Below are positions 1 to 37,913 of a stretch of DNA of 37,913 nt, piece after piece. Origin of the DNA: Gemmatimonadota bacterium. GTDB taxonomy: Bacteria; Gemmatimonadota; Gemmatimonadetes; Gemmatimonadales; Gemmatimonadaceae. The stretch spans positions 1 to 37,913 of the forward strand of contig JACQBG010000022.1 in NCBI GenBank assembly GCA_016194585.1. The letters run 5' to 3'. Below the pieces are notes generated by a model. It was not told the DNA's origin. It ran no database searches and saw nothing but the letters and a program-made list of their open reading frames with translations. Every line of letters begins with the position of its first letter. The first letter of the stretch is position 1. The translations under genes were made by a program, and so were the position numbers.

Positions 1-726
1 GACGACGGGCGCGGCGCGACCCCCGGCGCGCTCGCGCACACCATCACGCGCGAGGCGCGGCCGGCGCGCCCGCTCGCGCGCGTCGCCCCGCTCTTCGAAC
101 GGTGCCGCGCCCTGCTCGACACGTGGACGCTCACCGCCCCCGTGTGCGCCGTCGCCGTCGCGGTGAGCGCCACGGCACCGCTCGCCGCCGAACAAGGCGA
201 CCTGCTCGCCGCGTCGTGGCGCGACCCCGGCGCGGCCGACGCGGCGTTCGAGCGGCTGCGCTCCACGCTCGGCGCGGGAACGGTGGTGCGCCCCGTGGCG
301 CGGGACGAACACCGGCCGGAGAAGGCCGGCGTGTGGACGGAACTGCACGACGACGAAGCAGGGCCGACGGAGCGGCACGCGGGCGCGTGCAGCGTGCAGG
401 GGGTGGAACCGACGGCGCGGGACGCGGACGCGTGCAACGTGCAGGGGCAAGCCCCCGCATCGAACACGATGCTCGCCCTCGCGCGATTGCTCGAGCGCCC
501 TGAGCGCGTCGACGTCGAGACGGCACGCGGGGTGCCGCGCGTCGTCCGGTGGCGCGCGCAACGCATCGCCATCGCCGACGCGCGCGGCCCCGAACGCGTG
601 AGCGGCGACTGGTGGAAGGACCCCTACGCCCGCGACTACTGGCGGTGCGCGAGCGACGAGCTGGCGCGGGAATTCCTGCTCTACCGCGATGCCAGCGGGT
701 GGTCGTTGCAGGGATGGTTCGACTGA
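1..726 (+). CDS. imuB: Y-family DNA polymerase ImuB-like protein, 3' part
   Basis: The frame is open from base 1, so only the last 241 codons are present and the catalytic palm lies outside the window. The C-terminal pattern around residues 195-241 (GPERVSGDWW, then YARDYWRC, then LLYRD and WSLQGWFD) is the characteristic tail of ImuB/DinP-like proteins. ImuB is a catalytically weak Y-family polymerase that links the DnaE2 polymerase to the beta clamp during SOS mutagenesis. The expected partner dnaE2 lies at 11360, about 10.6 kb away and not in the same operon. Residues about 117-154 are an Ala/Gly/Glu-rich insert containing a 15-residue imperfect tandem repeat between the conserved HRPEKAGVW and the segment beginning LALARLL. 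A GTG at 142 is internal and is not the start. imuA would be expected just upstream but cannot be seen. Confidence 0.8.
   Translation, partial: DDGRGATPGALAHTITREARPARPLARVAPLFERCRALLDTWTLTAPVCAVAVAVSATAPLAAEQGDLLAASWRDPGAADAAFERLRSTLGAGTVVRPVARDEHRPEKAGVWTELHDDEAGPTERHAGACSVQGVEPTARDADACNVQGQAPASNTMLALARLLERPERVDVETARGVPRVVRWRAQRIAIADARGPERVSGDWWKDPYARDYWRCASDELAREFLLYRDASGWSLQGWFD
377..447. repeat. Two 26-bp direct repeats inside imuB, 45 bp apart
   Basis: Bases 377-402 and 422-447 match at 24 of 26 positions (both carry GCGTGCA, then CGTGCAGGGG). The offset of 45 bp is a multiple of three, so the frame is kept and 15 residues are duplicated. The repeat sits in the variable linker before the conserved C-terminal domain. 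It is not visibly related to the palindromic insertions in dnaE2. Confidence 0.75.
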
Positions 727-809
727 GCGCACGACGCGGCGACGCCCGCTAAGATTGAGACGGCCGCACCCTCACCATCGACCACGACCACTCTCGACGG
801 AGCACCCCG

Positions 810-1286
810 ATGACCCGCGTGGACTACGCGCACACCGCGCCCGGCGCCTACTCGGCGATGATCGCACTCGAGCGATACGTGCGGCAGTCGGGCATCGAAC
901 ACTCGCTGCTCGAGCTCGTCAAGGTGCGCGCCTCGCAGATCAACGGCTGCGCCTTCTGCCTCGACATGCACGCCAAGGACGCGCGCGCCGCCGGCGAGAC
1001 CGAGCAGCGGCTCCACATGCTCGCCGCCTGGCGCGAGGCGCCCTGCTACACACCGCGCGAGCGCGTCGCCCTCGAATGGACCGAAGCGGTCACCACGCTC
1101 GGCCGCCATGGCGTCGAGCAGCCGCTGTTCGAGGCGGCGCAGGCGACGTTCGGCGACCGCGCGCTCGTCGACCTCACGATGGCCATCATCGCCATCAACG
1201 GATGGAACCGGCTCGCCATCGCCTTCCACTCCCCCGAGGCGGGAAGCTACGTCGTGCCGAAGGCGCCATCGGCGCACGACGGCTGA
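810..1286 (+). CDS. Carboxymuconolactone decarboxylase / AhpD-like peroxidase family protein
   Basis: This 158-residue protein has the AhpD-like core signature: ELVKVRASQINGC, then AFC and DMHAKDA, where the CxxC pair (C-A-F-C, residues about 49-52) plus the following His form the redox site. The family includes alkylhydroperoxidases and stand-alone CMD proteins that reduce peroxides through a dithiol/disulfide cycle; the length is normal for single-domain members. The ATG at 810 is supported by GGAG about 7 bases upstream. It stands alone between the end of imuB and the vapBC pair. The true electron donor and substrate cannot be told from sequence. No signal peptide is seen, so it is probably cytoplasmic. 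Confidence 0.88.
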   Translation: MTRVDYAHTAPGAYSAMIALERYVRQSGIEHSLLELVKVRASQINGCAFCLDMHAKDARAAGETEQRLHMLAAWREAPCYTPRERVALEWTEAVTTLGRHGVEQPLFEAAQATFGDRALVDLTMAIIAINGWNRLAIAFHSPEAGSYVVPKAPSAHDG

Positions 1287-1319
1287 GGCGCTACACCTGC
1301 CCGATCGCGGCGCCCCGGG

Positions 1320-1715
1320 CTAGCCCAGCCGCTCCACCCACCCCACGACGTCGAATCCGGCGTCGAACGTGAGGATGCGCTCGACCCGCTGCCGCCGCAT
1401 CACGGCGAGGTGCACGGCGTCGCGCGCCGAGAGCGGCGCGACCCCCATCATCAGGTCCTTCGCCTGTGCCACGTCGACGTGCTCCACCGGGAACACCGCG
1501 TCGACCACGCCGAGCAGCGCGTCGAACGCGGGCTGGATCGCGTCGAGCCGCCGGATGGCGTGATAGCGATGCAGGATCTCCTGCAGCACTTCCGCGTCGG
1601 TCACGAGGCGCTCGCCGCGCGTGATGCACGACTCCAGCAGCCGGCGCGCCGCCTCCTTGTTGGGATGCGGCGCGCCGACCAGGTACATCGGGATGTTCGA
1701 GTCGACGAAGATCAC
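1320..1715 (-). CDS. vapC: PIN-domain ribonuclease toxin (VapC family)
   Basis: The protein starts at a GTG (1715-1713) and has 131 residues, the usual VapC length. It begins [11 protein letters not shown], the classical first strand of a PIN domain. The acidic metal-binding residues are in place: D5, E46 (EVLQEIL), D99 (SARDAVH) and D118 (TFDAGF). VapC toxins are Mg-dependent endoribonucleases that cut tRNA or rRNA when the antitoxin is degraded. The start overlaps the stop of the upstream antitoxin as GTGA, a classic translational-coupling arrangement. A longer reading of this frame (up to 1877) is rejected because its added N-terminus is Arg/Gly-rich antitoxin shadow. The RNA target is unknown. 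Confidence 0.9.
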
Positions 1716-1966
1716 GGCGCGTCGCCGAGGTAGCCGCGCTCGATCTCGGCGAGCATGCCGCCGATGTCGGCGGTGGGATACCCGCCGCGCGCCGCCTCTC
1801 GCACGGCCGCCAGCTTCCGCTTCGGTTCCAGCACGGGCTCCTCCCGCCGGGCCGCGCGCAGTGCCTGGCGCACCCACTCGGCGACCGTCATGCGGTGCCG
1901 GCGCGCGATGCGCCGGATCTCCGCGAACTCGTCCTCCTCGAGGAGGACCTGCAAACGTTGACTCAT
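1712..1966 (-). CDS. Ribbon-helix-helix antitoxin partner of the PIN toxin
   Basis: An 84-residue protein lies directly upstream of the PIN toxin, overlapping it by 4 bp. The N-terminus (MSQRLQVLL, then [19 protein letters not shown] and [10 protein letters not shown]) reads as a strand followed by two helices, the ribbon-helix-helix DNA-binding fold of CopG/VapB antitoxins. The rest is a charged tail that should wrap the toxin. The ATG at 1966 fits family N-termini; an upstream in-frame ATG at 1993 has a better Shine-Dalgarno (AGGGG) and would add nine residues, so the start is uncertain. Such antitoxins repress their own operon, and an inverted repeat covers this start codon. It could be named vapB, but several RHH families share this shape. 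Confidence 0.83.
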
Positions 1967-2002
1967 GTCAATGAGTCTAATCGCCTTCTGCATATTAGTC
2001 TA
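1960..2002. promoter_or_regulatory. Candidate autoregulatory operator of the vapBC pair
   Basis: GACTCAT at 1960-1966 and ATGAGTC at 1971-1977 form a perfect 7-bp inverted repeat around GTCA, and the left arm contains the antitoxin start codon. AGTCTA occurs at 1974-1979 and again at 1997-2002. The patch is much more AT-rich than its surroundings, as expected for a promoter/operator. RHH antitoxins bind such short repeats, so the role is inferred from position and symmetry. Confidence 0.5.
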
Positions 2003-2121
2003 CCCCTGCTCGGGTCGATCCCGGGCCGTAGCCGGTGTGCCGGTACGTTGTCGCCGCGCGCCGTCGCGGCACCCATCATTATTCCGGCAGCGCGTACCAA
2101 CCTCCCGCGACGGATGTCCCG

Positions 2122-4317
2122 ATGACCGGCAAGCGAGCGCAACTCACGGGGGACCTCTGGGGCGGACTCGCGTCGATGCTCGTCGCGCTCCCCTCGGCGA
2201 TCGCGTTCGGCGTCACCATCTACTCCCCGCTCGGCGGCAGCTACGCCGCGTACGGCGCGCTCGCCGGCATCCTCGGCGCGACGGCGCTCGGCCTCGTCGC
2301 GCCGGCGCTCGGCGGCACGAACCGCCTCATCACGACGCCGTCGGCGCCGGCGGCGGCCGTCCTCGCCGCGCTCGCCGCCGAGCTCGTCACCAAGGGGATC
2401 GCCCCCGACGCTGCGCTCCTCATGCTCACCGTGATCGGACTGCTCACGGGCGTGATGCAGCTCGCTTTCGGCGCGCTCAAGCTCGGCCAGCTCATCAAGT
2501 ACATGCCGTATCCCGTGGTGAGCGGCTACCTGAGCGGCGTCGGCCTCACGATCATCGGCGCGCAGGTGCCCAAGCTGCTCGGCGCGCCGAAGGGCGCGTA
2601 CTTCTGGGCGTCGCTCGCCGCGCCGTCGCACTGGCAGTGGCAGGCGATCGCGGTCGGAGGGGTCACGATCGCGGTGATGTCGCTCGCCGGGCGGTTCACC
2701 AAGGCGGTGCCGGCGGCGATCCTCGGACTCGCCGGGGGCGTCGCCACGTATTTCGCGCTCGCCGTCGCCGACCGCGGGCTGCTCGTCACGGCGGGCAACG
2801 CGCTCGTCATCGGCCCGCTCGGTTCGGCGGGGAGCGGCTTCCTCGGCGCGCTCGCCAGCCGCTGGACGTCGATCGGCCGACTCGGCGTGAGTGACTTCGT
2901 CGCGGTGCTCGTGCCGTCGGCGACGCTCGCGGTGCTGCTCTCCATCGACACGCTCAAGACCGGCGTCGTGCTCGACGCCATCACGCGATCGCGCCACGAC
3001 TCCAACCGCGAGCTGATCGGACAGGGGTGCGGCAACCTCGCGTCGGCGGCGATCGGCGGCGTTCCCGGCTCGGGGCAGATGGGCGCGACGCTCGTGAACC
3101 TGTCGAGCGGCGGCCAGACGCGCTGGTCGAGTCTCGCCGAGGGGGCGCTCTCGCTGGTCGCCTTCCTCGTGCTCGGCCCGGTGATCGCGTGGGTGCCGGT
3201 CGCCGCGCTGGCGGGGATCCTCATCGTCGTCGGCGTGAAGATGATCGACCGTCAGAGCTTTCACTTCCTCGAGGCGCGCTCGACGGTGCTCGACTTCGCG
3301 GTGATCGTGGCGGTCGTCCTCACGGCACTCACGGTGAGCCTCATCGCCGCGTCGGGGGTGGGACTCTCGCTCGCCATCCTCCTCTTCATCCGCGCGCAGC
3401 TCGGCGCCACGGTGGTGCGGCACAAGGCGTACGGCAACGCACAGTTCTCCAAGCGCGTGCGCCTGCCGGCGGAGATGGCGATCCTGCACGAACGGGGCGG
3501 CCAGACGGTGATCTTCGAGTTGCAGGGGAGCCTCTTCTTCGGCACCGCCGACCAGCTCTACTCGGCGCTCGACCCCGAGCTCAAGCTGCGGAAGTACGTG
3601 ATCCTCGACCTGCGCCGCGTGCAGAGCGTCGACGTGACGGCGGCCCACGTGCTCGAGCTCGTGCACGACGCGCTCGCCGAGAACGGCGGCGTCCTGATGC
3701 TGACGAAGGTCCCGCACGACCTCCCCACGGGGCAGGACGTGCGCGAGTTCTTCAGCGAGGTCGGACTCGTGAAGTCGCACGGCGCGGTGAAGCTGTTCGA
3801 CGAGGTCGACGACGCGCTCGAGTGGGTGGAGGACCGCACGATCGACGAGGCGCGGCTCGCGCACGCCGAAGAGCGGCCGCTCGAGCTGCTCGAGATCGCG
3901 CTCTTCGCGGGGCGCAAGGCGGAGACGTTCGCGGCGCTCGACGCGAGGATGCAGCGGCGGCACTGCGCGGCGGGCGAGCGGATCTTCGGGCACGGCGACA
4001 CGGGCGACGACCTCTTCCTCATCCGGCGCGGCCTGGTGCGCATCATGCTCCCCATCAGCGCCGCGGAGTCGCACCACGTGGGGACGTTCGGGCGCGGCGA
4101 CTTCTTCGGCGAGATGGCGTTCCTCGACCGCGATGGCCGCAGCGCCGACGCCGTCGCGTTCACCGACGCCGACCTCTTCGTGCTCTCACGCGCCGACTTC
4201 GACCGGTTCGCCGAGGAGCACCGGGTGATGGCGCTGCAGTTGCTCGAGGGGCTCGCGCGTGGCCTGGCGATCCGGCTGCGCTACGCGAACACGGAGCTGC
4301 GGGCGCTCGAGACGTAG
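2122..4317 (+). CDS. SulP-family anion transporter with STAS and cyclic-nucleotide-binding domains
   Basis: The 731-residue protein has three parts. Residues about 5-430 are a multi-span SulP/SLC26 membrane domain (LPSAIAFGVTIYSPLGG near the start, later VPGSGQMGATLVNLSSGG). Residues about 450-570 are a STAS domain (VIFELQGSLFFGTADQLY, then LDLRRVQSVDVTAAHVLE). Residues about 595-725 are a Crp-like cNMP-binding domain (FGHGDTGDDLFLIRRGLVRI, then GRGDFFGEMAFLDRDGRSA). SulP proteins move sulfate, bicarbonate or other anions in symport or exchange. The extra C-terminal domain suggests gating by a cyclic nucleotide or another small ligand. The start at 2122 drops a 29-residue upstream reading that has no membrane character. 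No neighbouring gene reveals the substrate. Confidence 0.9.
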   Translation: MTGKRAQLTGDLWGGLASMLVALPSAIAFGVTIYSPLGGSYAAYGALAGILGATALGLVAPALGGTNRLITTPSAPAAAVLAALAAELVTKGIAPDAALLMLTVIGLLTGVMQLAFGALKLGQLIKYMPYPVVSGYLSGVGLTIIGAQVPKLLGAPKGAYFWASLAAPSHWQWQAIAVGGVTIAVMSLAGRFTKAVPAAILGLAGGVATYFALAVADRGLLVTAGNALVIGPLGSAGSGFLGALASRWTSIGRLGVSDFVAVLVPSATLAVLLSIDTLKTGVVLDAITRSRHDSNRELIGQGCGNLASAAIGGVPGSGQMGATLVNLSSGGQTRWSSLAEGALSLVAFLVLGPVIAWVPVAALAGILIVVGVKMIDRQSFHFLEARSTVLDFAVIVAVVLTALTVSLIAASGVGLSLAILLFIRAQLGATVVRHKAYGNAQFSKRVRLPAEMAILHERGGQTVIFELQGSLFFGTADQLYSALDPELKLRKYVILDLRRVQSVDVTAAHVLELVHDALAENGGVLMLTKVPHDLPTGQDVREFFSEVGLVKSHGAVKLFDEVDDALEWVEDRTIDEARLAHAEERPLELLEIALFAGRKAETFAALDARMQRRHCAAGERIFGHGDTGDDLFLIRRGLVRIMLPISAAESHHVGTFGRGDFFGEMAFLDRDGRSADAVAFTDADLFVLSRADFDRFAEEHRVMALQLLEGLARGLAIRLRYANTELRALET

Positions 4318-4366
4318 CGCCGCGCGGCGACGGAAGCCGCTCGTGCGGCGCTCACGCCGGCTGCCG

Positions 4367-5473
4367 TCAGCGCCCGAACGTGACGGTGCCCTTCGCCCCG
4401 CAGTGGAGGTCGACGCGCATCGACGACGCGTCGCCGTGCGCCACGCCGGCGCGCACACCGACGGCGCGCAGGAGCGCGCGCACCGCGTCGTCGTGCGTGT
4501 CGGTGACGGTCACCGCGCCGAGCGTGCACCCCGCGGGCGCCGAGCGCGACGGATGCGCGTCCATCGTCTTCCACTCGATGAAGAAGGGGAGCCGCTCGCT
4601 CGCCGGCGCGACGATGTTGAGCGTGCGCCAGGCGAGGCGCACGCCGTCGGGGCGAACGCGGGCGCCGTCGAGCGGCCCTTCGACGGTGAAGCCGGCGGCG
4701 CGCAGTGCCTTCGCCGTCGCCTCGATGTCGCTCGTGCGGATCGCCCACCCTTCGGGGGCGAGCGCGCTATACGCGGCGAGGGCGGCGTTGCCGGGCATGC
4801 TCCCCTGCGCCGGATCGGGGGCGAGGATCTCGACGTAGTGCAGGTCGCCGAACGAGGCGAGCGCGTTGCGCGTCCCCTTCCCCGGGTGCACGCCGCCGAT
4901 CTGCGGCGTCACCCCCGTGCGCGACGCGAACTCGCGCATCCCGGCGTCGCGGTCGGCGGCGCCGAGGATCACGTGGTCGATCGCGTAGGTCGGGCCCGCC
5001 GCGTCGCCGACGATCGTGACGAACCGTTCGAAGCGCCACGTCGTGTCGGCGCCGCTTCCGGCGCGCACGAGGTCGGCGACGTAGTGGCCGCGATAGGTGC
5101 CCGTGGCGCCGCCGCGCGGTCCGCCCTCCTGCTCCCAGCTCCCCCACACGCGGAGCGCACCGTCGAGGCGCCGCACCGAGTCGGCGCGCACGGTCTCGCG
5201 CGTGACGACGTTCTTCCCGTCGAACGGCGCGAGGAGATCGTGGATGGCGCGCCGGCCGACCACCGGCATCGCGCCCGGCTGCACCATCGCGCCGTCGTCG
5301 GTGTATTGCGCGGCGAGCGAGTCGGCGTTGACGAGCGTGATGGCGTGGGCGAAGCGATCGAGCGTCGCTTCCGCGGTACGCCGGTCGGTGCACGCCGCAT
5401 CGCAAGCGGGCGCGCGTGGCGCACTGGCGCAGGCGGCGGCGAGGACGAGGACAGCGATGGTTGGGCGCGTCAT
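4367..5473 (-). CDS. Putative lipoprotein fusing a SnoaL-like and a glyoxalase (VOC)-like domain
   Basis: The 368-residue protein starts with a hydrophobic signal ending in LAAAC (Cys15), a weak lipobox, so it may be an exported lipoprotein. Residues about 33-150 look like a SnoaL/DUF4440 NTF2-like domain (RFAHAITLVNADSLAAQY, then DDGAMVQPGAMPVVG, later RYHV-type strands ending in WRFERF). Residues about 163-360 look like a glyoxalase_3/VOC-type domain beginning IDHVILGAADRD and continuing GVHPGKGTRNAL and YVEILAPDP. In single-domain VOC relatives the second segment holds a metal site; whether it is active here is unknown. It stands convergent to the transporter gene and shares the strand with the CBS gene upstream, but with its own start. 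The function is not assigned. Confidence 0.72.
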   Translation of the reverse strand: MTRPTIAVLVLAAACASAPRAPACDAACTDRRTAEATLDRFAHAITLVNADSLAAQYTDDGAMVQPGAMPVVGRRAIHDLLAPFDGKNVVTRETVRADSVRRLDGALRVWGSWEQEGGPRGGATGTYRGHYVADLVRAGSGADTTWRFERFVTIVGDAAGPTYAIDHVILGAADRDAGMREFASRTGVTPQIGGVHPGKGTRNALASFGDLHYVEILAPDPAQGSMPGNAALAAYSALAPEGWAIRTSDIEATAKALRAAGFTVEGPLDGARVRPDGVRLAWRTLNIVAPASERLPFFIEWKTMDAHPSRSAPAGCTLGAVTVTDTHDDAVRALLRAVGVRAGVAHGDASSMRVDLHCGAKGTVTFGR

Positions 5474-5521
5474 GGCCGATAACCTATCGACAAGTGATGC
5501 GACCCGAAAGGCGCGCGAACG

Positions 5522-5959
5522 CTACGGCGTGGGGAGCGAGAGCATCCGCTCGAGCTCTTCGACGACGGAGGGGTGGCCGAGGCGGAGCCGGAGCGCGATG
5601 TCGGTGACGGCGACGATGCCGATGAGACCGCGCGCGCCGTCGACGACGGGGATCCGCCGCACCTGGGCGCGCGTCATCTTCTCGACGACCGTGTCCACTT
5701 CACTGTCGGGGGTGACCCACTCGAGCTTCGCGTGCGTCATGTGATCGCGCACGCGGCACCCTTCGCCGTGCTTCTCGGCGAGGCAGCGGGCGACGATGTC
5801 GCGCGCCGTGATGATGCCGGCCAGCCGGCGGCTCTGGAGATCCTCGATGACCGGGAGCGCGCCGACGTGGCGGTCGCGCATCATCTCGGCCGCGAGCAGG
5901 ATCGGATCGTCGGGAGTGACGACCGTCGGATGTGCGGTCATGATGTCGCGAGCGAGCAT
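5522..5959 (-). CDS. Tandem CBS-domain protein
   Basis: A 145-residue protein made almost entirely of two CBS motifs: residues about 1-60 (ARDIMTAHPTVVTPDD, then HVGALPVIED, then LAGIITARDIVAR) and about 68-130 (VRDHMTHAKLEWVTPDS, then RRIPVVDG and LIGIVAVTDIALR). CBS pairs bind adenine nucleotides such as AMP, ATP or S-adenosylmethionine and act as energy sensors. The ATG at 5959 has a strong Shine-Dalgarno (GAGGAGG, 8 bases upstream). An ATG at 6007 also has a GGAG and would add a 16-residue low-complexity tail, so it remains possible. The gene is divergent from the glycogen phosphorylase gene, so a link to energy-store control is conceivable but not shown. Confidence 0.88.
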   Translation of the reverse strand: MLARDIMTAHPTVVTPDDPILLAAEMMRDRHVGALPVIEDLQSRRLAGIITARDIVARCLAEKHGEGCRVRDHMTHAKLEWVTPDSEVDTVVEKMTRAQVRRIPVVDGARGLIGIVAVTDIALRLRLGHPSVVEELERMLSLPTP

Positions 5960-6162
5960 CGCACCCACCTCCTCGTGGCCGGCGGCACTGCCGCCGTTCG
6001 TTACCATGTGGGTTCTCCGGGCGGGTAGCCAGCCGGGAGTTTCGGGCGCATCGTAGGGGATTGCCTGAACCAGCCCACGTGCGGCGCCTGTCGCGGCAAC
6101 CCTCGCGCGGACGCCAGCATTCGTTGGGTCCGGACGACCGTCGAACCGCGTCCCCGCACCTC

Positions 6163-8319
6163 ATGGCCCCGAATTTCGCTTTCCTGCCGCCGCGTATCGC
6201 CGGCCTCGCCGGCATCGCGCTGAACGTCTCGTGGAGCTGGAACCGCGAGGCGCGCGCGCTGTTCCGGTCGATCGACGAGCAGCTCTGGGTGCGCTGCCGG
6301 CACGACCCGATCCAGTTGCTCCAGCGCACGAGCGTCGAGCGGCTCGCGCAGTGCGCGACCGATCCGTCGTTCATCGCGCGCTACGACGCCGTGGTGAGCT
6401 GGCAGACCGCGGAGCAGTCGACCGACGTGACGTGGTTCGCGCAGCATTATCCCGCGCTGCGCGAGGGACCGATCGCGTACTTCTGCGCGGAGTTCGGCGT
6501 CTACCACACCGTCCCCATCTACTCGGGGGGCCTCGGCGTGCTCGCCGGCGACCACTGCAAGACGGCGAGCGACCTCGGCGTGCCGCTCGTGGGCGTCGGT
6601 CTGCTGTATCGCGCCGGGTTCTTCGACCAGCGCATCCGCCCCGACGGGTGGCAGGAGGATTCGGAGGATCCGCTCGAGCTCGAGAACACGATGCTGGAGC
6701 CGGTGAGCGGCGTGAACGGGCAGCAGTGGCTCGCGTCGGTGCGCACCGACGGGCGCGACGTGTACATCCGCGTGTGGCGGCTGCGCGTGGGGCGCGTGAC
6801 GATCTACCTGCTCGACTCGAAGCTCGACGAGAATCATCCGGACGACCGCGGGTTGCTCAGCCGGCTGTACGCCGGCGGGCCCGAGTTGCGGCTGAAACAG
6901 GAGTGGCTGCTCGGCGTCGGCGGCGTGCGGGTGCTGCGCGCCCTCGGCGTGGAGCCGAAGGCATGGCATGCGAACGAGGGGCACGCCGCATTCATGTTCA
7001 TCGAGCGGCTGCGCACGCTGGTCGCGGCCGGGCGCACGTACGCCGACGCGATCGCGATGGTGCGCGCGACGAGTACGTTCACGACGCACACGCCGGTGCC
7101 CGCCGGGCACGACGTCTTCCCGGCGGAGCGCGTGGCGCAGGTCACCGGCCCGGTGTGGGACGAGATGGGGATCGACCGCGCGACGTTCATGGCGCTCGGC
7201 CACGAGCCGACGGCGCACAACGGTGCGTTCCACATGACCGTGGCGGCGATCCGGCTGAGCCGCCACGTGAACGCCGTCGCGCTGACGCACGAGGTCGTCA
7301 CGCGGCGCATCTGGACGCGGCTCTGGCCGGAGCGGCCGCTCGACCAGGTCCCGATCGGGCACGTGACCAACGGCGTGCATCTCGCCACGTGGATGGCCAA
7401 CAAGGTGATGAACCTGCTCGACCGCCACGTCGGCCCCGACTGGCCGCTGCGCGTCGACGACCCCTCGATGTGGGACCATCTGCTCGATCTCGACGACCGC
7501 GAACTGTGGCGCGTGCACGTGTCGCTCAAGAACACGCTGCTGCGCCACGTGCGCGAGCACGCGCGCTACGCGTACTCGCGGCGCACGCGCGAGGTGTCGG
7601 AGCTCGCCGGCACGGGGATCCTGCTCGACCCGTCGGCGCTCACGCTCGGCTTCGCGCGGCGGTTCGCGACGTACAAGCGCGCGAACCTCATGTTCCACGA
7701 CGTCGAGCGGCTGTTGCGGCTCCTCACCGACACGTCGCGGCCGGTGCAGGTGGTGTTCGCGGGCAAGGCGCATCCGGCCGACGACCCCGGCAAGCGCGTG
7801 CTGCAGGAGATCTATCACGCCACGCGCGACACGCGCTTCGAGGGGCGCATCGCGTTCGTCGAGGACTACGACGTGCACCTCGCGCACGTGCTCGTGCAGG
7901 GAGTCGACTGCTGGCTCAATCTGCCGCGCGTGCCGATGGAGGCGTCGGGGACGAGCGGGATGAAGGCCGCGCTCAACGGCGTGCCGCAGATCAGCACGAT
8001 CGACGGGTGGTGGGCCGAGGGGTACGACGGACAGAACGGCTGGGCCATCGCCACGCCGGCGACGGGCGACGACGGGCCCGACGCCGACCACGCGGTGGCG
8101 TCGCAATTCTACGACCTGCTGGAGCGCGAGGTCGTGCCGGCCTATTACGACCAGGACCGGAACGGCGTCTCGACGCGCTGGACGAAGGTGATGAAGCACG
8201 CCCTGCGCGTCGCCGGCAGGCAGTTCACCTCCCGGCGCATGCTGACGGAATACGTGAAGGATTATTACGTGCCCTCGATGGAGGGCGCGACGACGAGGGA
8301 CGATCCACCCACTGCATAG
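6163..8319 (+). CDS. glgP: Alpha-glucan (glycogen) phosphorylase
   Basis: This 718-residue enzyme belongs to the GT35 phosphorylases, which release glucose 1-phosphate from glycogen or maltodextrin with pyridoxal phosphate. It starts with the DUF3417-type N-terminus (GIALNVSWSWNREARALF). Conserved core blocks follow: AEFGVYHTVPIYSGGLGVL, GDHCKTASDLGVPLVGVG, KAWHANEGHAAF, FARRFATYKRAN and EASGTSGMKAALNG, in which Lys601 should carry the cofactor. The length fits the shorter bacterial group rather than the 800-plus E. coli form. The ATG at 6163 removes a 34-residue basic reading with no family likeness. glgA follows after 34 bp on the same strand, so breakdown and synthesis of glycogen probably form one transcription unit. 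Confidence 0.93.
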   Translation: MAPNFAFLPPRIAGLAGIALNVSWSWNREARALFRSIDEQLWVRCRHDPIQLLQRTSVERLAQCATDPSFIARYDAVVSWQTAEQSTDVTWFAQHYPALREGPIAYFCAEFGVYHTVPIYSGGLGVLAGDHCKTASDLGVPLVGVGLLYRAGFFDQRIRPDGWQEDSEDPLELENTMLEPVSGVNGQQWLASVRTDGRDVYIRVWRLRVGRVTIYLLDSKLDENHPDDRGLLSRLYAGGPELRLKQEWLLGVGGVRVLRALGVEPKAWHANEGHAAFMFIERLRTLVAAGRTYADAIAMVRATSTFTTHTPVPAGHDVFPAERVAQVTGPVWDEMGIDRATFMALGHEPTAHNGAFHMTVAAIRLSRHVNAVALTHEVVTRRIWTRLWPERPLDQVPIGHVTNGVHLATWMANKVMNLLDRHVGPDWPLRVDDPSMWDHLLDLDDRELWRVHVSLKNTLLRHVREHARYAYSRRTREVSELAGTGILLDPSALTLGFARRFATYKRANLMFHDVERLLRLLTDTSRPVQVVFAGKAHPADDPGKRVLQEIYHATRDTRFEGRIAFVEDYDVHLAHVLVQGVDCWLNLPRVPMEASGTSGMKAALNGVPQISTIDGWWAEGYDGQNGWAIATPATGDDGPDADHAVASQFYDLLEREVVPAYYDQDRNGVSTRWTKVMKHALRVAGRQFTSRRMLTEYVKDYYVPSMEGATTRDDPPTA

Positions 8320-8353
8320 CGCGCGGTGCGCGCCATGGTCGGGGGGAGGCAAG

Positions 8354-9859
8354 ATGCTCACAGCATGCGATGGTGATGTGGTGGACGTCTCGGCCGAGGC
8401 AGGCGCGACGGGTCGTACCATCGTGCACTTCGCCGCCGAGTACTTCCCGTACGCGCGCACCGGCGGCCTCGCGGAAGCCGTCGCCGGTCTCGCGCAGACG
8501 CAGGCGCGCGCGGGAGAGCGCGTCGTCGTCTTCCTCCCGCTCTATCCCTCGGTGCGCGAGCACGCGCCCGACCTCGAACCGCTCGCGCCCCCACAGCAGA
8601 TCGTGATCGGCGGCCGGGGCGAGGAGTTCCGCTTCTTCAGCGAGACGAAGGCGCGCGGCAATCCGACGGTCGTCTTCGTCGACGCGCCGGGTTATTTCGC
8701 CCGATCGGGACTCTACGGGCAGGACGGCGGCGACTATCAGGACAACCATCGCCGGTTCGCGCTCTACTGCCGCGCGGCGCTCGAAGGGGTTCGGCAACTG
8801 CTGCAGGGGCCGGTGCTGCTGCACGCGCACGACTGGCACGCGGCGCTCGTGCCCGCGTACCTGCGCACGAACGCCGAGCTCGACGCGGCGCTGGGACATC
8901 CGCCGGTGATGATGTCGGTGCACAACGCCGGCTACCAAGGCCACTTCCCGCCGTCGCTGCTGCCGGAGGTGGGCCTCCCCTCGCACCTCTGGTCGGTCGA
9001 CCATTTCGAGTGGTACGGCCACGCGAACGTGCTCAAGGGCGGACTCAGCTTCAGCGACGCCGTGTTCACGGTGAGTCCGAGCCACGCGCGCGAGCTGTGC
9101 ACGGTCGAAGGGGGCTTCGGGTTGCACGACACGTTCCGCCTGCTCGGGTCGCGTCTGCATGGGATCTGCAACGGCATCGACCACGGCGTGTGGGACCCGG
9201 CCGGGCACCCCTGGGTCGTCTCGCACTACGCGCGCGCGCATCTCGACGGGAAGACGTCGTGCAAGGACGCGCTTCAGCGCACGATGGGCCTCGCGCGGCG
9301 TCCCGACGTGCCGCTCTTCGCGATGGTCGCTCGGCTCGCACACCAGAAGGGGTTCGACATCGTGCTGCAGAGCGAGCGCATCCGGACGCTCGACGCGCAG
9401 TTCGTGTTCCTCGGCGAAGGGGAACCCGGCTATCAGGCGCGTCTCTCGGCGCTCGCGCGCGAGCGCCCCGACAGCATCGCCGTGGAGTTCGGGTTCACCG
9501 ACCTGCTCGAACACCGCGTCATCTCGGGCGCCGACGCCGTACTGATGCCGTCGCTGTACGAGCCGTGCGGGCTGACGCAGATGCACGCGTTGCGCTACGG
9601 CGCACCGGTGATCGGGCGCGCGACGGGCGGGATCCAGGACACGATCGAGGACGGCGTGACCGGGTTCCTGTTCGACGAGTTCAGCGCGACGGCGCTCGAC
9701 GCGGCGATCGACCGCGCCATGACGCTGTACGCCTCGCGGCGGTCGTGGCGCGCCATGGTGCGGCGCGGCATGGACTGCGACTTCGCGTGGGAGCGCGCCG
9801 AACGGTCGTATCGCGCCGCGTACGACACGGCGGAGGAGATGGCGCGCGCCGGCGTGTGA
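8354..9859 (+). CDS. glgA: Glycogen (starch) synthase, GT5
   Basis: The 501-residue protein is a complete GT-B glycogen synthase, which transfers glucose from ADP- or UDP-glucose onto alpha-1,4-glucan ends. Visible blocks are HFAAEYFPYARTGGLAEAV near residues 25-43, HAHDWHAALVPAYL, HNAGYQGHFP, CNGIDHGVWDP, VARLAHQKGFDI and, near the C-terminus, PSLYEPCGLTQMHALRYG, which carries the catalytic E-x7-E type motif. The KTGGL signature of the E. coli enzyme is RTGGL here (Arg35). A GGAGG Shine-Dalgarno lies 5 bases before the ATG. The first 20 residues have no counterpart in usual GlgA, so a later start is possible. It is the second gene of the glgP-glgA pair. Confidence 0.93.
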   Translation: MLTACDGDVVDVSAEAGATGRTIVHFAAEYFPYARTGGLAEAVAGLAQTQARAGERVVVFLPLYPSVREHAPDLEPLAPPQQIVIGGRGEEFRFFSETKARGNPTVVFVDAPGYFARSGLYGQDGGDYQDNHRRFALYCRAALEGVRQLLQGPVLLHAHDWHAALVPAYLRTNAELDAALGHPPVMMSVHNAGYQGHFPPSLLPEVGLPSHLWSVDHFEWYGHANVLKGGLSFSDAVFTVSPSHARELCTVEGGFGLHDTFRLLGSRLHGICNGIDHGVWDPAGHPWVVSHYARAHLDGKTSCKDALQRTMGLARRPDVPLFAMVARLAHQKGFDIVLQSERIRTLDAQFVFLGEGEPGYQARLSALARERPDSIAVEFGFTDLLEHRVISGADAVLMPSLYEPCGLTQMHALRYGAPVIGRATGGIQDTIEDGVTGFLFDEFSATALDAAIDRAMTLYASRRSWRAMVRRGMDCDFAWERAERSYRAAYDTAEEMARAGV

Positions 9860-9896
9860 ACTATCGGTCGGGTGGCGCGCGCGGGCCGGTGGTCCC

Positions 9897-10256
9897 TCAC
9901 GCCTCCTGCGCGACGCCCTCGTCGCTGGCGCCGGATTCGAACATCGCGAGCATCGCGGCTTCGGCGTCGGCATCGCGCCGGGCCTGCCACTCGGCCAATC
10001 GCTTCGACATCACGCGCATCGCCTGCGACACGGTGAGGCAATAGACGTCGCGCGCGCACGTCGCCAGCTCCGTCTCCTCCAGCGCCGGATGCAGCAGGAG
10101 CAGCTCGTACACCGAGATCCCGCCGCGCGCGGCGAGCGACTCGATCGTGCCGCCGTACCGGCGCGCGAGCGTGTCGGCGTGAGGCGCGACCAGGTCCCGC
10201 GGGACGAAGCCGCCTTCACGCAACGGGAAGATCGTGGGGTCGAGGGTTCCGGGCAT
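9897..10256 (-). CDS. Hypothetical protein downstream of the VOC gene
   Basis: From the ATG at 10256 this gives 119 residues, not recognised. The frame could also begin at a GTG at 10373 that overlaps the VOC stop as GTGA, but the added stretch is Pro/Arg-rich and looks non-coding. The likely real part starts MPGTLDPTIFPLREGGF and holds a helical region (ARRYGGTIESLAARGG, then YELLLLHPALEETELATCARD) and a second helix pair rich in Arg and Ala near the C-terminus. There is no signal peptide and no membrane span. Amino-acid use and GC pattern match its neighbours. Position suggests it may be co-transcribed with the VOC gene. Confidence 0.55.
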   Translation of the reverse strand: MPGTLDPTIFPLREGGFVPRDLVAPHADTLARRYGGTIESLAARGGISVYELLLLHPALEETELATCARDVYCLTVSQAMRVMSKRLAEWQARRDADAEAAMLAMFESGASDEGVAQEA

Positions 10257-10369
10257 GCAGGGAGGCGTCGGCGGCGAGGGGGTGACCCCGTGCGGTGCCG
10301 GCCACGGGTCGTCCGCAGAGAGTATCGGCCGCTCGCGGCCCGCGGTGCAGTCGCGGCGCCCCGCCGCCG

Positions 10370-10708
10370 TCACTCTCCCCAGACGGCGAGCTCGTTCCCG
10401 TTGCAGTCCTTGAAGTGGAACCGGCGCCCGCCCGGGAAGGCGAAGATCTCCTTGGTGATCGTGCCGCCGCTGGCGACGACGCGGTCGCGCGTCACCTCGA
10501 GCTGCTCGGCCTTGAGCACGACGAGCGGCCCGACCGTGTCGGGCGTGGTCCAGAACCCGCCGGCGATACGGCCGTCGACGAAGCTCGTGTAGTCCGGACC
10601 GTAATCGGTGAACTCCCAGCCGAACGCCGCGGCATAGAACGCCTTGGTGGCCGGGATGTCGCGGGCGCCGAACTCGATATAGTCGATCGGGAGCTTGGGA
10701 GCGGTCAT
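10370..10708 (-). CDS. VOC (glyoxalase/bleomycin resistance-like) family protein
   Basis: A 112-residue single-domain protein: PIDYIEFGARDIPATKAFY, then FGWEFTDYGPDYTSF, and the closing FPGGRRFHFKDCNGNELAVW. These are the two beta-alpha-beta-beta-beta halves of the vicinal oxygen chelate fold. The family covers isomerases, dioxygenases and antibiotic-binding proteins; many single-domain members have no known substrate. The usual first His ligand position reads Glu/Tyr (DYIEF), so the metal site may be altered. It is followed immediately by an unknown gene on the same strand. Confidence 0.88.
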   Translation of the reverse strand: MTAPKLPIDYIEFGARDIPATKAFYAAAFGWEFTDYGPDYTSFVDGRIAGGFWTTPDTVGPLVVLKAEQLEVTRDRVVASGGTITKEIFAFPGGRRFHFKDCNGNELAVWGE

Positions 10709-10748
10709 GCGGTCCTCGATGGCATGGGGGGAGCGACGCGAGCGAGGA

Positions 10749-11138
10749 TCAGCGTTCGCCCGGCGGCGGTTTCGGCGCCGAGCGCTTGGCGGCGAACACG
10801 TCGGTCGCGTTGCCCCCCATGTCGATCGTGCCCTTCATCTCGTCGTCGCCGGCGAGCTTCGCCGTGACGGTCATGCCGAGCGGGCTGCCGCCGTAATCGA
10901 TGGTATACCAGAAGGTGATGTCGTTCCCCTTCACCGTACCGGCGAGGGGCGAATCGCCGGCCGCCCGCTTGACGGTGCCGGCGAGCGAGTCGCCCTTCAC
11001 CTGCAGGATGACCTTGAACGAGCGTGGACCGCCCGGCGTGTTGATCATCGCGTCCCACTCGCCGGCGGCGGACTGGGCGCGCGCCGAGGGGACGGCGGCG
11101 AAGGCGGCGAGGGCGAGGGCGATCAGGAAGCGGCGCAT
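10749..11138 (-). CDS. Small secreted protein of unknown function
   Basis: A 129-residue protein with a clear Sec signal peptide (basic MRRF, a hydrophobic Leu/Ala core, and an Ala-Arg-Ala cleavage region near residue 21). The mature part (GEWDAMINTPGGPRSFKVIL, then GDSLAGTVKRAAGDSPLAG, DITFWYTIDYGG, KGTIDMGGNATDVFAAKR) is beta-rich and looks like the small lipocalin-like proteins that occur in soil bacteria, but this is only a resemblance. A GGAGG lies 7 bases upstream of the ATG. It is upstream of the VOC gene on the same strand with a 40-bp gap, so both may share a transcript. The role is not known. Confidence 0.7.
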   Translation of the reverse strand: MRRFLIALALAAFAAVPSARAQSAAGEWDAMINTPGGPRSFKVILQVKGDSLAGTVKRAAGDSPLAGTVKGNDITFWYTIDYGGSPLGMTVTAKLAGDDEMKGTIDMGGNATDVFAAKRSAPKPPPGER

Positions 11139-11248
11139 GGTGGAACCTCCGAGGCGGGGCTCGGGTGCGGTGTGGACCGGAAAGTAAGCCCCTCGGCGAC
11201 CGCGAGGGAAAGCGCTCGCCGTGGCATGACCGGCGCGCTGGTGCGCCC

Positions 11249-11277
11249 TTGTAGTTTCGGTGTTTATTCGGTATCTG
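11249..11277 (+). promoter_or_regulatory. Candidate promoter of dnaE2
   Basis: TTGTAG at 11249-11254 and TATCTG at 11272-11277 are separated by 17 bp, a sigma-70-like spacing. The patch is an AT-rich island in an otherwise very GC-rich gap and lies about 80 bases before the dnaE2 ATG. TTCGGT appears twice inside it, 12 bp apart, which could serve a regulator. dnaE2 genes are usually under LexA, but no known LexA box was recognised. Confidence 0.4.
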
Positions 11278-11359
11278 TCAAGCAGGCGTCCGGGCGCCCA
11301 CGATCACCGAAGCACGCGCCGCACACGACGGCGCACCGTCACACCCATCGAGCGCCCCG

Positions 11360-14300
11360 ATGTCGTACGCCGAGCTGCACTGCCATTCCACTTTCTCGAT
11401 GCTCGACGGCGCCGCGCACCCGGAGCAGCTCGTCGCGCGCGCCGTGGAGCTCGGACTCGGCGCGCTCGCGCTCACCGATCACGACGACGTGGGGGGCGCG
11501 GTGCGGTTCGCGACGGCGTCGAAGGCGGCGGGGTTCGCGGGGATCATCGGCGTGGAGTTGACGCTCGAGATCGCGCTGCCCGGTGCGCGAGCGGGCGACG
11601 CGCATGGTGCGCGGTCGTCCTCGGCCGCGCTCGGTGCGCGGTCGTCCTCGGCCGCGCTCGGTGCGCGGTCGTCCTCGGCCGCGCACGGTGCGCGGTCGGG
11701 CGTGACCGAGCATTCCCTTCGCGATGCTCTCGGACCGCTGCGCGGTCCTGCGGCCGCATCGCGGCGGGAACGCTCGGCCCCGCCCTCCCCAGGCACGGGT
11801 GCGGCGGATGGCGTGCGCGCTCTGCGCACCGATGCCCGGGCGACGCCCCTGTTGCACGCCATGCCACGCGACACGTACGCGGGCGAGAACACGGGCGTGT
11901 CCCCGGCATCGGCCCGCCCGGAGGCAGCGCGGGAGGGGCACGAGTCCGTTTTCGAGAGGCGGCCGCAGGACCGCGCAGCGGTCCGAGAGCCTCGCGAAAA
12001 CGGACTCGTGCCCCGACCAAGCGGGGGATCGCGACCAAGCGACAGCGCCCGACCAAGCGATGAAAGGACACTCACGCACTTGGTCCTCCTCGCCGAGGAC
12101 CGCGAGGGATACGGCAACCTCTGCACGCTCGTGACGCGCGCGCGGCTCGACCATCCGCGCGGGCGCCCGCGCGTGGACCTCGACACGCTCGCGCGCCACG
12201 CCGGCGGACTGTTCGCGCTCACCGGCTGTCCGCGCGGCTGGGTGCCGCGCCTCGTCGCGCGCGGCCGCGCCGATGCGGCGTGCGACGCCGCCGCGTCGCT
12301 CATCGACATCTTCGAGCGCCGCATCGCCATCGAGTGCTGGGACCACGCGCTCCCCGAGGAGCGCGCCGTCACGCGCGAGCTCATCGCGCTCGCCCGCGCG
12401 CTCGACGTGCCGTGGGTCGTCACCAACGACGCGCACTACGCCGCGCCCACGGGGCGGCTCGCCCACGACGTGCTCGTGGCGCTCCGGCACGGCGCGACGC
12501 TCGACGAGATGGGGACGCGCCTGCGCCCCAACGGCGAGTGGTACCTCAAGGGGCCCGCGCAGATGGCGCGCCGCTGGCAGGGCTACGAATCGGGACTCGC
12601 GGCCACGCTCGCCATCGCCGAGCGGTGCGCGTTCCGGCTCGAGGACGTGAAGCCGTCGTTGCCCACCTTCCCGCTCCCGCCGGGGGTGAGCGACGACGCC
12701 TACCTCGCGCAGCTCGTGCAGCAGGGCGCCGACGAGCGGTGGGGATGGCGCCGCACGGCACGCCACGACGCGCAGATCGAGCACGAGCTCACGCTCATCG
12801 CCAAGCTCGGCCTCGCCGGCTACTTCCTCATCGTGTGGGATATCGTGCGCTTCGCGCGCCGCGAGGGGATCCTCTGCCAGGGGCGCGGCTCGGCGGCGAA
12901 CAGCGCCGTGTGCTACGCGCTCGGCATCACGGCGGTGGACCCGATCAAGCTGGAATTGCTGTTCGAGTGCTTCCTCAGTGAAGAGCGCAAGGAGGCGCCC
13001 GACATCGACATCGACTTCGCGCACCGCGACCGCGAGCGCGTGCTGCAGTACGTGTACGAGCGCTACGGGCGCGAGCACGCGGCGATGGTGTGCGAGCACA
13101 TCACGTGGCGCGGGCGGAGCGCGGTGCGCGACGCGGCGCGCGTGCTGGGGTTCTCGGTGCAGCAGGCGGAGGCGCTGGCGACGTTCAGCGACCGTTTCTC
13201 GGCGAAGTCGACAGCCGAGGCGCTCCGCGTGGATGGCGTCGCGGGCGACGCGGACGGCGACGTGGCCGACCCGTTCCGCCCGGAGCAGCAGGACGCGAAG
13301 GGGCCGGCGGGGTATTCGAAGGAGCTCGACGCGAAGCGGCTCGCGGAGAATGTCGGCATGGACATGATGACGGGCACGCACGCGGTGACGCGCATGCGGG
13401 CCGAGCGCGAGCAGGCGCGTCGCGAGTTCGGTGCCGGTGCTGCTGGTGCGCGGTCGGTCGGGGCAGATATTGCTCCCCGCGATGCTCTCGGACCGCTGCG
13501 CGGTCCTGCGGCCGCATCGCGGGGAGCAACATCTGCCCCTCTCTCCCCGGGCAATGGCGCGTCGGATGGTGTGCTCGCGTCGCGCACCGACGCCCGGGCC
13601 ACGCCCGTGCTTCACTCCGCCGCGCCGGTCAGCGACGGGGCAGAGGACACGGGCGTGGCCCAGGCGTCGCCGCGCACGGATGCAACGCGGGAGGGAGCCG
13701 TGCCCGTTTTCGAGAGGCGGCCGCAGGACGCCGCAGGCGTCCGAGAGCCTCGCGAAAACGGGCACGGCTCCCGACCAAGCGGTGAGCACAGCGCGAACTC
13801 GCTACTGGAACGCGCGGGGCTCGACCCGCACGATCCACGCGTGCAGCGACTCGCCGACATCGTCGCCGGACTGCACCAGGCGCCGCGCCACCGCGGCATC
13901 CACGTCGGCGGGTTCGTGCTCACGAAGGAGCCGCTGCACACCGTCGTCCCCATCGAGCCCGCGGCGATGGACGAGCGCACCGTCATCCAGTGGGAGAAGG
14001 ACGACCTCGACCCGGTCGGCCTCGTGAAGATCGACCTCCTCGGCCTCGGCATGCTCACCGTGCTGCAGGACTGCCTCAAGTACATCCGCGCGACGCGCGG
14101 CGTGACGCTCGACCTCGGGCAGCTCGACCATCGCGACCAGGCCGTGTACGACGATCTCTGCCGCGCCGACACGGTCGGCGTGTTCCAGGTGGAGAGCCGC
14201 GCGCAGATGAACACGCTGCCGCGCCTCAAGCCGCGCTGCTTCTACGACCTCGTCGTCGAGGTCGCGCTCATCAGGCCCGGCCCCATCCAGGGCGACATGG

Positions 14301-16057
14301 TGCATCCGTACCTGCGGCGGCGCGCCGGCGAGGAAGCGGTCACGTATCCGCATCCGTCGCTCGAACCGATCCTCAGGCGCACGATGGGGGTGCCGCTCTT
14401 CCAGGAGCAGGGGATGCAGGTCGCGATCGCCGCCGCGGGATTCACGCCGGGGGAGGCGGATGTGCTGCGCAAGGCGATGGGGCACAAGCGCAGTCGCGAG
14501 CGCATGGCCGACATCTGCGCGAAGATGATCGCCGGCATGCGCGCCAACGGCATCCCCGAGGACGTGGCGCTCAGGATCTACAACCAGATCAACGCCTTCG
14601 CCGACTACGGTTTTCCGGAGAGCCACGCGGCGAGCTTCGCGCTCATCGTGTATGGCAGCGCGTACCTGCGGCACTACTACGCGCCGGAGTATCTCTGCGC
14701 GATGCTCAACGCGCAGCCGATGGGATTCTACTCGGCGGGGACGCTCGTCGAGGATGCGAAGCGGCACGGCGTGCGCGTGCTGCCGGTGGACGCGACGCGC
14801 TCGGCGTGGGACCACACGCTCGAGTGCGCGGACGGCACGGTGATCGTGCCGCACGACGGGGTGATCGCGGTGCACGCTGGTGCTGGCGCTGGTGCAGCGT
14901 CCGACGCATTCGGTGCGCGGTCGGGCGTGACCGCGCATTCCCTTCGCGAGGCTCTCGGACCGCTGCGCGGTCCTGCGGCCGCTTCGCGGCGGGAACGCGC
15001 GGCCCCGCCCTCCCCAGGCACTGGTGCGTCGGACGGCACGCCCGCAGCACGCATCGATACTCGGGTCACACCCGCGCCACACAGCGTCGCGCACACAGAT
15101 GCCCGGGCCACGCCCGTGCCGCACGCCACGTCGGTCACCGTGGGGGCGGAGAACACGGGCGTGGCCCAAGCATCCGTGCGGGCGGATGCAGCGCGGGAGG
15201 GGCCCGCGTCCGTTTTCGAGAGGCGGCCGCAGGACCGCGAAGCGGTCCGAGAGCCTCGCGAGAACGGGCGCGGGCCCCGACCAAGCGGCGGATCCCGACC
15301 AAGCGGTGAGCCCCGGCCAAGCGGCAAAGCGCCGGCCGTACGCCTCGGCTTTCGCAGCATCCGCGGCCTCGGCTCGCACGCCCGCCAGAAGATCGAGCGT
15401 GCGCTCGAGCGCGGCCCGTTCGCCGGGATCCACGATTTCGTGCAACGCACCGGACTCGACCAACGCGCGCTGCGCTTCGTCGCCGAGAGCGGCGCGCTCG
15501 ACGCGTTCGTGCAGGACGAGCCGCACGCCCGGCGCCGGCGCGTCGCGCTCTGGCGCGTGCTCGAAGCCGTGCGCGGCACCGGCGGCCCGCTCGCGCTCTT
15601 CCCCGAGACCCCCGTGCCCGGCGGGCTGCCCCCGCTCTCCGCACCCGAACTCACCGAGGGCGACTACCGCCTCACCGGCCTTTCATTGAATGGGCACCCC
15701 ATGCGCCACCTGCGGCCGCTCCTCGTGCCGAACGGCGTGCTCACGGCGCGCGACACCGCGCGCCAGCGCGACGGTACGCGGGTCGGCGTGGCGGGGCTCG
15801 TCATCTGCCGGCAGCGCCCGGGCACCGCGAAGGGATTCGTCTTCCTCACCCTCGAAGACGAGACGGGGATGCTCAACGTCGTCGTCACGCCGCAGCGGTT
15901 CGAGCGGCAGGCGCTGCTCATCACGCGCTCGCCGCTGCTGCTCGTGCGCGGCACGCTGCAGATCGAGCAGCGCGTCGTGAACCTGCGCGGCGAGGAGTTC
16001 ATCGCCCTTGGCGCGACCGCGGGAGCGGCACACGCCAAGAGCCATGACTTTCATTGA
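11360..16057 (+). CDS. dnaE2: Error-prone DNA polymerase III alpha subunit DnaE2 with three large insertions
   Basis: The protein has 1565 residues, against about 1050-1100 for ordinary DnaE2/ImuC. The N-terminal PHP domain starts YAELHCHSTFSMLDGA. The polymerase core includes GRGSAANSAVCYALG and PDIDIDF, whose Asp residues (548, 550) bind the catalytic metals. Later blocks are RHRGIHVGGFVLT, KIDLLGLGMLTVLQD, FQVESRAQMNTLPRLKPR, FQEQGMQVAIAAAGF and ADYGFPESHAASFA. The C-terminal OB fold reads GVAGLVICRQRPGTAKGF and LEDETGMLNVVV. DnaE2 performs SOS translesion synthesis with ImuA/ImuB. The excess length is three Arg/Pro/Ala-rich inserts at residues about 75-236, 691-812 and 1173-1323. They sit in loops between conserved blocks and contain no stop or frameshift, so the gene looks functional. 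Unusually it is not adjacent to imuB. Confidence 0.93.
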   Translation: MSYAELHCHSTFSMLDGAAHPEQLVARAVELGLGALALTDHDDVGGAVRFATASKAAGFAGIIGVELTLEIALPGARAGDAHGARSSSAALGARSSSAALGARSSSAAHGARSGVTEHSLRDALGPLRGPAAASRRERSAPPSPGTGAADGVRALRTDARATPLLHAMPRDTYAGENTGVSPASARPEAAREGHESVFERRPQDRAAVREPRENGLVPRPSGGSRPSDSARPSDERTLTHLVLLAEDREGYGNLCTLVTRARLDHPRGRPRVDLDTLARHAGGLFALTGCPRGWVPRLVARGRADAACDAAASLIDIFERRIAIECWDHALPEERAVTRELIALARALDVPWVVTNDAHYAAPTGRLAHDVLVALRHGATLDEMGTRLRPNGEWYLKGPAQMARRWQGYESGLAATLAIAERCAFRLEDVKPSLPTFPLPPGVSDDAYLAQLVQQGADERWGWRRTARHDAQIEHELTLIAKLGLAGYFLIVWDIVRFARREGILCQGRGSAANSAVCYALGITAVDPIKLELLFECFLSEERKEAPDIDIDFAHRDRERVLQYVYERYGREHAAMVCEHITWRGRSAVRDAARVLGFSVQQAEALATFSDRFSAKSTAEALRVDGVAGDADGDVADPFRPEQQDAKGPAGYSKELDAKRLAENVGMDMMTGTHAVTRMRAEREQARREFGAGAAGARSVGADIAPRDALGPLRGPAAASRGATSAPLSPGNGASDGVLASRTDARATPVLHSAAPVSDGAEDTGVAQASPRTDATREGAVPVFERRPQDAAGVREPRENGHGSRPSGEHSANSLLERAGLDPHDPRVQRLADIVAGLHQAPRHRGIHVGGFVLTKEPLHTVVPIEPAAMDERTVIQWEKDDLDPVGLVKIDLLGLGMLTVLQDCLKYIRATRGVTLDLGQLDHRDQAVYDDLCRADTVGVFQVESRAQMNTLPRLKPRCFYDLVVEVALIRPGPIQGDMVHPYLRRRAGEEAVTYPHPSLEPILRRTMGVPLFQEQGMQVAIAAAGFTPGEADVLRKAMGHKRSRERMADICAKMIAGMRANGIPEDVALRIYNQINAFADYGFPESHAASFALIVYGSAYLRHYYAPEYLCAMLNAQPMGFYSAGTLVEDAKRHGVRVLPVDATRSAWDHTLECADGTVIVPHDGVIAVHAGAGAGAASDAFGARSGVTAHSLREALGPLRGPAAASRRERAAPPSPGTGASDGTPAARIDTRVTPAPHSVAHTDARATPVPHATSVTVGAENTGVAQASVRADAAREGPASVFERRPQDREAVREPRENGRGPRPSGGSRPSGEPRPSGKAPAVRLGFRSIRGLGSHARQKIERALERGPFAGIHDFVQRTGLDQRALRFVAESGALDAFVQDEPHARRRRVALWRVLEAVRGTGGPLALFPETPVPGGLPPLSAPELTEGDYRLTGLSLNGHPMRHLRPLLVPNGVLTARDTARQRDGTRVGVAGLVICRQRPGTAKGFVFLTLEDETGMLNVVVTPQRFERQALLITRSPLLLVRGTLQIEQRVVNLRGEEFIALGATAGAAHAKSHDFH
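11582..12067. repeat. Palindromic insertion element in dnaE2, copy 1
   Basis: This stretch interrupts the PHP domain. Order of parts: three 27-bp tandem repeats (11606-11686); a hairpin at 11704-11779 whose inner stem is GGACCGC/GCGGTCC; a degenerate middle inverted repeat around GATGCC and GGCATC; a second hairpin at 11935-12014 with perfect 20-bp arms (11935-11954 and 11995-12014); then three 18-bp units carrying CGACCAAGCG. The 31 bases at 11727-11757 are the exact reverse complement of 11959-11989, so the two hairpins are inverted copies. Translation gives about 162 residues and keeps the frame. Confidence 0.85.
11606..11697. repeat. 27-bp tandem repeat in dnaE2 insertion 1
   Basis: Three nearly identical units (11606-11632, 11633-11659, 11660-11686) are followed by a partial fourth. 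Each contains GGTGCGCGGTCG and encodes nine residues, read as GARSSSAAL. The unit's CGCGGTCG motif is an approximate complement of CGACCAAGCG found at the other end of the insertion. Confidence 0.85.
13430..13795. repeat. Palindromic insertion element in dnaE2, copy 2
   Basis: The same architecture is inserted after the conserved block ending EQARREF and before LLERAGLDPHDPR. Hairpin one spans 13460-13539 with 26-base arms matching at 25 positions and the inner stem GGACCGC/GCGGTCC. The middle inverted repeat uses GACGCC and GGCGTC around the CACGCCCGTG/CACGGGCGTG pair (20 of 22 paired). Hairpin two spans 13693-13772 with perfect 20-bp arms and an inner stem changed to GGACGCC/GGCGTCC, a change on both sides that keeps the pairing. 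It ends in a single CGACCAAGCG unit. It encodes about 122 residues in frame. Confidence 0.85.
14876..15330. repeat. Palindromic insertion element in dnaE2, copy 3
   Basis: This copy lies between the conserved VIVPHDGVIAVHA and AVRLGFRSIRGLG. Hairpin one (14929-15004) has arms matching at 19 of 24 bases and the same GGACCGC/GCGGTCC core. The middle repeat uses GATGC and GCATC around CCACGCCCGTG/CACGGGCGTGG. Hairpin two has 20-bp arms at 15199-15218 and 15259-15278 (18 of 20 paired; loop GAA instead of GCA). It ends with three 18-bp units carrying CGACCAAGCG or CGGCCAAGCG. It encodes about 151 residues and keeps the frame. Confidence 0.85.
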
Positions 16058-16069
16058 ACGACGGCGCCG

Positions 16070-16357
16070 CTACTTCGCGTGGGCCGCACCGGCGTGCACG
16101 GGTTCCTTGTGCTGGTGGCCGTCGTGCTCCTTGGTGGCCGCCGCGGAGGCCATGCCGTGGTGCTCCAGGTGCTCCTTCGCGGCCTGGTCGGCGTGGTGCG
16201 TCGCCTGCGACGCGTGCCCACACGCGCACTGGGCCTCGTGCGCCGCGGTCTTGTGATCGCCCGATCCGTACGCCTTCTCCGCGGCGCGGTGATGCTTCGT
16301 CGCGCTCTCGTGATGGTACGCGGCCTTGCCGTGATGCTCTGCGCACTTCTGCGACAT
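16070..16357 (-). CDS. Small histidine-rich helical protein
   Basis: The ATG at 16357 has AGGAG 5 bases upstream, which fixes the start and gives 95 residues. About a fifth of the residues are His, placed in a repeating HHxxA pattern on predicted helices (HHGKAAYHH, TKHHRAAEKAYGSGDHKTAAHEA, THHADQAAKEHLEHH). Similar short proteins with this pattern occur widely in Gram-negative bacteria. Metal binding or metal buffering is likely, but no function is established. Two Cys (CAC, near residue 43) could add to metal binding. It has no signal peptide. It is convergent with dnaE2, leaving only 12 bp between stops. Confidence 0.75.
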   Translation of the reverse strand: MSQKCAEHHGKAAYHHESATKHHRAAEKAYGSGDHKTAAHEAQCACGHASQATHHADQAAKEHLEHHGMASAAATKEHDGHQHKEPVHAGAAHAK

Positions 16358-16713
16358 GTCGACTCCTCGTCCTGCACTGAGGTGAGTGATGCATCCGCGG
16401 CGTGGGATCACGACCGCGGACGTGCCGTCATCTTCGCGTTCGACGACGCGTGCTCGAACTCGTTCCGACTCACCCCGCGCGACTCGACTGGCACGCGCCC
16501 GTCTTCCCCGGTGAGAACCGTCGAAAGCAGCCGCACCCGGCGACTACACGCACGATGGCGCGCAGACCACCCACCGTGCATCGACTGAACGAATGAAAGA
16601 AGGACTAGCCTCTGGGAGGGACATCGCGGAGCCGGGCCGCGCGCACGATGACGCGCGCCGTCGTGACGCGCACGCCATAGCTTTCGGTATTCCCCTCCAC
16701 CGGACCGCCGCCG
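16358..16713. other. 356-bp stretch without a convincing gene
   Basis: This gap separates divergent genes and should hold two promoters. Short open frames here are basic, Arg/Pro-rich and unlike proteins. Base composition falls slightly near 16580-16610 (GAATGAAAGAAGGACTAG) and near 16677-16697 (ATAGCTTTCGGTATTCCCC); the latter could supply a -10 hexamer (TATTCC) for the downstream DUF2007 gene. No tRNA, long hairpin or T-tract was seen. Confidence 0.4.
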
Positions 16714-16944
16714 ATGACTCCGCACGCCGAATGGGTGCTGCTCGCCAGCTGCGCCTCGGGCCTCGAAGCCGACCAGCTCCGCCTCGAACTCGAAGCCGAG
16801 GGGATCCCGGCGCTCGTGCGCGGCGCGCAGCCGGGGATCTTCGGCGCGGGATTCCAGGGCCCCTCGATGGGCGGGCTCGACGTGTACATCCCGTCCCCGG
16901 AGCTCGAACGGGCCCGCGCGCTGCTCGATCCGGGCGCGCCCTGA
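16714..16944 (+). CDS. DUF2007-type putative signal-transducing protein
   Basis: A 76-residue protein with the DUF2007 pattern: EWVLLASCASGLEADQL, then LRLELEAEGIPALVRG, then GLDVYIPSPELERAR and ALLD at the end. This is a small ferredoxin-like fold (often called a signal transducing protein by sequence alone). The length is typical. It lies upstream of the PP2C gene with a 67-bp gap and the same strand, so co-transcription is likely. Its molecular role is unknown. Confidence 0.82.
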   Translation: MTPHAEWVLLASCASGLEADQLRLELEAEGIPALVRGAQPGIFGAGFQGPSMGGLDVYIPSPELERARALLDPGAP

Positions 16945-17011
16945 CTTGCGCTCGCGTGGCCGGCGCGCCACGCTAAGGGTTCGCTCACGAGTTGACGGCC
17001 GGGGAGGGCCG

Positions 17012-17893
17012 ATGGAGCCGATCGAAGAGACGCCGACCGGGAGTATCCCGCGCAAGCCGACCGACGCCGAGATCGACGTCTACGGCCTCTCGCACGTCGG
17101 GAAGGTCCGCAAGGAGAACCAGGACCACTTCCTGATCGCGTCGCTCGAGAAGCACCTCGCCGTGCGGCAGACGAACCTCCCCGACCTGTCGCTCCGCTCG
17201 CCCGACATGGACCGGCTGGCCTTCCTGATGATGGTCGCCGACGGCGTCGGCGGCGGCGCGGGGGGCGCGGAGGCGAGCCGGTTCACGCTCGACGCGATCA
17301 CCGCGTACGTGACGCGCGGCATGCACGCGTACTACACGGCCGACCCGGCCGACGACGAGACGTTCTCGAAGGCGCTCGAGCGGGTCGCGCTGCGCGTGCA
17401 CCAGAAGCTCCTCGCGCGCTCGAACGCCGACCCGGCGTTGCACGGCATGGCGACGACGCTCACCCTCTTCCTCGGCGTGTGGCCGCGCTGCTACCTGCTG
17501 CACGTCGGCGACAGCCGCTGCTATCTCTGGCGCGACGGCGTGCTGCAACAGCAGTCGCGCGACCAGACGATGGCCGAGGATCTCCTCGCCGCCGGCGTCA
17601 TCAAGAAGGACGACCGCGCCCACAAGCAGTGGTCGCACGTGCTGTCGAGCGCCATCGGCGGGCCGCAGACGGCGCCCGTCGTCACGGGGATGCCGAACGA
17701 CTGGGGATACGTGCACCTGCTCTGCAGCGACGGCCTCACCAAGCACGTCACCGACGAGCGCATCGCCGAGCGGCTCGCCGCGATGACGTCGTCGAAGCAG
17801 ACGTGCGAGGCGCTCCTGCAGGACGCGCTCGACGGCGGCGGCACCGACAACATCACGGTGCTCATCGCGCGGACGAAGAAGGGTGGGATCTGA
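17012..17893 (+). CDS. PP2C-family serine/threonine protein phosphatase
   Basis: The 293-residue protein holds the complete PP2C/PPM motif series: VRKENQDHFLIA, VADGVGGGAGGAE (metal-binding Asp-Gly), HGMATTLTLFL, HVGDSRCYLWRDG, LLCSDGLTKHV and GGGTDNITVLIAR. These enzymes remove phosphate from Ser/Thr using two metal ions and in bacteria usually oppose Hanks-type kinases. No kinase gene is in this window. The ATG at 17012 follows GGGAGG by about 5 bases; an upstream reading in the same frame is Arg-rich and rejected. There is no membrane span, so it is cytoplasmic. A 30-residue N-terminal tail precedes the domain. Confidence 0.93.
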   Translation: MEPIEETPTGSIPRKPTDAEIDVYGLSHVGKVRKENQDHFLIASLEKHLAVRQTNLPDLSLRSPDMDRLAFLMMVADGVGGGAGGAEASRFTLDAITAYVTRGMHAYYTADPADDETFSKALERVALRVHQKLLARSNADPALHGMATTLTLFLGVWPRCYLLHVGDSRCYLWRDGVLQQQSRDQTMAEDLLAAGVIKKDDRAHKQWSHVLSSAIGGPQTAPVVTGMPNDWGYVHLLCSDGLTKHVTDERIAERLAAMTSSKQTCEALLQDALDGGGTDNITVLIARTKKGGI

Positions 17894-17932
17894 CGGTCGG
17901 CGCGTGAGCGACGGGCGCCGTCGCATCGACGC

Positions 17933-18382
17933 ATGACGTCGCCCACCGACTCGAGCGCCGCGTGCCCGCAGTGCGGAGCGCACCATGCCCGCGCGGGCGA
18001 CTCGTGCGCCTCGCGCTTCGCCGAGCTGCTCGCCCTCGACCACTCCCGGCAGGCGCCGTGGGGTCCGCTGCACGGCTTGGCGTTCGCCGCCTACGCCCTG
18101 CAGCACCCCGCCGAGCACGCTGCCTCCCTCGAGCGGTGCTGGCTCATGGCGTACCGCGTGACCGTCGCGGGGGACGATCCGTCCCGGCTCGCGAGCGCGA
18201 TGCGGCGCACGAGCGACGTGACGCTCGCGACCTTCGACGCGCCACCGTTGCCGCAGGGACCGGCTCCGACGCACTTCGCGATCACCATCGCCGACCTCGG
18301 CGAGTTCGCCGCGGAGGACTATCCGGTGCGATGCCGCTCGTGGGCCCGCGCGGCGGTCGATGCGTGGAGAACGCGGCGTTGA
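17933..18382 (+). CDS. DUF5946 family protein
   Basis: A 149-residue protein whose N-terminus has a zinc-ribbon-like CPQCGA plus a nearby C (residues 11-27), then the family core (RFAELLALDHSRQAPWGPLHGL, AFAAYALQHPAEH, WLMAYRVTVAGDD) and the closing YPVRCRSWARAAVDAW. DUF5946 has no known biochemical role; conserved His and Cys suggest a metal site. The stop overlaps the start of the YdeI-like gene as TTGA, so the two are translationally coupled and probably act together or are simply co-expressed. Confidence 0.78.
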   Translation: MTSPTDSSAACPQCGAHHARAGDSCASRFAELLALDHSRQAPWGPLHGLAFAAYALQHPAEHAASLERCWLMAYRVTVAGDDPSRLASAMRRTSDVTLATFDAPPLPQGPAPTHFAITIADLGEFAAEDYPVRCRSWARAAVDAWRTRR

Positions 18383-19059
18383 GCGACGGCGCCCCGGTGT
18401 TCTTCGAATCGCCCGCCGCGTTCCGCGCCTGGCTTCACGAGCACCACGCGCGCGCGACGGCGCTCATCGTCGGCTTCCACAAGAAGGCCACCGGCAAGCC
18501 GACCATGACGTGGCCCGAATCGGTCGATGAGGCGCTCTGCTACGGCTGGATCGACGGCATCCGGCGCTCGCACGACGCCACCAGCTACACGATCCGCTTC
18601 ACGCCGCGCAAGGCGAAGAGCACCTGGAGCGCCATCAACATCCGGCGCGTGGGCGAACTGACGAGGCTTGGACTGATGACGCCGGCCGGCACGGCGGCGT
18701 TCGCGCGACGCGATCCGGAGCGCTCCGAGGTCTACAGTTTCGAGCGCCGGGCGAAGGCATTCGACGCCGACGCCGAACGCACGCTGCGCCGCAACGCGAA
18801 GGCGTGGGCGTTCTGGCACGCGCAACGGCCGTCGTATCGCCGGACGGCGGCGCACTGGGTGATGAGCGCCAAGCGCGACGCGACGCGCGCGTCACGCCTC
18901 AAGACGCTCGTCGCGTGCAGCGCGAAAGGACTCTGGGTGCCGCCGCTGCGTGCGGCGCAGCCGGCGAAGTCTCGTACGGCGAAGGTGCCGTCCGTCGGCG
19001 CGCGCGGGAGCGCTCGCACGCGCAAGCCACCGGCGTCCCGCGTTCGCCCACCCTCGTGA
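18379..19059 (+). CDS. YdeI/OmpD-associated family protein
   Basis: The 226-residue protein begins SDGAPVFFESPAAFRAWL, continues GFHKKATGKPTMTWPESVDEALC, then YGWIDGIRRSHD and the YTIRFTPRKAKSTWS block that defines the YdeI family. The C-terminal 30 residues are a basic, Pro/Arg-rich tail. The chosen start is a TTG at 18379 that overlaps the previous stop by 4 bp and has GGAGA 8 bases upstream; a GTG at 18364 without a ribosome site is the alternative. The family has been linked to peptide and polymyxin tolerance, but the mechanism is unclear. Confidence 0.83.
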   Translation: MSDGAPVFFESPAAFRAWLHEHHARATALIVGFHKKATGKPTMTWPESVDEALCYGWIDGIRRSHDATSYTIRFTPRKAKSTWSAINIRRVGELTRLGLMTPAGTAAFARRDPERSEVYSFERRAKAFDADAERTLRRNAKAWAFWHAQRPSYRRTAAHWVMSAKRDATRASRLKTLVACSAKGLWVPPLRAAQPAKSRTAKVPSVGARGSARTRKPPASRVRPPS

Positions 19060-19069
19060 CGGGATCCTG

Positions 19070-19804
19070 ATGCGCGCGCGATCGGCGATCGCTCTCGCGT
19101 TCCTGGCCGTGGCGCTCGGCGCCTACGCGCTCGGTCGCGTACACCAGGAGCGACTCACGGCGGACAGCGCCAAGACGAGCTACGCGGAGAAGGCGGAGGA
19201 TCTCATCGTCGCCGACATCTTCTGGGAGCTCGGCCTCGGCGAGGTGCGATACCTCGACATCGGCGCCGGCGATCCGGTCGACGCGTCGAACACCTACCTG
19301 TTCTATACCAGGGGAGCGCAGGGTGTCCTCGTCGAACCGAATCCGGTGTTCGGACCGCAGTACGCGGCGCTCCGGCCCAGGGACAAGGTGCTCGCCGTCG
19401 GCGTGGGAGTCACCGACCAACGCGAGGCGGACTATCACGTCGTCGAAGGCCACTGGGCGCTGAACACGTTCGACAAGGACGTGGCCGACGAACACGCGCG
19501 CGCGGGCATGAAGGTCTCCGTGGTCAAGATGCCCCTCGTCAACATCAACGAGATCATCGCGCGGAACTTCACGACACCGCCGAACTTCCTCTCGATCGAC
19601 ATCGAGGGACTCGACCTGGCGGTCCTCGAGAGCCTGGACTTCGACCGGTACCGGCCGGCCGTGATCTGCGTCGAGACGCTGGTCGTGGACACGCAGAGGA
19701 CCGACCCGCGCATCGAGACGTTCCTGCGATCGAAGAACTACAGCCCGCGAGGTGGCAGCTTCGTCAATACCATCTTCGTGGCGAACGAACTGGTGAAGCG
19801 ATGA
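19070..19804 (+). CDS. FkbM-family methyltransferase, membrane-anchored
   Basis: A 244-residue protein with an N-terminal hydrophobic segment (residues 6-22), probably a signal anchor. The SAM-binding region reads YLDIGAGDPVDASNTYLFY, then GVLVEPNPVFG, with the FkbM-type LSIDIEGLDLAVLESLDF motif later. FkbM enzymes O-methylate sugars, lipids or polyketides. A membrane-anchored form may act on an envelope glycan; this is inference. The start ATG at 19070 follows the previous stop by 10 bp. The gene converges with argJ, leaving 13 bp between the stops. Confidence 0.87.
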   Translation: MRARSAIALAFLAVALGAYALGRVHQERLTADSAKTSYAEKAEDLIVADIFWELGLGEVRYLDIGAGDPVDASNTYLFYTRGAQGVLVEPNPVFGPQYAALRPRDKVLAVGVGVTDQREADYHVVEGHWALNTFDKDVADEHARAGMKVSVVKMPLVNINEIIARNFTTPPNFLSIDIEGLDLAVLESLDFDRYRPAVICVETLVVDTQRTDPRIETFLRSKNYSPRGGSFVNTIFVANELVKR

Positions 19805-19817
19805 CGTCGACGGTGCA

Positions 19818-20984
19818 TCAGCTCGAGTAGTACGCCGCGTTCTCGTCGATGTAGCCCTTCGTGAGGTCGCAGCCATACGCCGTCGCCGCGCCACGCCCGA
19901 CGCCGAGCGCCACCTCGATCTCCACCGCCTCCACCTTGAGCGCCGCGCGCACGACGTCGTCGTCGAATGTGAGCCGGCTCCCCCCCTTCACCACGGCGTA
20001 GCCGTTGATCCATGCGTCGGTCGCCGACGGCACGATCGTCACGTCGGTGCACTTCCCCACCGCCATCAGGATGCGGCCGACGTTCGGATCGGCGCCATGC
20101 ACCATCGTCTTGATGAGGGGCGAGTTCACGAGGCTCTTCGCGACGCGCTTCGCCTCCCCCTCGTCCTTCGCACCCCGCACGGACACGCGGAGCAGATGCT
20201 CGGCACCCTCGCCGTCGCGCGCGAGGATCTCGGTCATGCGGATGCAGCCGGCGGTGAGTACCGCCTGGAACGCCGCTTCGTCGACCGCGCCGGCCAGCCC
20301 GCTCGCGAGCAGCGCACAGGTGTCGCTCGTGCTCGTGTCGGTGTCGACCGAGAGCATGTTGAAGCTCACGTCGGCCGCCGCGCGCAGCATGCGGTCGAGC
20401 GCCGCCGCGTCGAAGGCGGCATCGGTGAAGATGTAGGCGAGCATCGTCGCCATGTTGGGCTCGATCATCCCGGAGCCCTTCGCCACCCACGTGATGGTCG
20501 CGCCGCCCACCGACGCGCTCAACGCCTTGGGGTGCGTGTCGGTGGTCATGATCCCCTCGGCGCCGACGCGCGGGTCGCTTTGGAGGTCGGCCGCCATCCC
20601 GACGATCCCCGTCTCGATCTTGTCGATCGGAAGCTGGACGCCGATCACGCCGGTCGAGCTGACGAGCACGGCGTCGGGGGTCGTCCCGAGTTCCTTCGCG
20701 GCGGCGGCGGCCATGCGGCGCGCGTTCGCGACGCCGGCGTCCCCAGTCGCGACGTTGCTCACCTTGCTGTTCGCGACGATGCCGCGCAGCCGGCCGCGCT
20801 TGATCGTCTCGCGGCCGAGGACGATCGGCGCGCCGGGGAACTGGTTGCGCGTGAAGATCGCGGCGGCGGCGCAGTCGACCTCGCTCGCGAAGAGCGTGAG
20901 ATCGCGCGCCGCCGGCTTGAGGCCGACGTTCCGGCTGGCGCAGCGGAAACCGCGCGGGAAGACTGGCGTGTCGTGGAAGTTCAC
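19818..20984 (-). CDS. argJ: Bifunctional ornithine acetyltransferase / N-acetylglutamate synthase
   Basis: A 388-residue protein with GTG start at 20984 (NFHDTPVFPRGFRCA). The ArgJ signatures are the oxyanion segment STGVIG (residues 110-115) and MIEPNMATML, in which Thr180 is the nucleophile formed by self-cleavage into two chains. The end motif CDLTKGYIDENAAYYSS is also typical. ArgJ transfers acetyl from N-acetylornithine to glutamate, recycling the acetyl group in arginine biosynthesis; some members also make acetylglutamate from acetyl-CoA. No other arginine genes are next to it. No good Shine-Dalgarno was seen before the GTG, and no other start in the frame fits better. Confidence 0.94.
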   Translation of the reverse strand: MNFHDTPVFPRGFRCASRNVGLKPAARDLTLFASEVDCAAAAIFTRNQFPGAPIVLGRETIKRGRLRGIVANSKVSNVATGDAGVANARRMAAAAAKELGTTPDAVLVSSTGVIGVQLPIDKIETGIVGMAADLQSDPRVGAEGIMTTDTHPKALSASVGGATITWVAKGSGMIEPNMATMLAYIFTDAAFDAAALDRMLRAAADVSFNMLSVDTDTSTSDTCALLASGLAGAVDEAAFQAVLTAGCIRMTEILARDGEGAEHLLRVSVRGAKDEGEAKRVAKSLVNSPLIKTMVHGADPNVGRILMAVGKCTDVTIVPSATDAWINGYAVVKGGSRLTFDDDVVRAALKVEAVEIEVALGVGRGAATAYGCDLTKGYIDENAAYYSS

Positions 20985-21098
20985 GGGAGTTCGGTGTGGC
21001 GGGAGGTGTAAGATACCCGCGCCGCAAGGCCGTCGCGAATGCGGTAGGTTATCGGGAGCGCCATGCGGCGCGTCGACCACCTGGATGGAGGCAAGCGC

Positions 21099-21302
21099 GT
21101 GGACCTGTCCATCGTCGGACTGAACTTCCTGTACGCCATCCTCGGCGTCGTCCTCATGTTCGTGAGCTACCGGGTGATCGACAAGCTCACCCCCGAGGTC
21201 GACTTCCCCGCCGAGCTCAAGAAGGGGAACGTCGCCGTCGCCATCTTCATCGCCGCGCTCTTTCTCGCCATCGCGATGATCATCGGCAGGGCGCTGAACT
21301 GA
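21099..21302 (+). CDS. DUF350-type small membrane protein
   Basis: A 67-residue protein with two membrane spans: about residues 5-22 and 45-64, with the conserved link YRVIDKLTPEVDFPAELKKG and NVAVAIFIAA. DUF350 proteins are about 65-75 residues, consistent with the GTG at 21099, which also has GGAGG 7 bases upstream. An ATG at 21063 in the same frame adds 12 residues and has a weaker GGGAG. DUF350 proteins are inner-membrane proteins without a settled function. The lytic transglycosylase starts 6 bp after the stop, so they likely share a transcript. Confidence 0.82.
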   Translation: MDLSIVGLNFLYAILGVVLMFVSYRVIDKLTPEVDFPAELKKGNVAVAIFIAALFLAIAMIIGRALN

Positions 21303-21307
21303 CGCCG

Positions 21308-21937
21308 ATGCGTCCGATCGGCTGGCTCTGGCTCGCCCTCGCCGCGCCACTCGCGGCGCAACACCCCTCGGGCGCCCCACCGTCCCCGCCGGCGGCACCG
21401 GGCCCCGCAGCCCTGCGCCGCGCACACCGCGACGAGTCTCGCTACGACGGCACCTTCCGCAAATACAGCAAGCGCTACTTCGGCGCGGCCTTCGACTGGC
21501 GCTTCTTCAAGGCCCAGGGGCTCGCCGAGAGCGGCCTCGACGCCACGGCGCGCAGCCGCGTCGGCGCGCGGGGCGTGATGCAACTCATGCCGAGCACGTT
21601 CCGCGACATCCAGTCGAAGCGGCCGGAGTTCTCGTCGATCGACGACCCCGAATGGAACATCGCCGCGGGGATCATGCACGACCGGTATCTCTGGAAGCTC
21701 TGGCTCACGCAGATCCCCGACGGCGACCGGCCCTCGTTCATGTTCGCGAGCTACAACGCCGGCGAAGGAACGATCGCCCGGGCGACGAACGTGGCGAGGG
21801 CGTCGGCACTCGACGGCGTGCGCTGGTCGAGCATCGAGCAGGTCGCGCCGAACGTCCCGCGCTGGCGCTACCGCGAGACGCTCGGCTACGTGCGCACCAT
21901 CGCGCAGGACTACCAGCGACTCTCCGCGACCCGATAG
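21308..21937 (+). CDS. Lytic transglycosylase (SLT domain)
   Basis: The 209-residue protein has a short signal sequence (ends LAAQ, residue 18) followed by a Pro/Ala-rich linker. The SLT core is KAQGLAESGLDATARS, in which Glu74 is the catalytic acid, then GARGVMQLMPSTF, then FASYNAGEGTIARA and the closing YRETLGYVRTI. Such enzymes cleave peptidoglycan glycan strands, leaving 1,6-anhydro ends, and act in the periplasm during wall growth or turnover. The start follows the DUF350 gene by 5 bp, and prpE starts 13 bp after its stop. Confidence 0.92.
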   Translation: MRPIGWLWLALAAPLAAQHPSGAPPSPPAAPGPAALRRAHRDESRYDGTFRKYSKRYFGAAFDWRFFKAQGLAESGLDATARSRVGARGVMQLMPSTFRDIQSKRPEFSSIDDPEWNIAAGIMHDRYLWKLWLTQIPDGDRPSFMFASYNAGEGTIARATNVARASALDGVRWSSIEQVAPNVPRWRYRETLGYVRTIAQDYQRLSATR

Positions 21938-21950
21938 CCGGACGGCTCCG

Positions 21951-23885
21951 ATGAGCGAACCTCTCGACACCACGCCCTACGACGCCGCCTACGCCGCGGC
22001 GACCACCGACCCCGAAGCATTCTGGGGCGCTGCCGCCGAGTCGCTGCACTGGGACCGTCGGTGGGACCGCGTGCTCGACGACGCGGCCGCGCCGCTCTAC
22101 CGGTGGTTCTCGGGTGGCGAACTGAACACGTGCTACAACGCGATCGACCACCACGTGCTGCATGGTCGCGCCGAGCAGGCGGCGGTCATCTACGACAGCC
22201 CCGTGACTGGGGTGAAGCAACGCATCAGCTACCGTGAACTGCGCGACGAGGTCGCCCGGTTCGCTGGTGTACTCCGCTCGCTCGGCGTCGCGAAGGGCGA
22301 CCGGGTGGTGATCTACATGCCGATGACGCCGGAGACCCTCATCGGCATGTACGCGTGCGCCCGCATCGGCGCCGTGCATTCGGTGGTCTTCGGCGGGTTC
22401 GCACCGCACGAGCTCGCGGTGCGCATCGACGACGCCCAGCCGAAGGTGGTGCTCACGGCGAGTTGCGGCATCGAGGTGCAGCGGGTGGTGCCGTACAAGC
22501 CGCTGCTCGACCGTGCCCTCGAACTCGCGACGCACCAACCGTCGCACTGCGTCGTGCTGCAGCGCGACGTGCATCCGTGTGCGCTCACCCCCGGCCGCGA
22601 CCTCGACTGGCGCGACAGTGCGGCCGCGGCGACGCCGGTGGCGTGTGTGCCGGTGAAGGCGACCGACCCGCTGTACATCCTGTACACGTCGGGGACGACC
22701 GGCGTGCCGAAGGGCGTGGTGCGGGACAACGGCGGGCACGCGGTCGCCCTCAAGTGGTCGATGAAGCACATCTACGGCGTCGAACCCGGAGAGGTGTTCT
22801 GGGCGGCCTCCGATTTCGGTTGGGCGGTCGGACACTCGTACATCGTCTACGCGCCGCTCCTCGCCGGCTGCACCACCGTCGTGCACGAAGGGAAGCCGGT
22901 CGGCACCCCCGACGCGGGCGAGTTCTGGCGCGTCATCGAGGAACACGACGTGCGCGTTCTGTTCACCGCGCCGACCGCATTCCGCGCCATCAAGCGCGAG
23001 GATCCCAAGGGCACCTTCTTCGGCCGATACGATACCTCTCGCTTCCGCGCGCTCTTCCTCGCGGGCGAGCGACTCGATCCCGACACCTACCATTGGGCGC
23101 GAGCGCTTCTCCAGAAGCCCGTGATCGACCACTGGTGGCAGACCGAGACGGGGTGGCCGGTGGCGTCGAACTGCCTCGGGCTCACGGCCTTCCCCGTGAA
23201 GCCTGGGTCGCCCACGAAGCCCGTACCAGGCTACGTCGTGCACATCCTCGACGACGACGGCAACGAGCTGCCGTCGAACAAGGAGGGCGCCGTCGCGATC
23301 CGCCTGCCGCTGCCGCCGGGCACGCTGCCGACACTCTGGCGCGACGACGCGCGCTACGTCGAGACCTATCTCTCGCGATACCCGGGCTACTACCTCACCG
23401 GCGACGGCGGCTACGTGGACGAGGACGGCTACCTCTTCATCATGGGGCGCGTCGACGACATCATCATCGTCGCCGGTCACAACCTCTCGACTGGCTCGAT
23501 GGAGCAGGCCCTCGCCAGCCATCCCGACGTCGCCGAGTGTGCCGTGATCGGCGTGCGCGACGCGCTGAAGACCCAGCTGCCGATCGGACTCGTGGTGCTG
23601 AAGGCTGGGGTCACTCGCGACCACGCGACGATCGCCGACGAGCTGGTGCAGGTGGTGCGCGACCAGGTGGGACCGGTCGCGAACTTCCGGCAAGTCGCGG
23701 TCGTCACGCGACTGCCCAAGACGCGCTCGGGCAAGGTCCTCCGAAGGACGATGCGCGCCATCGCCGACGGCGACGCCTGGACGATGCCGCCGACGATCGA
23801 CGATCCGGCGACCCTCGAGGAGATCGGCACGGCACTGCGGTCGCTGGGACTCGCGAAGGGGCCGGGATCGCCGATCGGCGGGTGA
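21951..23885 (+). CDS. prpE: Propionyl-CoA synthetase (acetyl-CoA synthetase-like)
   Basis: The 644-residue adenylate-forming enzyme starts with the N-terminal acyl-CoA synthetase cap (FWGAAAESLHWDRRWDRVLD) and has YILYTSGTTGVPKGVVRDNGGHA, WWQTETGWPVASNC, YLTGDGGYVDEDGYLFI, and GRVDDIIIVAGHNL. Lys595 in TRSGKVLRRTMR is the conserved site for reversible acylation. PrpE makes propionyl-CoA from propionate, ATP and CoA; AMP is released. The early DHHVLHGRAEQAAVIYDSP block fits PrpE better than Acs, but acetate cannot be excluded. It follows the transglycosylase by 13 bp. Confidence 0.88.
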   Translation: MSEPLDTTPYDAAYAAATTDPEAFWGAAAESLHWDRRWDRVLDDAAAPLYRWFSGGELNTCYNAIDHHVLHGRAEQAAVIYDSPVTGVKQRISYRELRDEVARFAGVLRSLGVAKGDRVVIYMPMTPETLIGMYACARIGAVHSVVFGGFAPHELAVRIDDAQPKVVLTASCGIEVQRVVPYKPLLDRALELATHQPSHCVVLQRDVHPCALTPGRDLDWRDSAAAATPVACVPVKATDPLYILYTSGTTGVPKGVVRDNGGHAVALKWSMKHIYGVEPGEVFWAASDFGWAVGHSYIVYAPLLAGCTTVVHEGKPVGTPDAGEFWRVIEEHDVRVLFTAPTAFRAIKREDPKGTFFGRYDTSRFRALFLAGERLDPDTYHWARALLQKPVIDHWWQTETGWPVASNCLGLTAFPVKPGSPTKPVPGYVVHILDDDGNELPSNKEGAVAIRLPLPPGTLPTLWRDDARYVETYLSRYPGYYLTGDGGYVDEDGYLFIMGRVDDIIIVAGHNLSTGSMEQALASHPDVAECAVIGVRDALKTQLPIGLVVLKAGVTRDHATIADELVQVVRDQVGPVANFRQVAVVTRLPKTRSGKVLRRTMRAIADGDAWTMPPTIDDPATLEEIGTALRSLGLAKGPGSPIGG

Positions 23886-23985
23886 ACCCGCGGGCCGTCA
23901 GTCACGTCACCGAGCGACGCGGGCCCTTCGCGCGTATTCTACAGACGCAGGCTTAGTCCCCCATCGCACGCACCTCGGAGATCGG

Positions 23986-26982
23986 ATGTCCCGACCCCTC
24001 GCTTCCGCCGCCGCCCTCTCACTGTCGCTGGCACTCGCGCTCCCGCTCGCTGCCCAGAAGCCTGCCGCACCGAAGAGCGCCACCTCCGCGAAGGCCGCGC
24101 CGGCGACCCTCGCCAGCGTCGACCCCGCCCTCTTCAACGGGCTCCGCTATCGCATGATCGGCCCGGCGCGCGGCGGCCGCGTCACCGCGATCACGGGCGT
24201 GCCGAGCGAGCCGCGCACGTTCTACATGGGAAGCACAGGAGGCGGCATCTGGAAGACCACGGATGCCGGCGCCAATTGGGTGAACATCTCCGACGGCCAG
24301 CTCCCGGTGGGCTCGATGGGGGCCATCGAGGTCGCGCCGAGCGATTCGCGCATCGTGTTCGCCGGCACGGGCTCGAGCAAGATCCGCAGCAACGTCTCGA
24401 TCGGCCGCGGGATGTACAAGTCCGTCGACGCCGGCAAGACGTGGCGCTTCTCCGGGCTGCGCGACGTCGGCCAGATCGCGACCATCCGCGTCGATCCGCG
24501 CAACGCCGACGTCGCCTTCGCCGCCACGCTGGGCAACCCGTTCATCGCCAACCCCGAGCGCGGCGTCTACAAGACCACCGACGGCGGGAAGAGCTGGAAG
24601 AACGTGCTCTTCGTCACCGACAGCACCGGCGCCGCCGACCTCGAGCTGCAGCCGGGGAATCCCGACGTCGTCTTCGCGTCGATGTGGCACGGCATGCGCC
24701 ATCCGTGGACGATCGTCAGCGGCGCGCAGGGCGAGGGGGGCATCTATAAGAGTAGCGACGGTGGAAACTCGTGGACCAAGCTCGGTGGCGGACTCCCGAC
24801 GGGCCTCTTCGGCCGCAGCAACGTCGCCATCTCGGCGGCGGCGCCGAACCGCATCTACGCGCTCATCGAGGCGAAACCGGGCGGCGGACTCTACCGCTCC
24901 GACGACGCCGGCGACTCGTGGACGTACGTGAACGGCGCGCAGACGCTGTGGACACGCCCCTTCTACTACACGACGCTCCAGGTCGACCCCAAGAACCCCG
25001 ACGTCGTGTACGTCGGCAACGAGGGGTGGTTCAAGAGCACCGACGGCGGCAAGACGTTCAAGAGCGAGCGCGTGCCGCACGGCGACAACCACGACCTGTG
25101 GATCAATCCGAACGACCCGCGCATCATGCTCCAGTCGAACGACGGCGGCGCCAACGTGTCGCTCAACGGCGGACGCACATGGAGCACGCAGTACAACCAG
25201 CCGACGGGACAGTCGGAAGAGTGGCGCACCGGTCCGGGGTGCGAGACGGGGCCGATCCTTCCCAACGCCAAGAACCCGAACGTCGTCTACGGCTCGTGCA
25301 AGGGACAGTTCTCGCGCATGAACCTCGTGAGCGGCGACGAACAGCAGTACTGGGTGGGCGGCGAGTCGCTCTACGGCAACGGCGGCAACACGCTCATCTA
25401 CCGCTTCCAGCGCGTGAGCCCGATGGCGCTCTCGCCATTCGACCCGAAGGTGATCTACTACGGCTCGCAGTACCTGCACCGCACGCGCGACGAGGGAGTC
25501 ACGTGGCAGAAGATCTCCCCCGACCTCACGGCGTTCCCGCCGGGCGCGCCGCAGGAGCCGAGCGGCACGCCGATCACCCGCGACGCGACGGGCGAGGAGG
25601 TGTACAGCACGCTCTACGCCATCCGCGAATCGCCCGTGCAGAAGGGGCTCATCTGGACCGGCTCGAACGACGGCCTCGTGCAGGTCACGCGCGACGACGG
25701 CAAGTCGTGGACGAACGTGACGCCGAAGGGGCTCCCCCCCGGCGGCCGCGTGCAGAACATCGAGCCGAGCCCGCACCGTGCCGGCACCGCGTACGTCGCG
25801 ATCTACCGCTTCCTGCTCGGCGACTTCGCGCCGTATCTCTACCGCACCGATGACTTCGGCAAGACGTGGACGCGGCTCACCGACGGTACGAACGGCATCG
25901 CCGCCGACGAACCGACGCGCGTCGTGCGCGAGGATCCGCTGCGGCCGAAGCTCCTCTACGCCGGCACGGAGTTCGGCATGCACGTGAGCTTCGACGACGG
26001 CGCGCACTGGCAGTCGCTGCAGCTCAACCTGCCGGCGACGCCGGTCACCGACATCGTCGTGCACGCGAAGGACCTCGTGCTCTCGACGCAGGGGCGCGCC
26101 TTCTGGATCCTCGACAACGTCACGCCGCTGCACCAGCTCACCGACAAGCTCGTGGCCGCCGAGGCGGTGCTGTACGCGCCGCGCACGGCGACGCGCATGA
26201 AGATCCGCCCGAGCGGCGGGATGGGGCGCGGCGTCGCCGCGCAGTACCCGGCCTCAGGCGCGCAGATCGACTACTACCTCGCGCAGGCGCCGGCCGGCGA
26301 CATCACGCTGACGCTGCTCGACGCCGCGGGGAAGACGATCCGCACCTTCACCAGCGCGGGCGCGGGGGCGACCGCGCCCACCACCGCCGAAGCGGACGAC
26401 GAGGAGAGCTTCCCGCGCCGCCCGTCGGCGCCGCCACGGCTCGACAAGCGCCCCGGCATGCACCGCTTCACCTGGGACCTGCGCTACCCCGGCCCGTGGC
26501 AGAGCGAGCGCGTTCCCGAAGGGGGCAACGGCCCGATGGCGGTGCCGGGCACGTATCAGGTGAAGCTCACCGTCGGCGCGTGGAGCGACACGAAGCGGTT
26601 CACGGTCGTCGAGGATCCGCGGGTCACGGCCGACGGCGTCACCCTCGCCGACCTGCAGGCGCAGTTCGCGCACAACATGAAGGTGCGCGACCTCGTGAGC
26701 GAATCGAACCACGCGGTGGCCCGCATCCGCGCGGCGCAGCAGCAGTATCGCAGCGACGCGGCGATGCTCGGCAAGGTGAACGCGATCGGCGCGAAGCTCA
26801 TCACGCCGCCGGTGCGCTACAGCCAGCCGGAGCTCGCGACGCACGTCACCTATCTCTACTCGATGACCACCGGCGCCGACCAGAAGGTCGGGAACGACGC
26901 GAAGGAACGGCTCGTCGTGCTGCGCAAGCAGCTCGACGTCATCGCCCAGCAGATCAACTCGCTACTGGGGCCTCGTATGTGA
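23986..26982 (+). CDS. Secreted Asp-box (BNR/VPS10-like) repeat protein
   Basis: The 998-residue protein begins with a signal peptide (hydrophobic Leu/Ala core ending LAAQ, residue 24). At least ten Asp-box motifs follow, e.g. STDGGKTF, TTDGGKSW, SSDGGNSW, SVDAGKTW, TRDDGKSW and TDDFGKTW, indicating two beta-propellers as in sialidases and VPS10/sortilin. The C-terminal about 250 residues include a FlgD-like Ig segment (FTWDLRYPGPW, then GTYQVKL) and a helical end. Members of this family are often labelled glycosyl hydrolase without proof; no sialidase catalytic set was identified. GGAG lies about 5 bases before the ATG. The last 29 bp overlap the convergent gene. Confidence 0.88.
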   Translation: MSRPLASAAALSLSLALALPLAAQKPAAPKSATSAKAAPATLASVDPALFNGLRYRMIGPARGGRVTAITGVPSEPRTFYMGSTGGGIWKTTDAGANWVNISDGQLPVGSMGAIEVAPSDSRIVFAGTGSSKIRSNVSIGRGMYKSVDAGKTWRFSGLRDVGQIATIRVDPRNADVAFAATLGNPFIANPERGVYKTTDGGKSWKNVLFVTDSTGAADLELQPGNPDVVFASMWHGMRHPWTIVSGAQGEGGIYKSSDGGNSWTKLGGGLPTGLFGRSNVAISAAAPNRIYALIEAKPGGGLYRSDDAGDSWTYVNGAQTLWTRPFYYTTLQVDPKNPDVVYVGNEGWFKSTDGGKTFKSERVPHGDNHDLWINPNDPRIMLQSNDGGANVSLNGGRTWSTQYNQPTGQSEEWRTGPGCETGPILPNAKNPNVVYGSCKGQFSRMNLVSGDEQQYWVGGESLYGNGGNTLIYRFQRVSPMALSPFDPKVIYYGSQYLHRTRDEGVTWQKISPDLTAFPPGAPQEPSGTPITRDATGEEVYSTLYAIRESPVQKGLIWTGSNDGLVQVTRDDGKSWTNVTPKGLPPGGRVQNIEPSPHRAGTAYVAIYRFLLGDFAPYLYRTDDFGKTWTRLTDGTNGIAADEPTRVVREDPLRPKLLYAGTEFGMHVSFDDGAHWQSLQLNLPATPVTDIVVHAKDLVLSTQGRAFWILDNVTPLHQLTDKLVAAEAVLYAPRTATRMKIRPSGGMGRGVAAQYPASGAQIDYYLAQAPAGDITLTLLDAAGKTIRTFTSAGAGATAPTTAEADDEESFPRRPSAPPRLDKRPGMHRFTWDLRYPGPWQSERVPEGGNGPMAVPGTYQVKLTVGAWSDTKRFTVVEDPRVTADGVTLADLQAQFAHNMKVRDLVSESNHAVARIRAAQQQYRSDAAMLGKVNAIGAKLITPPVRYSQPELATHVTYLYSMTTGADQKVGNDAKERLVVLRKQLDVIAQQINSLLGPRM

Positions 26983-28420
26983 CCGCGGCCGGCAGTTCGG
27001 TCGGGCACGACTCGGAGAGGAGATAGTCGAGGACGTCGGTCGCGCGATAGCTCGCGCGGCCGGCGAGGAACCCCTGCATCGTCTGCAGTTCGTCACCGCT
27101 CGTCATCAGCGGCGGCTCGACGACATCGTCATCGCGACGCTGGCCGAGGCCGATCGTGGCGAGCAGGCCGTTGCAGAGGCACCGCTTGCCGGCCGTGCCT
27201 TCGACCGTGCCGCCCTTCTTCACGAACGTGTCGATCGGCTCCGCCGAGCAGCGGTAGTCGAGACGGCCATCCTCGCGCCGGTACGCCGAACGCAGGTAGC
27301 CCAGGTCGCAGTTCCGGATGCGCGTGTCGTCCTGCTGCACGAGCCCCTCGAGGCGCACGAGCTTGAACGGATAGCCCGTCGGCGACGCGATGGCGTCGGT
27401 GAAGACGACGGCCTTCCCCGCGTTCACGCCGGCGAGCACTTCCGCCTTGAGATGCGGCAGGATGCCCGAGTCGTCGGAGAACGCGAAGAGCGTCCCCACC
27501 TGGATCCCCTGCGCGCCGGCGGCGCGCGCCGCGGCGAGCCCACCCGGCGACGAGACACCGCCGGCGATCCAGAACGGCAGCCCGAGTTCGGCGAGCTTCG
27601 CGAGGTCCACCGAGTCGCGCTCGCCGTAGATCGGCTCGCCATACTCGTTGAGCTTCATCTCGCCGCGCGGCGGCGCGTTGTGGCCGCCCGCCGTCCACCC
27701 TTCGACGACGAAGCCGTCGACCTTGCCGTTCGCCTTGCGGGCGAGCGTCATGGCGAGGGAGTTCGCCGAGACGATGGCGAGGAACATCGGGCGCTTGAGC
27801 TGCGGCGGCGCGGCGAGGTGCTTGGCCGGATCGAACGTGATGAGGTGCGTCTCGCCGGGCAGCGCGCCCTCGACGTCGAGCTTGAGCGACGCGGCGCGCC
27901 CTTCAGCCATCGCGTCGAGCGCGCCCGGGATCTCGCGCGGGATCCCGGCCCCCATGAGCACATAGTCCACGCCGGCGAGCATCGCGCCATAGAGCGACGC
28001 GAGGTTCGGCATCTGCACCTTCGTGAGCAGGTTGATGCCCACGATGCCGTCGTGCCCTTCCTTGGCGAGCCAGACCTCGACGAAGTTGGAGGCCATCGTG
28101 ATCTGCTCGCGCAGCGCGCTCACCGCCTGCCGGTACATCGGGAGCGCCTTGTAGGGCTCGCCCTCGGGCATGCCCGCGGGACGATGGAACCGCTTGAGGA
28201 TCTCGGCCGCGACGTCGGGGAGCGGGAAGTGCTCCAGCGCGCGCCGGATGGAACCGCAGACATCGCCGTCCTGCAACCGTCGCACGAACACGTCGTCGAT
28301 CGCGGTGCCCGACACGACGCCGAGCTGACCCGCCCGGGACACGGCGCGCGCCAATGTCCAGTTGGACACGGCGACACCCATCCCGCCCTGGATCACGAGT
28401 GGCAATGCGGCTGCAGTCAC
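26954..28420 (-). CDS. Nitronate monooxygenase-like flavoprotein
   Basis: From the GTG at 28420 the protein has 488 residues, longer than the usual 320-350. The NMO/2-nitropropane dioxygenase TIM barrel is visible: LPLVIQGGMGVAVSNW, LGVVSGTA, the FMN-binding VEGWTAGGHNAPP (His near residue 253), WIAGGVSSPGGL and GIQVGTLFAFSDDSG. The extra C-terminal third has Cys residues (RNCDLGYLRSAY, KRCLCNGLLATIG) and no assignment. Nitronate monooxygenases detoxify propionate-3-nitronate; the long form may act differently. GGAG precedes the start by 5 bases. The 3' end overlaps the convergent Asp-box gene by 29 bp. Confidence 0.87.
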   Translation of the reverse strand: MTAAALPLVIQGGMGVAVSNWTLARAVSRAGQLGVVSGTAIDDVFVRRLQDGDVCGSIRRALEHFPLPDVAAEILKRFHRPAGMPEGEPYKALPMYRQAVSALREQITMASNFVEVWLAKEGHDGIVGINLLTKVQMPNLASLYGAMLAGVDYVLMGAGIPREIPGALDAMAEGRAASLKLDVEGALPGETHLITFDPAKHLAAPPQLKRPMFLAIVSANSLAMTLARKANGKVDGFVVEGWTAGGHNAPPRGEMKLNEYGEPIYGERDSVDLAKLAELGLPFWIAGGVSSPGGLAAARAAGAQGIQVGTLFAFSDDSGILPHLKAEVLAGVNAGKAVVFTDAIASPTGYPFKLVRLEGLVQQDDTRIRNCDLGYLRSAYRREDGRLDYRCSAEPIDTFVKKGGTVEGTAGKRCLCNGLLATIGLGQRRDDDVVEPPLMTSGDELQTMQGFLAGRASYRATDVLDYLLSESCPTELPAAVTYEAPVAS

Positions 28421-28500
28421 GAACGCTCCGGCGTCGGAATGAGAAGGGACGTGATAGAACCCCCAATTCGGACCGCCGGGTCCAAACAGGGTAACCTTGT

Positions 28501-28530
28501 AAGTTAGGTCGACCGGGCACCCGTGCGCAA
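28501..28530 (-). promoter_or_regulatory. Candidate promoter of the nitronate monooxygenase-like gene
   Basis: On the minus strand TTGCGC (28530-28525) and TAACTT (28506-28501) are spaced by 18 bp, about 80 bases upstream of the GTG start. The match is fair, not perfect. Confidence 0.4.
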
Positions 28531-28544
28531 TTGGCACGCCCACT

Positions 28545-28572
28545 TTGCCCCGGTCCGTGGCAGGTGTACCAT
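28545..28572 (+). promoter_or_regulatory. Candidate promoter of the FKBP lipoprotein gene
   Basis: TTGCCC (28545-28550) and TACCAT (28567-28572) lie 16 bp apart, 66 bases before the ATG at 28638. It is divergent to the promoter proposed at 28501-28530. Confidence 0.35.
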
Positions 28573-28637
28573 CCCTTACGCCGCGCGCGACGGTGCCGTT
28601 GCGCGCGCTCCGTCCCTTCGCGATTCCCGAGGCATTG

Positions 28638-29102
28638 ATGTCATCGACGTTCCGCCGGACCGCCGCCCTCCTCTCGCTCGTCGTCGCCGCCGGCTGCAGC
28701 ACCAGCGCCGACACGCCGGCCACCGCGCCCGACATCTCGACGGTCACATTCGCCTCGTCGCTCGGCATCGACCTCACGCAGTTCACGAAGACGGCCACGG
28801 GGCTCTACTACCGGGACGTGACCGTGGGCACGGGCGCCCAGGTGTCCTCCGGGCAGAACATCACCACGAACTACGTCGGCTGGCTCACGAACGGCACGCA
28901 GTTCGACGCGGGCACGCTGCCGTTCACGTTCGGCGTCGGCCAGGTGATCGCGGGGTGGGACCAGGGACTGGGCGGCATGAAGGTCGGCGGCACGCGCATG
29001 CTGATCATCCCGCCCGCGCTCGGCTATGGCGCGCAAGGCTCGGGCAAGATCCCCGGCAACGCCATCCTCGTGTTCCGGGTGAGCCTGCTCAGCATCCCCT
29101 GA
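28638..29102 (+). CDS. FKBP-type peptidyl-prolyl isomerase lipoprotein
   Basis: A 154-residue protein with a lipoprotein signal (hydrophobic segment then VAAGC, Cys20). The FKBP domain covers residues about 50-154: GLYYRDVTVGTGAQVSSGQ, NYVGWLTNGTQFDAG, FTFGVGQVIAGWDQGLGGMKVGG and IIPPALGYGAQGSGKIPG, followed by LVFRVSLLSI. It catalyses cis-trans isomerization of prolyl bonds in exported proteins; the lipid anchor places it in the envelope. The ATG at 28638 is the only start that leaves the signal intact. Confidence 0.93.
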   Translation: MSSTFRRTAALLSLVVAAGCSTSADTPATAPDISTVTFASSLGIDLTQFTKTATGLYYRDVTVGTGAQVSSGQNITTNYVGWLTNGTQFDAGTLPFTFGVGQVIAGWDQGLGGMKVGGTRMLIIPPALGYGAQGSGKIPGNAILVFRVSLLSIP

Positions 29103-29107
29103 GGGCA

Positions 29108-29205
29108 CGCGCGCCGCGTCGTGCGATGACGACGCGGCGCGCGGTTCCGGCGCGCGTGGCGCGCCGTGTCACGGGGTCGCCGGTCAGCTGATCGGCGACC
29201 CCGTG
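29108..29205. terminator. Two long hairpins between convergent genes
   Basis: The first hairpin, 29108-29143, has 15-bp perfect arms (CGCGCGCCGCGTCGT) around GCGATG. The second, 29170-29205, is a 36-bp near-perfect palindrome (17 of 18 bases paired) with a CACGGGG left end and covers the stop codon (29184-29186) of the M20 peptidase gene. Both could act on either strand. There is no T-tract, so standard factor-independent termination is doubtful; Rho-independent high-GC hairpins without a U-run or mRNA 3'-end protection are possible. Confidence 0.5.
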
Positions 29206-30587
29206 AGGCTCTTCACCAGCCGGTACATGAACTCCGAGGCGTCGTAGAACGCCTTCTGCGGGATGTGCTCGTTCATCCCGTGCGCGTTGGTGGGGCCGTA
29301 GAACTGGCCGCTCACGCCGTAGGTCGGGATCCCCACCGTGCGCAGGAACCGTCCGTCGGTCGCGCCGGTACTCATCGTCGGGATCACCGGCAGCCCGGGC
29401 CACATCTCCTTCGTGTTCCGCTCGAGCTCCGTCATCAGGAGGCCGCTCGCCACCGACGGCGGGCTGTTCTCGGCGACGCCGCGGTGCTTGGTGACCTTCA
29501 CCTTGTCGCCGGCGAGGCGCTGGAGCTGCGCCTGCACGCTGTCGGGATCCTCGTCGGGGAGGATACGGCAGTTCACGTAGGCGCGGGCGCGCTGCGGGAG
29601 CGCGTTGAGCGCGTGGCCGCCGTCGAGCATCGTCGCGACGCACGTCGTGCGCATCTGCGAGTTGTACTGCGCGTCGGTGGCGAGCACGGCGGCGGCCGCG
29701 GCGTCGTGCTCGTTCGCGGCGATGGCCTTCATCGCCGGTCCCATCGGCACGTCGGTGATCGGCGCCGAGCGTTCGAAGTAGGCGCGCGTGATGACGTTGA
29801 GGTGCACCGGGAAGTCGTACGCGCCGACGCGCGACAGCGCGGCCGCGAGCTCGTAGATGGCGTTCTCCTTCACCGGCACCGACGAGTGGCCGCCCGGGTT
29901 GGTGGCCTCGAACATGAAGTTCTGCACCTTCTTCTCGCTCGCCTGCACGTCGTGCGAGAGCTTCTTGCCGTTCTTCACCCGGCCCCCGCCCCCTTCGTTC
30001 AGCGCGTACTCGGCGTCGATGAGGTCACGGTGGTTCTTGATGAGCCAGTCGACGCCGTTGGCCGGGCCGCCCTCTTCGTCGGTGGTGAGGGCGACGATGA
30101 TGTCGCGGTCGGGCACGAAGTGCTCGGCCTTGAGCCGCATGATGAGGGCGAGGTTGATGGCGCCGTCGTCCTTGTCGTCGGCGATGCCGCGGCCGTAGAA
30201 CGTCGAGTCCTTCTCGACGAAGGTGTACGGCGGGAGGGTCCAGTCCTCCGGCTTCGCCTCGACGACGTCGATGTGCGAAAGGAGCAGGATCGGCTTCTTG
30301 CCGAGCTTCTTGCCACGGAGCCGGGCGATGAGGTTCCCCTTGCGCGGCGCGTTGCTGAGCACGGTGACGTCGGAATCGGCGAAACCGGCGGCCTTGAGGC
30401 GCGCCGCCATCGCCTCGGCGGCGGCGAGGGTGGAGCCGTTGCTCTCCTGGGTGTTGATCTCGATGAGCTGTTTGAGGAGGTCGTGGGCGACGGTGTTCCA
30501 CTCTGTCCTGGCTTGCGCCAGGAGGGGGAGGGGGAGGGAAAGGGAGAGGGGGAGGGAGAGTGCGAGTGCGAGTCCGATTCGGCGCAT
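29184..30587 (-). CDS. Secreted M20-family metallopeptidase
   Basis: A 467-residue protein with a strong signal peptide: MRRIG, then a Leu/Ser/Pro-rich core, cleaved after about residue 25 (LAQA). The M20/M25/M40 metal-site motifs are present: LLLSHIDVVEAKPEDW, YGRGIADDKDDGAI, VALTTDEEGGPANGV and the closing GPTNAHGMNEHIPQ. Two zinc ions would be held by His, Asp and Glu from these blocks. Such enzymes are carboxypeptidases or dipeptidases; the substrate is not clear. Codons of the signal core form an unusual tract of alternating CTC and CCC. The stop lies inside a 36-bp palindrome. Confidence 0.92.
   Translation of the reverse strand: MRRIGLALALSLPLSLSLPLPLLAQARTEWNTVAHDLLKQLIEINTQESNGSTLAAAEAMAARLKAAGFADSDVTVLSNAPRKGNLIARLRGKKLGKKPILLLSHIDVVEAKPEDWTLPPYTFVEKDSTFYGRGIADDKDDGAINLALIMRLKAEHFVPDRDIIVALTTDEEGGPANGVDWLIKNHRDLIDAEYALNEGGGGRVKNGKKLSHDVQASEKKVQNFMFEATNPGGHSSVPVKENAIYELAAALSRVGAYDFPVHLNVITRAYFERSAPITDVPMGPAMKAIAANEHDAAAAAVLATDAQYNSQMRTTCVATMLDGGHALNALPQRARAYVNCRILPDEDPDSVQAQLQRLAGDKVKVTKHRGVAENSPPSVASGLLMTELERNTKEMWPGLPVIPTMSTGATDGRFLRTVGIPTYGVSGQFYGPTNAHGMNEHIPQKAFYDASEFMYRLVKSLTGSPIS
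30521..30560. repeat. G-rich tract with quadruplex potential inside a signal-peptide coding region
   Basis: The plus strand at 30521-30560 has six G-runs of three or more (GGGGG, GGGGG, GGG, GGG, GGGGG, GGG) spaced by one to three bases, a textbook G-quadruplex pattern. It is the template strand of the M20 peptidase gene, and the tract encodes Leu/Ser/Pro residues of the signal peptide. No other such run was seen in the window. Confidence 0.7.
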
Positions 30588-30652
30588 GGGGGCGGGTGAG
30601 GGAGTGATCGAGAATCTCGCGCCGGCGGTGGGGCGCGGCAACCGCGGTGTGC

Positions 30653-30723
30653 GGTGCACCGTGATCCGTTCACGGTGCACCGAACACGAGCCACGGTACG
30701 CGGTGCACCGTGCACCGTGCACC
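30653..30723. repeat. GGTGCACC palindromes between the M20 peptidase and a membrane protein gene
   Basis: A perfect inverted repeat covers 30653-30681: GGTGCACCGTGA, then a 5-bp spacer, then TCACGGTGCACC. From about 30702 the short palindrome GGTGCACC is followed by tandem GTGCACC units up to 30723. The cluster is in the divergent gap (30588-30794) and could bind a regulator or form cruciforms. The role is unknown. Confidence 0.65.
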
Positions 30724-30737
30724 CGCCGGTACGGGTC

Positions 30738-30782
30738 TTGCGCTCGCACGATACCGCCCGTAATGTACTTTATCACATAAAG
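30738..30782 (+). promoter_or_regulatory. Sigma-70-like promoter with a PadR-type operator
   Basis: TTGCGC (30738-30743) and TAATGT (30761-30766) have a 17-bp spacer. ATGT at 30763-30766 and ACAT at 30775-30778 are separated by 8 bp, matching the ATGT-N8-ACAT sites of PadR regulators, and the same bases include CTTTAT/ATAAAG around CAC (30768-30782). Repression at the -10 is the simplest inference; no padR gene is in the window. Confidence 0.5.
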
Positions 30783-30794
30783 CGCGAGACGCCC

Positions 30795-31358
30795 GTGCCC
30801 GACATCCCATCGCTCTTCCGCCGCTGGCTCCCCTTCGCCTTCCTCGGCGTGACGGTGCCGCTGCTCGTCTACGTCGCCGTGCAGCAGTCGCAGCGCAACG
30901 ACGCCAACGACCCGCAGCTCCAGATCGCCGAGGACCTGGCGCGCGCGCTCGAGCGGGGTGTGAGCGCGGCGCAGGCGGTTCCCGCCGGGGCCGTGGACGT
31001 CGCCGAGAGTCTGGCGCCGTTCGCCGTGGTGTACGACGCGCGAGGCACCCCGGTCGCCGGCAACGGGACGTTGCGCGGCCGGCTCCCCGCCCCGCCCGAC
31101 GGCGTGTTCTCGTTCGTGCGCGAACACGGCGAGGAGCGCGTCACTTGGATGCCCGAGCGGACGGTCCGGCTCGCCGCCGTCGTCCGGCGCACCACCGCGA
31201 ACGGCGGGGGCTTCGTGCTCGCCGCCCGGTCGCTGCGCGAGGTCGAGCAGCGCGAGCACTACACGATGGTCGTGTGCGCGGGGATGATCGTCGTGCTCAC
31301 GCTCGGCTCGCTGGCGCTGCTCGCGATGGGCGACGCCGTGCTCGGCATGCCGGGGTGA
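30795..31358 (+). CDS. Two-helix membrane protein with an extracytoplasmic middle region
   Basis: A 187-residue protein from a GTG at 30795. Residues 11-29 and 157-177 are membrane spans; the 125-residue middle (LARALERGVSAAQAVPAG, then LAPFAVVYDARGTPVAGN, later FSFVREHGEERVTW) should face the periplasm and resembles the sensor half of histidine kinases. No kinase, HAMP or other output domain follows, so it could be a truncated sensor or an orphan ligand-binding protein. The gene follows a promoter with an operator-like repeat. The start has no strong ribosome site. Confidence 0.65.
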   Translation: MPDIPSLFRRWLPFAFLGVTVPLLVYVAVQQSQRNDANDPQLQIAEDLARALERGVSAAQAVPAGAVDVAESLAPFAVVYDARGTPVAGNGTLRGRLPAPPDGVFSFVREHGEERVTWMPERTVRLAAVVRRTTANGGGFVLAARSLREVEQREHYTMVVCAGMIVVLTLGSLALLAMGDAVLGMPG

Positions 31359-31419
31359 CGCGCGGCGAGGGCGGCCGCCGCGTCGGCTGGACGCCGCGAG
31401 CCGCCGCGCGCGACGGCCG

Positions 31420-31863
31420 CTAGCGCTTCTTCGCGAGGATGGTGCCGCGGCAGGTCGCGGCGCCGCAGTGGCACGGGAAGCGCCGCTTCGCCGCGGGCGA
31501 GTGCCGTTCCTCGAGCACGTACGCGTAGTCGTAGGCGAGTTCCTCGCCCGGCGCGATGTCGTGGATGGTCTCGATCCAGATGCGCCCGTCGTCGATCACC
31601 GCGTCGCAGTTCGGCGCGCACGAGTGGTTGATGAACCGCGCCTCGTTGCCGTCGACCGCCGCGTCGATGACGACGTCGTCGTCGATCGCGAACAGGAACG
31701 TGTGATGCCGTTCGCCTTCCGCGTCGGGATAGCGCGCCTCGGCCTGCGCGGGGGTGAGCCGCTCCCCCGCGTACTCGATGAGGCGCACCCCCGCGGGGAT
31801 GGGGCGCGTGGCGAACGCGCCGGACCCCTGGATGGGCGATTCGCGGATCTCGAATGGGAGCAC
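31420..31863 (-). CDS. SET-domain protein-lysine methyltransferase-like protein
   Basis: A 147-residue protein with a GTG start at 31863 (LPFEIRESPIQGSGAFATR). The SET signatures are SGAFATRPIPAGVRLIEYAGE, RFINHSCAPNCDA (residues 77-88), and GEELAYDYAY, in which Tyr113 is the usual catalytic Tyr. The post-SET zinc motif follows: CHC, then C138 in CRGTI. SET enzymes methylate lysines of proteins using S-adenosylmethionine. Bacterial members are found in several lineages and their target here is unknown. A terminator hairpin of the upstream gene ends within 5 bases of this start, so transcripts may be nearly leaderless. Confidence 0.88.
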   Translation of the reverse strand: MLPFEIRESPIQGSGAFATRPIPAGVRLIEYAGERLTPAQAEARYPDAEGERHHTFLFAIDDDVVIDAAVDGNEARFINHSCAPNCDAVIDDGRIWIETIHDIAPGEELAYDYAYVLEERHSPAAKRRFPCHCGAATCRGTILAKKR

Positions 31864-31867
31864 GGAC

Positions 31868-31923
31868 GAAAAATACGCGCCCCGCACGAGGTGCGGGGCG
31901 CGTCGCCGGCGCCGAGGCGCCGG
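31868..31923 (-). terminator. Intrinsic terminator of the sigma2/FecR fusion gene
   Basis: On the minus strand a 12-bp perfect stem (CGCGCCCCGCAC arms, 31876-31902) with a 3-base loop is followed by TATTTTTC at 31875-31868. A second palindrome at 31906-31923 (CCGGCGCC/GGCGCCGG) lies between the stop codon and the stem. It ends directly at the SET gene start. Confidence 0.8.
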
Positions 31924-31939
31924 ACGGGACGTGCGATCG

Positions 31940-33187
31940 CTACTTCTTCTTGACCGCGTCGCGGAGGATCGGCGTCTGGCCGTCGAAGCCGAACTTCGCG
32001 TTGGCCCCCTTCTCGAGCGCGGCGATGATCTCCTTGGTGGAGGTCAGCGGCGCCGTCACGGAGACCGGACGCTCGAGCAGGTCCTTGTCGCGCACGTCGA
32101 TCACGTAGTCGTACCAGCGACGCACTTCGGAGACGATCTCCTTCACCGGCGTGTTGGTGAACGTGAGGCTGTCGGCGACCCACGCGAACGCATCGGTCAC
32201 CGCCTCGGGCTTCGGCGTGAAGATCGTGCCGTCCTTGGTGACCCCCGCGGCCTCACCGGCGTTGAGCGTCCGCTCGTTCTTCCCGTCCTTCACGAGCACG
32301 CTCCCCTTGGTCACCTTCACGAGCACGGTGTCGTCGTGCGTGTACGAGCGCACGGCGAAATCGGCCGAGTTGAGCTTCAACTGCACGTCCTTCACGCGGG
32401 CCTCGAAGGGACGCTTGTTCGCCGGCACGGAGAAGGACGCCGTGCCATCGACCCCCGCGGCGCGGAACTTCTCGGACGCGTTCTTCGGGTAGGTGAGCTT
32501 CGTCTCGGAGCCGACGCTCACCAGGCTCGAGTCCTCGAGCGTCGTCTTGGCGCGCCGGCCGGGAGGCACCACCATGGTGACCGCGTCCTGGTTGTTCAGC
32601 GCGGTGTGCACCGCCGCGTCGGCGCCCATCTTGTCGAGCAGCGGGAACATCGCGCCGACGATCGCGACGAGGATGACGCCGGCGAGGACGGGCCCCTTCC
32701 ACGAACGCCGCTTGCCGACCGTCGCGAGATGCGACGCGGCGCCGTGGCGCGCCTGCTCGACCTTCAGGTGGTCGAGCGCGGCCGTGTCGACCGCCGGCTT
32801 GTGGAGGAAGTCGTAGACGTGCTTCCACGCCTCGTCGACGGTGACCGCCGCATGCGAGTGCTTGACCTGCCCCGAACCGCTCTGGAAGGCCGCGCGACGC
32901 TCGAGCGAGCCGCGGCGGCGCTTCTCGCGCAGCACCGAGGCATGCACCTGCGCATGGATGAACGCCTCGAGCTTCTCCGGCGTGTCGAAGGTCGCGCGCT
33001 GCTCCCACACGGAGAGCATCACGTCCTCGGCGAGCCGCGGCACCGAGCCCTCGTCGCCCAACTCGGCCGCCGTCTCCTTCAGGATGGCGTCATAGTCGGC
33101 GCGGAAGATCTTCTCGAGCGCGCTCTCTTCTCCGTTGCGAAGTGCGGTGAGGGTAGCGCCGCCAACGGCGGGGAGCGAAACAGGCAT
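31940..33187 (-). CDS. Sigma-70 region 2-like / FecR / DUF4974 fusion membrane protein
   Basis: The ATG at 33187 has AGGAGG 5 bases upstream, so the start is secure (415 residues). Residues about 12-92 read like ECF sigma factor region 2: SALEKIFRADYDAILKETA, LAEDVMLSVWEQRATF, and an Arg-rich end (REKRRRGSLERR). No region 4 was recognised. One membrane span follows (166-184). Residues about 200-320 are a FecR domain (VVPPGRRAKTTLEDSSLVS, later VLVKVTKGSVLVKDGK). The C-terminus, 335-412, is like DUF4974 (FTNTPVKEIVSEVRRWYD). FecR proteins normally sense outer-membrane signals and control a separate ECF sigma factor. Here a sigma-like part is on the same chain. A perfect intrinsic terminator follows the gene. 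Confidence 0.8.
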   Translation of the reverse strand: MPVSLPAVGGATLTALRNGEESALEKIFRADYDAILKETAAELGDEGSVPRLAEDVMLSVWEQRATFDTPEKLEAFIHAQVHASVLREKRRRGSLERRAAFQSGSGQVKHSHAAVTVDEAWKHVYDFLHKPAVDTAALDHLKVEQARHGAASHLATVGKRRSWKGPVLAGVILVAIVGAMFPLLDKMGADAAVHTALNNQDAVTMVVPPGRRAKTTLEDSSLVSVGSETKLTYPKNASEKFRAAGVDGTASFSVPANKRPFEARVKDVQLKLNSADFAVRSYTHDDTVLVKVTKGSVLVKDGKNERTLNAGEAAGVTKDGTIFTPKPEAVTDAFAWVADSLTFTNTPVKEIVSEVRRWYDYVIDVRDKDLLERPVSVTAPLTSTKEIIAALEKGANAKFGFDGQTPILRDAVKKK

Positions 33188-33356
33188 CACAGCCTCCTGG
33201 AGGACAACCAACGTTCGGGTTCACGGGCGCCTTAGGTTGTAGGCTTTCCCCCTGTCCGCAGTAGCAGGGAAACCCCACCACCGGTGCGAGGGGGAAGCTG
33301 ACACGCGATCGCATCATTAACCTGCAGCGTCCCGGCCATTGGTGCTAGGTTGAGGC

Positions 33357-34010
33357 ATGCCAGAGACTTCCGAACGTCGCGTGCTCGTCCTGGGCGCCAC
33401 CGGGGTCGTCGGACGGGAGATCGTGCGCCAACTGCTCACCGATCCCGGAGTCACGCAGGTGACGACCTGGCTCCGCCGCCCGCCAGCATCCCCCCCGGCT
33501 TCACCGAAGCTGCGTTCCCTGGTCGTCGATCTCGACCACCTCGACGACGGGACCCCATTCGACGCCGACCAGCTCTTCTGCGCCGTCGGGACGACCATCG
33601 GGAGGGCCGGCTCGCAGGCGGCGTTCCGCGCCGTCGACTTCGAGCTGCCGCTCCGCGTGGCACGGTTCGCCCGCGCGCGCGGCGCCCGGCACCTCCTGCT
33701 CGTGAGCGCGCTCGGCGCGAACGCCGCGTCGCGCGTGTTCTACAACCGCGTGAAGGGGGAGCTCGAGGACGCCGTCGCCGCGCTCGGGTTCCGCTCGTGC
33801 ACCGTGGCGCGCCCTTCGCTGCTGCTCGGCGATCGCGAGGAGTTCCGCTTCGGCGAACTGGTGGCGAAGCGGTTCGCCTTTCTCGCGCCACCGTCGATGC
33901 GCGGCGTCTATCCGAGCCAGGTCGCCGCGGCGCTCGTGCGCGCGGCGCGCGACGACGCGCCCGGCCACCGCGTGATCGAGAACGCCGAGCTCCGCGCGTT
34001 CCCCCGATGA
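33357..34010 (+). CDS. NAD(P)-binding atypical short-chain dehydrogenase
   Basis: A 217-residue protein with the Rossmann motif LVLGATGVVGREIVRQLL at residues 10-27 and YNRVKGELEDAV (YxxxK pattern) in the middle. The length and the GHRVIENAEL ending match small TIP30/YbjT-like oxidoreductases. The cofactor is NAD(P); the substrate is unknown. The stop overlaps the RDD gene start as ATGA, so translation is coupled. The upstream 169 bp holds a G-rich hairpin and no clear promoter. Confidence 0.88.
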   Translation: MPETSERRVLVLGATGVVGREIVRQLLTDPGVTQVTTWLRRPPASPPASPKLRSLVVDLDHLDDGTPFDADQLFCAVGTTIGRAGSQAAFRAVDFELPLRVARFARARGARHLLLVSALGANAASRVFYNRVKGELEDAVAALGFRSCTVARPSLLLGDREEFRFGELVAKRFAFLAPPSMRGVYPSQVAAALVRAARDDAPGHRVIENAELRAFPR

Positions 34011-34978
34011 CCGCGGAGGCCGCGCACGGCGCTCCCGGGGATGGCTCGTCGACGTCCCCGTTCGCCTCGCTGGCGGAGCGATGCGTGTCGGGAGTCGTCG
34101 ACCTCGTGGCGATCGCCCTCCTCGAATGGCCCGTCAGCCGCGCGTCGCGCGACGGAGGTTTCGCGTCGCAACTGCTCGTGCAGCTACTCCCGGCGCTCTA
34201 TCTGATCCTGGCGTACACGCGCTTCGGCGGTGGACGGACGCTGGGGAAGTGGATGCTCGGCCTGCGCGTCGTCGACGCGGCGGGGGCGCCGCTCTCGTTC
34301 GTGGCTTCGGCGAAGCGATGGGCGGTGCTGCTGGGCATCGCCTGGCCGCTCTGGTGGCTGCGCCCGTCGGGCCCGGACCTCACCATGCCGCCGCCGTTGG
34401 TCGGCTGGGGGGTGCTGTCCATGGTGCTGGGCGTGGTGCTGGTCGACAGCTGGCTCCTCATCGCGAACGTCCCGGCGCGGCGATCGCTGCACGACCTCGC
34501 GGCGGGATCCTACGTCGTCCGGCGAGGTGCCCATCCTCCGTTCCCCGCGGGCGCGCCCACCGCGGCGCAGTGGCGGCTGAGCGCGCTCCTCGTGGCGCTC
34601 GGTGCGCTCGCCAGCGCGCCCCTATGGCGTTCGACTTCATCGGTCGCGCCGCGCGCCGTCGAACTCGCGCGCGTGACCGGCGTGCTCGGCCGCGCACGCC
34701 AGGTGCCGCAGCTCGTCGCCTGGCCGACGTACCGTGCCAGCGGCGCCGACACGGCGTGGCGCGTCACGCTCTACGCGGCATTCGCGCGGTCGCGTCCGCC
34801 GCAACCGGCCGCCGACGACACCGTGCACGCGCTCGCCTGTGCTGTCGCGAAGTACGCACCGCGCGCCGCGGCGCATGCGGAGATCGTCGCCGTCACGCGG
34901 TTCGCCGGCGACGCCATGCCGAGCGGTCTGCGATTCAACGCCGAGGACCTCACGCCGTCGGCGTGCGCGGCGCCATGA
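34007..34978 (+). CDS. RDD-family membrane protein
   Basis: A 323-residue protein whose residues about 20-170 form the RDD domain: LAERCVSGVVDLVAIALLE, then LILAYTRFGGGRTLGKWMLGLRV and a Trp-rich stretch with spans near 30, 60, 105 and 140. RDD proteins are small multi-span membrane proteins, some proposed as ion antiporters. The C-terminal 130 residues have one more span and a soluble Arg/Ala-rich part. The gene overlaps its two neighbours by 4 bp each, suggesting strict co-expression with an SDR and GluQRS. Confidence 0.83.
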   Translation: MTAEAAHGAPGDGSSTSPFASLAERCVSGVVDLVAIALLEWPVSRASRDGGFASQLLVQLLPALYLILAYTRFGGGRTLGKWMLGLRVVDAAGAPLSFVASAKRWAVLLGIAWPLWWLRPSGPDLTMPPPLVGWGVLSMVLGVVLVDSWLLIANVPARRSLHDLAAGSYVVRRGAHPPFPAGAPTAAQWRLSALLVALGALASAPLWRSTSSVAPRAVELARVTGVLGRARQVPQLVAWPTYRASGADTAWRVTLYAAFARSRPPQPAADDTVHALACAVAKYAPRAAAHAEIVAVTRFAGDAMPSGLRFNAEDLTPSACAAP

Positions 34979-35874
34979 GCACGCGGTCCCTCGAGGCGTC
35001 GATGCGCCAGCTGCCGAGCGGCTGGCGCACCCGGTTCGCGCCGGCACCGACGGGATTCCTCCACCTCGGCCACGCGGTGAACGCGCTCCACGTGTGGGGC
35101 ATCGCGCGCGCGTTCGGCGGACGCGTGTTGCTGCGCGTCGAGGACCACGACCGCGTGCGGTCGCGCGAGGAGTACGAGCGAGCGCTGTTCGAAGATCTCG
35201 CGTGGCTCGGCTTCGTGCCCGACGAATTGGCGCCGCCGCAGCGCGAGCGCGGCGCGGCGTACGAGGGCGCGCTCGCGGCCCTCGAGACGGCGGGGCTGGC
35301 GTACGCGTGCGCCTGTTCGCGGCGCGACATCGCCGAGGTGGCGGGCGACGTATTCAACGAGGAGTCGCGCTATCCCGGCACCTGCCGCACGCGCGCTCTC
35401 GACGGGGTCGCGCATCCGGCGCGGCGCGTGCGAATGGAGCCCGGCATCGAGACGTTCGAGGATCTCCGGCTCGGCGCGCAGTCGCAGGACCCTGACGCGC
35501 AGTGCGGCGACCTGCTCGCGCGGGACCGGCTCGGCCGATGGACGTATCAGTTCGCGGTCGCGGTGGACGATCGCGACCAACGGATCGACCTCGTGATCCG
35601 CGGCGAGGACCTGCTCTCGTCGACGGGCCGCCAGTTGCGACTCGCCCGGCTCATCGGGCGGGAGTCGCCACCGCGCTTCCTGCACCATGCGCTCGTGCGC
35701 CGCCCCGGCGGCGAGAAGTTGAGCAAGTCGGCGGGCGACAGCGGCATCCGCGAGTTGCGCGCCGCCGGGCATGCGCCGGCGGAGGTGATCGGGATGGCGG
35801 CGCACGCGGCGGGACTCATTCCTGACGTGCGTCCCATGCCGGCCGGCGACGTGCCGCGTCTGTTCGACGGCTGA
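34975..35874 (+). CDS. gluQRS: Glutamyl-Q tRNA(Asp) synthetase
   Basis: A 299-residue protein resembling the catalytic half of glutamyl-tRNA synthetase without an anticodon-binding domain. Signatures: FAPAPTGFLHLGHAVNALH (HIGH variant at 30-33), VEDHDRVRS, the zinc-site cysteines in CACSRRD and TCRTRAL, the Y in RYPGTC, and GGEKLSKSAGDS (KLSKS). It attaches glutamate to queuosine at position 34 of tRNA-Asp. In many proteobacteria it follows dksA; here it is coupled to an RDD protein. The ATG at 34975 overlaps the preceding stop as ATGA. Confidence 0.93.
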   Translation: MSTRSLEASMRQLPSGWRTRFAPAPTGFLHLGHAVNALHVWGIARAFGGRVLLRVEDHDRVRSREEYERALFEDLAWLGFVPDELAPPQRERGAAYEGALAALETAGLAYACACSRRDIAEVAGDVFNEESRYPGTCRTRALDGVAHPARRVRMEPGIETFEDLRLGAQSQDPDAQCGDLLARDRLGRWTYQFAVAVDDRDQRIDLVIRGEDLLSSTGRQLRLARLIGRESPPRFLHHALVRRPGGEKLSKSAGDSGIRELRAAGHAPAEVIGMAAHAAGLIPDVRPMPAGDVPRLFDG

Positions 35875-35948
35875 GCCGGTGCGTGGACAGGCCGGGGGTG
35901 CGCTGCCATCTTAGGACGTCCTTCCCCCCACTGCACGCCGAGGACCCG

Positions 35949-37322
35949 ATGCACCGAACCACGCGCCGTCTGCGCACCGCGATGATGCTCGCGGCGCTCG
36001 CCACGTTCACCGCCGGACGCGCCGAAGGGCGGCAGGCGCCAAAGCACACCACCCCGCTCGCGCTCGTCGGAGGCACGCTGATCGATGGCGACGGCGGTCC
36101 GCCCGTGGCGAACAGCGTCGTGCTCATCGCGGAGGGCCGCATCACCGCGGTGGGGCGCGCCGGGCAGCTCGCGGTGCCGGCCGGCGCGGCGGTCGTGAAC
36201 ACGGCGGGGATGACGGTGCTCCCCGGACTGTTCGAGTCGCACGCGCACCTGATGCTCGTCGGCCACGGCAATTACGCGCACTGGGACAAGGCGTATCCGA
36301 CGCGACTGCAGCGGGACGTCATCCCCGCGGCCGCGCGGCAGTCGCTCATGCACGGCATCACGAGCGTGCGCGACCTGGGCGGACCGCTCGAGCCGTTGAT
36401 GGACGCCAAGCACCGCATCGATCGCGGCGAGCTGGTCGGCGCGACGATCTACACCTCCGGCCCCTTCCTGCAGCACGCGCCCTACCCCGGCACGGAGGCG
36501 TTCCGCTGGGGGGTGAACGGCGAAGCCGATGCGCGGGCGAAGGTCGACAAGCTCGCCGACGCGGGGGTGAGTGTCATCAAGCTCATCGACCAGGACGAGA
36601 TGACGCTGGACGAAGTGCGCGCCGTCGTCGACGAAGCGCACAAGCGCAAGCTGCCGGTGGTCGCCCACGCGCACCGTCCCGACGAGATCCGGCGAGGCCT
36701 CGCCGCCGGCGTCGACGACTTCGAGCACACCGGACTCGCCACGGCGCCGCAGTACCCGGCCGACATCATCGACGGGATCCGCGCGCGCACGGCGCAGGGG
36801 AACCGGCCGCCGCTCTACTGGACGCCGACGATCGACGTCCTCACGAACTACACGACGCGCCGCGACGATCCGGGCTACGTGAACGACCCGGTGTGGTACG
36901 AGTGGCTCCCCGCCGACATCGCCGCCGACGTGAAGCAGTCGCTGCAGCGGCTCGACACGCTCACCTACTACCGCTTCGTGCCCGACCGGCACCCGACGCT
37001 GGCGACGAAGTTCCGTCAGTTGCGCGAGAGCGGCGTGCGCATGCTCATCGGCACCGACGCCGGGGTGCCCGCGAACTTCCACGGATACGCGACGGCGGAG
37101 GAGATGATCACGTGGGTGCGCACGTACGGGATGGACCCGATGGAGACGATCCGCGCGGCGACCTTCTGGCCCGCGCTGTCGCTGAACGTGCTCGACCAGG
37201 TCGGGACGGTCGACGTGGGCAAGGCGGCCGACGTCATCGCGGTGCGCGGCGACGTGCTGCACGACATCACGGCGCTGCGGCGCGTCGCGGTGGTGGTGAA
37301 GGGCGGCGTGCGCGTGAAGTGA
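35949..37322 (+). CDS. Secreted amidohydrolase
   Basis: A 457-residue protein with a signal peptide (Leu/Ala-rich residues 8-26). Metal-site motifs of the amidohydrolase superfamily are GLFESHAHLM (HxH), VVAHAHRPDEI, DDFEHTGLA and MLIGTDAGVP (final Asp). An imidazolonepropionase/prolidase-like subgroup is suggested by the LVGGTLIDGDGG start. The reaction could be hydrolysis of a cyclic amide or a dipeptide; the substrate is unknown. GAGGA precedes the ATG at 35949 by 4 bases. It converges with the aminotransferase gene, with 17 bp between stops. Confidence 0.9.
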   Translation: MHRTTRRLRTAMMLAALATFTAGRAEGRQAPKHTTPLALVGGTLIDGDGGPPVANSVVLIAEGRITAVGRAGQLAVPAGAAVVNTAGMTVLPGLFESHAHLMLVGHGNYAHWDKAYPTRLQRDVIPAAARQSLMHGITSVRDLGGPLEPLMDAKHRIDRGELVGATIYTSGPFLQHAPYPGTEAFRWGVNGEADARAKVDKLADAGVSVIKLIDQDEMTLDEVRAVVDEAHKRKLPVVAHAHRPDEIRRGLAAGVDDFEHTGLATAPQYPADIIDGIRARTAQGNRPPLYWTPTIDVLTNYTTRRDDPGYVNDPVWYEWLPADIAADVKQSLQRLDTLTYYRFVPDRHPTLATKFRQLRESGVRMLIGTDAGVPANFHGYATAEEMITWVRTYGMDPMETIRAATFWPALSLNVLDQVGTVDVGKAADVIAVRGDVLHDITALRRVAVVVKGGVRVK

Positions 37323-37339
37323 CGCGCGCCGCGCCGGGG

Positions 37340-37913
37340 TCAGGCGCGGTAGCGCACCCCGGCGCGGCGAAGCCGCTCGATCGCCGCGCCAAGCCGCGCC
37401 TCGTCGGCGACGAGCGACGTGCGGAAATAGCCCTCGCCGCCCGGACCGAACGCGTTCCCGGGCGCGACCACGAGCCCCGCCACGTCGATGAGGTGCTGCG
37501 TCCACTCCTGCGAGGTGAACCCCGCGGGCACGCGCGCCCAGACGAACATCGTCCCCTTCGGCGCGTCGAGCTCCCAGCCGAGCGAGCGCAGTCCCGCGAC
37601 GAGCACGTCGCGCCGGGCCTGATAGGTGCGGGCCACGTCGCGCGTGAATTCCTCCGACCGCTCGAACGCCGTCGCGGCGCCGAGTTGCACGGGGACCGGC
37701 GTGCCGTATCCCATGTTGTTGCGCACCGCGTAGAGCGCCTCGATGACGTCGGCGTTGCCGGCGACGAATCCGACGCGCGACCCGGCCATGTTGAAGCTCT
37801 TCGAGCAGGAGTGCACCTCGACGGCGACCTCCCTCGCGCCGGCGATCTCGAGCACGCTCGGCGCGACGAACCCGTCGAAGGTGATCTCGCTGTAGGCGAG
37901 ATCGCTCACGAGC
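37340..37913 (-). CDS. Aminotransferase class I/II, C-terminal part
   Basis: The frame is open to the window end, so the N-terminal half is missing; the GTG at 37909 is internal (VSDLAYSEITFDGF). Visible residues include SCSKSFNMAGSRVGF, whose first Lys binds PLP, and later RRDVLVAGLRSLGW, GTMFVWARVP and the closing Arg in GYFRTSLV for the substrate carboxylate. It resembles LL-diaminopimelate aminotransferase (DapL) and alanine/aspartate transaminases of the AlaC type; the exact substrate cannot be set from this half. Confidence 0.9.
   Translation of the reverse strand, partial: LVSDLAYSEITFDGFVAPSVLEIAGAREVAVEVHSCSKSFNMAGSRVGFVAGNADVIEALYAVRNNMGYGTPVPVQLGAATAFERSEEFTRDVARTYQARRDVLVAGLRSLGWELDAPKGTMFVWARVPAGFTSQEWTQHLIDVAGLVVAPGNAFGPGGEGYFRTSLVADEARLGAAIERLRRAGVRYRA

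Follow-up and report, generated by a model that had tools for sequence, protein, structure and literature searches.

Several families of palindromic repeats are known to occur within genes. REP and BIME sequences tagged with GTAG or CGTC are short palindromes that are mostly intergenic, often arranged as inverted dimers and in some cases placed in frame within genes (PMC3733652). Many of the genes that host such copies serve DNA replication and repair. A 2013 report described in-frame REPs in DnaE2 and in further repair genes, which in some species were the sole REP-bearing ORFs; the preference of in-gene palindromic repeats for repair genes was noted at that time, mostly in Proteobacteria, and was left unexplained (PMC3733652). 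Rickettsia palindromic elements (RPEs), of which RPE-4 and RPE-6 are counted among CGTC-type REPs (PMC3733652), are inserted in frame in many protein genes, where they are tolerated by the protein, and the identity of their repeats reportedly decays with time (PMC6649704). REPINs with RAYT consist of two inverted palindromes that flank a spacer (PMC3116915), and nematomorph mitochondria contain long inverted repeats that are kept paired in translated genes (PMC6649704).

The window analyzed here (37,913 nucleotides) is an entire contig (G000:C34) from a 3.34-Mb genome whose relatives are Gemmatimonadaceae. The product of its dnaE2 gene scores 1233.7 bits against the NCBIfam model NF004225 ('error-prone DNA polymerase'; cut-off 939). 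At its left end the window is joined in mid-imuB by contig C46, which carries the N-terminal part of imuB together with imuA. The imuB product is an IMS-type polymerase by domain match, and the imuA product matches the ImuA model weakly. Upstream of dnaE2, at window positions 11256-11271, lies a direct-repeat box, TTCGG-N6-TTCGG, which recurs at L015 2423. Nearly all element-bearing genomes examined have this box upstream of dnaE2 and/or imuA, with 0.08 occurrences expected per window, and it is absent near the intergenic hairpin copies described below. The box is a candidate SOS/mutasome operator of Gemmatimonadaceae.

The initial annotation of this DNA described three related palindromic inserts in dnaE2, each consisting of a hairpin A and its inverted copy on either side of a middle inverted repeat, and ending in CGACCAAGCG units. 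This description holds (Table 1). The three stretches are diverged direct repeats of one another (61-77% over 300 nt), and inverted repeats were found in each. The terminal CGACCAAGCG units number three, one and two in inserts 1, 2 and 3, plus one degenerate unit, and they are the complement of the foot motif CGCTTGGTCG that adjoins the hairpin. Folding of the six dnaE2 hairpins as single-stranded DNA gave values far below dinucleotide shuffles for four of them (z -7.3 to -10.9); the other two, which stand on the left of inserts 1 and 3, are imperfect (z -3.2 and -2.0). The inner stem of A' in insert 2, GGACGCC/GGCGTCC, is a compensatory variant. Half-hairpins or feet are tandemly duplicated in insert 1 and in imuA.

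Table 1. Features of the window (positions in nucleotides from its first letter).
Feature	Position	Strand	Description
imuB, C-terminal part	1..723	+	N-terminal part on contig C46, joining here
dnaE2 (error-prone DNA polymerase), three inserts	11360..16057	+	single ORF, 1565 aa
Insert 1	11577..12070	+	494 nt; PHP domain, between two predicted beta strands; edges from empty site
27-bp tandem repeat, 3.7 copies, left edge of insert 1	11599..11698	+	
Hairpin A, insert 1 (84-nt unit)	11700..11783	+	covariance model R1 match; folding
Inverted hairpin A', insert 1	11933..12016	-	R1 match; folding z -9.9
Three CGACCAAGCG foot units, insert 1 (complement of CGCTTGGTCG)	12014..12059	+	
Insert 2	13430..13795 (approximate)	+	aligned to Taq Pol III alpha residues 524-551
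Hairpin A, insert 2	13458..13541	+	R1 match; folding z -9.4
Middle inverted repeat, insert 2	13582..13675	+	28-nt arms, 89% complementary
Inverted hairpin A', insert 2	13691..13774	-	R1 match; folding z -10.9
Insert 3	14875..15329	+	455 nt; aligned to Taq alpha residues 880-887; edges from empty site
Hairpin A, insert 3	14925..15008	+	R1 match; folding
Middle inverted repeat, insert 3	15088..15184	+	
Inverted hairpin A', insert 3	15197..15280	-	R1 match; folding z -7.3

Empty sites in relatives, which the initial annotation had named as a check on its reading, do exist. The closest relative, G017 (~91% nucleotide identity), has 14 nt opposite the 494 nt of insert 1 and 26 nt opposite the 455 nt of insert 3. 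This comparison covers sites 1 and 3, the part of dnaE2 around site 2 not being recovered in G017, and it is these empty sites that define the boundaries of the two inserts. Since the alignment of the empty sites stops at the edges of the inserts, with both arms inside the inserted DNA, we can eliminate the possibility that an apex was inserted into a pre-existing palindrome. In another relative, G008, the element is missing from all three dnaE2 sites, and DnaE2 is 431 residues shorter (1134 versus 1565 aa), close to the gain of about 435 residues that had been claimed. Site 3 of G008 holds a GAEH tandem repeat instead, and the dnaE2 loop sites in L043, L046, L132 and L042 carry unrelated tandem or heptamer-type repeats (AAPAAP, GGRRTA, GAEHGAEH). 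The presence of unrelated repeats in the same DnaE2 loops of relatives indicates that these sites accept insertions generally. Intact copies are absent from the close relatives G016 and G017, and G006 and G008 carry copies in imuA only. G016 retains fragments of an element that its relative G014 has intact, so elements are probably lost too.

Comparison of the copies revealed that the basic unit is a hairpin of ~84-92 nt, often present in inverted pairs. The composite layout originally taken as the element is real, but at ~340-410 nt it represents one arrangement of this unit. Inverted pairs with a spacer occur in inserts 1-3, in imuA of G006 and G008, and between genes in G014 (C137), G015 (C6) and G166 (C195); in G000 the spacer has an inverted repeat of its own. 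The unit has three parts: a foot resembling GGTC, a stem of ~26 bp whose sequence is free as long as the two arms are complementary, and a ~29-nt apex, CTCTCGGACCGC-TNC-GCGGTCCTGCGGCC, which is nearly invariant, including its non-palindromic sides CTCTC and TGCGGCC.

To quantify pairing in the stem, we used a gap-free alignment of 40 hairpins over 84 columns, in which 35 pairs form a 28-pair outer stem and a 7-pair inner stem with an internal loop between them. Across these pairs, 298 cells have changed on both sides, and 87.9% of cells are paired compared to 67.4% in shuffles. Covariation reaches 0.505 against 0.151 ± 0.010 in shuffled alignments, and at most 0.12 in slid-partner controls, which keep relatedness. 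Selection for RNA pairing would favor G-U. On the mRNA strand of the mutasome copies used, however, G-U and A-C mismatches are equally frequent (32 each), so the pairing looks maintained at the DNA level and RNA-level selection can be rejected. The best Rfam match to a structured RNA scores 24.7 bits against a gathering cut-off of 46, which also eliminates a known RNA family. Template switching during replication is a documented route by which quasipalindromes become more perfect (PMC7202029), and it may be acting on these stems.

Further copies, likewise named as a check, were found in imuA and imuB. The host genome has only two copies beyond dnaE2, both on contig C46, one in imuB and one in imuA; all eight of its hairpins lie inside imuA, imuB or dnaE2, and the family search detected none in the ~10 kb of the window between imuB and dnaE2. 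The view of dnaE2 as the insertion host therefore stands for the three inserts, but not for dnaE2 alone. Scanning 84,980 species genomes with the pattern CTCTCGGAC-N9-GTCCTGCGGCC matched 18 stretches; 16 are in records titled Gemmatimonadota, Gemmatimonadetes or similar, and one is in a record titled 'bacterium' that is a family member. The match in Actinomadura lies inside an unrelated glutamate dehydrogenase-like gene and was taken as chance. The covariance model R1, run on 179 Gemmatimonadaceae genomes, gave 53 matches which, less two reverse-strand duplicates, represent 51 hairpins in 20 genomes, with 0-8 hairpins per genome. A phylum-wide search (395 genomes) added a single weak match outside this family.

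Thirty-three of the 51 hairpins are within dnaE2, imuA or imuB, in 17 genomes, and inspection of flanking genes placed all 18 others between genes. The neighbors of these intergenic copies, which by recognition from sequence we take to include hflX, lon, eno, map and yraN-recA, share no theme. Mutasome coding sequence makes up ~0.2% of a genome, and ~0.1 of the 51 copies would be expected there by chance; the 33 in-gene copies are not independent, shared descent reducing them to an estimated eight or more site-by-lineage events, and the bias towards mutasome genes stays very large despite this. Within the genus, DnaE1 open frames (G000, G003, G006, G008, G014, G016 and G017) are mostly 1167-1171 codons long and contain no inserts. 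UvrA, a frequent target of REPs in other cases, aligned to its model free of insertions in eight of ten genomes (for both paralogs, where these were whole), the matches in G008 and G012 being split or partial and left out of this control. Since no inserts are present in these DnaE1 frames or in UvrA of the eight genomes, we can reject a general tendency of repair and replication genes.

Candidates for a mobilizing agent were considered as well. Of 27 genomes, 25 lack the Y1 transposase (IS200-type, which includes RAYTs; PF01797), the single-contig G175 among them, and the other two encode one protein with an internal stop and one at a contig edge; a RAYT/Y1 mobilizer was rejected on these grounds. 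Carriage by phage or plasmid was discarded for lack of a match. Insert 1 has no match in G000 outside the mutasome genes and hence no parent element with the same ends, which argues against a MITE of a resident insertion sequence.

Some copies deviate from the common form. A longer variant with an extra inner apex segment of ~20 nt is intergenic in G149 (C28 13352-13457; C76 9867 and 11978) and G151 (C75 49640), and one such copy sits between ftsK and yraN-recA. Two near-identical inverted hairpin pairs lie 50 kb apart on one contig (G015:C6:113792-113983 and 163656-163847); the genes downstream of them encode a MacB-like permease and a protease-like protein. Contigs tend to break in or near hairpin-bearing genes (G000:C46/C34, G008:C119, G014:C43/C137). 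In G139, dnaE2 breaks at a hairpin (C54 ~7015, L141), where the sequence following its N-terminal half is unrelated, and contig C179 carries the C-terminal half; this break could be either a rearrangement or a misassembly at the palindrome.

All 33 in-gene copies are inserted in frame, the copy in G139 being followed by a stop at the dnaE2 break. This extends the earlier observation that dnaE2 of the window stays in frame. Across genera the apex is translated as ALGPLRGPAAAS, RPQDRAAVRE or AAAGPRSGPRAS, which correspond to three of six frames and to both orientations; the unused frames are two that contain cysteine and one rich in arginine. All five copies of G000 use one frame. One imuA copy of G006 was labelled as imuB frame 0 through gene overlap, and the orthologous G008 copy is read in the usual frame. 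Genus g13 has one site where the apex points in opposite directions in G029 and G154 between similar flanks, as would be expected of an inversion in place. The dnaE2 copies differ from one another by indels of 3, 9, 27, 30 and 39 nt, each divisible by three, and nonsynonymous codon changes exceed synonymous ones by ~2-3 to 1. Taken together, these two observations indicate that the frame is constrained and the amino-acid sequence is not. With frames that differ between genera and unconstrained amino acids, a function at the protein level can be rejected. Outside the inserts, DnaE2 residues that are identical between these genomes have a codon identity of 0.59-0.72, so the exact conservation of the apex across genera is a property of the nucleotide sequence, or else reflects recent spread.

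The initial annotation also raised loop-coding sites as possible targets and took the elements to be translated or somehow tolerated; the location in loop-coding sites and the in-frame reading are both supported. Their sites correspond to residues 73-94, 524-551 and 880-887 of Taq Pol III alpha, the second presumably in the thumb region. An AlphaFold2 model of the first ~580 residues assigns insert 1 a pLDDT of ~27 and no secondary structure, between two predicted beta strands. This model is weak overall (mean pLDDT 55.6, 19 sequences), and it supports, but does not prove, that insert 1 is disordered.

We think it probable that the inserts belong to a family of non-autonomous palindromic repeats that occurs at low copy number in Gemmatimonadaceae and works much as REP/BIME sequences or RPEs do. 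The repeat unit would multiply at the DNA level, and a copy that inserts into a variable surface loop of DnaE2, ImuA or ImuB would survive, presumably without benefit to the cell, if read through in one of three harmless frames and translated as a disordered linker. Since compensatory changes are frequent and G-U pairs show no excess, arm-to-arm correction of DNA through template switching probably keeps the stem paired, and local copying within the imuA-imuB-dnaE2 region may add to the mutasome bias. Several observations count against this explanation: no mobilizing enzyme was found and no target-site duplication was demonstrated, 0-8 copies per genome is very low for a selfish repeat, and neutral tolerance fails to explain why in-gene copies are limited to three mutasome genes among thousands of dispensable ones. 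The invariant, non-palindromic apex also counts against it, since it suggests recognition by some partner.

An unlikely alternative, but one with several observations in its favor, is that the hairpins are cis-regulatory elements, the apex being read in DNA or mRNA by a factor that tunes the expression of imuA, imuB and dnaE2 or the stability of their mRNA, with the intergenic copies acting likewise on other genes. This would account for the confinement of every intragenic copy to mutasome genes, for the very stable hairpins, and for a non-palindromic apex that is conserved at the nucleotide level through three frames while codon identity in DnaE2 is as low as described above. However, an mRNA-level signal is at odds with G-U being no more common than A-C in the mRNA sense, and regulation of these genes with the lack of intact copies in G016 and G017 and the limitation of those in G006 and G008 to imuA. 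Copy number and position also vary freely, and the 18 intergenic copies have no common type of neighbor. If the partner suggested by the invariant apex were, for example, a mutasome protein, the hairpin could be a DNA element tied to translesion mutagenesis, with preferential gain or retention in imuA, imuB and dnaE2 and with feedback on the mutasome through copy control or targeted instability of mutator genes, a scenario we judge improbable.

The initial annotation also suggested that the error-prone polymerase itself expands the inserts. In this case, template switching and slippage during synthesis by the mutasome at its own loci would create and enlarge palindromes and tandem repeats in loop-coding sites. 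The other repeats in the same loops of relatives (GAEH, AAP, heptamer-type), the tandem duplications in insert 1 and imuA, and the ability of template switching to perfect the arms of quasipalindromes (PMC7202029) are what such a process may produce, and template switching may indeed keep the arms paired. We nevertheless give this origin little credence, since an invariant apex common to four genera, and also located between unrelated genes, cannot arise de novo each time, and neither the intergenic copies nor the restriction to these loci is explained by it. That the inserts are functional protein modules, such as linkers that bind other parts of the mutasome, is very unlikely: all five copies of G000 share one frame and all three partner proteins carry a copy, but across genera the copies are read in three frames and both orientations, nonsynonymous changes are far above synonymous ones, insert 1 is predicted to be unstructured and several relatives do without an insert. 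Finally, although the host genome and most of those compared are metagenome assemblies whose contigs often end near hairpins, an assembly artefact is hardly credible given the agreement of independent assemblies from several projects, including the single-contig G175, the preserved frames and the strong covariation.

We return to the reading as a non-autonomous repeat family to compare it with the known systems. Like the tagged REPs, the Gemmatimonadaceae repeats are short palindromes with inverted dimers and in-frame copies, but GTAG/CGTC REPs have stems of 5-13 bp and loops of 2-20 nt (PMC3733652) in place of a ~26-bp stem of free sequence and an invariant 29-nt apex. Of 40 copies, 14 have GGTC as the four nucleotides next to the stem (all of them in genera g1 and g47), 7 have GGCG (genus g13), and none has GTAG or CGTC at that position. 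The GGTC foot thus resembles the single-stranded tag of REPs but is a different motif, and in both tag and stem/loop size the family falls outside the GTAG-/CGTC-tagged REPs. It also differs from these in its copy number of 0-8 and in the restriction of in-gene copies to imuA, imuB and dnaE2. With REPIN/RAYT systems (PMC3116915) the family shares the inverted pair around a spacer, but it lacks Y1/RAYT in 25 of 27 genomes and the high dispersed copy number, and it also resides inside genes.

The resemblance to RPEs, noted from the outset, lies in palindromes that are inserted in frame in protein genes and tolerated there, and is thus a likeness of architecture. The arms of RPEs lose their identity (PMC6649704), whereas those of the Gemmatimonadaceae repeats stay paired by compensatory change, and RPEs occupy many genes rather than three. 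In the nematomorph palindromes both arms encode conserved protein (PMC6649704), whereas the Gemmatimonadaceae repeats encode an unconstrained linker. The initial annotation knew of no named element of this kind; consistent with this, we found no earlier report of the family in the open-access literature searched, but REPs in frame in DnaE2 had been published in 2013 (PMC3733652). What is new is the family itself, its architecture, the in-gene restriction to imuA/imuB/dnaE2 and the DNA-level covariation. The family provides a clean case of a long stem that is kept paired in translated sequence with no sign of RNA-level selection. It also represents an apparently unrelated repeat family, from another phylum, in which the same bias can be quantified: 33 of 33 in-gene copies are in dnaE2, imuA or imuB, and the 18 others are intergenic. 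That this preference recurs with unrelated repeats suggests a general cause, be it insertion bias, tolerance of rarely used proteins, or benefit, and through the Gemmatimonadaceae family the question as to why palindromic repeats favor mutasome genes becomes testable.

Follow-up and report, generated by a model that had tools for sequence, protein, structure and literature searches.

Hairpins with covarying arms form a family concentrated in the mutasome genes of Gemmatimonadaceae

We analyzed a stretch of 37,913 nucleotides (the window) that makes up one entire contig of assembly G000, a 50-contig, 3.34-Mb genome of a member of the Gemmatimonadaceae. The window carries dnaE2 (imuC), whose open reading frame scores 1235 bits against the NCBIfam model for error-prone DNA polymerase (NF004225; cut-off 939) and whose product contains the Pfam domains PHP, DNA_pol3_alpha, finger, HHH_6, and OB. 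Three inserts lie in the gene (Table 1), and all are copies of one composite element of about 360-410 nt, in which hairpin 1 is followed by a spacer palindrome and then by hairpin 2, carrying the same core reversed. About four units of a tandem 27-nt repeat (GGTGCGCGGTCGTCCTCGGCCGCGCTC-like; window positions 11599-11706) abut hairpin 1 of copy 1. We rejected the idea that the inserts are skipped or bypassed in the manner of introns or byp elements, as they are open and in phase with the gene, although open frames are weak evidence in a GC-rich genome.

Table 1. Positions of dnaE2, its three composite elements, and their palindromic parts in the window.
Feature	Position	Strand	Description
dnaE2 (ImuC)	11360..16057	+	Error-prone DNA polymerase III alpha-like, 1565 aa; 3 in-frame inserts
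Composite element copy 1	11687..12060	+	Site 1, in the PHP-domain loop; follows residue 71 of the reference, the uninterrupted DnaE2 of G010
Copy 1 hairpin 1	11702..11781	+	Core 11727-11756; CTCTCGG strand +
Copy 1 middle palindrome	11831..11910	.	GATGC/GCATC; arms at 11831/11906
Copy 1 hairpin 2	11935..12014	-	Core 11960-11989; CTCTCGG strand -
Composite element copy 2	13445..13800	+	Variable DnaE2 linker, site 2, after reference residue 473
Copy 2 hairpin 1	13460..13539	+	Core 13485-13514
Copy 2 middle palindrome	13589..13668	.	GACGC/GCGTC; arms at 13589/13664
Copy 2 hairpin 2	13693..13772	-	Core 13718-13747; apical stem GGACGCC/GGCGTCC
Composite element copy 3	14912..15325	+	Site 3, reference residues 838-855, between finger and HHH domains
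Copy 3 hairpin 1	14927..15006	+	Core 14952-14981
Copy 3 middle palindrome	15098..15174	.	GATGC/GCATC; arms at 15098/15170
Copy 3 hairpin 2	15199..15278	-	Core 15224-15253

Each hairpin comprises an outer stem of ~25 bp, an unpaired and asymmetric TCTC/TGCGGCC internal loop, a 7-bp apical stem, and a 3-nt loop. The core, CTCTCGG..loop..CCTGCGGCCG, is near-invariant; the outer stem is almost free in sequence while its pairing is kept. The arm sequences that an initial annotation of this locus had quoted are present in the window. That annotation also gave every hairpin 2 its own matching partner, which is true of copy 1 (GGGGCACGAGTCC, from 11935, with GGACTCGTGCCCC) and copy 2 (GGGAGCCGTGCCC, from 13693, with GGGCACGGCTCCC); in copy 3, GGGGCCCGCGTCC (from 15199) matches GGGCGCGGGCCCC at 12 of 13 positions, the remaining one being a T·G pair. 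The inner stem of hairpin 2 reads GGACCGC/GCGGTCC in copies 1 and 3 and GGACGCC/GGCGTCC in copy 2, as had been described, and the middle repeat differs in copy 2 as claimed (Table 1). In hairpin 1 the inner stem is GGACCGC in all three copies. When folded with single-strand DNA parameters, the six window hairpins gave z values from -3.2 to -10.9 relative to dinucleotide-shuffled sequence.

The initial annotation did not recognize these hairpins as members of a dispersed family that favors mutasome genes. We searched for the exact core pattern, CTCTCGGACN9GTCCTGCGGCCG, and found it at eight places in the window’s genome: the six in dnaE2, one in an ImuA-like gene, and one in an ImuB-like gene, the latter two on contig C46. 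Among 84,980 species genomes the exact core occurs in 17 stretches, all from Gemmatimonadota. A covariance model built from these copies (R1) and run on 179 family genomes identified 53 places (strands merged by hand) in 20 genomes, with no more than eight distinct hairpin places per genome. Across a phylum sample, 17 of 395 genomes were positive, all within four Gemmatimonadaceae genera; because its filters were stricter and its model had been trained on these same copies, this search could overlook remoter relatives. Neither viral contigs, in which the core is absent, nor 50,697 phage records, among which blastn found no match, point to a phage origin, and Rfam yielded just two matches, both under their gathering scores. 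A literature search on Gemmatimonadota and on dnaE2/imuB hairpins returned no description by title or start of abstract, with subscription journals thinly covered.

Of the 53 model places, 33 fall within the SOS “mutasome” genes dnaE2, imuA-like, and imuB-like, among them all eight in the window’s genome; we estimate that these three genes make up roughly 0.2% of a genome. The other 20 lie outside these genes, and those inspected appear intergenic as judged from ORF layout. Hairpins occur as inverted pairs, in the order + then -, in all three window copies and in G009, G010, G017, G122, G123, G124, and G140; single hairpins exist in the family too. One inverted pair (G009, L068 3244-3474) sits ~2 kb downstream of dnaE2, by eye between desaturase-like and dipeptidase-like ORFs. 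The 5' flank, also judged by eye, is GGTCGG in most copies of genera g1 and g31 and GCGG-like in g29. Outside the mutasome genes, a further subfamily (L176 on G122:C76, L175, L177, and L178) combines a longer apical stem with paired variable arms, with at most three copies per contig. In distant non-genic subfamilies matched by the covariance model, the loop motif recurs, and by eye an A·C is present in the stem in G016 and G122.

We extracted 38 distinct hairpins sharing the core and aligned their arms by offset from it. All 38 have complementary arms: 35 are paired out to about 25 bp, and the other three (L061 and two of L072) pair by eye once a small arm indel is allowed. After setting aside one identical duplicate and the three hairpins with arm indels, the remaining 34 formed a gap-free alignment (A1), and all of them share an unchanged TCTC/TGCGGCC internal loop. 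Changes on both sides affect 24 of the 26 outer pairs in A1, with 244 double-changed cells compared with 71 ± 8 in shuffles (0/500 shuffles), and a covariation score of 0.548 compared with 0.149 shuffled (0/500). Overall 92.3% of cells are paired, falling to 41.0-47.5% when partners are slid by 1-3 columns. Because shuffles leave relatedness in the data, we give more weight to the slid control and to the in-place comparisons below. Flip-type double changes (GC to CG or AT to TA) make up 87 cells and transition-type ones 89, which puts the two at about the same frequency, and whole outer-arm blocks differ between copies within one genome. Outer arms differ at 0.33-0.48 per site and flanks at 0.22-0.29, a modest difference from which we make no claim of accelerated arm change.

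The same pattern is seen where hairpins occupy one site in sister species. At dnaE2 site 2, all six pairs that differ between G119 and G123 changed on both sides, with a mid-stem A·C mismatch kept. The other pairs, formed among the antisense site-2 copies of genus g29, show 1 to 6 two-sided changes, and 2 to 6 positions involve a mismatch. Fourfold sites of the compared dnaE2 pairs differ by about 32-41%. The site-2 copies seem to be old and vertically inherited, yet they are still paired. A wider set of copies with independently mutating arms, sought both in the 34-copy alignment and in these in-place pairs, was not found; the earlier argument that random drift would break the pairing is borne out, with drift excluded by the alignment statistics and the in-place comparisons together.

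The mismatch itself is informative. In 17 of the 38 copies a 5'-arm A faces a 3'-arm C at bp 15/16, and two copies have the reverse polarity, C·A, at bp 15; the A·C stays on one element strand regardless of how the copy is oriented in the gene. Genus g29 has four antisense copies at site 2, of which three keep the A·C and one, G124, has G-C. The A·C persists in G119, G122, G123, and G127 while nearby pairs flip; as copying from arm to arm would erase such a mismatch, the structure itself seems to be kept. The hairpins at L121 4436 (G119) and L119 3301 (G123) belong to the same arms family in opposite orientation, with the A·C still on the CTCTCGG strand, and the G119 site-2 hairpin may have been inverted or reinserted as a whole. 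In the apical loop, TGC is the commonest sequence on the CTCTCGG strand of the 38 hairpins, and GCA, its inverse and the product expected from loop inversion, occurs on that strand in none of them.

We then compared where the hairpins sit in their host genes. The ImuA-like protein has ImuA as its best NCBIfam match at 67.5 bits, under the cut-off of 150, with a RecA domain above cut-off; the IMS domain of the ImuB-like protein is barely over its cut-off. In all 33 mutasome copies (12 sense, 21 antisense) the reading frame is open through the hairpin, and a preferred frame is used throughout: sense copies encode LGPLRGPAA in 12 of 12 cases if G017 is read in the imuA frame (11 of 12 in the imuB frame), and antisense copies encode RPQD-type or AAGPRSGPRA-type peptides. 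The two G017 copies were framed by imuB, and the contig there ends inside imuA. The imuA copy of G010/G017 is flanked by repeated half-hairpins. DnaE2 proteins of the family have a long variable linker at site 2, where hairpins occur in four genera; their linkers at sites 1 and 3 are shorter. Unrelated simple-repeat palindromes occupy the same dnaE2 sites in sister species (G001, G120, G125, G126, G128, G122, and G138). Examples with GGATGG-type arms and CCATCC-type partners are seen at L112 (G126), L101 (G125), L103 (G128), and L087 (G001). A different insert, near reference residue 893 and encoding a TTEGTEHTENG-like peptide, is present at L099, L094, and L095 (G137, G140, and G146), and inserts of this type have their own inverted repeat in some g31 genomes.

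We surveyed 61 dnaE2 loci, namely the window and 60 of roughly 105 close orthologues picked by rank and genus spread, for strong hairpins, defined by a score of at least 18 and a loop of at most 60. The dnaE2 ORFs contain 27 such hairpins in 217.7 kb, compared with 3 in 209.4 kb of flanking DNA. No strong hairpin was found in 48 of the 61 genes, at a threshold that misses some hairpins with internal loops (for example those of G009, G133, G137, and G149), and none reached it in the dnaE2 of the same-genus genomes G007, G008, G010, G015, and G017. Most family genomes with dnaE2 are likewise without the hairpin. Linker tolerance explains the exact sites; the family’s rarity elsewhere in the same genomes is not explained by tolerance alone. 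The imuA, imuB, and dnaE2 genes adjoin in several relatives (G133, G140, and G149; L067, L070, and L071), making local spread inside one operon plausible, and in the window’s genome dnaE2 and imuAB are on separate contigs.

We considered whether mRNA or peptide, rather than DNA, could be the target of selection. The hairpins lie in presumably transcribed coding regions and are very stable, with the caveat that the folds used DNA parameters, as selection on the mRNA secondary structure of dnaE2/imuAB would lead one to expect. Yet both orientations occur in the same genes, copies exist outside genes, and no Rfam family matched at gathering score. Outside bp 7-9, the 748 cells include 685 Watson-Crick pairs, 36 A·C or C·A, and only 8 G·T or T·G, and the A·C excess is independent of gene orientation (sense 16:2, antisense 19:6; Fisher p = 0.43). 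The orientation test covers 11 copies in sense and 19 in antisense and excludes L015+1536, which is antisense in imuA; with so few cells it has low power and disfavors mRNA selection without excluding it. Taken together, these points make an mRNA target improbable. Selection on the encoded peptide, with palindromy as a by-product, would fit the preferred reading frame of all copies, and we find it hardly credible: the stem arms encode different amino acids in each copy, the outer arms alter residues on both sides together, opposite orientations give unrelated peptides, and non-genic copies retain the structure.

Several known systems resemble this family in part. Rickettsia palindromic elements (RPEs) occur in many kinds of genes. 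They are in-frame palindromic inserts in coding genes (cited in PMC3733652). The family described here shares their in-frame insertion into coding genes, at tolerated sites that would correspond to surface loops of the protein; it belongs to another phylum and appears to differ in sequence. Integron attC sites carry R'/R'' boxes with AAC/GTT and are substrates of the IntI integrase; no constant AAC box was found by eye in our hairpins. Coding palindromes of Nematomorpha mitochondria are also long inverted repeats in genes whose protein function is kept, but in the available part of that report their arms encode conserved protein, whereas the arms here lie in inserted linkers and share a core family (PMC6649704).

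The closest likeness is to REPs and REPINs, for which the accessible sections of the source papers describe short palindromes folding single-stranded, inverted doublets, a mid-stem mismatch, and compensatory changes in REPIN spacers (PMC3116915, PMC8266576). The REP transposase recognizes its target in folded, single-stranded form, and in E. coli it depends on an AA/GC mismatch conserved in the middle of the REP stem (PMC8266576, in part). Our family has a mid-stem irregularity as well (the A·C in some copies, the internal loop in all), and inverted doublets in the window copies and seven further genomes. In contrast to REPs and REPINs, its stem is much longer and freely varying, its copy number is low, and its places are mostly intragenic rather than mainly extragenic. 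A RAYT/Y1 transposase (Y1_Tnp, PF01797) gave no match at E<=1 in the window’s genome; at E<=1e-8 the domain matched in 26 of 179 family genomes, two of which are among the 20 hairpin carriers. The unpaired GTAG (or GTGG-like) 5' tag of REPs was not seen by eye in the hairpin flanks. Given the transposase, the tag, the copy number, and the intragenic placement, we do not file the family as a RAYT-linked REP. Closer in location are the CGTC-tagged, intragenic REPs, which in the portion of text available also lie in DNA repair genes including DnaE2, often the species’ only tagged ORFs, with no dedicated transposase; they differ in having 20-40 bp units, a CGTC tag, and a more fixed sequence, and a mutator link was speculated (Di Nocera et al, 2013; PMC3733652). 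By eye the GGTCGG flank here contains GTCG, with no constant CGTC.

We give roughly even chances to the explanation that selection on the folded DNA strand keeps the arms matched, with template switching perhaps supplying the paired changes. Each unit would fold as one DNA strand into a structure-defined, REP-like hairpin, and the elements are lodged in frame in tolerant linkers of dnaE2, imuA-like, and imuB-like genes, plus some other places. The arms would covary as it is the folded strand that is kept, with its fixed unpaired features and any paired stem, and not the stem sequence, peptide, or mRNA. Selection would act on the single-stranded DNA hairpin through a mobilizing or binding protein, and arm-to-arm template switching would help supply the double changes. 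Some observations sit uneasily with selection on the folded strand: with Y1/RAYT not found in the window’s genome or in nearly all other carriers, a mobilizing enzyme is only hypothetical; the pairing of old vertical site-2 copies goes beyond what selection for transposition alone would give; the A·C is not universal; and flip-type changes fit copying more easily than stepwise change.

These flips, and the differences in entire outer-arm blocks between copies of one genome, would also follow from arm-to-arm template switching during replication (quasipalindrome correction) acting alone, without structure selection. The consulted part of one report documents this process for RNA stems and argues for it as a source of compensatory change (PMC8794818). 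As a sole cause we nevertheless regard it as possible but unlikely, because it does not account for the fixed TCTC/TGCGGCC loop, for the A·C that survives six neighboring flips as the one flaw in the 25-bp stems of G119 and G123, or for the lack of the GCA inversion product in all 38 apical loops. A domesticated regulatory structure, tuning the expression or noise of error-prone synthesis through transcription, translation, or replication, would suit the concentration in three mutasome genes, the site-2 hairpins of four genera, and the different palindromes that sister species carry at these three sites; set against the free variation of hairpin number, site, and orientation, the many dnaE2-bearing genomes without the hairpin, and a tolerant linker that accounts for the sites, it appears rather doubtful. 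The either/or inference of the initial annotation, that paired changes reflect selection for RNA or DNA structure or repair that copies one arm to the other, is supported overall, with mRNA structure and pure arm-copying both disfavored.

REPs in repair genes including DnaE2 have been known since 2013; the covarying hairpin family of Gemmatimonadaceae appears to be a novel form of this known type of element, and the available text of Di Nocera et al (PMC3733652) does not mention Gemmatimonas or treat arm covariation. Any function of the hairpins is putative. More speculatively, and with a low probability in our estimation, a fold-defined hairpin family could have been domesticated in the Gemmatimonadaceae mutasome (DnaE2, ImuA, and ImuB), where folding of single-stranded DNA, for example at stalled SOS forks, would couple DNA stress to mutasome output or to hairpin spread. 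The family offers an unusually clean case of DNA-level compensatory change inside protein-coding genes, with many copies, fixed unpaired features, and in-place sister comparisons, and it lets selection on structure be told apart from template-switch copying. Its concentration in the mutasome sharpens the question, raised in part of the 2013 study (PMC3733652), of why palindromic repeats occupy repair and mutator genes.
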